The notes under the pieces: generated by a model | What the model saw: the letters and a program-made list of their open reading frames with translations, nothing else | Databases searched by the model: none | Told to the model about the DNA's origin: nothing | Shown: one piece after another, positions 1 through 64,000 of the stretch | Numbering within the stretch: position 1 is the first letter of the stretch | Layout: each line of letters opens with the position of its first letter | NCBI RefSeq assembly: GCF_913053745.1 | Contig: NZ_CAJXGF010000002.1 | Location: 1-64,000, forward strand | Direction of reading: 5' to 3' | From: an uncultured Nitratireductor sp. | GTDB taxonomy: Bacteria; Pseudomonadota; Alphaproteobacteria; Rhizobiales; Rhizobiaceae | Length of the DNA: 64,000 bases | Position numbers and translations under genes: made by a program

Positions 1-58
1 CGGCCAGCCCATCCTCTCCCATCCCCACGATCTTAAGCCAGCGCGAGGCTGTTCCCAT
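1..58 (-). CDS. cobL: Precorrin-6Y C5,15-methyltransferase (CobL) N-terminus, truncated by window edge
   Basis: Reverse complement of 1-58 reads MGTASRWLKIVGMGEDGLA, matching the CobL/CbiE N-terminal 'W..ivG.GeDGl' motif; position beside cobK/cobJ fits. Confidence 0.7.
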   Translation of the reverse strand, partial: MGTASRWLKIVGMGEDGLA

Positions 59-86
59 CTTGGCACCAAATGAATTAGAAGACGTC

Positions 87-860
87 ATGGCAAAGCAGAC
101 CCTTCTCATTCTTGGTGGAACAGGCGAAGCGCGGCGGCTCGCGGAGCGGCTTTGCACGCGCAGCACACTGCGTGTCGTCACCTCGCTTGCCGGGCGCACC
201 CGCACACCGGAAGCCTTGCAGGGCGAGGTGCGTGTTGGCGGTTTCGGCGGCGCCGACGGGCTTGCGCGTTATCTCGAGGACGAAGGCATCGACCTGATGG
301 TGGACGCCACGCATCCCTTCGCCGCGCGCATGGCGCGCAATGCGGCGGAAGCGGCCAGCCTGACCGGCGTGCCGCTCATCACGCTCATGCGCCCCGCTTG
401 GCAGCCGGTCGCCGGCGACAACTGGCAGATCGCCTCCGGCATGGCCGAGGCGGCAGCGCTGCTCGGCCCTGAACCCCGGCGCGTTTTCCTCGCAATCGGC
501 CGGCAGGAAGTGCAGGCGTTCCGCGCGGCAGCGCAGCATCATTATCTGGTGCGCAGCGTGGAGCCGGTGGAGCCCGCTCACCTGCCGCCGAACGCCCAAT
601 GCATTCTGGCGCGTGGTCCGTTCTGCGAAGACGACGAGATTGCCCTTCTCACCGAACATCGCATCGACATCGTGGTCGCCAAGAACAGCGGCGGCACCGC
701 AACCTATGGCAAGATCGCGGCGGCGCGCAGGCTTGGTCTGCCCGTCGTCATGATCGACCGGCCAAAGCCGGCGGACGCGACCATTGTGGCCGATGTCGAC
801 GAAGCCATGGCTGCAATCGAGGCTCATCTGGCGGCTCCCCTCGCTGAGCGCGGTGCATAG
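87..860 (+). CDS. cobK: Precorrin-6A reductase CobK
   Basis: ORF 60-860; likely start ATG at 87 (MAKQTLLILGGTGEARRLAERL); CobK-type GGTGEAR motif and cob context. Confidence 0.93.
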   Translation: MAKQTLLILGGTGEARRLAERLCTRSTLRVVTSLAGRTRTPEALQGEVRVGGFGGADGLARYLEDEGIDLMVDATHPFAARMARNAAEAASLTGVPLITLMRPAWQPVAGDNWQIASGMAEAAALLGPEPRRVFLAIGRQEVQAFRAAAQHHYLVRSVEPVEPAHLPPNAQCILARGPFCEDDEIALLTEHRIDIVVAKNSGGTATYGKIAAARRLGLPVVMIDRPKPADATIVADVDEAMAAIEAHLAAPLAERGA

Positions 861-1588
861 ACCAGCGGCGATTTGCCCGGGCGCTCGATCAGGCGTGTTT
901 CGGGCGACCCGATGATGACACAGGTGGCCATGTCGGCCATCTCGCCACGCGCTTCCTCAAGCGGAACGATCGCCATGCGCTCGTCGGGCCGGCCCGCGGC
1001 GCGGCCGAACACGACCGGCGTGGAGGCCGGCAGAATGCCGCTCAACAGCTCGAAGGCGCGGCCAAGCTGCCAGGGCCGGGCGCGGCTGATCGGATTGTAG
1101 AGCGCGATCACGAAGCCCGCGCCGGCAGCAGCCGCAAGCCGGGTTTCGATCAGTTCCCAGGGTTTCAGATTGTCCGAAAGCGATATGGCGCAGAAATCAT
1201 GGCCGAGCGGCGCACCCACGCGGGCGGCCACGGCCAGCATTGCCGTCAGCCCCGGCACGATCTCCAGATCGAGCGCGCGCCATTCCTGCGGCCCGTGTTC
1301 GATGGCCTCGCACACGGCCGCCGCCATGGCGAAAACACCCGCATCCCCACCCGAAACCACAGCCACATGCCTGCCTTGGGCCGCCATGGTGAGCGCCGCG
1401 TTCGCGCGGGCAAGCTCTTCGCGGTTGTCGGAGGCATGGCGCGTCTGGCCATCGTTCAGTTCGAGCCGGTCGAGATACGGGCCATAGCCGAAGAAATCGC
1501 TCGCCGCCGCAATCGCCGCCCGCGCCTCCGGTGTCGTCTGGGCCGGTTTTCCGGGGCCGGTGCCGATGATGACGAGACGCCCGCTCAT
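824..1588 (-). CDS. cobJ: Precorrin-3B C17-methyltransferase CobJ
   Basis: 254 aa, SAM-dependent tetrapyrrole methylase motifs (GTGPG, VVSGGDAGVFAMA, YNPISRARPWQL); cob operon. Confidence 0.93.
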   Translation of the reverse strand: MSGRLVIIGTGPGKPAQTTPEARAAIAAASDFFGYGPYLDRLELNDGQTRHASDNREELARANAALTMAAQGRHVAVVSGGDAGVFAMAAAVCEAIEHGPQEWRALDLEIVPGLTAMLAVAARVGAPLGHDFCAISLSDNLKPWELIETRLAAAAGAGFVIALYNPISRARPWQLGRAFELLSGILPASTPVVFGRAAGRPDERMAIVPLEEARGEMADMATCVIIGSPETRLIERPGKSPLVYAPRSARGAAR

Positions 1589-2325
1589 GCCACCGCCTCG
1601 CCGGGCTTTGCCTGCCAGCCCGGTCCGAGCACAAGCGAGAAATAGGGAGCCTCATCGTCCGCCTTGTCGGCGAGCGGGGTCATGCTCGTATTGTCCATCG
1701 TGCCGCGTTCCACATAGACGGTGCCGCCAAGTCTGCCGGCGCGGGCGAGCGCCCGGCGGATTTTCGGCAGATTGCGCCCCACCTTCATGATGACGAAGGC
1801 TTCCGTGTCGCTCACGCGGCGCACAAGCTCATCTTCATCGAGCGTGCCGGGCAGGACCGTCATGATGTCGTCGCCCTGAACGATGGCGATGCCCGCCTGC
1901 GACCAGCAACCCGACATGGCGGTGATGCCCGGGATCACTTCGGTCGGATAGAGCGCGGCAAGCCGCACATGCAGATGCATGTAGGAGCCGTAGAACAGCG
2001 GGTCGCCCTCGCTCAGAACGGCGACCGTGCGCCCCGCATTCAAATGCGCTTCCACCGCCCGCGCCGACGCTTCGTAAAAGCCGGTGATGGCCGCGATGTA
2101 GCGCGGGTCGGTTTTGTCGATCTCGGTGGTGACGGGATATTCGAGCGGCAGTTCCTCGATGCCTTCCGGCAACAGCCCCTCGACCGTGCGGCGGGCATTG
2201 CCCTGACGACCGCGCTTGGCGAAATGGGCCACCACATCCGCCCGCTCCAGCGCCTTCAGCACCTTGACGGTGATGAGTTCGGGATCGCCTGGTCCTGTGC
2301 CGACGCCAATCAGGGTTCCGCTCAC
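1585..2325 (-). CDS. cobI: Precorrin-2 C20-methyltransferase CobI
   Basis: C-terminal part of ORF 1585-2730; likely GTG start at 2325 (MSGTLIGVGTGPGDPELITVKVLKALERADVV), overlapping the cobH stop. Confidence 0.92.
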   Translation of the reverse strand: MSGTLIGVGTGPGDPELITVKVLKALERADVVAHFAKRGRQGNARRTVEGLLPEGIEELPLEYPVTTEIDKTDPRYIAAITGFYEASARAVEAHLNAGRTVAVLSEGDPLFYGSYMHLHVRLAALYPTEVIPGITAMSGCWSQAGIAIVQGDDIMTVLPGTLDEDELVRRVSDTEAFVIMKVGRNLPKIRRALARAGRLGGTVYVERGTMDNTSMTPLADKADDEAPYFSLVLGPGWQAKPGEAVA

Positions 2326-2954
2326 AGGCCCGCCCTCGCCAAAGCGTTGATGGCCGCTGCCGTCATGGCGCTGCCACCCATGCGGCCGCGCACGATGGCG
2401 AAGGGAATGCCAAGTCCGCCCTCGGCAAGGGCCTCCTTCGATTCCATCGCGCCGACGAAACCGACCGGCATGCCAATGATGGCAGCAGGCTTCGGCGCAC
2501 CGGCGCGCAGCATGTCGAGCAGGTAGAAGAGTGCTGTCGGCGCATTGCCGATGGCCACCACCGCGCCCTCCATGTGCTCGCGCCACAGCTCCAGCGCGGC
2601 GGCGGAACGCGTGTTGCCGATCTCCCGCGCAAGCTCCGGCGTGCGCGCATCGCGCAAGGTGCAGATCACATCGTTTTCGGTGGGCAGCCGCGTGCGGGTG
2701 ACGCCGCGCGCCACCATCTCCGCATCGCACAGGATCGGCGCTCCGGCTTTCAGCGCCGCGCGGCCAGCCGCCACAAACCCTTCGGAGAAGACGAAATGCT
2801 CCGCCGCCTCGACAAGCCCGCAGGCATGGATCATGCGGATGGCGACATCGGCCTCTTCCATGCTGAAGCGCGCGAGATCGGCCTCGGCGCGGATGATTGC
2901 GAACGACTTTTCATAGATGGCGTTGCCGTCGCGTATGTACTCGGTTTCTTGCAT
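2322..2954 (-). CDS. cobH: Precorrin-8X methylmutase CobH
   Basis: 210 aa; YIRDGNAIYEKSFAIIRAEADL and RMIHACG motifs; cob operon. Confidence 0.95.
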   Translation of the reverse strand: MQETEYIRDGNAIYEKSFAIIRAEADLARFSMEEADVAIRMIHACGLVEAAEHFVFSEGFVAAGRAALKAGAPILCDAEMVARGVTRTRLPTENDVICTLRDARTPELAREIGNTRSAAALELWREHMEGAVVAIGNAPTALFYLLDMLRAGAPKPAAIIGMPVGFVGAMESKEALAEGGLGIPFAIVRGRMGGSAMTAAAINALARAGL

Positions 2955-4142
2955 TCAGCCTGTCTTTCGAAGAAGGGCGGCGCGCAGCGTCTCGCCGCGC
3001 TCGATGAGGAAGGTGCGCAGGCGTTCGGAAGGTTTTGCGCCAACGGAGGAAAGGGTGCAGCCACCTTCAACCGCGATCAGGTTCACAACCGGCCCGGCGG
3101 GCTGGGCGCATCCTTTTTCGCAGGCCGAAAGGTGAAGGCGGAACGGGCCATCGGGCAGACCCGCCGCAGCCGCCTCGGCGGCAAGCGCCTTGGCATCGAA
3201 CCGCGCCGAAGCGCAAGCGGGCGCCCCGGCGCAAGTCGCGATGGACAAACGCGGATCATGCCCGTCCGTGACAAAGCCAAGAGCCTCAGCCGCTCGCGAC
3301 AGCGCTTCCTGCCGGGGCGCATCAAGCCCGATCAGCAGCAAGCCGCTGCGCGGCGCAAGGCGAATTTCCTCGGCATCGGATGCCGCATCGCAAAGCGTGA
3401 CCAGCGCTTCCGCTGCGACCTGGCCGAAGGGCAGGGCGATCCCGAGCGCGTTTTCTCCGTCTTTCAGCGCGAACCGACCAACCGGCGCGCTGTCAGCCCG
3501 TGCGGGATGCTGCAGGGCCGGCTCAAGTCCCACCCGAAGCGCATTCTTCTGCGCCTGCGTGAAATCACGCGCCCGCCCGCCGGTCTGCGCCAGAAGGTCG
3601 AGAATGGCGAGTGCCCTGTCGCCCGCCACGCGTTCATCGCCCACGCCCAGCCAGTGTGCAGTCGCGCCATTGCCGCCGACGCCGATCAGCCATTGCCCGT
3701 CATCAGCCATGATGAGCTTTATGTCGGCTCCGATGGCGTCGAGATGCAGTGCGCTGCCAACATCGACTGTGACAGAAACCTTTGGTGCGAGCAGCGCAGC
3801 ATAACCACGCTCGACCACATGCGCATTGATGCGCTCCGCAAGCGGCGGAGGAGGGGCGAGCGGTGCGGTCTCCACCGCAAAGCCATCGACGGGACCAAGA
3901 TCGAGCGCATTGATTTCGCTGGCAAACAGGGGGGCGCTCTCAGCCGTCAATCCACGTATCTGCAATTTGCCGCGCGCGGTCACTTCGAGAATGCCGTTGC
4001 CGTAGCGGCCCGCCGCTTTTGCGATGCCCGCCAGCTTCTCGGGCGTCAGCGCGCCATGGGCCGGCGCAATCCGGGCGAGCAACCCGTCGCCGGTTTTCAT
4101 GGGAGCGGAGAGTGTGGGGCATGCGCCGCGCCGCGTCGTCAT
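2955..4142 (-). CDS. cobG: Precorrin-3B synthase CobG (nitrite/sulfite reductase-like)
   Basis: 395 aa with Cys motif ACEKGCAQP, ferredoxin-like half-domains; next to cobN/cobH. Confidence 0.92.
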   Translation of the reverse strand: MTTRRGACPTLSAPMKTGDGLLARIAPAHGALTPEKLAGIAKAAGRYGNGILEVTARGKLQIRGLTAESAPLFASEINALDLGPVDGFAVETAPLAPPPPLAERINAHVVERGYAALLAPKVSVTVDVGSALHLDAIGADIKLIMADDGQWLIGVGGNGATAHWLGVGDERVAGDRALAILDLLAQTGGRARDFTQAQKNALRVGLEPALQHPARADSAPVGRFALKDGENALGIALPFGQVAAEALVTLCDAASDAEEIRLAPRSGLLLIGLDAPRQEALSRAAEALGFVTDGHDPRLSIATCAGAPACASARFDAKALAAEAAAAGLPDGPFRLHLSACEKGCAQPAGPVVNLIAVEGGCTLSSVGAKPSERLRTFLIERGETLRAALLRKTG

Positions 4143-7100
4143 GCCGTCGCCTCCGCAAGAAGTGCAGCCAGATCGTCATCGACGGAGTTGCGGCGCGGGT
4201 GCCAGAGGCCGCGTTTGCGGGCGGCGTGAAACCGTTCCGCCATCGCATGCGCGGCGGCAGGGTTTTCCACCAGAAGAAAATCGCGCACCCTTTCATCGCC
4301 GAGATAAGCATCGAACACGGCATCGATCAGGCTGCCTGAAACCGCATCCGTGGTCTCCGCAAAGCCGATCAGCCGGTCCACCGTTTCCGTCAGTTCCGCA
4401 GCACCGCGCGGGCCGTGGCGCAACTGGCCTTCGATGAAGCGCGGATTGACCGCACGGGCGCGCACGGTGCGGGCAATGGCCTGAGCCAGCGAACGGGCGC
4501 GCGGGCGCTGCGGGTCGGTCGTGTCGAGCACCACAAGATCGGCCTTGCCGCCCAGCGCTTCCACCGCCGCCGCGAACCCGCCGATGAAGGCCACATCCGC
4601 CGAACCTTCGAGAATGTCGCGCCCGGCATCGTCGCCGGTGTGGATGAGCATGTCGGCATCGGCCACCTGCCTTGCAAACGCGCCGTCTTCCAGCCGGCCT
4701 TCGCCCTCAGCACCGCCGAAGGCAAAGGCACCGGCGGCGAGATAGGCTTCGCCCAGCTCGGCGCGCTCCTGCCAGTCTCCGCGCGCAAGCTTTTCTTCCG
4801 GCCCCGCGCCATAGGTGCCGGGAGCGGAGCCGAAAATACGCGCCGGCGCTTTGCCGGCTTTTCGGGCGGCGCTCGCGAGCGGGTTTTCGCTGTCGTCTTC
4901 GTCACGCGCGGCCACGGCGGCAACCGCCGTATCGAGAAGCGCGATCTGCGTGGGGAACATGTCACGAAACAGGCCGGAAATGCGCCACGTCACGTCGATG
5001 CGCGGGCGGCCAAGGCTGGCTGGCGGCAAAACTTCGATGCCCGTCACACGGCCCGTCGCCTGATCCCATTGCGGGCGGCAGCCCATCAGCGCCAGCCCCT
5101 GTGCGATCTCCTCGCCGCCGGTGCGCAGGCTGGCGCTGCCCCAGAGATCGATCACCAGCGAGCGCGGCCAGTCGCCATGCTCCTGCAAATAGCCGCGCAC
5201 GGCCTCGTCCGCCGCGATTCTGCCAAGCGCGGTTGCGGTCGGCGTCGGCAGCGTGCGGGGATCGGCGGTGAAGATGTTGCGGCCGGTCGGCAAAACATCG
5301 GTGCGCCCCCGCGCCGGTGCGCCGGAGGGGCCGGGCGCGATGTGCCGGCCATCGAGCGCCGCCAGAAGCGCGCGCTTTTCGCTTTCCGCGCAGGCGCGGC
5401 GTTCGGGCGCTTCATCCATGCCGCTGCCCCGGCCATAGATGTGCAGCCCGTCCTTGATGGCGAAATCTTTCAGATCGCAGAGCCAGGCGTCGATCTGCAT
5501 CAGTGCTGCATCCGTGTCGCCTGTGTCCTCCACGCCCGCATCGCGGGTGAGTCCGGTGCGCTCGGCGGTTTCCACGATCAGTTGCGCCAGCCGGTCGCGG
5601 CGGCGGCGGTCCAGCCCGTCGGCCTGCGCATATTCATCCACCAGGCGCTCCAGCTCCTGCTGGTCTTGCGAAAGCCCGGCACCCGCAAGCGGCGGCGTCA
5701 GATGGCCAAGCGTGACCGCGCCAATGCGGCGCTTGGCCTGCGCGGCTTCGCCCGGATTGCTGACGATGAAGGGATAGACCACCGGCAGCGCGCCGGCCAC
5801 GATTTCGGGAAAACAGGTTTCCGTCAGCGCCACGGTTTTGCCCGGCAGCCATTCCAGCGTGCCATGCGCGCCCACATGGATCAGCGCGTGGGCGCCAAGC
5901 GTCTCCCGCATCCAGTGGCCGAAAGCGACGAGCGCATGGCGCGGCGCAAGGGTCGGGTCGTGATAGTCCACGCGCCGGTCTGCCGAGCGGCCCCGGTCTG
6001 GCGCAAGCGCCACGGTGACATTGCCGAACCGCGCCGCGCGGAACGGAAAGACGCCATCTTCCGCATCGTCTTCCACCGCTCCCCAGGTGGCGAGCAGCGT
6101 TTCGCGCGCCTCTTCGGGCAGCGCATCGAAGGCGGCACGATATTCATCCAGCGAAAGCGCTTCCGAAGGCTCTTCGAGGCGCTGCATCAGCGCGCGGGGT
6201 GTCTCTGGAACGCCGGAAACCGCATACCCCGCCGCACCAAGATCGTGCAGCATGGCGAGCACGCTCGACGGCACGTCCAGCCCCACCGCATAGCCGGTGC
6301 GGCCGGGCGCGCTCGGATAATCTGGTATCAGGATGACGATGCGGCGCTCGGCCTTCGGCGTTCGGGCAAGCTTCAGATGTGCGGCGATCCGTGCCGCAAC
6401 CTGCCTTATGCGCGCGGGTTCGGGTCGGTTGCGCTGAACGCCGAAGGAGAGCCCTTCATCCAGCGCCGCCTCATCCTTGAAGGAAATTGCCCCCGCCATC
6501 AGCCGGCCATCGAGTTCCGGCAGCACAACATGCATGGCTAGGTCGGCGGGTGCCAGACCGCGCTGCCCTTCCTGCCAGGCCTCGCGCCGCGTGGTGGCCG
6601 TGACCACCTGAAAAACCGGCACGCCAAACCGGTCGAACAGTGTTTTTTCGCCGGGCTCCGCGCCGCTGGAAAACGCCGTCGCGGTGATGAGCGCCTGCGA
6701 CTTAAGCCGCTCGACCGCATCGCGCACGAAACCGGCGGCAACCGGGTCGCGCAGGCTGGAAACGAACACCGGTACGGCGCAAAGACCCTGTTCCTCAAGC
6801 GCCTCCATCAGCGCGTCGATGGGCGCGACATCGCTGGCAAGCAGCATGGAGCGATAAAAGAGGATCGGAACGATTGCCCTGCCGGGCTGCGCGGCGAAAA
6901 AATCTGCCTCTACAATGCCATGGTCCGGCGCATAGAAACCGGCTTTGGCGACCGGCTCGGCCTCTGGCGCTTCGATATCCTGTCCCGCAAGGCGCGCCAT
7001 CTGCATGGTCAGCGCGCGCATATTGTCCGGCCCGCCCTCGCGGAAGCAGGCGAGCAGCCCCGCGCGCGCTTCCGCCGAAACGGTGGAGCGTTCGGCAAGG

Positions 7101-7471
7101 CGCGGGTCGTCCTGATGGCATTCGCCCGGCAGCAGCGCCAGCGCGATGCCCTTTTGCCGGGCAAGCTCCGCCAGCCGGTCGCAGCCATAGCGCCACCACT
7201 CATACCCCCCAAGCACCCGCACCAGAATCGTGCGGGCATGCGCTGCCGTGTTGTCGATCCACAGATCGACCGACATGGGGTGTCTCAAATCGCGCAGGGC
7301 GGCAAGGCGCAGCGAAGGCAGAGCCTCGCGCCCGGCCTGCCATGCAGAGGCGATCCCCGCCAGATCGCTGTCGGTAAACGACAGCGCCACCATGTCCGCC
7401 GGCAACTGCTGCAGATCGACGGGCTCGATCAGGTCGTCGAGGGAGGCGGTGGTGGTGGCGAGGATGTGCAT
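4139..7471 (-). CDS. cobN: Cobaltochelatase subunit CobN
   Basis: 1110 aa; GAHGTLEWLPGKTVALTETCFPE and other CobN/BchH signatures. Confidence 0.97.
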   Translation of the reverse strand: MHILATTTASLDDLIEPVDLQQLPADMVALSFTDSDLAGIASAWQAGREALPSLRLAALRDLRHPMSVDLWIDNTAAHARTILVRVLGGYEWWRYGCDRLAELARQKGIALALLPGECHQDDPRLAERSTVSAEARAGLLACFREGGPDNMRALTMQMARLAGQDIEAPEAEPVAKAGFYAPDHGIVEADFFAAQPGRAIVPILFYRSMLLASDVAPIDALMEALEEQGLCAVPVFVSSLRDPVAAGFVRDAVERLKSQALITATAFSSGAEPGEKTLFDRFGVPVFQVVTATTRREAWQEGQRGLAPADLAMHVVLPELDGRLMAGAISFKDEAALDEGLSFGVQRNRPEPARIRQVAARIAAHLKLARTPKAERRIVILIPDYPSAPGRTGYAVGLDVPSSVLAMLHDLGAAGYAVSGVPETPRALMQRLEEPSEALSLDEYRAAFDALPEEARETLLATWGAVEDDAEDGVFPFRAARFGNVTVALAPDRGRSADRRVDYHDPTLAPRHALVAFGHWMRETLGAHALIHVGAHGTLEWLPGKTVALTETCFPEIVAGALPVVYPFIVSNPGEAAQAKRRIGAVTLGHLTPPLAGAGLSQDQQELERLVDEYAQADGLDRRRRDRLAQLIVETAERTGLTRDAGVEDTGDTDAALMQIDAWLCDLKDFAIKDGLHIYGRGSGMDEAPERRACAESEKRALLAALDGRHIAPGPSGAPARGRTDVLPTGRNIFTADPRTLPTPTATALGRIAADEAVRGYLQEHGDWPRSLVIDLWGSASLRTGGEEIAQGLALMGCRPQWDQATGRVTGIEVLPPASLGRPRIDVTWRISGLFRDMFPTQIALLDTAVAAVAARDEDDSENPLASAARKAGKAPARIFGSAPGTYGAGPEEKLARGDWQERAELGEAYLAAGAFAFGGAEGEGRLEDGAFARQVADADMLIHTGDDAGRDILEGSADVAFIGGFAAAVEALGGKADLVVLDTTDPQRPRARSLAQAIARTVRARAVNPRFIEGQLRHGPRGAAELTETVDRLIGFAETTDAVSGSLIDAVFDAYLGDERVRDFLLVENPAAAHAMAERFHAARKRGLWHPRRNSVDDDLAALLAEATA

Positions 7472-7475
7472 CGGA

Positions 7476-8513
7476 TCAGGCCGAGAGAAGGCTTTCGATG
7501 CGCGCGCGGTCGATGCCCTTGAGGCCGATCACGACGAGCCGCGTTTCGGCAGCTTCACCGGCCTTCCACGGGCGGTCGTAGTGATGCGACACGCGCGCAC
7601 CGACCGCCTGCACCTGAAGACGCATGGGCTTGCCCTTCACATGGGCGAACCCCTTGAGCCGCAGAACCTCGCCGGTCCCCACCGCCGCATTGACCCGCGC
7701 TTCCAGATCTTCAGGCCGCAGAACCGGCGGCAGGTCGACAACGAATGTGTCGAAATCGTCGTGCTCATGATCGTGCGGGTCGTCGTGATGCGTCCTGCGG
7801 TTCTCAATGTCGTCTTCCACCGCGAGGCCGAGACCGAGCAGCAGCGCCGGGTCCACCTTGCCATGGGCGCTCGGCACGATCTGCACATTGCGCGACAGAT
7901 GGTCTTCGATGCGGGCGCGGGCGCGCTCGTTGCCCGGCCCGTCGAGCAGATCGCTTTTCGACAGAACGATGAGATCGGCACAGGCCACCTGATCGTCGAA
8001 CACCTCTTCAACCGGATCGTCATGGTCGAGCGAATCGTCGGCGGCGCGCTGCGCGGCGAGCGCATCCATATCGGTAGCCACCTGACCGTCAGCCAGCGCC
8101 GGCCCGTCCACCACGGCGATAACGCCATCGACGGTGACGCGGTTCTTGATCGCCGGCCACTGGAACGCCTGCACCAGCGGCTTCGGCAGGGCGAGACCCG
8201 AGGTCTCGATCAGAATGTGATCCACCTTCGGTTCGCGAGCCAGGATTTGGTCGAGCGCGGGCACAAAATCGTCGGCAACGGTGCAGCAAATGCAGCCATT
8301 GGCCAGTTCCAGCACGTTTTCTTCCGGGCAGGTGTCGAGCCCGCAACCCTTCAGCACTTCGCCATCGACGCCGGCATCGCCGAATTCGTTGACGATGATG
8401 GCAAGCCGCTTGCCCTTTGTGTTTTCCAGCACATTGCGGATGAGCGTTGTCTTGCCGGCACCGAGAAAGCCGGTCACGACGGTGCAGGGCACACGATTGA
8501 AGCTCGTGGTCAT
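7476..8513 (-). CDS. cobW: Cobalamin biosynthesis GTPase/metallochaperone CobW
   Basis: TGFLGAGKTTLIRNVL Walker A, CICC metal-binding motif, His/Asp-rich HHDDPHDHEHDD stretch; likely start MTTSFNRV at 8513. Confidence 0.95.
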   Translation of the reverse strand: MTTSFNRVPCTVVTGFLGAGKTTLIRNVLENTKGKRLAIIVNEFGDAGVDGEVLKGCGLDTCPEENVLELANGCICCTVADDFVPALDQILAREPKVDHILIETSGLALPKPLVQAFQWPAIKNRVTVDGVIAVVDGPALADGQVATDMDALAAQRAADDSLDHDDPVEEVFDDQVACADLIVLSKSDLLDGPGNERARARIEDHLSRNVQIVPSAHGKVDPALLLGLGLAVEDDIENRRTHHDDPHDHEHDDFDTFVVDLPPVLRPEDLEARVNAAVGTGEVLRLKGFAHVKGKPMRLQVQAVGARVSHHYDRPWKAGEAAETRLVVIGLKGIDRARIESLLSA

Positions 8514-8696
8514 GGGATATCCTTCAGACGGAGTGTGGTGAGTTGGGGGATGCGGGTGAGTGACACGCAAGCCCTTTCAGGCCGCGTTCCGGCAGAGACA
8601 CCATGAGTGGTGGGGAGAAGGCGCGCGATGGCGCTATCGGCAATCACAATGCACACTCCTTGCCCGGGACACCCGCCAGGCGGTCAGGATTTCAAT

Positions 8697-8885
8697 TTCA
8701 GACGGCAGGTTTCCTGGCTCACGGGTCGCTGCGCTCTCCAGCCTTCCCAGGGGCGTGCCCCAGTGGCGTGTCAGGTGCGCTCTCCGCTTACAGTTGCGGG
8801 GACAGCTGCGGCATTGGGCAAGGCCCGCACCGCATTCCCTCTTAGCCTCCTCCCTTGAGGGAAGAGGACCGTCTACCGCGCATTT
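8697..8885 (-). promoter_or_regulatory. Cobalamin (AdoCbl) riboswitch upstream of cobW-cobN operon
   Basis: Reverse strand contains ccccgcaactgtaagcggagagcg, gccact...gggaaggc B12 box and gacccgtgagccaggaaacctgccg. Confidence 0.93.
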
Positions 8886-8954
8886 ACGGCTCGCCTGCCA
8901 CGTCTGTCAATGCGGGCAACAAAGCGTTTGCGGGGCGTTGCATTTCTTGTATGC

Positions 8955-9140
8955 TCCGCCCGCTGTCGGTTCCGCTGAAGCGGACTAGAGGGAACATGGT
9001 GCGGCGCAAAAGCGCCAAGGCCATGGCTGCCCCCGCAACTGTAAGCGGAGAGCGTTTTCCTGATCGCCACTGAGGCATGAGGCCTTGGGAAGGCTGGAGA
9101 GCGCAGCGACCCGTGAGCCAGGAAACCTGCCGACGGCCTG
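8955..9140 (+). promoter_or_regulatory. Cobalamin riboswitch upstream of hupE-like/cobP/cobO genes
   Basis: Forward strand cccgcaactgtaagcggagagcg, gccactgaggcatgaggccttgggaaggc, gacccgtgagccaggaaacctgccg. Confidence 0.93.
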
Positions 9141-9183
9141 AAAGAAACACCATAACCCTCGGGTGGAGGGGAAAGGACCGGAC

Positions 9184-9804
9184 ATGACCTCGCGTATCGC
9201 ACGCATTTTTTCCGCATTCGTTTTTTCCGCGCTCTTCGCAACCAGCGCGCAGGCGCATCACGCCATGGACGGAGAGACGCCCACGACCCTCTATGAGGGG
9301 CTCGTCTCAGGGCTCGCCCATCCGGTGATCGGGCTCGATCATCTGGCCTTCATTCTCGCCGCCGGCCTCATTGCCGCCGTTGCCGGCATGAGCCTTTTCG
9401 CACCGCTTCTTTTCGTTGCGGGTTCGCTGATCGGCGTCGGTCTGCACCTGATGCTGCTCGACCTGCCGGCCGCCGAAATCGTCATCGCGGCAAGCGTTCT
9501 TGCTGGCGGCTGGCTTCTGGCGCGCGGCAGGGCGGTGGAGAACCAAATCCTCGTCTTCGCCCTGTTTCTGGTGGTCGGCGTGTTCCATGGCTATGCCTTC
9601 GGCGAGGCCATTGTCGGCAGCGAAGAGACACCGCTCATCGCCTATCTCGCCGGTCTCGCCGTGATCCAGAGCGCCATCGCGCTCGGCGCCTACTTTCTGG
9701 TTAGGTCGTGCGGCTGGGCGGTCGAGGCCATGCAGCCCCGGCTTGCCGGCGCGGTCATTGCCGGTGTCGGCATAACGTTCCTTGCCGGACAGCTTGTCGG
9801 CTAG
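9184..9804 (+). CDS. HupE/UreJ family membrane protein, putative cobalt/nickel transporter
   Basis: Signal peptide followed by HAMDGETPTTLYEGLVSGLAHPVIGLDHLAFILAAG and several TM segments, typical of HupE/UreJ; behind a B12 riboswitch. Confidence 0.87.
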   Translation: MTSRIARIFSAFVFSALFATSAQAHHAMDGETPTTLYEGLVSGLAHPVIGLDHLAFILAAGLIAAVAGMSLFAPLLFVAGSLIGVGLHLMLLDLPAAEIVIAASVLAGGWLLARGRAVENQILVFALFLVVGVFHGYAFGEAIVGSEETPLIAYLAGLAVIQSAIALGAYFLVRSCGWAVEAMQPRLAGAVIAGVGITFLAGQLVG

Positions 9805-9820
9805 CCGGTCAGGCTTCGTG

Positions 9821-10327
9821 ATGCGTTCTCTTCATCTCGTTCTGGGCGGGGCGCGCTCCGGCAAAAGCCGCCATGCCGAAACGCTGATCGAGGCTGCGTC
9901 CGCGCCCTGGCACTACATCGCCACCGCGCAGGCCTTCGATGACGAGATGCGCGAGCGCATCGCGATCCACCGCGCCCGGCGCGAAGGGGCGTGGCAGACG
10001 CACGATGTCCCGCTCGACCTGCCGGGCATGCTTGAAAAACTGCCGGCCCGCGAAACGGTTCTGATCGATTGCCTGACCCTGTGGCTCAGCAATCTGATGC
10101 TGAACAACCATGAGCCGAAACCCGCCGGCGAGGGGCTGCTGGTAGCGCTTGCCGCCAGAGAGGGAACCACGGTTCTCGTCTCCAACGAGGTTGGCTTCGG
10201 CATCGTGCCCGAAAACGCGCTGGCGCGCCGGTTCCGCGACGAGGCGGGTTTTTTGAATCAGAAGATCGCCGCTGCCGCCGACAGCGTCACGCTGGTGGTT
10301 GCCGGCCTACCCATGAAAGTGAAGTGA
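9821..10327 (+). CDS. cobP: Bifunctional adenosylcobinamide kinase/adenosylcobinamide-phosphate guanylyltransferase
   Basis: LVLGGARSGKSRHAETL P-loop, VLIDCLTLWLSNLM, VSNEVGFGIVPENALARRFRDEAG. Confidence 0.95.
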   Translation: MRSLHLVLGGARSGKSRHAETLIEAASAPWHYIATAQAFDDEMRERIAIHRARREGAWQTHDVPLDLPGMLEKLPARETVLIDCLTLWLSNLMLNNHEPKPAGEGLLVALAAREGTTVLVSNEVGFGIVPENALARRFRDEAGFLNQKIAAAADSVTLVVAGLPMKVK

Positions 10328-10328
10328 T

Positions 10329-10943
10329 ATGCGAGAGATCGACGCAAACGAAGCCGAACGCCACAAGGCCAAGATGATCAAACGCAAGGCCGTTCAGGAT
10401 GCCGAAGTGGGCGACAAGACGGTCGAAAAGGGGCTTCTGATCGTCAATACGGGGCCGGGCAAGGGAAAATCCACCGCCGCCTTCGGGCTTGCCCTGCGCA
10501 TGCTCGGCCATGGCCGCCGGGTGGGCGTCGTGCAGTTCATCAAGGGCGCGTGGCACTGCGGCGAGAAAGATGCTTTCGCGGCCTTCGGCGACCGCGTCTC
10601 GTGGCATACGATGGGCGAGGGCTTCACCTGGGAAACGCAGGACCTCGAGCGCGATATCGCCGCCGCCGAGCGGGCCTGGGGAAAGGCCGAGGAACTCATG
10701 GCCGATCCGACCATCGGTCTTGTGGTTCTCGATGAGCTGAACATCGCCCTGCGCTACGACTATCTCGATCTCGAACGCGTCGCGAAGGCACTGACCGACC
10801 GGCGTGAAGACCTTCATGTCGTCGTCACGGGACGCAACGCCAAGCCGGCGCTCACCGAGGCCGCCGATCTGGTCACGGAAATGGGGCAGATGAAGCACCA
10901 TTTCGCCGCCGGAGTGAAAGCGCAGAAGGGCATCGAATTCTAG
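10329..10943 (+). CDS. cobO: Cob(I)yrinic acid a,c-diamide adenosyltransferase
   Basis: 204 aa; LLIVNTGPGKGKSTAAFGLALRMLGHG, VVQFIKGAW, VVLDELNIALRYDYL, VTGRNA. Confidence 0.96.
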   Translation: MREIDANEAERHKAKMIKRKAVQDAEVGDKTVEKGLLIVNTGPGKGKSTAAFGLALRMLGHGRRVGVVQFIKGAWHCGEKDAFAAFGDRVSWHTMGEGFTWETQDLERDIAAAERAWGKAEELMADPTIGLVVLDELNIALRYDYLDLERVAKALTDRREDLHVVVTGRNAKPALTEAADLVTEMGQMKHHFAAGVKAQKGIEF

Positions 10944-11914
10944 GCTCGGAACGCCATATGCCACAGGCCTGCGGCAATCACCACAAGCCCGATCAAAAGC
11001 CCGTCCGCGATCCGGTAGAGCGTGATCGCTCGGCGAATGTCGTGGGCGTTGGTTGCGCGGCGGCCACCATCTCCCATCACCGCATCCTCCACCATTTCAC
11101 CGTCATAGCGGCGCGGCCCGGCAAGGGCCAGGCCGAGTGCGCCCGCCATGGCCGCTTCCGGCCAGCCGGCATTGGGCGAGCGATGGCGGTGCGCATCGCG
11201 GCGCACGGCGCTCCATGCCGCGCCTGCCGAAGCGTCGCGCATGAAGAATGCGGCGGCAATGAAGAGAAGCGCTGTCAGACGCGACGCAGGAAGGTTGATC
11301 AGATCGTCGAAACGCGCCGCCGCCCAGCCAAAATGACAATGCCGTGCGGTCTTGTGGCCGATCATGGAATCGGCCGTGTTCGCGGCTTTGTAGAGCGCGC
11401 CGCCCGCCAGTCCGCCGACCGCCAGCCAGAACACCGGCGCCACCACGCCGTCGGAACAGTTTTCGGCAAGGCTCTCGATGGCTGCGCGCGAAACGCCGGC
11501 TTCGTCGAGGCTTTCGGGATCGCGGCCAACGATTTGCGAAACCGCCCTGCGACCCTCCGCCAGCCCGCCGGTGTCGAGCCCGTCCGCCACCGCTGTCACG
11601 TGGCTTGCAAGGCTCCGTTGGGCGATCAGCGTGCTGCCGGCAAGGGCCGCGACCAGCAGCCCGGCCCAGCCGGAAAGGGTCGTCTGGATCAACCAGCCGG
11701 CCAAACCTGCGAGTGCCAGAATGGCGGCCAGCGCCAGCACACCGTTCAGCCGGCGCGCGCCGGGCGAAAGGGTTTCGACATTGCATCGAGCGTCCGCGAA
11801 GGCGATAAGACGGCCGATCCAGGTGACGGGATGGCCGATCAGGCGAAAGAGCCGCTCGGGATAACCGATGGCGAGCTCGACCAGCATGGAGGAAAGGGCG
11901 ATCAGAATGGACAT
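10940..11914 (-). CDS. cobD: Adenosylcobinamide-phosphate synthase (CobD/CbiB)
   Basis: 324 aa; GYPERLFRLIGHPVTWIGRLI, NCSDGVVAPVFW, KAANTADSMIGHKT, PNAGWPEAAMAGALG. Confidence 0.95.
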   Translation of the reverse strand: MSILIALSSMLVELAIGYPERLFRLIGHPVTWIGRLIAFADARCNVETLSPGARRLNGVLALAAILALAGLAGWLIQTTLSGWAGLLVAALAGSTLIAQRSLASHVTAVADGLDTGGLAEGRRAVSQIVGRDPESLDEAGVSRAAIESLAENCSDGVVAPVFWLAVGGLAGGALYKAANTADSMIGHKTARHCHFGWAAARFDDLINLPASRLTALLFIAAAFFMRDASAGAAWSAVRRDAHRHRSPNAGWPEAAMAGALGLALAGPRRYDGEMVEDAVMGDGGRRATNAHDIRRAITLYRIADGLLIGLVVIAAGLWHMAFRA

Positions 11915-12953
11915 CGGGCCTCGATTGGCTGACCGGGCGACGGACAGGGTGACCGATCACGGCGGCAGTCTCGTCCGGGCGGCAACGCTGTTTCCAGGTG
12001 CCCCGACGCCCTGGCTCGATCTGTCCACCGGCATCAACCCGCACCCCTATCCTTTTTCGCCGCCGCCCGCCAGCGTCCTTGCGCGCCTGCCGGAAGAGGC
12101 CGACATGGCCGCGCTGGCGGATCGTGCCGCCCGATATTACGGCGCGCCGTCTGCGGCCAATGTCATCGTTGCGCCCGGAACGCAGCTTCTTCTGCCACTG
12201 GTCGCTTCACTTCCGGCGCCGGGATCGGCGCGCATTCTGGGGCCCACCTATGCCGAGCATTCGCGCGTCGCCGCGCTTGTCGGCCACAAGGTTGAGGAGG
12301 TCGACGATTTCGGCATGCTTCCAGCCGCCCGACTCGCCGTGGTGGTCAATCCCAACAATCCGGATGGACGACTGATCGGTCGCGACGAACTGCTTGAACT
12401 TGCCGAAAACATGCGCGGCAATGGTGGAATTCTGCTTGTGGACGAAGCCTTCATGGATGTTGGCCCGAGGGCAGAAAGCGTTGCCGGCGATGTGGAAATC
12501 GGCAACATCGTGGTGCTTCGCTCTTTCGGAAAATTTTTCGGCCTGGCGGGTTTGCGGCTCGGCTTCGCCCTTGCCTCCGAAGAAATCGCCCAAAGGCTTT
12601 CGGCCTGGCTGGGGCCCTGGGCTGTCGCGGGGCCGGCGCTTCATGCGGGGCTCGAAGCGCTTGACGATCGCGACTGGCAGAGTGCCATGCGGCAGGAGCT
12701 CATCAAGACGCGTACACGGCTGGATTCACTGTTCGCCCATGCTGGATTGAACATCGAGAGTGGCACGGACCTCTTTCGCTTCCTGCGCCGCCCGCATGCG
12801 GCCAAGCTTTTCGAACGTCTTGGTCGCAATGGCATTCTCGTACGGCGCTTCGCCGGACGGCCGGACTGCCTCCGTATAGGTCTTCCAGGCGAAGACCGGG
12901 ATTTCGAACGTCTGCGTGCGGCGCTGGATGGTTGGAAGGGCGGAGAGGCGTAA
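11907..12953 (+). CDS. cobC: Aminotransferase class I/II, L-threonine-O-3-phosphate decarboxylase-like CobC
   Basis: DLSTGINPHPYPF, VVNPNNPDGRLI, LRSFGKFFGLAGLRLGFA; real start may be downstream (VTDHGGSLVRAATLF). Confidence 0.9.
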   Translation: MDIGPRLADRATDRVTDHGGSLVRAATLFPGAPTPWLDLSTGINPHPYPFSPPPASVLARLPEEADMAALADRAARYYGAPSAANVIVAPGTQLLLPLVASLPAPGSARILGPTYAEHSRVAALVGHKVEEVDDFGMLPAARLAVVVNPNNPDGRLIGRDELLELAENMRGNGGILLVDEAFMDVGPRAESVAGDVEIGNIVVLRSFGKFFGLAGLRLGFALASEEIAQRLSAWLGPWAVAGPALHAGLEALDDRDWQSAMRQELIKTRTRLDSLFAHAGLNIESGTDLFRFLRRPHAAKLFERLGRNGILVRRFAGRPDCLRIGLPGEDRDFERLRAALDGWKGGEA

Positions 12954-13459
12954 TGCTTTATGTCTGCCCCGGCGCGCATTTGCAGCGCATGCTCAAGGCA
13001 ACCGGCGCACGCCACATGGTCTCGCTCATTTCGAGCGGCGAACCGCAGGCTCTGGACGATGCCAGCGCCGTGCCGAACCGCCTGCATCTCGCCATGCACG
13101 ACATAGCGGATCTACGTCCTGGCCTCATCGCGCCGGCGCTCGATCATGTCGAGCGCCTGCTCGATTTCGCACAGGATTGGGATTGGCGTTCGCCGATGGT
13201 GGTGCATTGCCATGCCGGGATCAGCCGTTCCACGGCCGCAGCCTATGTCATCGCCAATGCCTTCGCGCGCGAGATGGACGAATTCGCCCTGGCGGAGATG
13301 CTGCGCGAACGCGCGCCCAGCGCTACGCCCAACCGGCGCATCGTGGCACTGGGCGACCGTCTGCTAGAGCGCGATGGCCGGATGATCAGCGCGATTCACG
13401 CGATCGGCCGGGGTGCGGAGGCGTTCGCGGGCGAGCCGTTTCATTTTCCCGCCCGCTGA
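12953..13459 (+). CDS. Tyrosine/dual-specificity phosphatase-like protein
   Basis: 168 aa with VHCHAGISRSTAAAYVIA (HCX5R P-loop); start overlaps cobC stop (TAATG). Confidence 0.85.
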   Translation: MLYVCPGAHLQRMLKATGARHMVSLISSGEPQALDDASAVPNRLHLAMHDIADLRPGLIAPALDHVERLLDFAQDWDWRSPMVVHCHAGISRSTAAAYVIANAFAREMDEFALAEMLRERAPSATPNRRIVALGDRLLERDGRMISAIHAIGRGAEAFAGEPFHFPAR

Positions 13460-13468
13460 ATTGCCGAA

Positions 13469-13490
13469 CGGGCCCCGGCTAGGAGGCCCG
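13469..13490. terminator. Possible bidirectional terminator hairpin
   Basis: CGGGCC-N10-GGCCCG between convergent genes. Confidence 0.4.
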
Positions 13491-13506
13491 CTCGTATCGT
13501 CGGGTT

Positions 13507-15018
13507 CTATTCCGCCGGAGCGGTGCTCGGCGCAGGTGGTGTTTCCCAGCCGTGGTCGCTCAGATCCGCAATGGTTTCGCCACTGTCGTGCCAGCCCTGA
13601 ATCTCTGCCTCGCTGGCACGCGGCGAGAAGAAGCCCGTATAGGCGTAGGCGAGACCGATCACCGGCGACAGCCAGCAGGCGAAGGCGAGCGGTATATAGA
13701 GCAGGTTCTCCAGATGACCGTCGGAAACGCCGAGCGCCAGTGCGCTGATCACGAACGCACCACCCGCATTCCACGGAACGAGCGGCGAGATCAAAGTGCT
13801 GCCTTCCTCGATCGCCCGCGATAGGTTGAGCGTGGAATAGCCCATGCCGCGATAAACCGGTGCATACATGCGCCCGGGCAATGCGATGGAAAGATAGGGG
13901 TCGCCCGCCACCAGATTGGTCGCCATGGAGGTGCCGACCGCTGCAGTCTGGATGCCGGCAAAGCTGCGCACCTGGGTCATGATCGCTTTGATAATGGTCT
14001 CGAGGCAGCCGGTTTTCTCCAGCGCGCCGCCAAAGCCGAGCGCGATCAGAACCAGTGAGATCGTCCACATCATCGACTGGATTCCGCCGCGATTGAGCAG
14101 CGAGTCGATTTCGCTGACGCCGGTGTCGATCTTGTAGCCGCTATTGGCATAGGTGAAGACATCGTGCAGCCCCACGCCCTGCGCGATCATCGCCGTCAGG
14201 CCGCCAGCCAGAACGCCGGCAAAAAGAGACGGGATCGGCGGCATGCGCTTCACCGCCAGCGCGATCACCAGAATGGCCGGCAGAAGGAGCCAGGGCGAAA
14301 TCACGAAATTTTCCTGGAGCGACGAGGTGATCGCGGTGATCTTTTCGAAGGACGCACCGCCCGATTCGATCAACGCATAACCGGCGAACAAATAGATGCC
14401 GAGCGCGATGAGCATGGAAGGAATGGTCGTCGGCATCATGTTCTTGATGTGCGAGAACACGTCTACACCCGTCACCGCCGGCGCCAGGTTGGTGGTGTCG
14501 GAGAGCGGCGAGACCTTGTCGCCGAAGAACGCGCCGGAAACCACCGCGCCCGCCGTCCAGTAGACGGGAATGCCGAACCCGGCGCCAATACCCATCAGCG
14601 CCAGGCCGACCGTGCCGACCGTGCCCCATGAGGTGCCGAGCGACAGCGAAACGACCGCGCATAAGAGCATGGCCGCGGCGAGGAATATCTGCGGCGACAG
14701 AATTGTGAGGCCGTAATAGATCAGTGTCGGCACGGTGCCGCTCGCGATCCACACGCCGATGATCATACCGACCGTGATGAGCACCGAGACGGAAGGCAGC
14801 GACACATGAATGACGTGGAACACGCCTTTTTCGATATCTTCCCAGTCGAAACCCAGCTTGATGCCGACAAGGCCGGTGATGGCCAGGCCGATGGCCAAAG
14901 GCACATGCGGCGTGAAGTCGTCGAAGTAGAAGAGCTGTACGCCGAGCACGATGAGCGTAAGCAACACCGGCGTCAGCGCGAGCGGTAAGCTCGGCAGGGC
15001 CTTTTGCGAGGACGACAT
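13507..15018 (-). CDS. nhaC: Na+/H+ antiporter NhaC family
   Basis: 503 aa, multiple TM; SLSLGTSWGTVGTVGLALMGIG, KVSPLSDTTNLAPAVTG, motifs of NhaC. Confidence 0.9.
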   Translation of the reverse strand: MSSSQKALPSLPLALTPVLLTLIVLGVQLFYFDDFTPHVPLAIGLAITGLVGIKLGFDWEDIEKGVFHVIHVSLPSVSVLITVGMIIGVWIASGTVPTLIYYGLTILSPQIFLAAAMLLCAVVSLSLGTSWGTVGTVGLALMGIGAGFGIPVYWTAGAVVSGAFFGDKVSPLSDTTNLAPAVTGVDVFSHIKNMMPTTIPSMLIALGIYLFAGYALIESGGASFEKITAITSSLQENFVISPWLLLPAILVIALAVKRMPPIPSLFAGVLAGGLTAMIAQGVGLHDVFTYANSGYKIDTGVSEIDSLLNRGGIQSMMWTISLVLIALGFGGALEKTGCLETIIKAIMTQVRSFAGIQTAAVGTSMATNLVAGDPYLSIALPGRMYAPVYRGMGYSTLNLSRAIEEGSTLISPLVPWNAGGAFVISALALGVSDGHLENLLYIPLAFACWLSPVIGLAYAYTGFFSPRASEAEIQGWHDSGETIADLSDHGWETPPAPSTAPAE

Positions 15019-15222
15019 GTCTCTCTCCCATTAATGTTCGTCGAAGGCGCGTTTGGGCCGCGCTCTTGTTTTCATGACGATAACAGGAGGGGAAAATCGT
15101 TTGGTCTTAATTTGCTATTTTTAAGGTCTAAACGACTAAATTTTCCAAAATTTATGGATCGGTTCAGGCTTAAAACAGATTCAGCTTAGAGATTTCGTCG
15201 TTTCATAGCCGGTCCGGACCGT

Positions 15223-16218
15223 TCATAACGTTCCGGTTCCAGCAAGAATTTCCGCAGTGAGGCGGAAGGATTTCAACCTTGCATCGTGATCGTGAATCTG
15301 TCCGGTGACGATGACTTCGTCGGGCTCGTAGCGCGCAATAAATCCGTTCAGCGCATCGCGCACCGTGTCTGGGCTGCCGGCCGCCGTGCAGGCAAGCGCT
15401 TGGGCCACGCCTGCGGCGATGGTGGGCTCGAAGGTTTCCTCCACATTCTCCACCGGGCGGGGCAGGGGCCCCGGTCGCCCGGTGCGCAGATTGGCAAAGG
15501 CCTGTTGCATGGACGTTTTAAGAAACTGCCCCTCCGCGTCCGTGTCGGCGGCAAACACGTTGAGCGCCATCATGAAATGCGGCTTTTCCAAATGTTCGGA
15601 GGGCCGGAATGTCTGGCGGTAAACCTCAATTGCCTGTTCCAGCGCGGCAGGCGCGAAGTGCGAGGCAAACGCGTAGGGAAGGCCGAGATGGGCTGCAAGT
15701 TGTGCGCCATAGAGACTGGAACCGAGAATCCAGACCGGCACATGCGTGTCGCGTCCGGGGATGGCGCGCACTTTTTGGCCGGGTTGGTCCCTGCCCAGAT
15801 AGGTCATCAGTTCCATGACGTCGCGCGGGAAACCGTCGCCATCCTCCAGCCCTCGCCGGAGCGCCCGCGCCGTCGCCATGTCGGTGCCGGGTGCACGACC
15901 GAGGCCAAGGTCGATGCGGTCGGGATAAAGCGTGGCGAGCGTGCCGAATTGCTCGGCGACGATCAGGGGTGCGTGGTTGGGCAGCATCACGCCGCCCGCG
16001 CCGACGCGGATGGTGCTTGTCGCCGCCGCCACCTGACCGATCAGCACCGCCGTGGCCGCGCTGGCAATGCCGGCCATGTTGTGATGCTCGGCGAGCCAAA
16101 AGCGGCGATACCCCCAGCTTTCGGCGTTGCGGGCGAGGTCGAGCGTGTTGCGCAGGGCGTCTTCAACGCTCGATCCGTCAGGGACGGGAGCCAGGTCTAG
16201 AACGGAAAAGGGGATCAT
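15223..16218 (-). CDS. LLM class flavin-dependent oxidoreductase (luciferase-like)
   Basis: [55 protein letters not shown]. Confidence 0.93.
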
Positions 16219-16290
16219 CTGGGAAGCTCCGGAGAGGAAGTCACTTTCCGGCATATGGGGGCGTTCGGCGTCGATCCAAGGGGTGGGCTC

Positions 16291-17502
16291 TCAGCCGATG
16301 TCGATCGTATGGTCGCTGGCAAGGCGGTCGATTTCTTCGGGTGTAAAGCCGGCGGCCTCCAGCACCGCTTTCGTGTCCGCGCCCAGCGCCGGTGCCGGAT
16401 GGTGCAGCCGGCAGGGTGTGCGACTCAGTTTCACCGGAAAGCCCAGCATGCGGATTGGCCCGTGATCCGGCTGGTCCACCTCGATCACCATTTCCTGCGC
16501 GCGCGTCTGTGGGTCGTCCAGCGCCTCGGCCAGATTCTGTACCTTTCCGCATGGCACACCGGCGGCATTGAGGCGGGCGATCCAGGCCTCCTGCGTGTCG
16601 GATCCGACAGCCCCGTCAATCATCTGATTGAGTTCGAGGCGTCGGGCGAAGCGCTTCTCATTGGTGTCGTAACGCGGATCTTCCAGCAGGTGACCGAGCC
16701 CCACCGCATCGAGGAACCGCTTCAGGATCACATCGTTCGACGGCGCTACGGCGATCTCTCCGTCATCGGCCCTGAAAAGTCCGTAGGGCGCGACCAGCGG
16801 ATGGTCGTTGCCGGTGCGGGCGGGCAGATTCCCGGTGGTGAAGTATTCGGACGCAAGATAAGCCATCATGCTGATCGCGCCGTTCATCATCGCGGTTTCC
16901 ACATGCTGTCCCGAGCCGTTCAGATCGCGGGCGCGCAGCGCGCTGACGATGCCGAACGCGCAATAGAGCCCGGCGACCAGATCGGTAATCGGTTGCGCAA
17001 CGCGCATCGGCTCGGTGCCGTCCGCGCCGTTGACGCTCATCAGCCCGCTCATGGCCTGGGCGATGAAGTCGAACGCGGGACGTTTCACATAGGGACCTGT
17101 CGAGCCGTAGCCGTTCACATTGGCGGTTACCAGGCGGGGGTTGAGATCCTTCAGGCGGTCTTCGGCGAAGCCCATTTTTGCCATCACGCCGGGGCGGAAA
17201 TTGTCGATGAGCACGTCCGCGCCAACGATCAGGCGTTCCAGAACTTTCCGTCCGCGTTCGCTGTAGAGATCGATAACGACCGACTTCTTGTTGCGGTTGA
17301 AACTTGCATAGTACGCCGAGAACCCTCCGCGAAGCGTCCCCTGCTCACGGATCGGATCGCCCTTGGCAGGCTCTACCTTGATGACCTCGGCGCCCATGTC
17401 GCCGAGCATCATCGTACAGAAGGGACCCGAAAGAACGCGCGTCAGGTCGATCACCTTGATGCCATCGAGCGGGGCTTTCATCTCGGTCATGTCGTCAGCC
17501 AT
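16291..17502 (-). CDS. CaiB/BaiF family (class III) CoA-transferase
   Basis: LDGIKVIDLTRVLSGPFCTMMLGDMGAEVIKVEPAKGDPIR signature; ORF 16291-17529. Confidence 0.95.
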   Translation of the reverse strand: MADDMTEMKAPLDGIKVIDLTRVLSGPFCTMMLGDMGAEVIKVEPAKGDPIREQGTLRGGFSAYYASFNRNKKSVVIDLYSERGRKVLERLIVGADVLIDNFRPGVMAKMGFAEDRLKDLNPRLVTANVNGYGSTGPYVKRPAFDFIAQAMSGLMSVNGADGTEPMRVAQPITDLVAGLYCAFGIVSALRARDLNGSGQHVETAMMNGAISMMAYLASEYFTTGNLPARTGNDHPLVAPYGLFRADDGEIAVAPSNDVILKRFLDAVGLGHLLEDPRYDTNEKRFARRLELNQMIDGAVGSDTQEAWIARLNAAGVPCGKVQNLAEALDDPQTRAQEMVIEVDQPDHGPIRMLGFPVKLSRTPCRLHHPAPALGADTKAVLEAAGFTPEEIDRLASDHTIDIG

Positions 17503-18460
17503 TCGCGGTCGCAACGCTATCCATGCCATAGGTTTGCAGCCTGGGCCCCGCCTTCATGACCTGTCCGGGCAGGATGCGTCCGATGGCCGTTTCGGCCTGT
17601 CGCGAGACGTCGACAAGCTTTCGAAGGTCGATACCGCTTTCAACGCCGCATTCGTCCAGCATGTAAACCAGATCCTCGGTGCAGATATTGCCGGTGGCTT
17701 TGGGCGCGAAGGGGCAGCCGCCGAGGCCGCCTATGCTGGCCTCGTATCGGGTGATGCCTTCCAGAAGCCCGGCATAGACGCAGGCCAGCCCCACGCCGCG
17801 CGTGTTGTGGAAGTGCAGCGCGATGTCGGCCTCCGGCACGGTCTGGCCAAGCGCCTGGCAGCGTTCCTGCACCAGCGGCGGGGTCGCCATGCCGGTCGTA
17901 TCGCCGAGCGAGAGCATGGTGATGCCCATGTCGCGATAGGCACGTGCGATGTCCACGACAGAATTGATCGGCACATCGCCCTCGAAGGGGCAACCGAACG
18001 CGGTGGCAATCGCGCCGAAAACGGGAATGTCCGCATCTCCGGCGATGCGTACGATTTCGGCGAAACCTTCCAGCGACTGCGTGCGCGTTCGGTTCACATT
18101 CTTCAAATTGTGGCTCTCCGATGCCGACATGAAAACCACCATGGCGTCGACACCCGCCTCGGCCGCGCGCTCCGCGCCCTTGGCGTTGGGCACCAGTGCG
18201 GTCAGCACCGCTCCCTTTGTCCGATCGATACCGGCCAGAACCTCCGCTGCATCGCGCATCTGCGGCACGGCGCGCGGAGAAACGAATGAGGTCACCTCCA
18301 GATGCCGTATGCCGGCTTCGATCTGACAGTTCACGAGCGCGATCTTTTTGTCCGTAGGCATGAATTCCGGTTCCGACTGCAATCCGTCGCGGGGGCCGAC
18401 CTCGATGACGCTGACGGTCTGTGGAAAGCCTTTCACATGGTGGCCGGTTGGCGCCGTCAC
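17495..18460 (-). CDS. Hydroxymethylglutaryl-CoA lyase-like protein
   Basis: VIEVGPRDGLQSEPEFMPT and SIGGLGGCPFAPKATGNICTEDLVYML signatures. Confidence 0.92.
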   Translation of the reverse strand: MTAPTGHHVKGFPQTVSVIEVGPRDGLQSEPEFMPTDKKIALVNCQIEAGIRHLEVTSFVSPRAVPQMRDAAEVLAGIDRTKGAVLTALVPNAKGAERAAEAGVDAMVVFMSASESHNLKNVNRTRTQSLEGFAEIVRIAGDADIPVFGAIATAFGCPFEGDVPINSVVDIARAYRDMGITMLSLGDTTGMATPPLVQERCQALGQTVPEADIALHFHNTRGVGLACVYAGLLEGITRYEASIGGLGGCPFAPKATGNICTEDLVYMLDECGVESGIDLRKLVDVSRQAETAIGRILPGQVMKAGPRLQTYGMDSVATANG

Positions 18461-18608
18461 GATTTTTCCTCCCAGCTGATTGCATCGGTAGACCGAATTG
18501 GTATACCGTCTTGTGAAGTGCGGTCAATGGCCGTTCGAGAAAAGGCGGAGTGGCGTGCAGGGAGGCTCTCCCGTCCGCCGTGCATGCGGGGAGGAACGCA
18601 GGGTCGTC

Positions 18609-19301
18609 ATGGGGGAAGCTGCGAGAGACAGTTCGGACCAACCGCTCGGCGAGCGTGTCCTGTCGCGCATTCGCGGCGATGTGCTGTCGTTGAAGCTGGC
18701 ACCGGGCGAGGTCGTCTCGGAGCGCTCCCTGGAATCCGCCTATGGCGTTTCGCGAACGCCCATCCGACAGGCTTTGGCAGAACTGATCCGTGAAGGTCTG
18801 GTGGTGAAGGCGGAGCGGGGCTATGCCATCGCGCCCTTCGACCTGCACCAGCTCGAAGAAATTTTCGAGTATCGCGAGATCGTCGAGGATGCGGCGATCC
18901 GTCTGGCCTGTGAACGGGCGAAGCCGGAAGAGCTGGACGTCATCTTGCGCACCGTCGACCAGGGCTTGAGCGATTTCACGCCGGACGATTGGTTCGAGGC
19001 AGGGCTCGATGTGCATGTGCAACTCGCCGCCCTTTCTGGAAACCGCTTTCTGCGCGATGCGGTTCAGGATGCGGTCAACCGCACGATCCGTGCCCGGTGG
19101 TTGGTGGCCAGTTCGCCGGAAGCCCGTGCGGTCGCCCACCGCGAGCACAACGAAATCATCGGACTTGTGAGGCAGCGGAAGAGCGAGGAGGCTGCCGCCG
19201 CCATTCGAAGGCATGCGCGGGATGTACGCGGACAGATACTGCGGGCGCTGGAGGATTCGCGCCGCTTGTTCGGTGCCCGCGGTTTCGTTGAAGGAGGCTG
19301 A
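18609..19301 (+). CDS. GntR family transcriptional regulator (FCD domain)
   Basis: GEVVSERSLESAYGVSRTPIRQALAELIREGLV wHTH plus FCD-like C-terminus. Confidence 0.93.
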   Translation: MGEAARDSSDQPLGERVLSRIRGDVLSLKLAPGEVVSERSLESAYGVSRTPIRQALAELIREGLVVKAERGYAIAPFDLHQLEEIFEYREIVEDAAIRLACERAKPEELDVILRTVDQGLSDFTPDDWFEAGLDVHVQLAALSGNRFLRDAVQDAVNRTIRARWLVASSPEARAVAHREHNEIIGLVRQRKSEEAAAAIRRHARDVRGQILRALEDSRRLFGARGFVEGG

Positions 19302-19360
19302 GGCCGGTCGGGCAAGACCGGTTTTCGGAACTTGGGATTTCGGTTTCAACCAGGGAGGAC

Positions 19361-20332
19361 TTGATGAGAAAATTATCGAAACTCTTCGGAGCCGCCGTCG
19401 TGTGGACGTCGCTTTCCGTTGCCGGCGCGGCAGCGGCCGAATGCATTGCTCCCGCCGATCCGGGCGGCGGCTGGGACTTCACCTGCCGCACTATCGGCAA
19501 GATGCTCTTCGATCAGAAGCTGGTGGACGCACCGGTACAGGTCACCAACATGCCAGGCGGCGTGGGTGCCGTCGCTTATGCCGACGTCATGTCGTCGCGT
19601 GCCGATGATGCGGAACTGATGGTCGCCACGTCCACGGTCGGCGTCACGCAGATCGCACAGGGCAAATATCCGGCAGACACATCCGTTATGCGCTGGGTGG
19701 CGATGCTTGGCACCGATGTCGGCGTGATCGTCGTGCCGAAGGATTCGGACTTCGAGACGCTCGACGATCTGGTCGCAGCGCTTAAGGACGATCCGAGCGC
19801 GCTTGCGGTTGCAGGTTCTTCCGGCGCGGGTGGCTGGGACCATATCCGCCTTCTCATGCTGGCACAGGCGGCAGGCCTTTCAGGCGACGAGTACAAGCAG
19901 ATTCGATGGGTCCAGTTCGACGGCGGCAGCCCGGCCGTCACGCAGATGATCGGCGGCCAGGTTCAGGCGGTCTCCACCGATCTCGGCGAGATTGCTGGAT
20001 TTGTGGAGTCGGGCGACATCCGCATTCTTGCGGCCCTCTCCGACGACCGCATTCCCGCATTCCCGGATTCGCCCACCGCCAAGGAGCAAGGACTCGACGT
20101 GACCGGTTATAACTGGCGCGGTTTCTATACGGGTGGCGAGGTTTCAGACGACGGCTACAATGCCTGGGTCGAGCGCCTGCAGAAGCTTTATGACACCGAC
20201 GACTGGAAAGAGACCGCCAAGGCCAACGGCCTGGTGCCGGTCTGGCGCGGCGGCGACGAATTTGAAGCCTATGTGAAGGACCAGTCCGATCAGATGCGCA
20301 AGATTTCCCAGGAGATCGGAGTCATCAAGTGA
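19361..20332 (+). CDS. Tripartite tricarboxylate transporter substrate-binding protein (TctC/Bug family)
   Basis: Signal peptide, ECIAPADPGGGWDFTCRTIGKMLFDQ, followed by TctB and TctA. Confidence 0.93.
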   Translation: MMRKLSKLFGAAVVWTSLSVAGAAAAECIAPADPGGGWDFTCRTIGKMLFDQKLVDAPVQVTNMPGGVGAVAYADVMSSRADDAELMVATSTVGVTQIAQGKYPADTSVMRWVAMLGTDVGVIVVPKDSDFETLDDLVAALKDDPSALAVAGSSGAGGWDHIRLLMLAQAAGLSGDEYKQIRWVQFDGGSPAVTQMIGGQVQAVSTDLGEIAGFVESGDIRILAALSDDRIPAFPDSPTAKEQGLDVTGYNWRGFYTGGEVSDDGYNAWVERLQKLYDTDDWKETAKANGLVPVWRGGDEFEAYVKDQSDQMRKISQEIGVIK

Positions 20333-20760
20333 CAGACAGGATCGTCGGCCTTTTTCTTCTGGCCATTTCGATCTGGTACGGCGTGACCGCGGGGGACTAT
20401 GAGGCGAGCTTCGGTGACCCTCTCGGCCCCGCGGCCTTTCCCATCATGCTGTCCGTGCCTGCGGCCATCCTCAGCCTGGTCATGATCGTTCGGCCGGACG
20501 AGGAGCCGGGCTGGGTCACGGGCAAGCCGCTTTTTTTGCAGGTGGCGGCGGTCTCGCTCCTGCTTGCCTATGCCGGCTTTCTGGAGGTGCTCGGCTTTCC
20601 GCTCGCCACCTTCATTGCCGTCGCGCTTTTCGGGCGCATTCTGCGCAGCTCCTGGCCGAAATCCATCCTCTCGGCGGCGGTCATGAGCGCGGTCCTGTTC
20701 CTTACCTTCGACAGGCTGCTCGGATTGCCGCTGCCGCTTCTTCCAGAATTCGTGAGCTGA
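20329..20760 (+). CDS. Tripartite tricarboxylate transporter TctB family protein
   Basis: 143 aa, four predicted TM helices, overlaps tctC stop, precedes tctA. Confidence 0.9.
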   Translation: MTDRIVGLFLLAISIWYGVTAGDYEASFGDPLGPAAFPIMLSVPAAILSLVMIVRPDEEPGWVTGKPLFLQVAAVSLLLAYAGFLEVLGFPLATFIAVALFGRILRSSWPKSILSAAVMSAVLFLTFDRLLGLPLPLLPEFVS

Positions 20761-20764
20761 CTCC

Positions 20765-22273
20765 ATGGACATGCTATCCGCTCTTGCGCAAGGCTTTGCG
20801 GTTGCTATCACGCCCACCAACCTGGCTTTGGCGCTGTTCGGCTGCTTTGTGGGGACACTGATCGGCGCTCTGCCGGGGCTTGGGCCCGTGAACGGCGTCG
20901 CCATTCTCATACCGCTTGCCTTCTCGCTCGGGCTGGAGCCCACCTCGGCGCTCATCATGCTGTCATGCATCTATTACGGCTGCATGTATGGCGGGCGCAT
21001 CTCGTCGATCATGCTCAACATCCCCGGTGATGAGCCGGCCATCATGACGACGCTGGACGGTTATCCCATGGCGCAGGCCGGCAAGGCGTCGGAGGCGCTT
21101 GCCATCTCGGCCGTCGCTTCCTTCGTCGGTGCCACCTTCGCCACCATCGGGCTGACGCTGTTTGCGCCGCTTCTGGCCAAAGCTGCCATCTATTTCGGTC
21201 CGGCAGACTATTTCGCGCTCTATGTCATGGCCTTCGCCACCATTGGCGGCATCACCTCGGTCAATCCGTTCAAGACATTGCTTGCCGCCTTCATCGGCTT
21301 GATGATCGCCACGGTCGGCCTCGACCCTGCCACCGGCACGGCGCGATACACGCTCGGTTCGTTCCATCTTTACGACGGATTCGACCCGATCGTTGCGATT
21401 GTCGGTCTGTTCGCGATTTCGGAAGTGCTCGTCTATCTGGAGCGGGTGCATGAAGGCGAGGCGAAGATGGTGCCGCTCGGCCGCGCCCTGCCGCGTTTCA
21501 AGGACATGATGGCGGGCGGCTGGGCCAATTTCCGCGGCTCGGTCATCGGTTTCGTCTGCGGCATCCTGCCGGGCGCCGGCGCATCGCTCGGCGCGTTCAT
21601 GTCTTACATCGCCGAGCAGCGCTGGAGCGCCAAGGACGGCAAGTTCGGCCAGGGCGACCCGCGCGGCATCGCCGCTCCGGAAGCCGGCAACAACGCCGCG
21701 TCCGGCGGCGCGCTCATTCCCATGCTCACGCTCGGCGTGCCCGGCAGCGGCACCACGGCCGTCATGCTGGCGCTGCTCATCTCGCTCAACATTCAGCCCG
21801 GCCCGCTGCTCTTCGACCGGCAGCCGGAACTGGTCTGGGGCCTCATCGCCGCGCTTTATCTCGCCAATGTCGCGCTGCTCATCATGAACATTCCGATGAT
21901 CGGCCTTTTCACGCGCATGCTCTCCATGCCCCAATGGGTGTTGATGCCTTTCGTGGTGATGGTGAGTTTTCTCGGCGTCTACTCGATCGGCCATTCGACC
22001 TTCGACCTGTTCGTCATGGTCGGGTTCGGCGTGATGGGCTATATCCTGCGCATGCTGGGCATTTCGCTGGTGCCGGTCATTCTGGGGTTGCTTCTGGGAG
22101 CCGACATGGAAAACAATCTGCGCCGCGCGCTTTCCATCTCGAACGGCGATTTCCAGATTCTGTTTTCAAGCCCGATCGCGCTCGCGCTCTACGCCATCAC
22201 CGCCACCATGCTCGGCCTCGCCTTTCTGCTTGCCTTCCGCGCACGCAGAAGGAACCCCGCTGCGGCAGGCTGA
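20765..22273 (+). CDS. Tripartite tricarboxylate transporter permease TctA
   Basis: 502 aa; GTLIGALPGLGPVNGVAILIPLAF, GGRISSIMLNIPGD, LTLGVPGSGTTAVML. Confidence 0.96.
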   Translation: MDMLSALAQGFAVAITPTNLALALFGCFVGTLIGALPGLGPVNGVAILIPLAFSLGLEPTSALIMLSCIYYGCMYGGRISSIMLNIPGDEPAIMTTLDGYPMAQAGKASEALAISAVASFVGATFATIGLTLFAPLLAKAAIYFGPADYFALYVMAFATIGGITSVNPFKTLLAAFIGLMIATVGLDPATGTARYTLGSFHLYDGFDPIVAIVGLFAISEVLVYLERVHEGEAKMVPLGRALPRFKDMMAGGWANFRGSVIGFVCGILPGAGASLGAFMSYIAEQRWSAKDGKFGQGDPRGIAAPEAGNNAASGGALIPMLTLGVPGSGTTAVMLALLISLNIQPGPLLFDRQPELVWGLIAALYLANVALLIMNIPMIGLFTRMLSMPQWVLMPFVVMVSFLGVYSIGHSTFDLFVMVGFGVMGYILRMLGISLVPVILGLLLGADMENNLRRALSISNGDFQILFSSPIALALYAITATMLGLAFLLAFRARRRNPAAAG

Positions 22274-22295
22274 CCGCCCATGCCTTGACCGCGTG

Positions 22296-23150
22296 TCATC
22301 CGAAAACAACGGTCTTGTGGCCGTTCATCATGACCCGGTTCTCCAGGTGCAGCTTGACCGCGCGAGCCAGAACCCGACTTTCGATGTCGCGGCCGGTAGC
22401 GACGAAATCCTCCGCCGTCATGGCATGGGTCACACGCTCGGTTTCCTGCTCGATGATCGGTCCCTCGTCCAAATCCGGCGTCACATAATGCGCCGTAGCA
22501 CCGATCAGCTTCACCCCGCGCTCATGCGCCTGGTGATAGGGCTTTGCACCCTTGAAGCTCGGCAGAAACGAATGATGAATGTTGATCACCTTGCCGTAGA
22601 GCCGGTTGGACAGGTCGTTGGAGAGCACCTGCATGTAGCGCGCGAGAATGACGAGATCGGCGCCGGTTTCCCTGAACAGTTCGAGAAGCTTCATCTCCTG
22701 CTCGGCCTTATTGTCCTTCGTCACCTTCCAGCAGTGATAGGGAATGCCCTCCATCTCCGCCGTGCCGCGTGAATCCTCGTGATTGGAAACGATGGCCACC
22801 ACCTCGGCGTCGAGCCAGCCGACGCGGATCTGGTAGAGCAGGTGCAGAAGCGCATGATCGAACTTCGACACCATGATGACGATCTTCGGCCGCCGTGTCG
22901 TGTCGGTGATTGCGGTCTTCATGTCGAAGCGGGCAATGGCCGGTTCCAGCGCGCGCAAGAGACCGTCGCGCTCCACGCCCTCGGGCGCGGTGGTGGCGAT
23001 GCGCATGAAAAAGCGGTTGGTCTGACGATCCCAGAACTGGTTGGATTCGGCGATGTTCGCGCCCAGACCGGCGAGTTCCGTCGTCACCGCGGCAACGATG
23101 CCGGGGCGGTCCTCGCAGGTGAGATTGATGTGAAACGTCTTCTCGGTCAT
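22296..23150 (-). CDS. purU: Formyltetrahydrofolate deformylase PurU
   Basis: ACT domain (FHINLTCEDRPGIVAAVTTELAGLGANI) plus formyltransferase domain (INIHHSFLPSFKGAKPYHQAHERGVKLIGATAHYVTPDLDEGPIIEQ). Confidence 0.96.
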   Translation of the reverse strand: MTEKTFHINLTCEDRPGIVAAVTTELAGLGANIAESNQFWDRQTNRFFMRIATTAPEGVERDGLLRALEPAIARFDMKTAITDTTRRPKIVIMVSKFDHALLHLLYQIRVGWLDAEVVAIVSNHEDSRGTAEMEGIPYHCWKVTKDNKAEQEMKLLELFRETGADLVILARYMQVLSNDLSNRLYGKVINIHHSFLPSFKGAKPYHQAHERGVKLIGATAHYVTPDLDEGPIIEQETERVTHAMTAEDFVATGRDIESRVLARAVKLHLENRVMMNGHKTVVFG

Positions 23151-23203
23151 GGCGCGCCTGAACTGGTGGGTTGCGGAATGGATGCCCGAGCGGGCGCTGG
23201 AAT

Positions 23204-24007
23204 TTATACGCCATCGATCCAGGATTGAAACCGCCTTAGCGTATCCTCGTCGCCGGCAACGGTGTTGCTCTTTTCGGGGTAAGCGCCCGAGCGAACGTCT
23301 TGGGCGAATTCGCCATAGGCGGCAATGCGCTCATCCTGAAGCCGCGCACGTTCGGCAGCGAAATTCCGATACACTTTCGCGTGACGTGGCACGTGTCCGG
23401 TATTCGCCCCAAGCACATCGTCGGAAAAGAGATACTGCGCATCGCAGCCCGCGCCTGCGCCCATGGAGATCATGAAAAGCGTGCTGCGCCGGGTAATCTC
23501 CGTGGCAATGAGGTCGGGCACCACCTCGATCTCGGCTGCAAACGCACCGGCGCCTTCCAGCGCCTTTACTTGTTGCCAGACGTGTTGAGCGCTCTCAAGG
23601 GTTTTTCCGACGGCCTTGAACCCGCCAGTCCACGTCGCTTTGGAGGGAATCAGACCCACATGACCGCAGACCGGAATACCATCGGCGGCGAGCCGCGCGA
23701 TGGTCGACGTGCCTGCCGCGCAATAGACCGCATCGGCGCTCGCGCGAACCAGCCGGAAGGCCCAGCGAACGAAGTCGTCCGTTGTGCCGATTTCATAGAA
23801 ATTCGCGCCCGGCACGGCAAAAACGGTCGGGGCGGCATCGCGAAAGTTGGGATCGAGCATGAGGACAGGCGGCACCGATACCAGGTCGATGCCGGCGCGT
23901 TCAGCCGCTTCGGCCTCATCCAGGGTTTCGACACGCAACATCGAGAGTTGGCGTTCGCCGCGCAGCACAAGCAGGTCGTGAACGGTCAGGCGTTTGGAAA
24001 TTTTCAC
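23204..24007 (-). CDS. 3-methyl-2-oxobutanoate hydroxymethyltransferase (PanB) family protein
   Basis: KISKRLTVHDLLVLRGERQLSMLRVETLDEAEAAERAGIDLV, DGIPVCGHVGLIPSKATWTGGFKAVGKT; PanB-like TIM barrel. Confidence 0.85.
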   Translation of the reverse strand: MKISKRLTVHDLLVLRGERQLSMLRVETLDEAEAAERAGIDLVSVPPVLMLDPNFRDAAPTVFAVPGANFYEIGTTDDFVRWAFRLVRASADAVYCAAGTSTIARLAADGIPVCGHVGLIPSKATWTGGFKAVGKTLESAQHVWQQVKALEGAGAFAAEIEVVPDLIATEITRRSTLFMISMGAGAGCDAQYLFSDDVLGANTGHVPRHAKVYRNFAAERARLQDERIAAYGEFAQDVRSGAYPEKSNTVAGDEDTLRRFQSWIDGV

Positions 24008-24010
24008 GGC

Positions 24011-25195
24011 TTATCCCTTCAGAAGTTTCTTCAGGTTCACGTCCGGATTGTCCAGAAGATCGGGCGGCACGGGCTGCGCCCGTTCGATCAGTTTCTCGGC
24101 GATGGATATGTGCCGGGCGACGGCGTTGCCCGAACCCACCCCACTCGCGGAAAAAAGACATCCACGTTCGTCCGTCTGAAACAGAACGAAAGCGCCGTCA
24201 CCGAGATCGCGATGGATGAAAGGGCGAGCGAGATCGGGCAAGCCGGCGATCTGAAGGCCGAGATCGTACTGATCCGACCAGAACCAGGGCGTAGTTGAAA
24301 AGGCGTTCTGCGCGCCCAGCATCGCATGGGCGGCATGTGCGCCCTGGTCTTGCGATGCGCGCCAGCTTTCCAGCCGAACGCGTTGGCCGCGAAAGGGAAA
24401 ATTGCAGCAATCGCCCGCCGCGAAGATATGCGGGTTTTGTGTGGCGAACCTGTTGTCGACAACAATGCCGTTATTGACTGCGAGGCCGGCTTCCTCAGCC
24501 AATCGCGTTTCAGGAAGGGCGCCCACACCGGCAATTACGATGTCGGCGTCGATATGCCGACCATCCGTGAGAACAACACCATCCGGTCCGGCTTGCAGCA
24601 CCTGCGCGCAGAAGATGAACCTCACCCCTTCGGCTCGGTGACGCTTCTCGAAAACCGCGGCGATTTCGATTGGTACGATGCGCGCCATCAGCCGGTCGGC
24701 GGCTTCAAGCACCGTCACCTGCGTTCCGAGAGCCCGGGCCGTGGCAGCGAGTTCGAGGCCGATGAATCCTCCGCCGATCACGGCGATCCGTCGGCTTGAT
24801 TTCAGAACGGTCAGAATCGTCTGTGCGTCCTCGAGCGTACGCAGTGTCTGGGCGCATTCCAGACCGGCAAAGACTCTTGCCCGCGCGCCGGTGGCGATCA
24901 ACAGCTTGTCGTAGGACAGTTTTTCGCCACCATCGACCACGACCTGACGCGTTGCCGGTTCAATGCCGGCGATACGTAAACCGCGCCGCAGTTCGATGCC
25001 GGCTTCTGCGTAGTGTTCCTCTTCGGCGATTGGTTTCGGCGCCGACGCGGTGTTCTTCGAAAGGGGCGGGCGCTCATATGGCAGATGCGGCTCTTCGCCA
25101 ATCAGCGTAACCGCGCCCTGATATCCCGCCTCGCGCAACGTGAATGCCGCGCGAACGCCGCATTCACCCGCACCGATGATAACCATCCCGTTCAT
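24011..25195 (-). CDS. NAD(P)/FAD ferredoxin reductase, MocF-like
   Basis: MNGMVIIGAGECGVRAAFTLREAGYQG, TGARARVFAG, IAVIGGGFIGLELAATARALG, IFAAGDCCNF; start inferred at 25195. Confidence 0.88.
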   Translation of the reverse strand: MNGMVIIGAGECGVRAAFTLREAGYQGAVTLIGEEPHLPYERPPLSKNTASAPKPIAEEEHYAEAGIELRRGLRIAGIEPATRQVVVDGGEKLSYDKLLIATGARARVFAGLECAQTLRTLEDAQTILTVLKSSRRIAVIGGGFIGLELAATARALGTQVTVLEAADRLMARIVPIEIAAVFEKRHRAEGVRFIFCAQVLQAGPDGVVLTDGRHIDADIVIAGVGALPETRLAEEAGLAVNNGIVVDNRFATQNPHIFAAGDCCNFPFRGQRVRLESWRASQDQGAHAAHAMLGAQNAFSTTPWFWSDQYDLGLQIAGLPDLARPFIHRDLGDGAFVLFQTDERGCLFSASGVGSGNAVARHISIAEKLIERAQPVPPDLLDNPDVNLKKLLKG

Positions 25196-25518
25196 CGGCG
25201 CGCGCAGGCGATGTCGACCAGCACGCGGCCGTCTTCGACCTTTACCGGATAGGTCTTGAGGTTGACGCAGACAGGCGCCCCTTTCGCCTCCCCAGTGCGA
25301 TAGTCGAAGCGGCCATTGTGCTTGGGGCATTCGATGATGTGATCCATCACGAGGCCGTCCGCCAGATGCACCTGCTCATGCGTACACAGACCGTCCGTCG
25401 CATAAAAAAGCGCGTCCGGGCTACGATAAATGGCGAAGGTGCGTCCCTCGTGGTCGAACCGGATAAGATCTTCGTCTTCCACGTCGTCGACCCCGCAGGC
25501 CTCGATCCATTGCGACAT
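25192..25518 (-). CDS. Rieske-type [2Fe-2S] ferredoxin, MocE-like
   Basis: 108 aa; CTHEQVHLADGL and CPKHNGRFDYRTG (C-X-H...C-X2-H) Rieske motifs. Confidence 0.9.
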   Translation of the reverse strand: MSQWIEACGVDDVEDEDLIRFDHEGRTFAIYRSPDALFYATDGLCTHEQVHLADGLVMDHIIECPKHNGRFDYRTGEAKGAPVCVNLKTYPVKVEDGRVLVDIACARR

Positions 25519-25530
25519 GATTTCCTCCCC

Positions 25531-26664
25531 TTAGTTGTCTGTCGAAAGCGGATTGGCGGGGCCATGAAACTCTTCCCGATAGGGCTTGGCTGTCGGCGGC
25601 AATTCCCGCTTGATGAAGTAGTCGTCGTAACGCAGCTGTCGCAGGAAGGCCGGCAACATCTCCCGGTAGCCGTCGAAGATGGACGGGTTCGGCGCCGGCA
25701 GGTCGTGCTTGATCAGCTCGTGCAGCTTCGGCAGCGCGTGATAGGGCACCATGGGAAACATGTGGTGCTCCACATGGTAATTCATGTTCCAATAGATGAA
25801 GCGGCTCACCGGGTTCATCAGGACGGTGCGGCTGTTGAGCCGATGATCGGTCACATCCTCTGCGAGCCCCCCATGTTGCAGCAGACCCGTCATCACGTGA
25901 TGCCAGGCGCCGTAAAGGCGCGGCCCACCGATCAACAGGAAGGGAAGAATCGAGTTCACGACAATGGCGAGGCCGAGCGTTGCCGCGTAGATTGCCACCC
26001 ATATACGCGCGACACGGATCACCTTTCGCTGCTCCATCTCCGGAATGAAGTCCTGTTCCGCGGCGCTCAGCCGGCCGGCGGCATTGCGCGTCATGTCGAT
26101 GAGCGCATGCCAGGCGTCGACAACGCCGAAGACATTGAGGATCAGGCGCGCGAGATCCGGCGGGCGCATCACGGCGATTTCCGGGTCGCGCCCGACAACA
26201 ATGGTATCCGTATGATGGCGCGCATGGCTCCAGCGCCAGGTCACCGGATTGCGCATGATCATGAATGAAGCGATCTGATACACGGCATCGTTCATCCAGC
26301 GTGTTTTGAACGCGGTCCCGTGACCGCACTCATGCCAACGTGAATCCGTCGCCGAACCGTAGAGCACGCCATAGACCAGAAAGAACGGTGCCGACCACCA
26401 GGACGGCCAAAGCGCGGCAGCGATCACGGCGAACAGGACCATTCCGCCGAGCCAGACGATCGTGTCGCGAATTGCCGGCGTGTCGCTGCGCTTCATCAGT
26501 GTCTTCATTTCCTTGCGCGGCACATCGGTGTGATACCACTCTGCCGAGGCCAGCCCACGCTCGACGGCGTCCCTCGCGTCCGCGCCTGTCAGGTCGTAAT
26601 TGCGCTGCCGCACGGCCGGACCGTTCGATGAAGTGTCCAGCACGGTTATGGGGCCTGTGATCAT
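25531..26664 (-). CDS. Membrane fatty-acid-desaturase/hydroxylase-type di-iron oxygenase, MocD-like
   Basis: Three His boxes HECGHGT, HARHHTDT, HVEHHMF; start inferred at MITGPITVLD (26664). Confidence 0.88.
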   Translation of the reverse strand: MITGPITVLDTSSNGPAVRQRNYDLTGADARDAVERGLASAEWYHTDVPRKEMKTLMKRSDTPAIRDTIVWLGGMVLFAVIAAALWPSWWSAPFFLVYGVLYGSATDSRWHECGHGTAFKTRWMNDAVYQIASFMIMRNPVTWRWSHARHHTDTIVVGRDPEIAVMRPPDLARLILNVFGVVDAWHALIDMTRNAAGRLSAAEQDFIPEMEQRKVIRVARIWVAIYAATLGLAIVVNSILPFLLIGGPRLYGAWHHVMTGLLQHGGLAEDVTDHRLNSRTVLMNPVSRFIYWNMNYHVEHHMFPMVPYHALPKLHELIKHDLPAPNPSIFDGYREMLPAFLRQLRYDDYFIKRELPPTAKPYREEFHGPANPLSTDN

Positions 26665-26723
26665 GGTCCTCGCTCCTCTGCTTAAAAAGCGTAGAGCGCG
26701 GGGCGATGAGAGCTCAAGAGGAA

Positions 26724-26767
26724 TGATGGTTTTTCTATCATTTAACATCATTCTGTGATTATAATCA
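26724..26767. promoter_or_regulatory. Candidate operator region between mocD-like and lacI genes
   Basis: TGATGGTTTTTCTATCA imperfect dyad (26724-26740) and perfect palindrome TGATTATAATCA (26756-26767). Confidence 0.4.
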
Positions 26768-26791
26768 TGATGTAAAACTTGCGGAGACGAT

Positions 26792-27841
26792 ATGGCAAAG
26801 CGCCCCACCATTGCGGATCTGGCCGAAAGAGCGGGCGTCAGCGTTGCGACCGTAGACCGGGTTCTGAATGGTCGGCATCGTGTGCGCGAAGAAACCGCGC
26901 GGCGCGTCTATGAAGCTGCAAACACCATCGGCTATCATGCGTCGGCGCTTATACATCAGCGCATCACAGCCGATTTGCCGCGCATCGAGCTCGGCTTTCT
27001 GCTTCAGAAGTCACGCCAGCCTTTCTATCAGGCCTTCACGCGGGCACTGGAAGAAGCGGTTGCCGCCCGAGATGACATTCGTGGACATGCCCAGATCGAG
27101 TTCGCGAAAAGTGCTGCCCCTGGCGACATGGCGGAGGCGCTCCTTGCATTGGGGGCACGCACACAGGCCGTGGGCGCCGTGTGCCTCGATCATCACTTGG
27201 TGACGCGGGCGGTCGAGGCGCTCAAGGCCGAGGGAAAACCGGTTTTTTCTCTACTCTCGGATTTCGCGCAGGGCGTGCGCGAAAGCTATATCGGTACCAA
27301 CAACATGAAAGTGGGGCGTACGGCGGCCTGGATGATTTCACGCACCGCGCGGCGGCCGGGCAAGGTGGCGTTGTTTGTCGGCAGTCATCGCTGGCATGGA
27401 CACGAGTTGCGCGAGACTGGCTTCCGCAGTTTCTTCCGGGAGCACGCGCCGGAGTTTGAGATGCTGGAAACGCTGGTCAATCTCGACACCCGTCAAGTGA
27501 CCCACGAAGCGACGCTTAGCCTGATTTCCCGCCATCCGGACATTGCCGGCTTCTATGTGGCTGGTGGGGGAATGGAAGGAGCCATCGCTGCGCTGCGTGA
27601 GGAAATCGGAAATGGACGGTTCATATCGGGCGAAGGTCCTTCCGTGATCGTCAACGAGGTAACCCCGGACACCACTTCAGCACTCCAGGAACACATCGTC
27701 ACCGCCATTGTCGCGACACCTCTGCGCGAGTTGGCAAACAGTGTGGTGGATCTGATGGTTACTGCGGTGCACTCTGGCCCCGGTGAAGCACCAGGTCAGC
27801 TTTTCCTGCCCTTCGGCTTCCATGTGCCTGAAAGCCTTTAA
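26792..27841 (+). CDS. LacI family transcriptional regulator
   Basis: TIADLAERAGVSVATVDRVLNGRHRVREETARRVYEAANTIGY LacI HTH plus periplasmic-binding-like domain. Confidence 0.95.
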   Translation: MAKRPTIADLAERAGVSVATVDRVLNGRHRVREETARRVYEAANTIGYHASALIHQRITADLPRIELGFLLQKSRQPFYQAFTRALEEAVAARDDIRGHAQIEFAKSAAPGDMAEALLALGARTQAVGAVCLDHHLVTRAVEALKAEGKPVFSLLSDFAQGVRESYIGTNNMKVGRTAAWMISRTARRPGKVALFVGSHRWHGHELRETGFRSFFREHAPEFEMLETLVNLDTRQVTHEATLSLISRHPDIAGFYVAGGGMEGAIAALREEIGNGRFISGEGPSVIVNEVTPDTTSALQEHIVTAIVATPLRELANSVVDLMVTAVHSGPGEAPGQLFLPFGFHVPESL

Positions 27842-27978
27842 TCCGTTTTTGTTGCACTTCGGGTCTGTTTTCCATCACAGATGATGGAATTTCATTCAGG
27901 ATTACATTGACCGTTTTTTGCTGCGCAGACATCCTTGCGGGAACAGGCTCGAGGGCCTTTGATCCCGAGGAGAAAGCA

Positions 27979-28812
27979 ATGACGGCGACAGCTTCGCTTT
28001 TCGCGCTCAATCATATGTGCGCGCCCAACCGCACGGTTTCCAGTCTCTTCGACCTGGCCGTTTCGCTCGGCATGACCGGTGTGGAGATCCGCAACGATCT
28101 TGAGGGCAACGCGATCCTGGATGGCACGCCACCCACCGAGATACGACGGGCAGCGGAGACGCGAGGGCTGCGTGTTCTGTCGATCAACGCTCTGCAGCGT
28201 TTCAACGATTGGAATGACGTACGCGGGGCCGAGGCGCGCGCGCTCATCGCTTATGCACGGGACTGCGGCGCCGAGGCGCTGGTGCTCGTGCCGGTCAACG
28301 ATGGCACGGGTCGGAGCGACGGGGAGCGTCAGGCCAATCTTCGCATCGCACTGAAGGCATTGCGGCCGCTTCTGGAAGAGGCCGGCATCGTCGGGCTGGT
28401 CGAGCCGCTGGGATTCGAGACCTGTTCCTTGCGATTCAAATCCGAAGCCGTCGAAGCCATTGCATCGCTGAATGCGGATGGCATTTTCCAGCTCGTCCAC
28501 GACACGTTCCACCATTGTCTGGCGGGCGAGAAGGAGCTGTTTGTCCGCGAGACGGGACTGGTCCACATTTCCGGCGTCGCCGACAACGCGCTTTCACTGC
28601 GGGACATGCGTGACGCAGATCGTGTTCTGGTCGATGGCGGTGACAGGCTCGGCAATGTCGAGCAGCTTGCCGCTCTCCTGTCGAGTGGCTTTCGCGGATC
28701 GTTCTCGTTCGAGCCCTTTGCCGAAAGCGTGCACAAAACGGACGACCTGCGTGGCGCTCTTGAGGCAAGCATCGCGCATATCCAAGACAATGCCTTTCGT
28801 GCGCTCGCGTAG
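27979..28812 (+). CDS. Sugar phosphate isomerase/epimerase family protein (TIM barrel), MocC/inosose-isomerase-like
   Basis: FALNHMCAPNRTVSSLFDLAVSLGMTGVEIRND, VHDTFHHCLAG, VHISGV; AP-endonuclease-2-like barrel. Confidence 0.83.
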   Translation: MTATASLFALNHMCAPNRTVSSLFDLAVSLGMTGVEIRNDLEGNAILDGTPPTEIRRAAETRGLRVLSINALQRFNDWNDVRGAEARALIAYARDCGAEALVLVPVNDGTGRSDGERQANLRIALKALRPLLEEAGIVGLVEPLGFETCSLRFKSEAVEAIASLNADGIFQLVHDTFHHCLAGEKELFVRETGLVHISGVADNALSLRDMRDADRVLVDGGDRLGNVEQLAALLSSGFRGSFSFEPFAESVHKTDDLRGALEASIAHIQDNAFRALA

Positions 28813-28876
28813 AGCGGAGAAGTAAGCAGTCCTGGAACGAGGAATGGAATGGAATTTCGCCTTGACGAGAATGCAG

Positions 28877-28930
28877 AAAATAGAATAAATATTACATATT
28901 GAGTTTTGAACGGTGTTGACATTCTATTTT
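28877..28930. repeat. Inverted repeat AAAATAGAAT ... ATTCTATTTT
   Basis: Perfect 10-bp arms at 28877-28886 and 28921-28930, in the AT-rich mocC-mocB intergenic region. Confidence 0.6.
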
Positions 28931-29061
28931 GATGGAGTGTCTGGCGACTGAAGAGCGAGGAGTCGGTCGTTCATGCGCCGGGGGAGGCTCATGCATTCCC
29001 ATTGAACGATTCCGGTCAAAGCGGGTGTTGCCGGGCACCCATCGTGTGGAGGAGCATTCAG

Positions 29062-30006
29062 ATGAAAAAGCTTATGATGGGCGTTGCCGTCTCGGCATTG
29101 ATGACGACTTCGGCGATGGCCGAGACGGTCGGTGTCTCGATGGCCTTGTTCGACGACAATTTCCTGACGGTTCTGCGCAATGGCATGGTCGAATATGCCG
29201 ACACGCTCGATGACGTGGAACTTCAGGTCGAGGACGCGCAGAACGACGTCGGCAAGCAACTCAACCAGATCCAGAACTTCATCGCCTCGGGTGTCGATGC
29301 GGTCATTGTGAATCCGGTCGACACCGACGCCACGGTGGCCATGACCAAGGCGGCCGCGGATGCAGGCGTGCCGCTCGTCTTCGTCAACCGCGAACCGGTC
29401 AATGTCGACGATCTGCCGGACAATCAGGCTTTCGTCGCATCCGATGAACGTGAGTCCGGTACGCTCGAAACGCAGGAAATCTGCCGGCTGTTGAAGGAGC
29501 AGGGCAAGGGCGAGGGTGCCAAGATCGTCGTCATGATGGGTGAGCTCTCCAACCAGGCCGCTCGGATGCGCACGCAGGACGTTCATGACGTGATCGCCAC
29601 AGACGAATGTTCCTTCATGGAAATCGTGGAAGAGCAGACCGCCAATTGGCAGCGCACCGAGGCGACCGATCTGATGACCAACTGGCTGTCCGCCGGTCTG
29701 GAGTTCGACGCACTCGTCTCCAACAACGACGAAATGGCCATCGGCGCGATCCAGGCCATGAAGGCTGCCAATATCTCCATGGATGAGATGCTGGTGGGCG
29801 GTGTGGACGCCACCCAGGACGCTTTGGCCGCTATGGCTGCGGGCGATCTCGACGTGACGGTGTTTCAGGATGCGGCCGGCCAGGGCAAGGGCGCGCTGGA
29901 CGCCGCGCTCAAGCTCGCCAAGGGCGAGGACGTCGATCAGAAGGTGTATATTCCCTTCCAACTCGTGACGCCGGATAATATGGACCAGTTTACGACCAAG
30001 AACTGA
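29062..30006 (+). CDS. Sugar/inositol ABC transporter substrate-binding protein, MocB-like
   Basis: Signal peptide MKKLMMGVAVSALMTTSAMA, ribose-binding-type fold (QLNQIQNFIASGVDAVIVNPVDTDA, NNDEMAIGAIQAMK). Confidence 0.9.
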   Translation: MKKLMMGVAVSALMTTSAMAETVGVSMALFDDNFLTVLRNGMVEYADTLDDVELQVEDAQNDVGKQLNQIQNFIASGVDAVIVNPVDTDATVAMTKAAADAGVPLVFVNREPVNVDDLPDNQAFVASDERESGTLETQEICRLLKEQGKGEGAKIVVMMGELSNQAARMRTQDVHDVIATDECSFMEIVEEQTANWQRTEATDLMTNWLSAGLEFDALVSNNDEMAIGAIQAMKAANISMDEMLVGGVDATQDALAAMAAGDLDVTVFQDAAGQGKGALDAALKLAKGEDVDQKVYIPFQLVTPDNMDQFTTKN

Positions 30007-30084
30007 TCGTCCGGACTGGCGGCGGCGGCCGCAGGGCCGCTGCCATCCCGCCGGTGTAAGCCGGCTATCTTGGCGGAAAAAACG

Positions 30085-31113
30085 ATGGCAAACCAGGCAC
30101 AAGCAGTTTCCGGCAGCGCCGCGGACATGCCCCAGAAGCGACCGCGCTCCCACGAGTTGAACGCGTTGCTCGGCCTTGTCGGCATTGCGCTCATCTTCGA
30201 GCTTCTCGGTTGGATCTTTCAGGGGCAGAGCTTCCTGTTCAACACGCAGCGCCTTTCCATCATGATCCTGCAGGTTTCGGTGGTGGGCATCATCGCCATT
30301 GGCGTCACGCAGGTCATCATCACCGGGGGCATCGACCTTTCATCGGGTTCGGTGGTCGGCGCGACGGCGATGATCGCCATGAGCTTCGCTCAGGTGAGCA
30401 CTTACCCGCGCGCGGTCTATCCGGAACTGACCGATCTTCCCGTCATCGTTCCCATTCTCGTCGGCCTCGCTTGTGGTATCGTGGCGGGCATGATCAACGG
30501 CCTGTTGATCGCCTTTACGAAAATTCCGCCTTTCATCGCCACGCTCGGCATGATGGTGACGGCACGCGGCATCGCCAAATGGTACACGAGGGGCCAGCCG
30601 GTTTCGTTTCCCACCGACAGTTTTGCAGCTCTCGGTCAGGGCATGACGCCGGTCTTCGTTTTCCTGGCGATTGCGCTCCTCTTCCATATAGCCCTGAAAT
30701 ACACCGTCTACGGCAAGCATACCTATGCCATCGGTTCCAACGAACAGGCGGCGCGCATGTCGGGCATCAATGTCGAGCGGCATCTGGTGCTGGTCTACAC
30801 CATTGCGGGTCTTCTCGCCGGTCTTGCCGGCATGGTGATCGCGGCACGTGGTCTCACGGCGCAGGCCGGCATGGGAATCATGTACGAGCTCGACGCCATC
30901 GCCATGGCCGTTATCGGGGGCGTGTCGCTTTCGGGCGGGCGCGGCTCCATCGTCGGCACGCTGATCGGCGCCGTCATCTTCGGTGTCATCATCTCAGGTT
31001 TCACCTTCCTGCGGCTCGATGCCTACTATCAGGAAATGATCAAGGGCGTGATCATCGTCGCCGCCGTGGTGGCCGATATGTACCGCCAACGTATGCGCCC
31101 GCAGTCGCGGTGA
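30085..31113 (+). CDS. Sugar ABC transporter permease (RbsC/BPD_transp_2 family)
   Basis: GVTQVIITGGIDLSSGSVVGATAMIA, YAIGSNEQAARMSGINVE; possible TTG start at 30070. Confidence 0.93.
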   Translation: MANQAQAVSGSAADMPQKRPRSHELNALLGLVGIALIFELLGWIFQGQSFLFNTQRLSIMILQVSVVGIIAIGVTQVIITGGIDLSSGSVVGATAMIAMSFAQVSTYPRAVYPELTDLPVIVPILVGLACGIVAGMINGLLIAFTKIPPFIATLGMMVTARGIAKWYTRGQPVSFPTDSFAALGQGMTPVFVFLAIALLFHIALKYTVYGKHTYAIGSNEQAARMSGINVERHLVLVYTIAGLLAGLAGMVIAARGLTAQAGMGIMYELDAIAMAVIGGVSLSGGRGSIVGTLIGAVIFGVIISGFTFLRLDAYYQEMIKGVIIVAAVVADMYRQRMRPQSR

Positions 31114-31129
31114 CGTTCGGGAGGAAATC

Positions 31130-31915
31130 ATGGCAGGCGAAGAACGCAACGTTATCCTCAGGACCGAGGGGCTGACCAAGCATTACGGCGGCGTGCACGC
31201 GCTGGAAGATGCCGATTTCGAGCTTCTCGAAGGCGAGCACGTGGCCATTGTCGGCGACAACGGCGCGGGTAAGTCCACATTCGTCAGGCAGATCACGGGA
31301 GTGGAGCGTCCGACCGCTGGCAAAATCCTTTTCGAAGGGCGCGAAATGGAGTTTCACAGCCCCGTCGACGCCCGCGAGGCGGGCATCGAGGCGGTGTTCC
31401 AGAATCTGGCGCTCGCCGACGATCTCGATGTGCCGTCGAACATCTTCCTTGGCCGGGAAGAGACTTATTTCAATCTCGGTCCGTTCAGCTTCCTGAACGA
31501 GAAGAAGATGTTGCAGCGCAGCCAGGAAGCGCTCGAGAAAACGGGTGTGAAAATCCCCAATCTGCACAATTCCATCGCCAACATGTCGGGCGGGCAGCGC
31601 CAGTGCGTGGCCATCAGCCGGGCGGCCAGCTTCGCCTCGAAGCTGATCCTGATGGACGAGCCGACGGCGGCGCTGGGCGTTCAGGAAACCACTCAGGTGG
31701 AAAACATAATTCGCGGCCTGAAGGAGCGCGGCATTCCGCTGATCCTCGTCAGCCACAATCTCAGGCAGGTGTTCAACCTGGTCGACAAGATCTGGGTGTT
31801 CCGCCGTGGGCGCATCGCCGGCATGCTGGAAGCCGACAAGACGGACGGCAACGAAGTGGTTTCGCTGATCACCGGCGTGCAGTCCGGCGTCCACGAGAAC
31901 GCCAGCTATATCTGA
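31130..31915 (+). CDS. Sugar ABC transporter ATP-binding protein (single ABC domain)
   Basis: VGDNGAGKSTFVRQITG Walker A, MSGGQRQCVAISRA signature, LILMDEPTAALG Walker B. Confidence 0.95.
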   Translation: MAGEERNVILRTEGLTKHYGGVHALEDADFELLEGEHVAIVGDNGAGKSTFVRQITGVERPTAGKILFEGREMEFHSPVDAREAGIEAVFQNLALADDLDVPSNIFLGREETYFNLGPFSFLNEKKMLQRSQEALEKTGVKIPNLHNSIANMSGGQRQCVAISRAASFASKLILMDEPTAALGVQETTQVENIIRGLKERGIPLILVSHNLRQVFNLVDKIWVFRRGRIAGMLEADKTDGNEVVSLITGVQSGVHENASYI

Positions 31916-31953
31916 GAGACAGCTCTTAGAAATCCAGGCAGAAAGACGCTTTC

Positions 31954-32955
31954 ATGACCGTAAACTTCGCTCTTCTCGGCGCCGGGCGTATCGGCAAGGT
32001 GCACGCCAGGGCCATCGCCGCCAGTGTGGATGCACGGCTTGTCGCCGTCTCCGATGCCTTTGCCGATGCAGCACAGACCGTGGCCGAAGCCTACGGTTGC
32101 GCGGTGTGCAGCATCGATGAGGTCGAAACCGACAAGAGCATCGACGCTGTCGTCGTCTGTACGCCCACCGACACGCATGCCGATCTGATCGAGCGTTTCG
32201 CGCGTGCAGGCAAGGCCGTGTTTTGCGAAAAGCCCATCGATCTCGATCTCGCCCGTGTCAAGCACTGTCTCGGCGTGGTGGAGGAAACGGGTGCCGTGCT
32301 GATGGTCGGCTTCAACCGTCGTTTCGATCCGCATTTCGCGGCCGTGCGCGCAGCAATCGATGAGGGGCGCATCGGCCCTGTCGAGATGGTGCAGATCACC
32401 TCGCGCGATCCGGGGCCCCCGCCGATCGGCTATATTGAGTCGTCCGGCGGCATCCTGCGCGACATGACGATCCACGATTTCGACATGGCGCGCTTTCTTC
32501 TCGGCGAGGAACCGGACACGGTGTTCGCCACCGCCTCGGTGCTGGTCGATCCGGCCATCGGGGAGGCGGGCGATTTCGACAGCGTGTCGGTCATCCTCAC
32601 CACCGCATCGGGCCGCCAATGCAGCATCTCCAATTCGCGCCGCGCCACCTATGGCTATGACCAGCGCATCGAAGTGCTCGGTGCGGAGGGGGCCGTCGCG
32701 GCGGAAAACCAGCGCCCCGTTTCCATAGAGATCGCCGATGCGCGGGGCTTCACCCGACCGCCGCTGCATGATTTCTTCATGACCCGTTACACCGAAGCCT
32801 ATGCCGCGGAGATCGCGGCCTTCGTCGCCGCCATCGCGGGAGGAAAGCCGGCGGCGCCATCCGGCGAAGACGGCCTGCGTGCGCTGGCACTGGCTGATGC
32901 CGCCCTTCTTTCGGTGCGTGAGCGTCGCGCCGTAAAACTGTCCGAAATTCTCTGA
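31954..32955 (+). CDS. Gfo/Idh/MocA family oxidoreductase (inositol 2-dehydrogenase/MocA-like)
   Basis: NFALLGAGRIGKVHARAIAAS Rossmann motif, FCEKPIDLDL, GFNRRFDPHF. Confidence 0.92.
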   Translation: MTVNFALLGAGRIGKVHARAIAASVDARLVAVSDAFADAAQTVAEAYGCAVCSIDEVETDKSIDAVVVCTPTDTHADLIERFARAGKAVFCEKPIDLDLARVKHCLGVVEETGAVLMVGFNRRFDPHFAAVRAAIDEGRIGPVEMVQITSRDPGPPPIGYIESSGGILRDMTIHDFDMARFLLGEEPDTVFATASVLVDPAIGEAGDFDSVSVILTTASGRQCSISNSRRATYGYDQRIEVLGAEGAVAAENQRPVSIEIADARGFTRPPLHDFFMTRYTEAYAAEIAAFVAAIAGGKPAAPSGEDGLRALALADAALLSVRERRAVKLSEIL

Positions 32956-32969
32956 TCGCGCCGGGGCGC

Positions 32970-33713
32970 TCAGCCCGTGCGCCAGCGCTCGGAGAGATAG
33001 GTTTTCGCCGTGCGTACGCTGGTTTCCAGAGTGTCGCCCCGGGCAAGGCTTGCGGCGATGGCGCTTGCCAGCATGCAGCCGGTGCCCCGCATCGTGCCGG
33101 GCAGGCGCGGCCCCTCGAAGCGCAGCGGCGGCTTATTCGCCTGAAAGAGTGTGTCGACGGCACGATTGCCCTCTGCGTGACCGCCTTTCGCGAGAAGCGC
33201 CCGCACGCCGCCTCCGAGCAATCGGCCTGCTTGTTCGTGCCGCCTCGCCTCGCTTTCCGTCTCTTCCTCACCCGCCAGAAGCGCCAGTTCCGGCAGGTTT
33301 GGCGTGACGAGGCTGCAAAGCGGCATCAGGCTTTCGCGCATGGTTTCGATAGCGTCCTCCGCAAGCAGCGCTCGGCCGGAAGACGAGGCGATCACCGGAT
33401 CGAGTACGATCGGAATGTCGGCATGCGCGCGCAGAACGGCTGCAACGCGGGTCACCGTTTTCCGACTTCCGAGCATGCCGATCTTGATTGCCGCCACCGG
33501 GTTCGCCGAAAGGGCGGCGGAAATCTGCGCTTCCACCAGCTCGCTGGGGCAGAGATCGATGCGCTCCACCGCCTCATGCGTCTGCACGGTCACCGCTGTC
33601 ACCGCCAGACAGGTTTTCATGCCGAGAGCCGAGATCGTCTCGATGTCGCGCGCAAGACCGGCCCCGCCGGACGAATCCGATCCCGCGATCACCAGCACAT
33701 GCGCGGCGCTCAT
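32970..33713 (-). CDS. thiD: Hydroxymethylpyrimidine/phosphomethylpyrimidine kinase
   Basis: HVLVIAGSDSSGGAGLARDIETISALGMKTCLAVTAVTVQ; start codon overlaps thiE stop. Confidence 0.94.
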   Translation of the reverse strand: MSAAHVLVIAGSDSSGGAGLARDIETISALGMKTCLAVTAVTVQTHEAVERIDLCPSELVEAQISAALSANPVAAIKIGMLGSRKTVTRVAAVLRAHADIPIVLDPVIASSSGRALLAEDAIETMRESLMPLCSLVTPNLPELALLAGEEETESEARRHEQAGRLLGGGVRALLAKGGHAEGNRAVDTLFQANKPPLRFEGPRLPGTMRGTGCMLASAIAASLARGDTLETSVRTAKTYLSERWRTG

Positions 33714-34315
33714 CGCCATTGTTCCGTTGCCGCCAGCCATTCGCGGGTGCGCGCTTCAGGATCGGCATTCAGCGTGATGTCCGTCACCACGGCGGCGCTG
33801 TTCGCACCCGCTTCGAACACGCCGGGCAATCGCTCGGGGTTCAGTCCGCCAATCGCCACCAGCGGCACATCGCCGACGCGCTTTCGCCAGTCGGCCAGCC
33901 GATCGAGCCCCTGCGGTGCCCATTTCATTTTCTTCAGAATTGTCGGGTAGACCGGGCCGAGCGCCACATAATCGGGTTTTCCCGCCAGCGCGGTGCGCAG
34001 TTCAGGCCCGTCATGGGTGCTGATGCCGAGTTTCAGACCCGCCGCGCGGATCGCACCGAGATCGGCTCCCGCCAGATCCTCCTGCCCAAGATGGATGAAA
34101 TCGCAACCCGTTTCGATGGCGAGCCGCCAATGGTCGTTGACGATGAGCTGGCAATCGTGATCGGCACAGATGCGCTTCGCCTCGGCGATCTCAGATTTGA
34201 GGTTCGCCTCGTCCATCTCCTTGATACGCAATTGTACCAGTTTCGTGCCCAGAGGCACCAGTCGCGCAATCCACTCGGCGCTGTCGACGATGAGATAAAA
34301 GGGATCGAGCTTCAT
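33710..34315 (-). CDS. thiE: Thiamine phosphate synthase
   Basis: [52 protein letters not shown]. Confidence 0.94.
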
Positions 34316-35085
34316 TCAAACACGGCTTTGCCAATAACGGGGGTTGAGGGAACGGCCATGTCGCGTGGCTCCAACGGCCCGGCGAGGAAGGCATTGCGGC
34401 CGGCCTCCACCACTTCGGCGAAGGCGGCTGCCATCGCAACAGGATCGCTGGCCTTTGCCACTGCGGTGTTGAGGAGAACGGCGTCGAACCCCAGCTCCAT
34501 CACCATGGCCGCGTGCGATGGGCGTCCGAGCCCGGCATCCACGATCAGCGGCACATCGGGAAAATGTGCCCGGATGGCTCGCAGCCCGTCCACGTTCACC
34601 GGACCACGCGCCGAACCGATGGGCGCGCACCAGGGCATCAGTACCGCGCATCCCGCTTCCAGCAGCCGCTCCGCCACCACCAGATCGTCGGTCGTGTACG
34701 GAAACACCTTGAACCCCTCCGAACTTAAGATGCGCGCAGCTTCCACCAGACCGAACACATCCGGCTGCAGCGTGTCGTGATGGCCGATCACCTCGAGCTT
34801 GATCCAGTCCGTGCCGAAGAGTTCGCGCGCCATCTGCGCCGTGATCACCGCCTCTTTCACGGAATGGCAGCCCGCCGTGTTGGGCAGAATGCGCACGCCC
34901 AGTTCACGAATGAGTTCCAAGAACTGTCCGCCAGTACGGTTTCCTGTGGTTTCTCGCCGCAGCGAGACGGTCACGGTTTCGCAGGCTGAGGCCCGCACCG
35001 CCTCGGCCATGATGGCGGGGGAGGGGTATTGGGCGGTGCCCAGCAAAAGCCGCGATGCCAGCGTTTCGCCGTAGAGCGTCAGCAT
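34312..35085 (-). CDS. thiG: Thiazole synthase
   Basis: [63 protein letters not shown]. Confidence 0.95.
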
Positions 35086-35086
35086 G

Positions 35087-35287
35087 TCAGCCTCCCTGCA
35101 TGGGTGAGAGAACTTCAATTCGGTCGCCGTCCTCGAGCGTGCAGGAACCCCGTTCCGCCGCCGGCACCAGTTCGCCATTGCGCGCCGTGGCGAGAAAGTC
35201 GGGCGCATAGTCGAGTTCATCGAGAAGGGCGGCCAGCGTCGTCGCCGTCACGTGCTGCGCTTCGCCATTAACCGTGAGCTTCATCAA
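35087..35287 (-). CDS. thiS: Sulfur carrier protein ThiS
   Basis: 66 aa ending in GG (LSPMQGG), ubiquitin-like, between thiG and thiO. Confidence 0.92.
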
Positions 35288-36242
35288 AAGCCTCCACGCG
35301 TTCGTTCAGGATCAGGGCCGCCGCCTCCTGCGCCATTGCGGGCGAGAGCAAAAAGCCGTGGCGATAAAGGCCGTTCACGCTGATCCCCTCTCGGGTCTGC
35401 TTCACGCGTGGCAGGTTATCGGCATAAGCAGGGCGCACGCCGGCGCCCGTTTCCACGATCTTCGCTTCCGCAAAGGCCGGGTGCAGGCTGTAGGCGGCGT
35501 TCAGGAGTTCCATTGTCGAGCGGGCGCTGATCGGCCCGTCGTCATCGCTTTCGATCATCGTCGCGCCGACCATGAAGTGATGCCCTTCACGCGGCACGAT
35601 GTAGACCGGAATGCGCGGATGAAGCAGCCGCACGGGCCGCGAAAGACTGATCTCTTCCGTTTGCAGCAAAAGCATCTCGCCACGCACCCCGCGCAGCTCT
35701 TTATCGGCGAACGCCATGCCGGTGCAATCGGCAATTCTGTCCGCTTCGGCTGGTGTATCGTTACCGTAAGCGAAACGTACGCCTGCCGTTTTCAGCGCCG
35801 CGCTCAGCGTCGTCATCGCCTGGCGCGGTTCGAGATGCGCCTCGTCGCGGAAGAAGAGCCCGCGCCGGAACCGACCGGCAAGATCGGGCTCCAGCAGAGC
35901 CACGGCGTTGCCATCCAGCCATTCATGGCCGCCCGTGCGCGCGGCGAAACGGTCGAGTTCCGCTGCATCGCGCGCGGGCGCGACGACCAGCGTTCCGTTG
36001 CGCGTTACGTGGCCGGGCAGTGCCGCGTCCCACCAATCGGCCGCCAGGCGCCCCAGGGTCAGCACCGGCTCTTCCGCGTTTTCGCGCTCGCACCAGGGGG
36101 CGAGCATTCCGCCGGCAAGCCACGAGGCGCTGCCTGCCGGTCCGGATCGAATGTCGCAGACAGTCACCTGCGTGCCGGCCCGAACCAGCTCATGGGCCAG
36201 CGTGAGGCCGGCCACCCCGGCCCCGCGAATGAGGACATGCAT
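35268..36242 (-). CDS. thiO: Glycine oxidase ThiO (FAD-dependent)
   Basis: VLIRGAGVAGLTLAHELVRAGTQVTV, ASWLAGGMLAPWCE, GLYRHGFLLSPAMA. Confidence 0.92.
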   Translation of the reverse strand: MHVLIRGAGVAGLTLAHELVRAGTQVTVCDIRSGPAGSASWLAGGMLAPWCERENAEEPVLTLGRLAADWWDAALPGHVTRNGTLVVAPARDAAELDRFAARTGGHEWLDGNAVALLEPDLAGRFRRGLFFRDEAHLEPRQAMTTLSAALKTAGVRFAYGNDTPAEADRIADCTGMAFADKELRGVRGEMLLLQTEEISLSRPVRLLHPRIPVYIVPREGHHFMVGATMIESDDDGPISARSTMELLNAAYSLHPAFAEAKIVETGAGVRPAYADNLPRVKQTREGISVNGLYRHGFLLSPAMAQEAAALILNERVEAFDEAHG

Positions 36243-36245
36243 GGG

Positions 36246-38297
<2,052 letters not shown>

Positions 38298-38360
38298 TTA
38301 AAGTGGGGGAGAAGCCGCGGCCTTGTCAAGCCGCTGCATCGTCCTATCCTCGTTTCACGG

Positions 38361-40442
38361 TCAGAAGCGGTAGCGCATGGAGGCGACCACGGAGCGGCCC
38401 TCGTCGCGATAGCAGTAATCGGCCGTGCAGGTCACGCCGCGTTCGTCGAGCAGATTGGTCGCGTTGACCTGGAGGCGCAGTCCGTCGAGCTTCGGATTCC
38501 GGGCGCCGAAGTCGTAGCGCAGCGCCATATCGACATAGTAGCGGTCGTCGTTGACGGTCGTGTTGGCATCGTTGCCGAAACTCTCGCCGACATAGCGAAC
38601 GCCCGCACCGACACCCAGCCCCTCGAGCGGGCCGGACTGTACCGCGTAATCCCCCCAAACCGAGAAGACGTGCTGCGGGGTGGAGTTCAGCGTGTTGCCG
38701 GTGTAGCCCGCCAGGCTGTTGCGGATTTCCATGTCCACATAGGCGTAGGAGGCGATCATGCTCAGTCCGCTGCCAAGACTTGCATTTGCCTCGATTTCGA
38801 AACCGCGCGAGCGAAGATCGCGATTGACCTGCTGGTTGATGCCACCGATCACCTCGAACACGACCGCATCTTCCTGTTCGATGTCGAACAGGGCGGCCGT
38901 AACCACCGCATTCATGCCGGGAAGCTTGTACTTGACGCCAATTTCCTTTTGTTCGCCGACGGTCGGGTTTGCGGGGGAGCCGTCGACGAGCGTGCCGACA
39001 TTCGGCGTGAAGGAGGTGGTGTAGTTGGCGAAGGGCACGAGGCCGAAAGGCGTTTCGTAGGACAGGCCGACCCGCCAGGAGAACTGTGTATCCGTCTGCT
39101 CGATAACCCCGGCGGTGTTGGTGGTTTTACCCTCCAGCCAGTCGTAGCGTCCGCCGATGGACAGGTGCCAGTTGTCGTAGTTGACCTGATCGGATGCGTA
39201 GAGGCCGACCTGGTTGAGCACCTGTGCGGAGACGAATGGAATGTCGAACGTTTCGCCTTCCGGCGGAAGCGGCGCATAACGCAGCCCGTACTGGTCGTAA
39301 TCTATGCGTCCGTAGTCGAGTCCGACAAGCAGGCGATGCTGGAGCGGGCCTGTGTCGAATTCCGACAAAAGCTGGTTGTCCACGACGAGGCTGCGCGCGT
39401 TCTCGGCATAGCGTCCGGCTCCCCGCGCCAGCGACGACGGGTTGGCCGGATCGGGAGCGAACCAGTAGGCATATTCCAGATTGTTGTCGAGCCACGAGTA
39501 GCGCAGGTTCTGCCGCAGGGTGAAGACTTCTGTGAGCCTGTGCTCGAACTCGTAACCGATGCGTGCCTGCTGCTGATCGAAATCGTTGAAGGTGGGATCG
39601 CCTCCGTAGAGGTCGGTAACGCCATTCGGCCCGTTGTAGAACACTGCCGTGCCGCCGAGGGTCGAATCCATGTACTCGCCGAGAAGGGTGAGCTTTGTGT
39701 CGGCGTCGGGTTGCCAGGTCAGGGCGGGTGCCAGGTAAACGCGGTCGTCGGGGAAGCCGGGCAGGGCGGTGCCGCTCTTTCGCACCAGTCCTGTCATGCG
39801 ATAGAGCAGCGTTTCGTCCTCGTTCATGGGCCCGGAAAGGTCGAAATTGGCCTGGTAACGATCGTGCGTCCCGCCTTGCAGTTCGACCTCGCGCAAGCGC
39901 TCTTGCGTTGGCCGCTTGGTCATCAGATTGACCAGCCCGCCCGCATTGGAGGCGCCGTAAAGCGCCGAGGCCGGGCCCTTGAGAACGGTAATGCCTTCCA
40001 GCCCGTAGGGCTCCTGCCGGAACAGGCCGGTCGGGCTGTTGAACTGACGCAGCCCGTCGCGAAAGATCCCGCTATAGGTGGCTTCGAAACCTCGGATGAA
40101 GAGGGCGTCGAAGCGTGGATCGAAGCCGTAAGCACCGACGCGGACACCGGGCACATAACCGATCGCTTCCTGAAGCGAGCGCGGGTTCTGGTCGTCGAGC
40201 TGTTTCTCGGTCACCGTCGATATGAGCTGCGGAACCTCGATCAGCGGCGTATCGATTTTCGATCCGATGCGCCCGCTCTCGGCCACATAACCGTCCTGCA
40301 CCAGAATGTCGTCGCTGGCCGCTTCGACCTCCAGCCGTTCGAGCAGGGTCGTGTCCTGCGCAGCCGCGCCGACCGACCAGCCGGATAGTCCGGTTGACAG
40401 TAACAGGAGTGTCGACAAACGATGGAAATGATGGGATTTCAC
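38361..40442 (-). CDS. TonB-dependent siderophore receptor
   Basis: 693 aa; signal peptide, plug (PQLISTVTEKQLDDQNPRSLQEAIGYVPGVR), FIRGFEATYSGIFRDGLRQ, C-terminal MRYRF. Confidence 0.95.
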   Translation of the reverse strand: MKSHHFHRLSTLLLLSTGLSGWSVGAAAQDTTLLERLEVEAASDDILVQDGYVAESGRIGSKIDTPLIEVPQLISTVTEKQLDDQNPRSLQEAIGYVPGVRVGAYGFDPRFDALFIRGFEATYSGIFRDGLRQFNSPTGLFRQEPYGLEGITVLKGPASALYGASNAGGLVNLMTKRPTQERLREVELQGGTHDRYQANFDLSGPMNEDETLLYRMTGLVRKSGTALPGFPDDRVYLAPALTWQPDADTKLTLLGEYMDSTLGGTAVFYNGPNGVTDLYGGDPTFNDFDQQQARIGYEFEHRLTEVFTLRQNLRYSWLDNNLEYAYWFAPDPANPSSLARGAGRYAENARSLVVDNQLLSEFDTGPLQHRLLVGLDYGRIDYDQYGLRYAPLPPEGETFDIPFVSAQVLNQVGLYASDQVNYDNWHLSIGGRYDWLEGKTTNTAGVIEQTDTQFSWRVGLSYETPFGLVPFANYTTSFTPNVGTLVDGSPANPTVGEQKEIGVKYKLPGMNAVVTAALFDIEQEDAVVFEVIGGINQQVNRDLRSRGFEIEANASLGSGLSMIASYAYVDMEIRNSLAGYTGNTLNSTPQHVFSVWGDYAVQSGPLEGLGVGAGVRYVGESFGNDANTTVNDDRYYVDMALRYDFGARNPKLDGLRLQVNATNLLDERGVTCTADYCYRDEGRSVVASMRYRF

Positions 40443-40523
40443 GGAGCACCACGCTTGCTTTTTCTCAATCGTTGGTCGCTCCGCAGGAGGCGTGGCTGCC
40501 GTTTCCGGCAGAACTAAAAAATA

Positions 40524-40538
40524 TGACTATAACAGTCA
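40524..40538. promoter_or_regulatory. Candidate RirA/iron-responsive operator upstream of the TonB receptor
   Basis: TGACTATAACAGTCA = TGA-N9-TCA with perfect 5-bp dyad arms. Confidence 0.5.
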
Positions 40539-40639
40539 AATAATAATGCGGATCGCTCCGTTGCAAGCGCCAGCCTGTGGATTAATTCGCTCGCTGGGCG
40601 AGGGAATACGCTTTTCCGGAGGCTCCGAACCGGTCGGGT

Positions 40640-41416
40640 TCAAATGCAGAATTCGCTTGGGCTCATGCCGATGGCGCGCCGGAACATATAGCTGAAAGCG
40701 CTCGAAGATTCGTAACCCATATTGAACGCGACCGAACTCACCTTCTCGCCTGCGGCAAGCTGCGAAATGGCGTGGAGAATGCGCACCTGTCGGAGCCAGC
40801 GAGACGGCGGCATGCCTGTTTCGGCGATGAACAGCCGCTCGATCGTCTTGCGGCTGGCGGCCGCGCCGGCAAGCCACGCGTCGACCGATTTGAGGCCGCC
40901 CGGGTCCTCCAGAGCGGCTTGTGCAAGACGACGAATGCGCTTGTCCCGCGGCATTGTAACCGACAACGGCACATCGCTTGCGGCGACAAGTTCATGACGC
41001 AGAAGCGTGTGCAGCGCCTCGTTGTGGCAGTCGATACGGCCGGATGTGTCGTCGGGCATGGTTGCCGAGATCAGTGCGTTCAACAGGGAGGTCATGGCCA
41101 CGATGCGGCATTCGGTGCCGAGTGTCGCAGCCTCTTCGCGGTTCACGTCGACATAGCGCATCTGGTTGTTGGACCCGTATCGCATCCAGTGTTCGACATC
41201 CGGTGGAATCCAGACCGCCATCGCCGGACTGAGCAGAAGAACGCGGTTCGGTGTGCCGACATACATGGAGCCGGATGCAGCGGAGATGAGTTGCCCGAAA
41301 TCATGGGTGTGCCAGTCATAGCTCTCGCCGGGGGCAGGCCTGATCGTCTCTCCCAGATAACGGGGCCTGCCCATCCCGTCGGAACCGTCCGGTGAATTGT
41401 GTTTGGGTGTATCCAT
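40640..41416 (-). CDS. AraC family transcriptional regulator
   Basis: Cupin-type N-terminus (YDWHTHDFGQLISAASGSMYV) and C-terminal HTH (SVAFNMGYESSSAFSYMFRRAIGMSPSEF); start approximate. Confidence 0.92.
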   Translation of the reverse strand: MDTPKHNSPDGSDGMGRPRYLGETIRPAPGESYDWHTHDFGQLISAASGSMYVGTPNRVLLLSPAMAVWIPPDVEHWMRYGSNNQMRYVDVNREEAATLGTECRIVAMTSLLNALISATMPDDTSGRIDCHNEALHTLLRHELVAASDVPLSVTMPRDKRIRRLAQAALEDPGGLKSVDAWLAGAAASRKTIERLFIAETGMPPSRWLRQVRILHAISQLAAGEKVSSVAFNMGYESSSAFSYMFRRAIGMSPSEFCI

Positions 41417-41539
41417 GATGTTGACGAATTCTAGATGTAATATGATCTTATGTCGACAGAAAGACATTTCAGTTTGACCTAGGTTCCTTCGCATCCCGGG
41501 CGTCGTGCCCTTGTTTGCAGTTCGGACCCTGTTGTCGTC

Positions 41540-42724
41540 ATGAAAAAGCGCACCTTTCTGGCGTGGTTCCTGTTTGGGCACCTTGCCAATGACTGGCCCA
41601 TCGCCTCGCTATGGCTGATCGTGCCGGCCGTCGGCATTTCAATGAATCTGTCGCCGGGCGAAGTCGGCCTTCTGTTCACGGTTTTCAACCTTGGCGGCGC
41701 GCTTGCTTATCTGCCCGCCGGTGTCCTTGCCGATCATGTCTCGAACCGTGGGCGCCTGCTGGTGATGACGTTCTGGTGGGTTGCCGCCGGCTATGCGCTG
41801 GCGGCGATGGCCCCAGGGTATTGGAGCCTCGCGCTGTTGCTCGCAATCGCCGGGATGGGCAACGCGGCCTGGCATCCGATCGCCACTGGCGTGCTCACAC
41901 GCGAAAGCGGTGGACGGCGCGCGCATGCGCTCGGCATTCACGCCATTGGAGGTTCGCTGGCCGAGATACTGGCGCCGCTTTGCGTCGGTTTTCTTATCGC
42001 CTATGTCGATTGGCGCGGTGCGCTGGTTGTATCAGTCTTTCCGACCGTGTTGTTGGGTCTGTGCTTCGTTCATGTGGCGCGCACCGTTCCGCGTCTCGAC
42101 AAGCGCGCGGTCAACCGGCGAGATTTGCTCGACATTCTGTACATATGGCGCCGGGGCAGCGGTCCGCGCATCGTGGCGATGATCTGCCTGTACAACATGG
42201 CGCTGGTGGCGCTTTTGAGCATGATCCCGCTTTATCTGGCGGACGCCCACGGCTTCGGGCCAGCCGAAGCGGGCATAGCGTTCTCGGCGCTTCTGGTCGC
42301 CGGTGCGCTGGCGCAGCCATGGGTCGGAAAACTCTCCGACATCGTCGGTCGAAGGCCGATCCTCGTCTCGGGAAATCTTGTCGCGGGTGTGTCGGCTGCG
42401 CTGTTGATGCTGCAGCCGCCGCTTTGGTTCACAGTCTTGGCGATGACCGCCGCCGTTGCCGGCCTGGATGCGATCCGTGCCGCCATGCTCGCGGCTGCCG
42501 TTGATTACGCAAACCGCCGCGAAGGCACGACACTCGGACTGGCCTTCGTTCTGATGGACGGTGTCGGAGCGCTCGGCTCCGTTCTCGCGGGCATTGCCGC
42601 CGGCTTCTCCTGGCCGCACATGTTCGGCCTCGCGGCCGCGTTCTCGCTTGGGGCGGTAATGCTGGCTGCGATGACGAATTTCAGGCAATCGGCCGACACC
42701 GTCTCAAAGAGACCCTTGGCCTGA
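41540..42724 (+). CDS. MFS transporter
   Basis: 394 aa, about 12 TM; GGALAYLPAGVLADHVSNRGRLL and WVGKLSDIVGRRPILV loops. Confidence 0.93.
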   Translation: MKKRTFLAWFLFGHLANDWPIASLWLIVPAVGISMNLSPGEVGLLFTVFNLGGALAYLPAGVLADHVSNRGRLLVMTFWWVAAGYALAAMAPGYWSLALLLAIAGMGNAAWHPIATGVLTRESGGRRAHALGIHAIGGSLAEILAPLCVGFLIAYVDWRGALVVSVFPTVLLGLCFVHVARTVPRLDKRAVNRRDLLDILYIWRRGSGPRIVAMICLYNMALVALLSMIPLYLADAHGFGPAEAGIAFSALLVAGALAQPWVGKLSDIVGRRPILVSGNLVAGVSAALLMLQPPLWFTVLAMTAAVAGLDAIRAAMLAAAVDYANRREGTTLGLAFVLMDGVGALGSVLAGIAAGFSWPHMFGLAAAFSLGAVMLAAMTNFRQSADTVSKRPLA

Positions 42725-42732
42725 GCCTGAAC

Positions 42733-42780
42733 CCCTGGAAACTCCAGGGACCCGGGGAATTCTGCCCGGGGTCCCCTTGT
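42733..42780. terminator. Convergent intergenic terminator hairpins
   Basis: CCCTGGA-AAC-TCCAGGG followed by GGGACCCGGG-N8-CCCGGGGTCCC between convergent CDSs. Confidence 0.6.
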
Positions 42781-42804
42781 TCGCGGCGACGTTGCGAAGT
42801 CAGC

Positions 42805-43464
42805 TCAGACGCTTTCCTCCACACGCGCCTTCGCACCGGAAATCGTCGGCAGACTTTCGCCCGCGTCGATGCGTTTGAGAAGTTCCACTTCCCGGGCCTG
42901 CATCTGGATGGCTCGGTCGGCGACGGCATCGACCTCATCGGGTGCGAGGACGAGAACGCCGTTCTCGTCCGCCAGCACCGCGTCGCCGGGATTGACAACC
43001 ACGCCGCCGACGCTGACGGGAATGTTCATCTCGCCCGAAACGCCGAGAAGCTTGGTGGTGATGGGCGAGGGGCCCCGGCACCACATGGGAAAACCGTGCC
43101 GTTCGAAATCCGCCACGTCCGTCGCCGGGCCGTCGACCACGGCGCCGGCCACTTTCTTGCTCGCCGCGGTATGCGTGATGACCCCGCCCCAACAAGCGTG
43201 GCGCGTGTCGCCGGCGCGATCGATAATCACGAAGTCGCCGGGACGCAGATGGTCCATGGCATAATGCAGCAGCGTGCTGTCGGCGTGCGGCAGGCGCAGC
43301 GTCACGGCGGTGCCGGCAACGCGCACCTTGGAGAGCATGGAGCGAATGCCCGTGTCGAGAAAATTGGCGTGCAGGAAATGACCCACAGTGGCGGTTTCCA
43401 CCCGCATCAGCTTATCGATCTGCGCTTGCGCAAGCTGCTCGGGCATCGGGTTGACCTGATACAT
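42805..43464 (-). CDS. RraA family protein (HMG/CHA aldolase-like)
   Basis: GDFVIIDRAGDTRHACWGGVITHTAASKKVAGAVVDGPATDV and GDAVLADENGVLVL motifs. Confidence 0.9.
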   Translation of the reverse strand: MYQVNPMPEQLAQAQIDKLMRVETATVGHFLHANFLDTGIRSMLSKVRVAGTAVTLRLPHADSTLLHYAMDHLRPGDFVIIDRAGDTRHACWGGVITHTAASKKVAGAVVDGPATDVADFERHGFPMWCRGPSPITTKLLGVSGEMNIPVSVGGVVVNPGDAVLADENGVLVLAPDEVDAVADRAIQMQAREVELLKRIDAGESLPTISGAKARVEESV

Positions 43465-43475
43465 ATGCGTGCTCC

Positions 43476-44282
43476 CTATGCCACGACGTGATGGTCTGCG
43501 ACGGGCATGGAGCGGCGGATCTGCGCGGCATACCCGGTGTCGATGGAGGCGCTGGCATGTCCAACCCGATCGGAGCAATCGGCAACCGTCACACCCCATG
43601 GGTCGATGATCAGCGAATGCCCGAAGCACAGCTTCCGGCCTTCGTCATGAGCGAAAATCTGGGCCGATGCAGCCACATAGGACTGGGTCTCGATGGCGCG
43701 GGCGCACAGAAGCTGTTCCCAATGATCCTTTCCGGTCTGCAGTGTGAAGGCTGCCGGCAGCACGATCACCTCCGCGCCCTTGTCTCGCAGTTTGCGGAAG
43801 AGTTCGGGAAAACGTAGGTCGTAGCAAATGGCGCAACCCACTTTCACGCCCTCGAGTTCGTAGACGACCACGTCTTCGCCGCGCTTCATGGTATCGGACT
43901 CCAGATAGCTGTTGCCGCCCGGCACCTCCACGTCGAACAGGTGGATTTTCCGGTAGCGTGCGATCTCGTTGCCCTGACGGTTGAACACGATGGTTGTGTT
44001 GTAGCATTTCTCGCCCGCTGCCTCGGCCATTGAGCCGGCGTGGATGTTCACCTTCAGCTCTGCGGCGAGCGCCGACATGGCACGATAGGCTTCGCCTCCG
44101 GGAAAGGTCTCCGCGTTGGCGCGGCGGCTTTCCACCGTGCCTCCCATATAGGTGAAGGTTTCAGGCAGCACGACGAGATCTGGCTTGTCCTGGGCGACAG
44201 CCTTGCGAACGAGCTCCTGGGCGTCGGCGATGTTCTTCGCCTTGTCGTCCTGGGAGTTCATTTGAATGACGGAGACTTTCAT
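43476..44282 (-). CDS. Carbon-nitrogen hydrolase (nitrilase superfamily; Nit/omega-amidase-like)
   Basis: Catalytic E-K-C motifs VLPETFTY, YRKIHLFD, GCAICYDLRFPELFR. Confidence 0.92.
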   Translation of the reverse strand: MKVSVIQMNSQDDKAKNIADAQELVRKAVAQDKPDLVVLPETFTYMGGTVESRRANAETFPGGEAYRAMSALAAELKVNIHAGSMAEAAGEKCYNTTIVFNRQGNEIARYRKIHLFDVEVPGGNSYLESDTMKRGEDVVVYELEGVKVGCAICYDLRFPELFRKLRDKGAEVIVLPAAFTLQTGKDHWEQLLCARAIETQSYVAASAQIFAHDEGRKLCFGHSLIIDPWGVTVADCSDRVGHASASIDTGYAAQIRRSMPVADHHVVA

Positions 44283-44321
44283 GGAAGATCCTTTTATCCG
44301 AGGTTGATCGGGGCCCGGCCG

Positions 44322-45605
44322 TCAAGCCGGTCCCAGAATGAGGTTGGGGAGGAAGAGCACGAGCTCGGGCACGAAGGTGATGACCAGAAGTGCGATGATC
44401 AGCGGCACCAGGAATGGCAGGATCGCCACGGCCACCTTCTCGAACGGCACCTTGCCTACCTCCGCGACGATGTAGAGCGCGATGCCCATGGGCGGCGTCG
44501 CAATGCCGATCAGCAGCGAAAGCGTGATGATCAAGCCGAAATGAATCCGGTCGATGCCGAACTGGTCGATGATCGGAAGCAGCATCGGAACCAGGATCAG
44601 CTTGGCCGGAACGCCTTCAACGAAGCAGCCGACCGCCAGCAGGAACACGATCAAAAGCAGCAGGAAGATCGTGCGAGATTCGGTGAACAGAAGAATCTGG
44701 TCCGCCAATTGCTGCGGGATCTGCTCGATGGCCAGAAGCCAGCCCATCACGTGCGAGAAGCCGATGATGATCATGATCACACTGGTGATGGTCATCGTTT
44801 CGGTCAGCGCCTGCCACAGCATGCGAAAGGAGAAGGTGCGGTAAACGAAGCCGAGTGCGATGGTGTAGACGCAGGCCAGAACGCCGGCCTCCGTCGCTGT
44901 CGTGAAGCCGGTCAGAATGGCCGCCAGGATGATGCCCGGTGCGATCAGCGCGGCGATACCGTCGATGGCCGCGCGACCGATCTGCGGAAGGCTCTTGCGC
45001 TCCTCGCGCGGAAAATCCTGCTTGAGGGCCACCAGATAGTTGAACGCCATCAGCGACAGTCCGACGACGATCCCGGGAATGATGCCGGCGAGGAACAACC
45101 GCGCGACCGAGGTGTTTGAAAGGAACGCATAGACGACAAGGCTGATGGAAGGCGGGATGATCGGCCCGACGACGGCACTCGCCGCCGTCAGGGCAGCAGC
45201 GAAGGGTGCGGGATAGCCGCGCTCGCGCATCGCCTTGATCTCGATGGTTCCAAGGCCCGCGCAGTCGGCGACGGCCGCGCCCGAGACGCCGGCAAAGAGC
45301 AGCGAGGAGACGACGTTCACCTGGGCAAGGCCGGCACGCATATGGCCGACAAGTGCGGAGGCGAAGTTGAAGATGCGGTCCGTCATGCCCACGCCGTTCA
45401 TCAGATTGCCGGCCATGATGAAAAAGGGAATGGCAAGCAGCGACGGATTGTCGACTCCGTCCAGAACCTGAAGCGGAATGATGTAGAGCGTGTCGGAAAA
45501 GCCTGCATAGACGAGGGCCGAGAGCACCGCCAGGCCGATGGCCATTGTGATCGGGACACGCAGCAGGATAAGGGCGACGAAGCCCGCGAAGAGAAGCAAG
45601 GTCAT
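44322..45605 (-). CDS. TRAP transporter large permease (DctM)
   Basis: 427 aa; NPSLLAIPFFIMAGNLMNGVG, GTIEIKAMRERGYPAPFAAALTAASAVVGPIIPPSI. Confidence 0.96.
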   Translation of the reverse strand: MTLLLFAGFVALILLRVPITMAIGLAVLSALVYAGFSDTLYIIPLQVLDGVDNPSLLAIPFFIMAGNLMNGVGMTDRIFNFASALVGHMRAGLAQVNVVSSLLFAGVSGAAVADCAGLGTIEIKAMRERGYPAPFAAALTAASAVVGPIIPPSISLVVYAFLSNTSVARLFLAGIIPGIVVGLSLMAFNYLVALKQDFPREERKSLPQIGRAAIDGIAALIAPGIILAAILTGFTTATEAGVLACVYTIALGFVYRTFSFRMLWQALTETMTITSVIMIIIGFSHVMGWLLAIEQIPQQLADQILLFTESRTIFLLLLIVFLLAVGCFVEGVPAKLILVPMLLPIIDQFGIDRIHFGLIITLSLLIGIATPPMGIALYIVAEVGKVPFEKVAVAILPFLVPLIIALLVITFVPELVLFLPNLILGPA

Positions 45606-45620
45606 GATTTCACCCGAATC

Positions 45621-46124
45621 CTAGATGTCGCCGACATGGTGGTGTTCAGGCTCCGGATGCCCTTTGAGCGCATGCACCAGGTCACTGAAAAAGTGCAAGG
45701 CGATGAGGGCGCAGGACACGAAGAAGGGGACGCTCAGCCAGTAACGCTGGATGCCCACCATTTCGATGTTGCCCACCTGACGCTGGATCAGCTCCGGCGC
45801 TTCGCGCAGGATGATGAGCAGCAGGGCGATGACGGCAATGTCCACCAGCATGCGACCGCCCCGGCGCACAGGCGCCGGCATGGCGTTCAGCAGAAAATCG
45901 ACGGTGATGTCCTTGTTCTGCCGGTAGACGACGAAGAAGCCCAGAAAGCTCATCCACACGAAGCAGACGATGCTGATGGGGAAGGCCCAGACCACCCCCT
46001 GGCCGAGGAATGCGCGTGACGCGACATTCAGCGCGGTCACCAGGAGCATGGCGAACAAAGCCGTATTCGCTCCCACAAGAAACAGCCGGCCGATAACGGC
46101 CAGGATTCGATCCAGGACGGGCAT
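45621..46124 (-). CDS. TRAP transporter small permease (DctQ)
   Basis: 167 aa, four TM, between DctP and DctM genes. Confidence 0.92.
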   Translation of the reverse strand: MPVLDRILAVIGRLFLVGANTALFAMLLVTALNVASRAFLGQGVVWAFPISIVCFVWMSFLGFFVVYRQNKDITVDFLLNAMPAPVRRGGRMLVDIAVIALLLIILREAPELIQRQVGNIEMVGIQRYWLSVPFFVSCALIALHFFSDLVHALKGHPEPEHHHVGDI

Positions 46125-46158
46125 GAAACCTCCCCATCAGTGCGAGTTCAAAGGATGC

Positions 46159-47163
46159 CTATTCGGCGCGCGACGAACGTACCGCGTCAAGGAATCCTTG
46201 GGGGAGTTCGCCGGCTTCCTCCATCTCCTGGTAAAAGCTTTCCATCCGTTCGACGAAGGCGGCGGTGTCGGGCTCCGAATAGACGACATCCTTTTCCTTC
46301 ATTGCCGCAAGATCTTTCTCGGCGACCGCCATCGTGCGCTTTTCGGATTCCTCGGCCATTTCGGCAAACGCTTCCAGCACCTGCGCCCGACGCTCGTCGG
46401 AAAGACCGTTCCAGCGTTCCGCGTTGGTCATGAACGCCATGCCCTGCGGGTATTCGTCGTGGCGGATGATGTTCGGCGCAACTTCGTAGAACTTCATAGG
46501 CTCGACCAGTGCGATCGGGCTGTTCACCGCGTCGACAATGCCACGGCTGATGGATTCGTACACTTCCGTCCAGGCCAGCGTGCGCACCTCGGCGCCCAGG
46601 TGCCGCCAGGCGGCGGCGGCCAGCTCGTCGGGATGCATGCGCAGGCGCGTGCCCTGCATTTCCTCGAGGGTCTCCCAGGGCTTGTCGGTGACCATGACGC
46701 GATAGGGGCCACGCACGAATGCGGTCGGCGAGCCGATCAGCGCAATGCCGGCTTCGTCCTCGATCGTCTTCAGCCAGCCCTTCACGAGATCGGTCTGCAT
46801 GAAGCGCACCCAATGTTCGCGGTCGTCGAAAAGGAACGGCGCGGAGGTGAATTTCAGGTCCGGTGCCCATTTCTGCAGGTAGCTGACACCTTCGGGATAA
46901 ACGTTCACCGTGCCGATCTGAAGCTGTTCGAGCACCGTGTCGTCGGAGCCGAGCTGCTCGTTCGGAAAAACTTTCAGTTCCAGTTCGCCGCCGGTTTTCT
47001 CCTCAACCTTGTCGGCAAAGTACTGGAAAAGCTCACCCTCGATGCTGTCTGGCGGCATCTTGTGCGCCATGCGCCAGGTCTCGGCTTGCACGCCAACGGT
47101 TGCACCGGCGCTGAAAGCCGTCAGGACGGTAGCGGTCAAAACACTGAGTAGAATACGGTTCAT
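46159..47163 (-). CDS. TRAP transporter substrate-binding protein (DctP)
   Basis: Signal peptide; WRMAHKMPPDSIEGELFQYFADKVEEKTGGELELKVFPNEQLGSDDTVLEQLQIGTVNV. Confidence 0.95.
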   Translation of the reverse strand: MNRILLSVLTATVLTAFSAGATVGVQAETWRMAHKMPPDSIEGELFQYFADKVEEKTGGELELKVFPNEQLGSDDTVLEQLQIGTVNVYPEGVSYLQKWAPDLKFTSAPFLFDDREHWVRFMQTDLVKGWLKTIEDEAGIALIGSPTAFVRGPYRVMVTDKPWETLEEMQGTRLRMHPDELAAAAWRHLGAEVRTLAWTEVYESISRGIVDAVNSPIALVEPMKFYEVAPNIIRHDEYPQGMAFMTNAERWNGLSDERRAQVLEAFAEMAEESEKRTMAVAEKDLAAMKEKDVVYSEPDTAAFVERMESFYQEMEEAGELPQGFLDAVRSSRAE

Positions 47164-47260
47164 TATCCTTCCCCATCTTTTTGTCTCGTTATGGGGGTAG
47201 GATCAGAGAGCTGCCGTAAAAAGTCCAAATGAAAAATATGGCTTCTTGTGATAAGTTTTT

Positions 47261-48187
47261 TCAATCAGGATTGATCAGATAGTCATCCGGGTACCGGCTG
47301 GAATATGCAATTGCCTGCTCGCGGGCCATCTCCACAAACTCGTCCTTGAGGGTTTTGCGGGGCGAGGCTTCGGTGATCGCGAAAAATTCCAATGGTGGAA
47401 ATTCCACATCCACCGTGATCTCGTGAAGCGTGCCGCTTGCCAGTTCCCTCATGACCACCGCGCGTGGCATCGGCGCGATCCCAAGCCCTTCCTCGGCCAT
47501 CTGTACAATCGTTGCGATCGAGTTGGAGGAGTGGACATTGACCCGCACCTTGGAGTGCATCTTCAGGTAGCGTTCCAGTGTCTTGTAGGGGATCGAATTC
47601 TTGGGAAAGCTGAGGATCGGCATGTCCAGAAGCGTGCCCACCGTGGCCCTTCGGATCGGAAAAGCCGTCGGGCTAGCGACCCAGGCGACCGGGAACGCGC
47701 CCAATGGCACGAAGTCGAGCTTGGGATCGTTTCCATCCCGCATCGCCAATCCTACATCCACCGCGTGATCCTGCAAGGACTGGATGACATCGGCGGATGT
47801 CGAAGACAGCATCTCAATGTTCACCCCGGGATATTTTTCCCGAAAGCATTCCATGAGCTGGACGAACCAGGACCGCAGGATCGTGTCGGTGACGCCGACG
47901 CGCAGGGAACCTGTCATCTTCCTGTTTTTGTTGACCAGCCACTTCATTTCGTCGGTCAGTTCGACCACCATCTCCGCATGCGGCAGAAGCACCCGGCCTT
48001 CGCTGGTCAACTGAACGCCCCGCTTCGAGCGTTCGAAAAGCTTCGTGCCCAGCTCGTTCTCAAGTGCGTTGATGCGCGATGAGATCACCGGCTGCGTGGT
48101 GTGCAGAAGATCGGCCACCTTGCGGAAATTGCGCACTTTCGCCAGGTGAATGAAGGTTTCCAGAAATCGCAACTGCACGGCCGGCAC
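47261..48187 (-). CDS. LysR family transcriptional regulator
   Basis: FLETFIHLAKVRNFRKVADLLHTTQPVISSRINALENELGTKLFERSKRGVQLTSEGRVLL; GTG start. Confidence 0.94.
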   Translation of the reverse strand: MPAVQLRFLETFIHLAKVRNFRKVADLLHTTQPVISSRINALENELGTKLFERSKRGVQLTSEGRVLLPHAEMVVELTDEMKWLVNKNRKMTGSLRVGVTDTILRSWFVQLMECFREKYPGVNIEMLSSTSADVIQSLQDHAVDVGLAMRDGNDPKLDFVPLGAFPVAWVASPTAFPIRRATVGTLLDMPILSFPKNSIPYKTLERYLKMHSKVRVNVHSSNSIATIVQMAEEGLGIAPMPRAVVMRELASGTLHEITVDVEFPPLEFFAITEASPRKTLKDEFVEMAREQAIAYSSRYPDDYLINPD

Positions 48188-48203
48188 CCCGAAACATCAA
48201 TGG

Positions 48204-48227
48204 CTTGCCGCCCGTTCGGGCGGCAAG
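48204..48227. terminator. Strong hairpin, possible terminator after the M20 gene
   Basis: CTTGCCGCCC-GTTC-GGGCGGCAAG perfect 10-bp stem; no U-tract. Confidence 0.45.
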
Positions 48228-48272
48228 TCGCATGCTAATGGATGCTTTTGCGGGGCGCCATAGCTCAGCCGG

Positions 48273-49463
48273 TCAGGCGGGCTTGGAAACCCTGTCCGCC
48301 ACCCTGCCCAGAAAATCGAGACAGAGGCCGAGTTGCGCGATTTCGACGAACTCGTCCGGCTTGTGCGCCTGCCGGATGGAACCCGGCCCGACGATCACGG
48401 AAGGGATGCCGCCGATCGTTTCGAACACGCCCCCTTCCGAGCCGTAGGACACCTTGCCGGACCATTCGGGCATGATGTCGTGAAAGAAGGCGAAGCCCTC
48501 GCTCGATGTGTTGTCGCCCATTGCCGGGTACGCGAAAATTTCATCCCATTCGATGCCGGTTTCGGCGCATTTCGCCTGCATTTTCGGCAGAATTTCTTCG
48601 TTTGCACGCTTTTTGAGAAATTCCAGTTCAGCCCGCGCATCGTGGGTCGGCAGGCTGCGGATTTCGAAGGTGAAGCTGCAGAGATCGGGCGTTACATTGG
48701 TGGCGACACCGCCGGAAATCATCGTTGCCAGCATTGTGGAATGGGGAACAGTGAAATCGCGGTCGAACGGGCCTTCCTTGCCGACCTGATCGGCGCGTTG
48801 CGCGATCATCGCGATGATGCGCGCGGCGTAATCGATGGCATTGACGTGATCCGGCGCGAATGAGGAGTGACCGGACGTTCCATGCACATTGCAGCGCATG
48901 GCGATCTTGCCCTTTTGACCCGTCACGAGCGTCATGTCCGTCGGTTCGCCGATGATCGCAAGCATTGGCGGCACGTCGAGAGCCGCAAGCCATTCGGCGA
49001 TGGCCGGTGCGCCGAGGCAGCCCACTTCTTCGTCATGCGAGAAGCACAGCCAGACAGGACGCTCGAGTTCGGCGGCGGCGAGTTGCGGCACGATCGCCAT
49101 CACACAGGCCGCAAAGCCTTTCATATCGCAGCTTCCACGGCCATAGAGCTTTCCGTCGCGCTCCGTCAGGTCGAAGGGGCCGGAGGTCCAGCCTTTTTCC
49201 AGCGCCGGCACCACATCGGTATGGCCGGAAAGCACGACGCCGGGACGGTCGGCAGGGCCGATGCGGGCGATCAGATTTGCTTTCTCTCCCGTTTCGTCCG
49301 GAAGAATGACCGGCTCGATGCCGTGCTCCCGCAGGAAGGCCGCCATATGGTCGATGAGCGGCCGGTTCGAGTAACGGCTTGTGGTGTCGAAAGCGACCAG
49401 ATCCTTAAGGTGGTTCTTGGCATTCTCAAGCAGTGACATTGCGGGATTGTCGGTCTCAGGCAT
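48273..49463 (-). CDS. Acetylornithine deacetylase-like M20 family peptidase
   Basis: VVLSGHTDVVPALEKGWTSGPFDLTERDGKLYGRGSCDMKGFAACV; start chosen at MPETD. Confidence 0.93.
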   Translation of the reverse strand: MPETDNPAMSLLENAKNHLKDLVAFDTTSRYSNRPLIDHMAAFLREHGIEPVILPDETGEKANLIARIGPADRPGVVLSGHTDVVPALEKGWTSGPFDLTERDGKLYGRGSCDMKGFAACVMAIVPQLAAAELERPVWLCFSHDEEVGCLGAPAIAEWLAALDVPPMLAIIGEPTDMTLVTGQKGKIAMRCNVHGTSGHSSFAPDHVNAIDYAARIIAMIAQRADQVGKEGPFDRDFTVPHSTMLATMISGGVATNVTPDLCSFTFEIRSLPTHDARAELEFLKKRANEEILPKMQAKCAETGIEWDEIFAYPAMGDNTSSEGFAFFHDIMPEWSGKVSYGSEGGVFETIGGIPSVIVGPGSIRQAHKPDEFVEIAQLGLCLDFLGRVADRVSKPA

Positions 49464-50949
49464 TCTTTGCTGCACGTTTTTCTCGGTATTTTTGCCATTC
49501 CCGGCGGATCGTCAGGCCGACGAAGAACACGATCAGACCTGCGAATATCCAGGAAATGGCGGACTGGAAGAAGACGGATGGATCGCCGCGCGAAATGGCC
49601 AGCGCGCGGCGCAGATTGTCCTCGAACATCGGGCCCAGAATGAAGGCGATGAGGAATGGGGCCGGGGGGATGTTCAACAGCAGCATGATGAAGCCGACAA
49701 CGCCCATCACAAGCAGCACCGTGACGTCGAACATGTTGCTGGAGATCGAGTAGATGCCGTAGACGCACAGCATCAGCACGACGGGTGAGAGAAGCACCTG
49801 CGGGATGGAGGCGATGTGCGAGAAGAAACGCACCGTCAGCTTGCCCGCGCCGAACAGGAGAACGGAGGAGAACATCATGCCGATAAACAGCATGTAGACT
49901 TCGTTCAGATTGTTCTGAAACAGAAGCGGACCAGGGGTGAGACCCTGGATCATGAAGGCGCCGAGCATGACGCCGGTGATTACGTCGCCGGGAACGCCGA
50001 GTGCCAGAAGCGGGATCATGGTCGCGCCGCAACAACCGTTGTTGGCCGATTCCGAAGCCGCGATTCCCTCCAGTTCCCCTTTGCCGAAATTCTCGCTGTT
50101 GGGGGAGGAGCGACGCGCTTCGCCGTAGGAGAAGAACGCGGCGGCGGACGGGCCGATGCCGGGGATGGCTCCGAGGATAACACCGATAAAGCTTCCGCGG
50201 ACAATGGACTTCAAGGAACCACGGAATTCGGCCAGCGTCAGGCGGTTGTCGCCGAGCTTCATGGCCTGACCGTGGTTTTCTTCACGGAAGACGATAAGGC
50301 GCAGAAGTTCGGGCAGGGCGAACAGCCCGATGAGCACCGGCGCGACCGACAGGCCGCTTTTCATGTCTTCGGTCATGGCGAAGCGGAAAGACCCGTACAT
50401 GTCTTCGCCCACCGTGGCCAGCAGCAGGCCGAAACAGGCCGAGACCACGCCCAGAAGCAGCGAACCGCCGGAAATGGAGGCCACCATGGTCAGCGCGAAC
50501 GCCATCAGCATGAAATATTCCGGCGGGCCGACGCGTAACGCAAGAAGCGCCAGCGGTGCGGCCAGGAAAATGAGCGAGATGTTCGACAGGAAGTCGCCGA
50601 TGCACGACGAAATCAGCGACATGTTGAGCGCCTTGCCGGCCTTGCCGTTCTGGGCAAGCGGCCAGCCGTCGAGCACGGTGCAGGCGGCGGAAGCGGTGCC
50701 CGGCGTCTTGATAAGGATCGCCGAAATGGATGCGCCGTAGGTGCTGCCCTTATAGAGCGCGACGAGCAGCAGAATGCTGGTGACGGGCGGCAGGTAAAAG
50801 GTGAAGGGAAGAGCGAGCGTCACCGCCATGGTGCCGGTCATGCCTGGAATGGCGCCGATAACGACCCCGGCCAGGATGCCCGCGCCCATGGCCAGCACAT
50901 TGGCCAGCGTGGCAACGGATTCGAATGCGAAAAGAAGATCGTTCCACAT
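49456..50949 (-). CDS. Tripartite tricarboxylate transporter permease TctA
   Basis: 497 aa; IGAIPGMTGTMAVTLALPFTFYLPPVTSILLLVALYKGSTYGASISAILIKTPGT. Confidence 0.96.
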   Translation of the reverse strand: MWNDLLFAFESVATLANVLAMGAGILAGVVIGAIPGMTGTMAVTLALPFTFYLPPVTSILLLVALYKGSTYGASISAILIKTPGTASAACTVLDGWPLAQNGKAGKALNMSLISSCIGDFLSNISLIFLAAPLALLALRVGPPEYFMLMAFALTMVASISGGSLLLGVVSACFGLLLATVGEDMYGSFRFAMTEDMKSGLSVAPVLIGLFALPELLRLIVFREENHGQAMKLGDNRLTLAEFRGSLKSIVRGSFIGVILGAIPGIGPSAAAFFSYGEARRSSPNSENFGKGELEGIAASESANNGCCGATMIPLLALGVPGDVITGVMLGAFMIQGLTPGPLLFQNNLNEVYMLFIGMMFSSVLLFGAGKLTVRFFSHIASIPQVLLSPVVLMLCVYGIYSISSNMFDVTVLLVMGVVGFIMLLLNIPPAPFLIAFILGPMFEDNLRRALAISRGDPSVFFQSAISWIFAGLIVFFVGLTIRREWQKYREKRAAKNA

Positions 50950-50974
50950 GAGTTGAGCGTTCCGGTCGGGGCGG

Positions 50975-51487
50975 TCAGTTCAGGGCGGGGAAGACGCCCC
51001 AGCTACCCTGCGGGAAGGGCGTGTGCGTCACATTGCCGAAGAAGAGCTGCAGGCCAAGCGGCAGCACGATAGCCAGAGCGAGAGCCATGCCCCAGCGCGC
51101 GGACGCTCCTGCCAGCAGGAAGGCCGAAAGCGCCAGCAGCATGGAGGACGGCATGAAGCCGAGGCGCGGCGCGAGAAAGACGAACCCCGCGAACGTTGCG
51201 AGCGCCAGAGCAAGCCTGCTGATGCGATTGCGCCATTCCAGGGGTGAGGCAGGCGAATACTCGGCCTCTTCTGTGGTTCCGGCGCTGGCGCCGAAACCTG
51301 CAAGGATCATTGCCACCAAGCCAAGAGCCAGGCCTAGGATGGAAACGGTGCGCGGCCACATATCCGGTGGGGGCGCGAAGCCCGGAATGAAGGATGGACG
51401 CGGCACATGGATCGGAATAAGCGCGAAAAGCACGATCCCGAAGAACAGGGCGATGAGTAGCCCTCGGAGCATAGCCTTGTTCAACAT
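50975..51487 (-). CDS. Tripartite tricarboxylate transporter TctB family protein
   Basis: Start MLNKAMLRGLLIALFFG at 51487 within ORF 50975-51814; TM-rich; between tctC and tctA. Confidence 0.88.
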   Translation of the reverse strand: MLNKAMLRGLLIALFFGIVLFALIPIHVPRPSFIPGFAPPPDMWPRTVSILGLALGLVAMILAGFGASAGTTEEAEYSPASPLEWRNRISRLALALATFAGFVFLAPRLGFMPSSMLLALSAFLLAGASARWGMALALAIVLPLGLQLFFGNVTHTPFPQGSWGVFPALN

Positions 51488-51515
51488 GCCGCGTCCTCTT
51501 GGGTTTTGAGTTGGC

Positions 51516-52490
51516 TTACTGAATGTAGCCGAACTCGCGTGCGAGCCCGTTGAAGAGCTCGTATTGCGACTTGGCATAGGCCGCCATGTCTTCCTTGCCG
51601 GCGGTGGATATGGAGCCGCGGCGTTTGGCGAGCTCGAGCCAGGTCTCGTCTTCGGCGACCTGGTTGAGTGTGTCTTTCCAGCGGGCGACGACGTTCTCCG
51701 GCAGGTCTTTCGGGCCGTAGAGCGCGCTCCAGCCGGTGATCTGGCCGGCCTTTTCGAAGCCGAGCTCGGAAACGGTGGGGACGTCCGGCAGCGCATCCAT
51801 GCGCGCGGGCGCATAGACCATAAGGGCGCGCATCTTGCCGGATTCGATGTGCGGCATCAGCGAGCCGGCCGCAATCGCAAGAAAGTCGACGTGACCGCCG
51901 AGAAGCGCGGTTGCGAGTGCACCGCCGCCCTTGTAGGGGACGAGGGTTGCGGCCGTCAGCGGGTCGAGTTCATTGTCGGCGAGCAATGCCTGAACGGTGA
52001 AACCGTCGATGGCGGTGGCACCGGACGCGCCGTAGGTGAGGGCACCCGGATTCGCCTTCAGACCCGCGATCAGGTCCTCGGCGCTTTTATAGGGAGAGTT
52101 TTCCGCCACGGCGAGGATCATCGGCGTCGCCTCAAGCGAACCGAGAAAGGTGTAGCCGTCCCAGCCGACCGGCGAGCTTTCCTGCACCGCCGGATAAAGC
52201 GCCATGCCGACGCGGGCGAGAAGCAGTGTGTGACCGTCGGGCTCGCTTTCGGAAACGAAGCGTGCGCCATTCATACCGCCATTGCCGGGCTTGTTGACAA
52301 CGACGACGGGCTGGTCGCCCAGATACTCACGCGCCGTTTCCGCCAGGGCGCGGGCAGCCAGATCCGAAGCGCCGCCGGCACCGTAGGGCGCTACAATTGT
52401 TACCGCCTTTTCCGGATAGTCGGCGTGCGCCGTGCCGGCAGCGAGAACGAAGGCGGCAGCCGCCAGAACATGTTTCATCAGAGTTTTCAT
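51516..52490 (-). CDS. Tripartite tricarboxylate transporter substrate-binding protein (TctC/Bug family)
   Basis: Signal peptide, YPEKAVTIVAPYGAGGASDLAARALAETAREYLGDQPVVVVNKPGNGG. Confidence 0.96.
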   Translation of the reverse strand: MKTLMKHVLAAAAFVLAAGTAHADYPEKAVTIVAPYGAGGASDLAARALAETAREYLGDQPVVVVNKPGNGGMNGARFVSESEPDGHTLLLARVGMALYPAVQESSPVGWDGYTFLGSLEATPMILAVAENSPYKSAEDLIAGLKANPGALTYGASGATAIDGFTVQALLADNELDPLTAATLVPYKGGGALATALLGGHVDFLAIAAGSLMPHIESGKMRALMVYAPARMDALPDVPTVSELGFEKAGQITGWSALYGPKDLPENVVARWKDTLNQVAEDETWLELAKRRGSISTAGKEDMAAYAKSQYELFNGLAREFGYIQ

Positions 52491-52625
52491 AAAACCTCCC
52501 GCGGAGAGTGAATCCATTCGCCCGAAGGGTCCGGGCGCGGTGAGGTTTTTGCATAGTATGCTTTATTCTGCAAATTATGCCTGTTAGTATTACTATTATG
52601 AATAGCGACTATGTAGGATGCGCAG

Positions 52626-53534
52626 ATGAATCTGAAGCAGCTCGAGGCTTTCGACGCCTTCATGAGCCACGGCTCGGCAACGCGGGCGGCGGCGGCGCTC
52701 AAGATCTCCCAGCCCATGGTGAGCCGGCTGCTCGGTCAATTGGAGGAGATGATCGGCTTCCCGCTCTTCGTGCGCAAACGCAACCAGCTTATGCCGACCC
52801 ACGAAGCGATCCTGTTTCACGCCAATGTCTCGCGCTCATTGACCACGTTTCAGGAGCTGGAGCGGGAGGCGCGCGCCATAGCCAACCGGCAGGTGGGCCG
52901 CATCGTGGTGGCGGCGCAGCCGATTTATGTGGATACGTTTTTGCTCGACGTGGTCGCGCGCTTCAAGAAGACGCATCCGGATGTAGCGGTGAAAATCGTC
53001 GACACGGGTTTGGAGGAACTGCTGCGCATGTTCAACGAGGGAAGTTGCGACCTCGGCGTGGGTATTACGCTGGACGCGAGCCCTTACGGTGCGAGCCTCA
53101 TTCCGCTCGGTGCCTGCGAGGCCCGCTGCCTGATCCCGCGCGGACACAGTCTGGCAAGCCGGGACATCATCCATCTCGAGGACCTCCGGCGCGAGGTATT
53201 CGTGGAACTCGCCATCGGCAGCCCATTGCGCACGCGCGTCGACTACATGATGCAGACAGCCGGCGCACAGCGCCGCATTGCGGCGGAGGCGCGCACGTTG
53301 CGTGCCGTGCATGGGCTGGTGCGGCGCGGCGTGGGGATCGCCATCGTCGATCCTTTCAGCATCCTGCTTCCATCCGGCGACGATGTGGTCGAACGACCTC
53401 TGGAACCTTCCATCCCTTGGGAGATGGCGATTTTCCATCATGAGGACCGCCCCCTGAGCCGCATCGAACACGCTTTCATCGAGACGATCAGGGCCGAGAT
53501 CGGCATGCTCAGGGAAGAAGGCGTTCTCTCCTGA
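52626..53534 (+). CDS. LysR family transcriptional regulator
   Basis: MNLKQLEAFDAFMSHGSATRAAAALKISQPMVSRLLGQLEEMIGFPLFVRKRNQLMPT. Confidence 0.95.
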   Translation: MNLKQLEAFDAFMSHGSATRAAAALKISQPMVSRLLGQLEEMIGFPLFVRKRNQLMPTHEAILFHANVSRSLTTFQELEREARAIANRQVGRIVVAAQPIYVDTFLLDVVARFKKTHPDVAVKIVDTGLEELLRMFNEGSCDLGVGITLDASPYGASLIPLGACEARCLIPRGHSLASRDIIHLEDLRREVFVELAIGSPLRTRVDYMMQTAGAQRRIAAEARTLRAVHGLVRRGVGIAIVDPFSILLPSGDDVVERPLEPSIPWEMAIFHHEDRPLSRIEHAFIETIRAEIGMLREEGVLS

Positions 53535-53642
53535 TCCCAATCGCAGAAAGTTCCATAATGCATATTACGCGATGTGGAGCCGGATGACTCGGAACGCGCG
53601 TGGAAACTGTCCAACAGCTTTAACCAGTGGGGTCGGTCGAGA

Positions 53643-53975
53643 TCATCCGTCAATCCCGGCCGGTTCGTGCTCAATGACCTGAACAATGTCGGTAAGTTCG
53701 ATTTCCGGATAATGCTCTCGCATTCCACGCAACATCGTGTCGTCCGGCCATTCAGCCCGCTTGCCGAGATAGGTGGCGACCGATGAAAGGGGCATATCCG
53801 TGCATCTTGTAACAGTGACAATGACGGTTTTGCCGGCGTCGTCATCGCAGACATACCGCAGCGGCCCCGGCACGATACGGATCTCGCGAAACCGAATGGT
53901 CGACGTCTTCTCTCCGCTGACAATCAGCGGGAACAGCCTGCTCACCACACCGAGGCTTTGCATGAAATCGTTCAT
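53643..53975 (-). CDS. ASCH domain-containing protein
   Basis: FPLIVSGEKTSTIRFREIRIVPGPLRYVCDDDAGKTVIVTVTRCTDMPLS; ASCH-like fold. Confidence 0.75.
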   Translation of the reverse strand: MNDFMQSLGVVSRLFPLIVSGEKTSTIRFREIRIVPGPLRYVCDDDAGKTVIVTVTRCTDMPLSSVATYLGKRAEWPDDTMLRGMREHYPEIELTDIVQVIEHEPAGIDG

Positions 53976-54055
53976 GCCGGCAACTGTAGCGAAGAATGGA
54001 GCGACATCACAAACCGTCACGACGTTCCGACGGACCCATCCAGGGGCAACGAAGC

Positions 54056-54817
54056 TTATGGTGCCGACAAGTCATCGATGACTTCCCGGGTAATCCAGGA
54101 CGATTCCGTCATCAGATCAAAGTGATTTCGCCCTGGACGCTCGATGTATCGAGCTGTCGGGAAACGTCTGGCCATACTCGCCGTCGCGTCTCGGAAGAAG
54201 CAATGTTCCCCGGCATACAGAAGGACCGGAACCTCGATCTTTTCGGGCGTTCCTGCCAGGGACGGCCATTCGGCTTCGGCCAAACGAAGCGCATGAAGTG
54301 CCTGCGTGTCGCATCCGGCCAGCCGTTCCGCCATCCCCTTGGGCACGTCGAACATCTGTTGCCACAGCGAAAGCCATGCTTCGGAACCCTGAGCGAAAGT
54401 CTCGGCGACGAGATCGTTGTCGACGTTCACAACCGAATGCAGTTCGAAACCACCAAGGATCAACGCGGAATATGCCGAAGGATCTCTACCGGCAGCGGCG
54501 AGCGCTACTTTTGCCCCGAGCGAATAGCCCCAGAGAATGGGTCTTTCCAGGCCGAGACCCTCGATAACGGTCTCCACGTCGGACGCCATGTCTTCCAGCG
54601 CATAATCCCGGGAACTGTCAGGATGTGCGCTGGCCCCATGGCCTCTCAGATCCACGCAGACGAGCCGGAACGAAGCTGCGAGCCGGGCGACATAGCCAAG
54701 CTCGAACCAGTCCTCACACGACATGCTTATGCCGAAGACGAGAACGAGAGGAGGCTTCGTTTCATCACCCGCGAGTTCGTATCTTATGGAAATATCTTTG
54801 TTTTTCAGATGAGGCAT
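54056..54817 (-). CDS. Alpha/beta hydrolase
   Basis: ISIRYELAGDETKPPLVLVFG, DLRGHGASAHPDS, LWGYSLGAKVAL nucleophile elbow, GRNHFD. Confidence 0.92.
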   Translation of the reverse strand: MPHLKNKDISIRYELAGDETKPPLVLVFGISMSCEDWFELGYVARLAASFRLVCVDLRGHGASAHPDSSRDYALEDMASDVETVIEGLGLERPILWGYSLGAKVALAAAGRDPSAYSALILGGFELHSVVNVDNDLVAETFAQGSEAWLSLWQQMFDVPKGMAERLAGCDTQALHALRLAEAEWPSLAGTPEKIEVPVLLYAGEHCFFRDATASMARRFPTARYIERPGRNHFDLMTESSWITREVIDDLSAP

Positions 54818-55011
54818 GGGAAGTTGGTATAGATGGAATTGGCCGCAATTCGGGGAACAACCGGCGTTGCCGTGGCATGGCTGTGACTCTACCGAAATGA
54901 GGACTGTCCGCAACGGGTGCGAGCAGAGTTTCACCTGCGACATCGCGTCGATTGCGGGAAGGTGAGTGACGGATACACTGGTCTCAAGAATGCAACTTTC
55001 GGGAGCGTGTC

Positions 55012-55473
55012 ATGAGCGAGGCTTTCTCGGCGCGGCCGCGGCCGGACGAGCCCCTAACGGATCCCGCCGTGGATCGGGCGTTTATCGGCCGGCTCGTGCG
55101 GGAATTCTACCGCCGCGTCCGCAGCGACGCGCGGCTCGGGCCAATCTTTGCGGGTGAAATTAAGGACGACTGGGAGCCGCATCTGGAGAAGATGACCGAC
55201 TTCTGGTGCGCGGTCATGCTCAAGGACGGGAGTTATCATGGCCGGCCGGTGCCGGCGCATGTAAAGCTCAACTCGGTGGTAGAGGCCGATTTCGACATAT
55301 GGCTGGATCTCTTCCGGCAGACCGTCGCCGACCTGTGCACGCCGGCCGTGGCCGCGGTGTTCGTCGAGAGAGCGGAACGGATTGCCAAAAGTCTCAAACT
55401 TGCAATGTTCTTTCGTTTGCCGGCAGCGCTCGGGCCGGATGCCGCGCGGGCCCGCAGCGTGGACGATGCCTGA
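55012..55473 (+). CDS. Group III truncated hemoglobin-like protein
   Basis: IGRLVREFYRRVRSDARLGPIFAGEIKDDWEPHLEKMTDFWCAVMLKDGSYHGRPVPAHVKL. Confidence 0.9.
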   Translation: MSEAFSARPRPDEPLTDPAVDRAFIGRLVREFYRRVRSDARLGPIFAGEIKDDWEPHLEKMTDFWCAVMLKDGSYHGRPVPAHVKLNSVVEADFDIWLDLFRQTVADLCTPAVAAVFVERAERIAKSLKLAMFFRLPAALGPDAARARSVDDA

Positions 55474-55612
55474 GCCTGGCGGGGAGAAAGCCGGTGCCCT
55501 CGTCCATCTCTGTTCGCGGATGTAGACCATCGGATAGGCCCGGAAACCTCCCCCGCTGGCCGGCTGGCCAACGATTCCACGACAGCGCAACCGGTATTTT
55601 TCCGTAGGGTCC

Positions 55613-57079
55613 CTATCCGAAGGCGTTTTCGTCGATGGGCCAGATCGGACGCGCGAGTTTTTTATAGCCGGCCGTTTTGGGGTTGTTCGGGTAGCAGCCT
55701 TCCACCGCCGCGTAGACGATCTCCTCGGCGATCGGCGCAAAGCCGGCATGAAAGTGGTTCGTCGACTTGATCAGAAGGACCTGTTTCTCGACCGGATGGA
55801 CGCCGAGATTGGAGAAGATGTCGGGCTCGAAGGTCTGGGTACGGTTTGTGTTGAGCACGATGTCGATTTCCGTGCCGACAAGTCGCACCACGGCGGCCGG
55901 ACCGAGCGTGACACGGCTGGTGCCAAACGTCTGCCATCCCTCTTCCGCCAGTTTGCGGATTTCGAATGCGCCGTCGAACGGCGTGCCGCTGGCGGCGTTC
56001 GCCTTGCCACCGATGCGCATGTCGAGAACGGTGCCCTCGCCCGCCCCATGCGCAAAGGCGACAGCCTGCGGATCCCAGATTGTCGCGACGCCCGCGCGCG
56101 TGATGCCGCTTTGAACAAGCGCATGCAGAAGGACGGTGTTGTCGCCCGCCGTGCCGCCGCCGGGATTGTCCCACATATCGGCGATAACGACCGGCTTGCC
56201 GCTGGCACCGCCGGACTGCGCCTTTGCAATGGCGCCTTCGGCGGACAGGCTGTTCATCGCGGTCATGCCGCGCATGGCGCGCACTTCCTGCCCCAGTTTC
56301 CCGGCGAGGGCATCGCCTTTATCCGGCGCATTGTCGGTGACGACCATGACCTGTGTGCCGAGCTCCGGCACATCGCCGGCCATGAAACCGTGGATGAGCG
56401 AGGTGGAGAGGATCCCCTCCCTGCCCTGCAGCGCCTTCATGCGATCCACGAAGGAGCGCATGGGCTCGCGGCTCGTGGGGAACACGTCGATCATGCGGCA
56501 GTCGAAAGTGGAGATGACCGGGCGAACGTCGCCGCGGGTGGCGCGCAGTGCCAGGTCCACCACATGCTCGGCGCGTTCGAGAAAATCCGTGTGGGGGAAT
56601 TCAAGAAAAGCGGCGAGAACATCCGCCGCCGCCACCCGTTTTGCCGTCAAATGGCTGTGCGGGTCGAGCTCGGCGGCGACGATCACATGCGGGCCAACGA
56701 TCTCGCGCACACGGGCGAGAAGGTCGCCCTCGCAATCGTCGAGCCCGCGTGCGACCATGGCGCCGTGCAAGCCGAGCACGACGCAGTCCACCGGCATGGC
56801 GGCTCGAAGCTGATCGAGAATCTCATCGCGCAGCGCCTCGTAGACATCGAGCCGGACATAGCCGCCCGGCTCCGCCCAGGTGGCGGTGCCCTCGATCAGG
56901 GTAAAACCCTCCTCCTTCGCCCGCCGCCGCAGAACCGGAATCGGTGCGGAGCAAAGCGTGGGCGTTTCCGGGTGATCGCCGGGGCCGGCATAAAAGGCCA
57001 TCTCGAAATCCCGGCGGTCCGTGGGGATGGGCGAGAAGGTGTTGGTTTCGGTGGCGAGCGACGCCGTGAAGACACGCAT
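55613..57079 (-). CDS. M81 family metallopeptidase (MlrC-like)
   Basis: RVFTASLATETNTFSPIPT, VLGLHGAMVARGLDDCEGDLL, VIADMWDNPGGGTAGDNT. Confidence 0.93.
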   Translation of the reverse strand: MRVFTASLATETNTFSPIPTDRRDFEMAFYAGPGDHPETPTLCSAPIPVLRRRAKEEGFTLIEGTATWAEPGGYVRLDVYEALRDEILDQLRAAMPVDCVVLGLHGAMVARGLDDCEGDLLARVREIVGPHVIVAAELDPHSHLTAKRVAAADVLAAFLEFPHTDFLERAEHVVDLALRATRGDVRPVISTFDCRMIDVFPTSREPMRSFVDRMKALQGREGILSTSLIHGFMAGDVPELGTQVMVVTDNAPDKGDALAGKLGQEVRAMRGMTAMNSLSAEGAIAKAQSGGASGKPVVIADMWDNPGGGTAGDNTVLLHALVQSGITRAGVATIWDPQAVAFAHGAGEGTVLDMRIGGKANAASGTPFDGAFEIRKLAEEGWQTFGTSRVTLGPAAVVRLVGTEIDIVLNTNRTQTFEPDIFSNLGVHPVEKQVLLIKSTNHFHAGFAPIAEEIVYAAVEGCYPNNPKTAGYKKLARPIWPIDENAFG

Positions 57080-57104
57080 GCGGTGAAATTCCGGTTTGTC
57101 TGGG

Positions 57105-57470
57105 TCAGAGCGGTTTGTAGGCGACGGCCTCGACCTCGATCTTGATGTCGATCATCAGCCGCGATTCAACGGTGGTGCGCGCCGGTGGGTTGTTGGGGAA
57201 ATGCTTGCCGTAAACTGCGTTGAACGGGCCGAAATCGCGCGCGTCTTCAAGCCAGACCGTTGTCTTGACCACATCGTCGAGCGTGCAGCCGGCAAGCGCC
57301 AGTGCCGCCTTGACGTTTTCCATCACCTGTTCGGTCTGTTCGGTGACACCGCCCTTGACGACGACGCCATCCGCGCCGACGGGCACCTGGCCCGAAATGT
57401 AAACGAAATCGCCGGCGCGCACGGCGGGGGAAAGCGGCACATGGGACGTGCCAAAGCACTCTTTGGTCAT
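57105..57470 (-). CDS. RidA family protein
   Basis: AGDFVYISGQVPVGADG, QTEQVMENVKAALALAGCTLDDVVKTTVWL; start MTKECFG. Confidence 0.93.
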   Translation of the reverse strand: MTKECFGTSHVPLSPAVRAGDFVYISGQVPVGADGVVVKGGVTEQTEQVMENVKAALALAGCTLDDVVKTTVWLEDARDFGPFNAVYGKHFPNNPPARTTVESRLMIDIKIEVEAVAYKPL

Positions 57471-57487
57471 AAACAAACTCCGTTTTT

Positions 57488-58312
57488 CTATTTGACCGCG
57501 CCGATCGCGAGGCCTCGCACGAGATAGCGCTGCAACCAGGCAAAGATGATGGCGACGGGAATCGTGGCGACGAAGGTGGCCGCCATGACGTGATGCCACT
57601 CGACCGTGTAGCGGCCGGCGACGAGCGAGAATATCTGAATTGGCAGTGTGTAGCTTTCCTGACGTCGCAGCATGGTGAGCGCGATGACGAATTCGTTCCA
57701 CGCATTGATGAAGGAGAAGATCGCCGTCACCGTCATCGCCGGAAGGGCGAGCGGCAGGAACACCATCACCAGCGCCTTTGCGGGGCTGGCGCCCTCGATC
57801 CATGCAGCCTCTTCCAGATCCTTCGGAATGGTCGAGAAATAGCTTTGCAGCATCCACACGGTGAACGCGACATTGAACGCGCCATAGACGAAGACAATGG
57901 AATTCACATTGTCGAGCAGGCCGAGCCACACGACCAGCCGGAACAGACCGATGACGAGCACGATGGGAGAGAGCATTTGCGTGACCAGCAGGAACTGGCG
58001 AAAGAAGCCCTGTCCCGTAAAGCGGAACCGGCTCATCGCATAGGCGGCCGGAATGGAGACGGCGAGCGCCAGGAGGGTCGACAGCACCGACACGTAAACC
58101 GAGTTCCACAGCGCATTGCCGAAATTGGTGACGGCCCACATATCGATGAAGTTGCGCCACGCCGCTTCACGCGGCCACCAGGTTGGTGACAGCACTTCGT
58201 TTGCGGGTTTGATCGCGGTGATGAACATCACGGCGAACGGAAACAGGATCAGCACGATGAGCGGTGAAAGCAGCGCCCAGTAGAGAAGTGATTTCTTGAG
58301 CTTGGGGTTCAT
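57488..58312 (-). CDS. Carbohydrate ABC transporter permease (MalG-like)
   Basis: [16 protein letters not shown]..., [30 protein letters not shown] motif. Confidence 0.94.
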
Positions 58313-59184
58313 GTCCGCTCCCTCCGCATGGCGAGCGCGACATAGAGGATGGTGAAGGCGAGCAGCAGGACAAACATCATCACCGAAAGGGCCGAGGCTT
58401 CTCCCAGCTTCCCGAAGCGGAAGCCCAGCTTGTAGAGATAGGTGACGAGAATATCGGTGGAATTCGCCGGACCGCCCTGCGTCGTTGCCCAGATGATCGG
58501 AAACGAATTGAACACATAAATCATGTTGAGCACGATCGAGATGTTCAAGAACGGTTTCATCAGCGGCAAGGTGATTTCGCGAAAGGTCTGCCAGCGCGAA
58601 GCGCCCTCGAGCTTGGCCGCCTCGTAGAGATCGTCGGGAATGGACGAGAGGCCGCCCAGAAAGATCGTCGTTGTGAAGGGGATCGTGACCAGAATGCCGA
58701 TCATGATCTGTACGGGAAAGGCGGTGGAAGCACGGGCGAGCCATTGGATGTTCTGATCGATCAGGCCAATGCCCTGCAGGCCGGAATTGAGCATGCCGCT
58801 TTCGCCGTTGAGCGCCCAGCGCCACACGATGGCGGTCATCGTCAGCGACACGGCCCAGGGCAGCATGATGATGACCCGGGCGAGCGAACGGCCGTAAAAA
58901 TCCTCGTTGAGGATCATCGCGACGGGTATCGAGACGATGAGCGTTCCGAACACGATTCCACCGGTCCAGATAAAGGTGCGCCATAGCGCACCGAGGAAAT
59001 CCGGATCGGTGAAGACCGCGACGTAGTTTTCGACACCGTTGAAACCACGCAACTGACCGAAGCGATTGACGTCGTTCAGTGAAATCGTTCCGAGCTGATA
59101 AAGCGGCCACAGGATGATGAACGCGGCAAGCAGGAACCCCGGCAGGATCAGCACATACGGGTTTGTCAGGGGCGAGCGGATCAT
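58309..59184 (-). CDS. Sugar ABC transporter permease (MalF-like)
   Basis: [30 protein letters not shown] motif; start [11 protein letters not shown]. Confidence 0.94.
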
Positions 59185-59277
59185 GGTTCCGTCAAGGTTT
59201 GCCGGCTTCTTGCCGGATTGGCATTGGGAGCGGCATGCGCGATTTCGCACCGCGCATGCCTGTTCGCGAAGCTCGGA

Positions 59278-60510
59278 TCAATTGCCGAGAATGCCGTTGA
59301 TCTCCTCGGCGGCTGCATCGAGTGTCGCCTTTGGTTCGCCGTTGCCGAGATAGATGGTCTGAACCGCATCGGAAGTCGTGGCGGCGATCTCCTCCCAGCC
59401 TGCGATGACCGGGGCGAAACGGGCATCCGGCAGGAGCGCGGTGAATTCCTTCAGGTCGGCGTTGTCGGCAAAGGCCGGCTGCTCGGCAACTTCCGGATTG
59501 ACCGGCAGGAAGCCTTCGCCCGAAGTGAACTTGGCGCGCCACTCGGTGGTGAAGAGCTGGTCGAGAAACTTCCAGGCCAACTCCTTGTTCTGGGAGTTTT
59601 CGAACATGATGATGGAATCGGTTACGCCATAGGTGCCGCGATCGCCGTCCGGGCCCGCCGGAATGGCGGCCACGCCATATTCGAGATCCGGGGCTTCTTC
59701 CTTAATCTGGTTGGACAGGAACGGCGCGGTGATCATCATGCCGACTTTGCCCTGCTTGAACAGGTTCTGGACGTCCTCGCGGTTGTATGACGTGACGCCG
59801 GGCTGCGTCGCGCCGGAGTCGATCAGCGACTTGTACATCTCCGCCGCCTTGTAGCCCGCATCCGTGTCGAGGCCGGAGGTGCCGTCTTCTTCCACGAGTT
59901 GCCCGCCATAGGCCCAGAAGGCGTAGTAGAAGTAGACGTCGGTCTCGATCTCCTTACCCTGCAGACCGAAGCCGGCAATGTCGTCACCGAGTGCACCGAT
60001 TTTCTCCGCCGCCTCGGCGAGTGCGTCCCAGGTGTCGGGCACTTCCTCGATACCCGCCTGCTCGAACAGCGCCTTGTTGTAGTACATGGCGCGAGCCGAG
60101 GCCGCGATGGGCAGGCCATAGGTTTTCTCCTGCATCACGGAAGGCTCGAGGAAAACCGGGAAGAAGCGGTCCTTGAAGTCCTGCGTCATGTGATCGTCCA
60201 GTGGCGCGGCGATTCCCTGGTCGACGAAATCGATCAACCAGCGCGTGCCGATGATCGACAGATCGGCATTGGCTCCGCCCGAAATGTCGGTGGTCAGCTT
60301 CTGCAGGAGCACATCCCACGGCACCACCTCGATCTGGATGTCGGCGTCCGGATTGGCCTCTTCGAACGCTTTTGCGGCTTCCTCGAAATAGGGGCCCGTC
60401 TTGGAGCTGTATTCGGCGACGGTGACGCGCACGGTCTCGGCCTGCGCCCAGCCCATCATGGACAGAAGCGCGACGCCGGCGACGGCGGTCTTGAGTGCGG
60501 TCTTGTTCAT
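59278..60510 (-). CDS. Extracellular solute-binding protein family 1
   Basis: Signal peptide; VPWDVLLQKLTTDISGGANADLSIIGTRWLIDFVDQGI; ABC cluster. Confidence 0.94.
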   Translation of the reverse strand: MNKTALKTAVAGVALLSMMGWAQAETVRVTVAEYSSKTGPYFEEAAKAFEEANPDADIQIEVVPWDVLLQKLTTDISGGANADLSIIGTRWLIDFVDQGIAAPLDDHMTQDFKDRFFPVFLEPSVMQEKTYGLPIAASARAMYYNKALFEQAGIEEVPDTWDALAEAAEKIGALGDDIAGFGLQGKEIETDVYFYYAFWAYGGQLVEEDGTSGLDTDAGYKAAEMYKSLIDSGATQPGVTSYNREDVQNLFKQGKVGMMITAPFLSNQIKEEAPDLEYGVAAIPAGPDGDRGTYGVTDSIIMFENSQNKELAWKFLDQLFTTEWRAKFTSGEGFLPVNPEVAEQPAFADNADLKEFTALLPDARFAPVIAGWEEIAATTSDAVQTIYLGNGEPKATLDAAAEEINGILGN

Positions 60511-60617
60511 TCCTGTCTCCCTGTTCCTCTCTCGGGTTCGGTTTCGAAAACCTGTGGCACGCTTTCCGCGCCTTGCATGTTCTTGGCGGCCGTTTCAGCG
60601 CGCGTGGCGACCTTTCT

Positions 60618-60632
60618 TGTAATTTTTTTACA
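60618..60632. promoter_or_regulatory. Candidate RpiR/HexR-like operator
   Basis: TGTAATTTTTTTACA (TGTAA-N5-TTACA dyad) between the divergent SBP and SDR genes. Confidence 0.4.
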
Positions 60633-60788
60633 GAATTTCGATTTAAGCAAGGGAAATCGCACATTCATGTTGCTAAATTACGATTTTTCGGCAAACCTTT
60701 GGAAATCGGCCGGTCTCCATTCGCCCGCGCTGGAGCAGGGCGAACGCAGGAATGCGATGGACAAACCGAAGCAACGGATGGGAGCGCA

Positions 60789-61547
60789 ATGATCGATCTT
60801 GGTGGCCACAAAATCGTTGTGACGGGCGCGGCGGGCGGCATCGGACGGGCCATGGTGCAGACCCTGTCCGGCTTCGGCGCCGCCGTGGTGGCCTGCGATC
60901 TGGAAGACGCCGACCTGTCTTTCGACGGTGTCGTGGAAGCGCAGCGTTTCGATCTCCTCGACGATGACGCGATGGAGGCGGCCGCAGCGCGCATCTGTGA
61001 AGAGGGCGTCCCGGATGCCGTGATTTCGAATGCCGGCTGGACGCGCGCGGAAACGTTGCGCGATGTGACGCCCGATGCACTTTCCCACGAACTCGACCTG
61101 AATCTGCGCAGCGCGGCCCGGCTCTCTCAGGCGTTTTTGCCCGCCATGCGGAATCATGAAAATGGCGCCGCCTTCGTGTTTGTGTCGTCGATTAATGCCC
61201 TGTCGCATTACGGCAACCCCGCCTATGCGGCGGCCAAGGCGGGCTTGATCGCATGGATGCGCGCCATTGCGACCGAAGAGGGCCGGAACGGTATTCGTGC
61301 CAATGCGATCACGCCTGGCTCGGTGCGTACCATGGCCTGGGATCATCGCATCGAGCGCGACCCGGGAATATTGGGCAAGGTCGGGCGACTTTACCCGCTT
61401 GGCCGCATGGTGGAGCCCGATGAAGTGGCACGCGCCGCCGCCTTCCTGGCCTCGCCGCTCGCCAGCGGCATCACTGGCACCGTGCTGCCCGTGGATGCGG
61501 GGATCTCCGCCGGAAACCTGCCCTTTCTCGAACAGATAGCCGGTTGA
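60789..61547 (+). CDS. SDR family oxidoreductase
   Basis: KIVVTGAAGGIGRAMVQTL, NPAYAAAKAGLIAWM YxxxK, NAITPGSVRT. Confidence 0.94.
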   Translation: MIDLGGHKIVVTGAAGGIGRAMVQTLSGFGAAVVACDLEDADLSFDGVVEAQRFDLLDDDAMEAAAARICEEGVPDAVISNAGWTRAETLRDVTPDALSHELDLNLRSAARLSQAFLPAMRNHENGAAFVFVSSINALSHYGNPAYAAAKAGLIAWMRAIATEEGRNGIRANAITPGSVRTMAWDHRIERDPGILGKVGRLYPLGRMVEPDEVARAAAFLASPLASGITGTVLPVDAGISAGNLPFLEQIAG

Positions 61548-61559
61548 GGAGCGCCCTTC

Positions 61560-62630
61560 ATGGCCGATTTGAAACTGACCGATATTTCCAAGCGCTATGG
61601 CACGCTGATGGTCATCGAAAAGCTGTCTCTGGCAATCGACGATGGCGAGTTCGTGGTGTTGGTCGGGCCTTCGGGCTGCGGCAAGTCTACCCTTTTGCGG
61701 ATGATCGCCGGGTTGGAACCCATCACCGGAGGCGACCTGATCATCGGTGGCGCCCGCGCCAACGATATTCCGCCGCAGAAGCGCGATACTTCGATGGTGT
61801 TCCAGTCTTATGCGCTTTTTCCGCATATGAGCGTACGCGATAACATCAGTTTCGGGCCGCGCGTACGCGGAGAACCGAAGGACGAGACGGAACGGCGTAT
61901 CCGCAGGGCGGCCGAAATCCTGAACCTCGATGGCTATCTCGATCGCAAACCGGGCCAGCTTTCCGGAGGCCAGCGCCAGCGCGTCGCCATGGGCCGGGCT
62001 ATCGTGCGCGATCCGAAGGTGTTTCTGTTCGACGAACCGCTGTCCAACCTCGACGCCAAGCTGCGCATCCAGATGCGCACCGAGATCAAGGCGTTGCACC
62101 AGAAGCTGGGCACCACCATCGTCTATGTGACGCACGATCAGATAGAAGCCATGACCATGGCCGACCGCATCGTCGTCATGAACGGCGGCAACATCGAACA
62201 GGTGGGCACGCCGCTCGAGCTCTACGACCGCCCGGCGAACACCTTCGTGGCCGGTTTCATCGGTTCGCCGGCCATGAGTTTCCTGGACGCGAAGACGGCG
62301 TCCGCCGATGGAGCGCCGGTGGCGGTGCTTTCCGAGGGAACGAAGTTGCCCATAGCTCCCGGTCGAGGCGAAGGCCGGCCGGTGACCGTCGGTATCCGGC
62401 CCGAATCCTATCGGCGCGACCCGCAGGGACCGCTGGTGCTTCACGTTGAAGTGGTCGAACCGACAGGGCCGGAAATCCATGTGTTCGGCACGATCGCTGG
62501 CGAGGATGTCCGTGTGGTTCTGCGCGACCGCGAATTGCCCCGGCCTGGCGAAGAATTGCGGCTTTCGGTACCGGTCGAGCACGTGCACCTCTTCGACCAC
62601 GACGACGGTCGACGGCTCGAGGCGGCATGA
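61560..62630 (+). CDS. ABC transporter ATP-binding protein (UgpC/MalK family)
   Basis: VGPSGCGKSTLLRMIAGLEPITGGDLIIGG, LSGGQRQRVAMGRAIVRDPKVFLFDEPLSNLDAKLR. Confidence 0.96.
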   Translation: MADLKLTDISKRYGTLMVIEKLSLAIDDGEFVVLVGPSGCGKSTLLRMIAGLEPITGGDLIIGGARANDIPPQKRDTSMVFQSYALFPHMSVRDNISFGPRVRGEPKDETERRIRRAAEILNLDGYLDRKPGQLSGGQRQRVAMGRAIVRDPKVFLFDEPLSNLDAKLRIQMRTEIKALHQKLGTTIVYVTHDQIEAMTMADRIVVMNGGNIEQVGTPLELYDRPANTFVAGFIGSPAMSFLDAKTASADGAPVAVLSEGTKLPIAPGRGEGRPVTVGIRPESYRRDPQGPLVLHVEVVEPTGPEIHVFGTIAGEDVRVVLRDRELPRPGEELRLSVPVEHVHLFDHDDGRRLEAA

Positions 62631-64000
62631 GAATGGATGCGCGGTCGCCCAACGACACGGAACGCACGGTCGATATCATCGCCCGGCTGCAGGACCGGCT
62701 GGACCGTGGGCGTGGCGCGGAAATCCGGCTGGTGGAGAGCATTCTGGCCGATCCGCATTTTGCGGCGCACGCGCCGATTGCGCAGATCGCCGAGCGGGCG
62801 GGCGTGAGCGAGCCGACCATCACGCGGCTTGCGCGTGCGCTCGGGTTTCCCGGCACGCGCGAGATGCGCTTTCATCTGGCCCAGGCGCTCGCTATCGGCG
62901 GGGCTTATCTGCGTGAGCCGAGCGCGCCGGTGGAGGATCTGCCGCTCTCCGGCCAGGTTGTTGCCAAGGTGGCGTCCGGTGCGCATGCCGCGCTCGACCT
63001 GATGTCTATGGCGCTTGCCGATATCGACCTGGAAACGATGGCGCGCCAGATCAGCCGGGCAAGCCAGATTCTCGTTTATGGCACGGGCGGCAGTTCGTCC
63101 TTCGCTGCGGTGGAGTTGCAGAACCGGCTTTTTCGTCTAGGCCTGCATGTCACCGCACACACCGACCCGCAAATGCAGCGCATGAGCGCATCGGTGCTGG
63201 AGCCAAAGGCGGTGGTGATCGGCTTCTCCGTTTCGGGACAGGCCGCGTCGGTCATGGATGCGGTGACGATCGCCCGGCAATATGGCGCGCGCGCCTTCGT
63301 CGTGACGACGCCCAATACGCCGCTCGCCGAAGCGGGTGACGCACTTCTGCCCCTGTTGTTCAAGGAAGACGGCAATCTCTACAAGCCTTCCTCGATGCGC
63401 TATGCGCTGCTGGCGAGCGTCGACATCATCGCGATGGCGACCGCGTTGACGCTCGGCAAGAAGCCTCGCGAGCCAGAACATCCGAAATCCCGATCTTCCC
63501 ATTGGAGACTGACACCCTTGCGTATTCTCGATCTGGAGACGCCGGCCGTGGTGATCGACCGCGCCAAGGTGGATGCCAATCTCGTGCGCGCGCAGACTTA
63601 CGCCGATGCCAACGGCCTGAAGCTGCGACCTCACATCAAGACGCACAAACTGCCGATGTTCGCAAAGCTGCAATGCGAACTGGGTGCAGTCGGCATCACC
63701 TGTCAGAAAGTCGGTGAGGCCGAGGTGATGGCGGATGCCGGGCTTACCGACATCTTTATCCCTTACAATATTTTGGGCAGTGGCAAACTCGAGCGGCTTT
63801 CGGCGCTGCATCGGCGCATCAGATTGTCGGTGACCGCCGACAGTGCGGTGACGGTGGCAGGTTATGCCGACCGTTTCACGGATCCCGAAAACCCCCTGCC
63901 CGTGCTTGTCGAATGCGACACGGGCATGGGGCGCTGCGGCGTACAGACGGCGGATGAAGTCGTGGCATTGGCCCAGAAGATCGAGGCGGCGCCGGGGTTG
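62627..64000 (+). CDS. RpiR family regulator (HTH + SIS) fused in frame to a D-threonine aldolase-like fold-type III PLP enzyme; incomplete at window edge
   Basis: Manual translation from ATG 62627 (overlaps ATPase TGA) gives no stop to 64000. N-part: IAQIAERAGVSEPTITRLARALGFPGTREMRFHLA and ILVYGTGGSSSFAAVELQNRL...VVIGFSVSGQAASVMDAV; C-part: LDLETPAVVIDRAKVDANL...LRPHIKTHKLPMFAKLQ...GITCQKVGEAEVMADAGL. Absent from the ORF track, as expected for a stop-less frame. Confidence 0.85.
   Translation, partial: MRMDARSPNDTERTVDIIARLQDRLDRGRGAEIRLVESILADPHFAAHAPIAQIAERAGVSEPTITRLARALGFPGTREMRFHLAQALAIGGAYLREPSAPVEDLPLSGQVVAKVASGAHAALDLMSMALADIDLETMARQISRASQILVYGTGGSSSFAAVELQNRLFRLGLHVTAHTDPQMQRMSASVLEPKAVVIGFSVSGQAASVMDAVTIARQYGARAFVVTTPNTPLAEAGDALLPLLFKEDGNLYKPSSMRYALLASVDIIAMATALTLGKKPREPEHPKSRSSHWRLTPLRILDLETPAVVIDRAKVDANLVRAQTYADANGLKLRPHIKTHKLPMFAKLQCELGAVGITCQKVGEAEVMADAGLTDIFIPYNILGSGKLERLSALHRRIRLSVTADSAVTVAGYADRFTDPENPLPVLVECDTGMGRCGVQTADEVVALAQKIEAAPGL
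63521..64000 (+). other. D-threonine aldolase/alanine racemase N-terminal-like PLP domain (alternative independent TTG start at 63521)
   Basis: LRILDLETPAVVIDRAK...RPHIKTHK; GGAG lies 5' of the TTG, so separate initiation is possible. Confidence 0.75.

Follow-up and report, generated by a model that had tools for sequence, protein, structure and literature searches.

A divergent homologue of ketopantoate hydroxymethyltransferase (KPHMT, PanB), encoded behind a mocDEF-type oxygenase gene set in an uncultured Nitratireductor sp. and referred to here as PanB', belongs to a conserved side-branch of the PanB family that has lost the metal site and been repurposed. In our view, it probably acts, with considerable room for doubt, as a metal-independent hydroxymethyl/formaldehyde:tetrahydrofolate (THF) transferase making methylene-THF in a catabolic module for O-methyl-inositols, for which we infer both THF binding and C1 transfer. 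We regard the chances of a broader proposition as about even, namely that PanB' is the first dedicated enzyme to load formaldehyde or a hydroxymethyl hemiacetal onto THF, that it arose from PanB by loss of the metal site, that it is common to four unrelated oxygenase families and that it represents an overlooked step of rhizopine catabolism.

The mocDEF-PanB'-purU Operon and Its Surroundings

The window, i.e. the entire 64,000-nucleotide stretch of DNA that was analyzed, contains five ORFs in the order mocD-mocE-mocF-PanB'-purU, all on the minus strand between positions 22296 and 26664 (Table 1). Only 12 bp separate mocD from mocE, mocE and mocF overlap by 4 bp, and the distances from mocF to PanB' and from PanB' to purU amount to 3 bp and 53 bp, respectively. 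Five co-directional genes with these coordinates and spacings had been reported in the original prediction, and all ORFs and junctions were recovered as given. The mocD product carries the histidine boxes HECGH, HARHH and HVEHH that are typical of membrane diiron oxygenases; an alternative in-frame ATG at 26811 is a less likely start, as it would overlap the start of the lacI gene. With its desaturase-fold oxygenase, MocE-family ferredoxin and FAD reductase, a MocDEF-type demethylase gene set is thus complete within one operon. The five genes are under purifying selection (dN/dS 0.08-0.22 against two relatives), and their order is not due to chance, because the same order recurs in other genomes.

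Table 1. Genes of the mocDEF-PanB'-purU operon and of the divergent operon (positions within the window).
Gene	Position	Strand	Product	Family matches
mocD	25531..26664	-	membrane diiron oxygenase, fatty-acid-desaturase fold	PF00487 (FA_desaturase), 4e-37
mocE	25192..25518	-	Rieske-type [2Fe-2S] ferredoxin	TIGR02377 (MocE_fam), 182.6 bits vs. cut-off 136.15
mocF	24011..25195	-	FAD/NAD(P) ferredoxin reductase	PF07992 (Pyr_redox_2), PF14759 (Reductase_C)
PanB'	23204..24007	-	divergent KPHMT homologue without metal site; predicted C1 transferase to THF	PF02548 (Pantoate_transf), 136 bits
purU	22296..23150	-	10-formyl-THF deformylase	TIGR00655, 332 bits vs. cut-off 286 (passed)
lacI	26792..27841	+	LacI-family regulator, divergent from mocD	PF00356, PF13407
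	27907..28812	+	sugar isomerase/epimerase-type TIM barrel	PF01261
	29002..30006	+	sugar/cyclitol ABC transporter substrate-binding protein	PF13407
	30070..31113	+	ABC transporter permease	PF02653
	31130..31915	+	ABC transporter ATPase	PF00005
iolG	31954..32955	+	inositol 2-dehydrogenase (Gfo/Idh/MocA protein)	TIGR04380 equivalog, 419.7 bits vs. cut-off 355 (passed)

The divergent operon spans 26792-32955, and its lacI gene is also divergent from mocD in relatives. Moreover, iolB, iolE, iolD and a fused iolC are located on the same contig, approximately 10 kb beyond the end of the window. Because of the iolG equivalog in the divergent operon and the proximity of iolBEDC, O-methyl-inositols are the likely substrate class, and the window pathway likely serves the demethylation of a pinitol- or ononitol-like compound. 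It is from these inositol genes within and around the locus that we infer O-methyl cyclitol demethylation by the window MocDEF, as well as the exact substrate. The coordinates of the original prediction had left out both the divergent inositol operon and iolBEDC, i.e. the pointers to the substrate class. In Rhizobium mesoamericanum, mocDEF homologues are upregulated in Mimosa root exudate, in which pinitol is the most concentrated component (PMC5789663). While the authors of that study took this response as rhizopine catabolism, we read it as pinitol-related, which fits an O-methyl-inositol substrate. A 12-bp palindrome in the gap between mocD and lacI (TGATTATAATCA, 26756-26767) was considered as a LacI operator and rejected, given that, of nine relatives, eight show no palindrome of at least 10 bp in the same gap, and those of the ninth differ from the window one.

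Sequence and Structure of PanB'

With scores close to half the required values, PanB' falls well short of the panB cut-offs of NCBIfam (TIGR00222, 100.7 vs. 207.55; NF001452, 124.2 vs. 272). Its AlphaFold (AF2) model, with a pLDDT of 93.1, nevertheless has the PanB fold, and a Foldseek search with this model returned exclusively KPHMTs at PDB ranks 1-28 with E-values down to 1e-18. Residues were compared with E. coli PanB as the reference and in its numbering unless stated otherwise. Based on structures of this enzyme, we take Asp45, Asp84, Lys112 and Glu114 to be the Mg2+/oxo-acid residues, and His136 and Glu181 to be catalytic. PanB' shares with PanB (EC 2.1.2.11) the TIM-barrel fold, the catalytic His136 and Glu181, and the C-terminal half, whereas Asp45, Asp84, Lys112 and Glu114 were lost and Glu159, Arg208-His209, Arg227 and Thr125-Trp126 (window numbering) gained.

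In an alignment of 48 PanB' rows, Asp84, Lys112 and Glu114 are missing, whereas every row has His136 and Glu181; a second alignment was extended by 19 more distant rows to 67. In the latter, His136 and Glu181 are each retained in 67 of 67 rows, while Asp84 and Glu114 are found in none and Lys112 in two; the Asp45-Ser46 segment corresponds to a gap in 48/48 rows of the smaller alignment, and Asp45 is not conserved in the larger one. Two residues before the Glu181 position, all 67 PanB' proteins carry Glu159 (window numbering), as opposed to Val in 7/7 canonical proteins, and hardly any of the 67 deviates at Arg208-His209 or Arg227 (window numbering). In a phylogenetic tree, PanB' and canonical PanB rows are separated by a 100/100 branch. 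The dN/dS values of PanB' against two relatives (0.085 and 0.118) indicate that the gene is maintained by selection, and at least 574 related stretches were found in one genome collection.

Linkage of PanB' to Oxygenases

A survey of 348 genomes of the order placed 37 of 43 PanB' genes (at least 50% identity) no more than 8 kb away from MocD, so that the linkage of the PanB homologue to moc-like genes, for which the original prediction had proposed a neighbourhood survey, is indeed conserved. Across the same genomes, PanB' and MocD co-occur with p ~1e-29, a value that ignores kinship. Among the six PanB' genes outside this distance, two are accompanied by a sterol-desaturase-type oxygenase, three are located at contig ends or are fragments, and one is a true orphan. 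In a set of 88 loci that was picked by PanB' similarity and is rich in Mesorhizobium, 83 contain MocD and 83 contain MocE. More distant PanB' genes adjoin sterol-desaturase-type, Rieske or PhyH oxygenases, with carnitine monooxygenase as the closest solved relative (PDB) of the Rieske oxygenase. The oxygenase type beside PanB' switches at least five times on the tree (34 labelled rows, with the PhyH loci outside the count), and the substrate genes nearby vary as well, encoding an inositol dehydrogenase, a ribokinase or a DUF4432 protein. Hence, PanB' tracks the demethylation genes and not the inositol genes. Since a hydroxylating enzyme is the constant while oxygenase fold and substrate genes change, PanB' most plausibly acts on the common C1 product.

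Many MocD copies have no PanB' in their vicinity (28 of 66 in the same survey), suggesting that demethylation can also proceed without PanB'. Nine of these solitary MocD copies are of at least 70% identity; six are from genomes that encode PanB' elsewhere and three from genomes devoid of any PanB' match. When mocDEF loci lacking PanB' were inspected for a replacement C1 gene, no consistent candidate was found: purU is located beside mocF in locus L134, and the others have unrelated neighbors. Conversely, the PanB' loci L083, L144, L153, L154, L174 and L179 have no recognized oxygenase neighbor.

Folate Enzymes and the Proposed Route of the C1 Unit

Genes of folate metabolism recur beside PanB'. 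A Neotabrizicola plasmid shows the order mocE-TIM-mocF-PanB'-folD-purU-iolG, purU directly follows PanB' in loci from Phyllobacterium, Rhizobium and Sinorhizobium, and purU even adjoins PanB' in L083, where no recognized oxygenase is present. We know of no dedicated enzyme that loads the C1 unit from such a demethylation onto THF. The spontaneous condensation of formaldehyde with THF is far too slow to matter in vivo, an uncharacterized formaldehyde:THF enzyme could not be ruled out, and PanB has been considered as a promiscuous candidate (PMC7073904). The original proposal of a moc-like oxidative demethylation with disposal of the C1 unit via THF and PurU is supported and largely right.

In the proposed pathway, the ABC transporter would import an O-methylated inositol, whose methyl group may be hydroxylated by MocDEF to an O-CH2OH hemiacetal (or released as free formaldehyde). 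PanB' would then move the C1 unit onto THF to form 5,10-methylene-THF, which FolD, a housekeeping enzyme presumably present here and encoded beside PanB' in a relative, could oxidize to 10-formyl-THF, before PurU liberates formate and thereby recycles THF. The freed inositol would be processed by IolG, followed by IolE, IolD, IolB and IolC. Mechanistically, PanB' may thus resemble KPHMT operating in the retro sense, for which a general acid/base pair and folate would be needed, but no metal. To our knowledge, no THF-binding residues have been defined in KPHMT. PanB itself is a metal-requiring class II aldolase, in which methylene-THF and an enolized oxo-acid combine into an adduct (PMC4814558). 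A hemiacetal or formaldehyde donor forms no enolate in need of stabilization, which would render the Mg2+/oxo-acid site dispensable in PanB'; the disappearance of this site with retention of His and Glu is the pattern predicted by such a change to the retro sense.

Related routes are known from amine demethylation. In mabO and sarcosine-oxidase systems, the amine oxidase has a THF-binding domain of its own, present as a fusion. The window oxygenase lacks such a domain, and PanB' would stand in for it. Sarcosine-oxidase clusters with folD and purU, for example on p42e, follow the same C1 route as proposed here, and the purU-mabO-folD operon of pAO1 (PMC3891541) channels the C1 unit from demethylation via methylene-THF, FolD and PurU to formate, as would the window pathway. 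Fae, which acts with tetrahydromethanopterin, would be a functional analogue of PanB' in combining formaldehyde with a C1 carrier, yet both its fold and its carrier are unrelated. The idea that Fae and PanB' complement each other was rejected, as few MocD genomes without PanB' carry Fae and several PanB' genomes also possess it; the two are not mutually exclusive across the order.

Alternative Functions of PanB'

Given that PanB' mostly resides beside hydroxylating enzymes and has retained general acid/base residues after loss of the metal site, it could instead be a folate-independent hemiacetal lyase. Cleavage of the O-CH2OH substrate would then yield formaldehyde along with inositol or some other polyol, and PurU would deal only with general C1 overflow. 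We consider this unlikely. Hemiacetals of this type collapse spontaneously, and little selection for such an enzyme would thus be expected; furthermore, PanB' descends from a THF enzyme, and the adjoining folD-purU or purU genes point toward THF.

Slightly less probable still is an assimilatory KPHMT/aldolase variant that joins formaldehyde to another acceptor, be it an aldol acceptor or a pathway intermediate. The PanB fold with its ancestral aldol chemistry and the retained catalytic Glu would be in line with this function, but the metal and oxo-acid ligands of a class II aldolase are lost and no common acceptor is apparent among neighbors as different as inositol dehydrogenase, ribokinase and carnitine-monooxygenase-like proteins. 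A PanB-type reaction on an oxo-acid, as entertained in the original prediction, is likewise improbable, because the residues binding Mg2+ and the oxo-acid are gone across the whole PanB' clade. The strong oxygenase linkage and the partly dismantled active site might also suggest a non-catalytic partner of the oxygenase, i.e. a folate- or oxygenase-binding scaffold or an effector; this seems quite improbable to us, as four unrelated oxygenase folds argue against specific docking and the catalytic His and Glu are invariant in 67 PanB' proteins.

An accessory ketopantoate synthase in an incidental position, as automatic annotation and the PF02548 match would have it, can practically be dismissed in view of the missing metal site, the separate clade, the presence of a canonical panB and a published complementation failure, which refutes this function for the Rhizobium etli orthologue. 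The canonical panB (357 bits) is encoded on another contig of the same genome. In R. etli, RHE_PE00443, a second PanB-like gene on plasmid p42e without detectable metal-binding domain, neither replaces panB nor, when expressed, complements a panB auxotroph (PMC3082293). Plasmid p42e contains exactly one PF02548 match, which is part of a mocD-mocE-mocF-PanB' operon with a divergently oriented lacI gene; RHE_PE00443 is therefore the counterpart of the window PanB'. With a canonical panB elsewhere and an orthologue that fails to complement the panB mutant, the formerly suggested detour of pantothenate synthesis has to be abandoned. A role of PanB' in pantothenate synthesis is thus very unlikely, judging from the published complementation failure for the R. 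etli orthologue and from sequence for the window gene.

PanB' and purU in Rhizopine Loci

The mocCABRDEF rhizopine locus of Sinorhizobium meliloti L5-30 and Rhizobium leguminosarum shares with the window mocDEF, sugar-type ABC transport and inositol-type dehydrogenases (PMC6668481, PMC10107442). In the window, however, a LacI-family regulator takes the place of MocR, the ABC operon is a full one and an IolG equivalog is present, and its PanB' and purU are outside the published moc genes. Due to the LacI-family regulator where MocR would be expected beside mocDEF, the window was rejected as a true rhizopine locus. The window substrate-binding protein also misses the NCBIfam rhizopine model NF052284 (35 vs. 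420), a model that does not discriminate, since the substrate-binding proteins of MocR-positive loci miss it too.

Bona fide rhizopine-type loci possess the same two extra genes, PanB' and purU, which the original prediction had missed. Among plasmid records, 14 contain a mocR-mocB pair resembling the Phyllobacterium one (query coverage of at least 80%), and PanB' is present in all 14 loci, 12 of which were assigned by coordinates (within a few kb) and two read directly. In every rhizopine-type locus that was read, purU is located directly 3' of PanB'. The order, where annotated, is iolE (mocC), Gfo/Idh, mocA, mocB, mocR, mocD, mocE, mocF, PanB' and purU; the annotation of one such locus omits mocD, which is present in the sequence. 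The MocR protein of locus L119 passes the rhizopine MocR equivalog NF052281 (739 vs. 650). Published descriptions of the rhizopine locus list mocCABRDEF only (PMC6668481, PMC10107442), and a literature search, which left most subscription papers including the original moc papers outside its reach, found no relevant paper that joins rhizopine with panB or purU.

Taken together, the PanB' clade offers a concrete and directly testable candidate for a cellular enzyme that combines formaldehyde with THF. Should the proposed function prove true, two genes, PanB' and purU, would be added to the classic rhizopine locus, the published case of a PanB homologue without pantothenate function would be explained, and the panB-type annotation of many genes would be corrected.

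Gene neighbourhoods of PanB′ in other genomes

At one locus (L158), a Rieske oxygenase gene shares its terminal part with the gene for the divergent PanB homologue, PanB′. The encoded oxygenase is kin to carnitine monooxygenase, and the pair is a candidate for an N-demethylation in which the released one-carbon unit is handled in the same way. Many Mesorhizobium loci carry mocD-mocE-PanB′ without a recognised mocF. At L050, where a DUF4432 gene adjoins this trio together with a further ABC transporter, the substrate is probably a different methylated sugar; L157, where PanB′ has a ribokinase as well as an ABC transporter of the ribose type for neighbours, is possibly a locus for O-methylated ribose. 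The compact L029 cassette, which includes folate and inositol genes, is borne by a plasmid that also has genes for type IV secretion.

Location of the cassettes and of further genes in the window
Feature	Location	Remark
Rieske oxygenase, PanB′	L158:7995-9982	
mocD-mocE-PanB′, DUF4432, ABC transporter	L050:7318-10789	
PanB′, ribokinase, ABC transporter	L157:7995-11858	
mocE-TIM-mocF-PanB′-folD-purU-iolG	L029:3020-9078	
Tripartite tricarboxylate transporter genes (TctC, TctA)	window 19361-22273	convergent to purU
thiC	window 36246-38180	

PanB′ in streamlined genomes

PanB′ is also carried by alphaproteobacterial genomes of 1.4–1.6 Mb with ~30 % GC (loci L166, L167, L168, L169 and L170), whose completeness is 94–99 %. 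One of these, G565, harbors four copies; two of them form a tandem pair that points away from the genes of two PhyH dioxygenases, in divergent orientation. The retention of several copies by streamlined genomes suggests an important role of PanB′.
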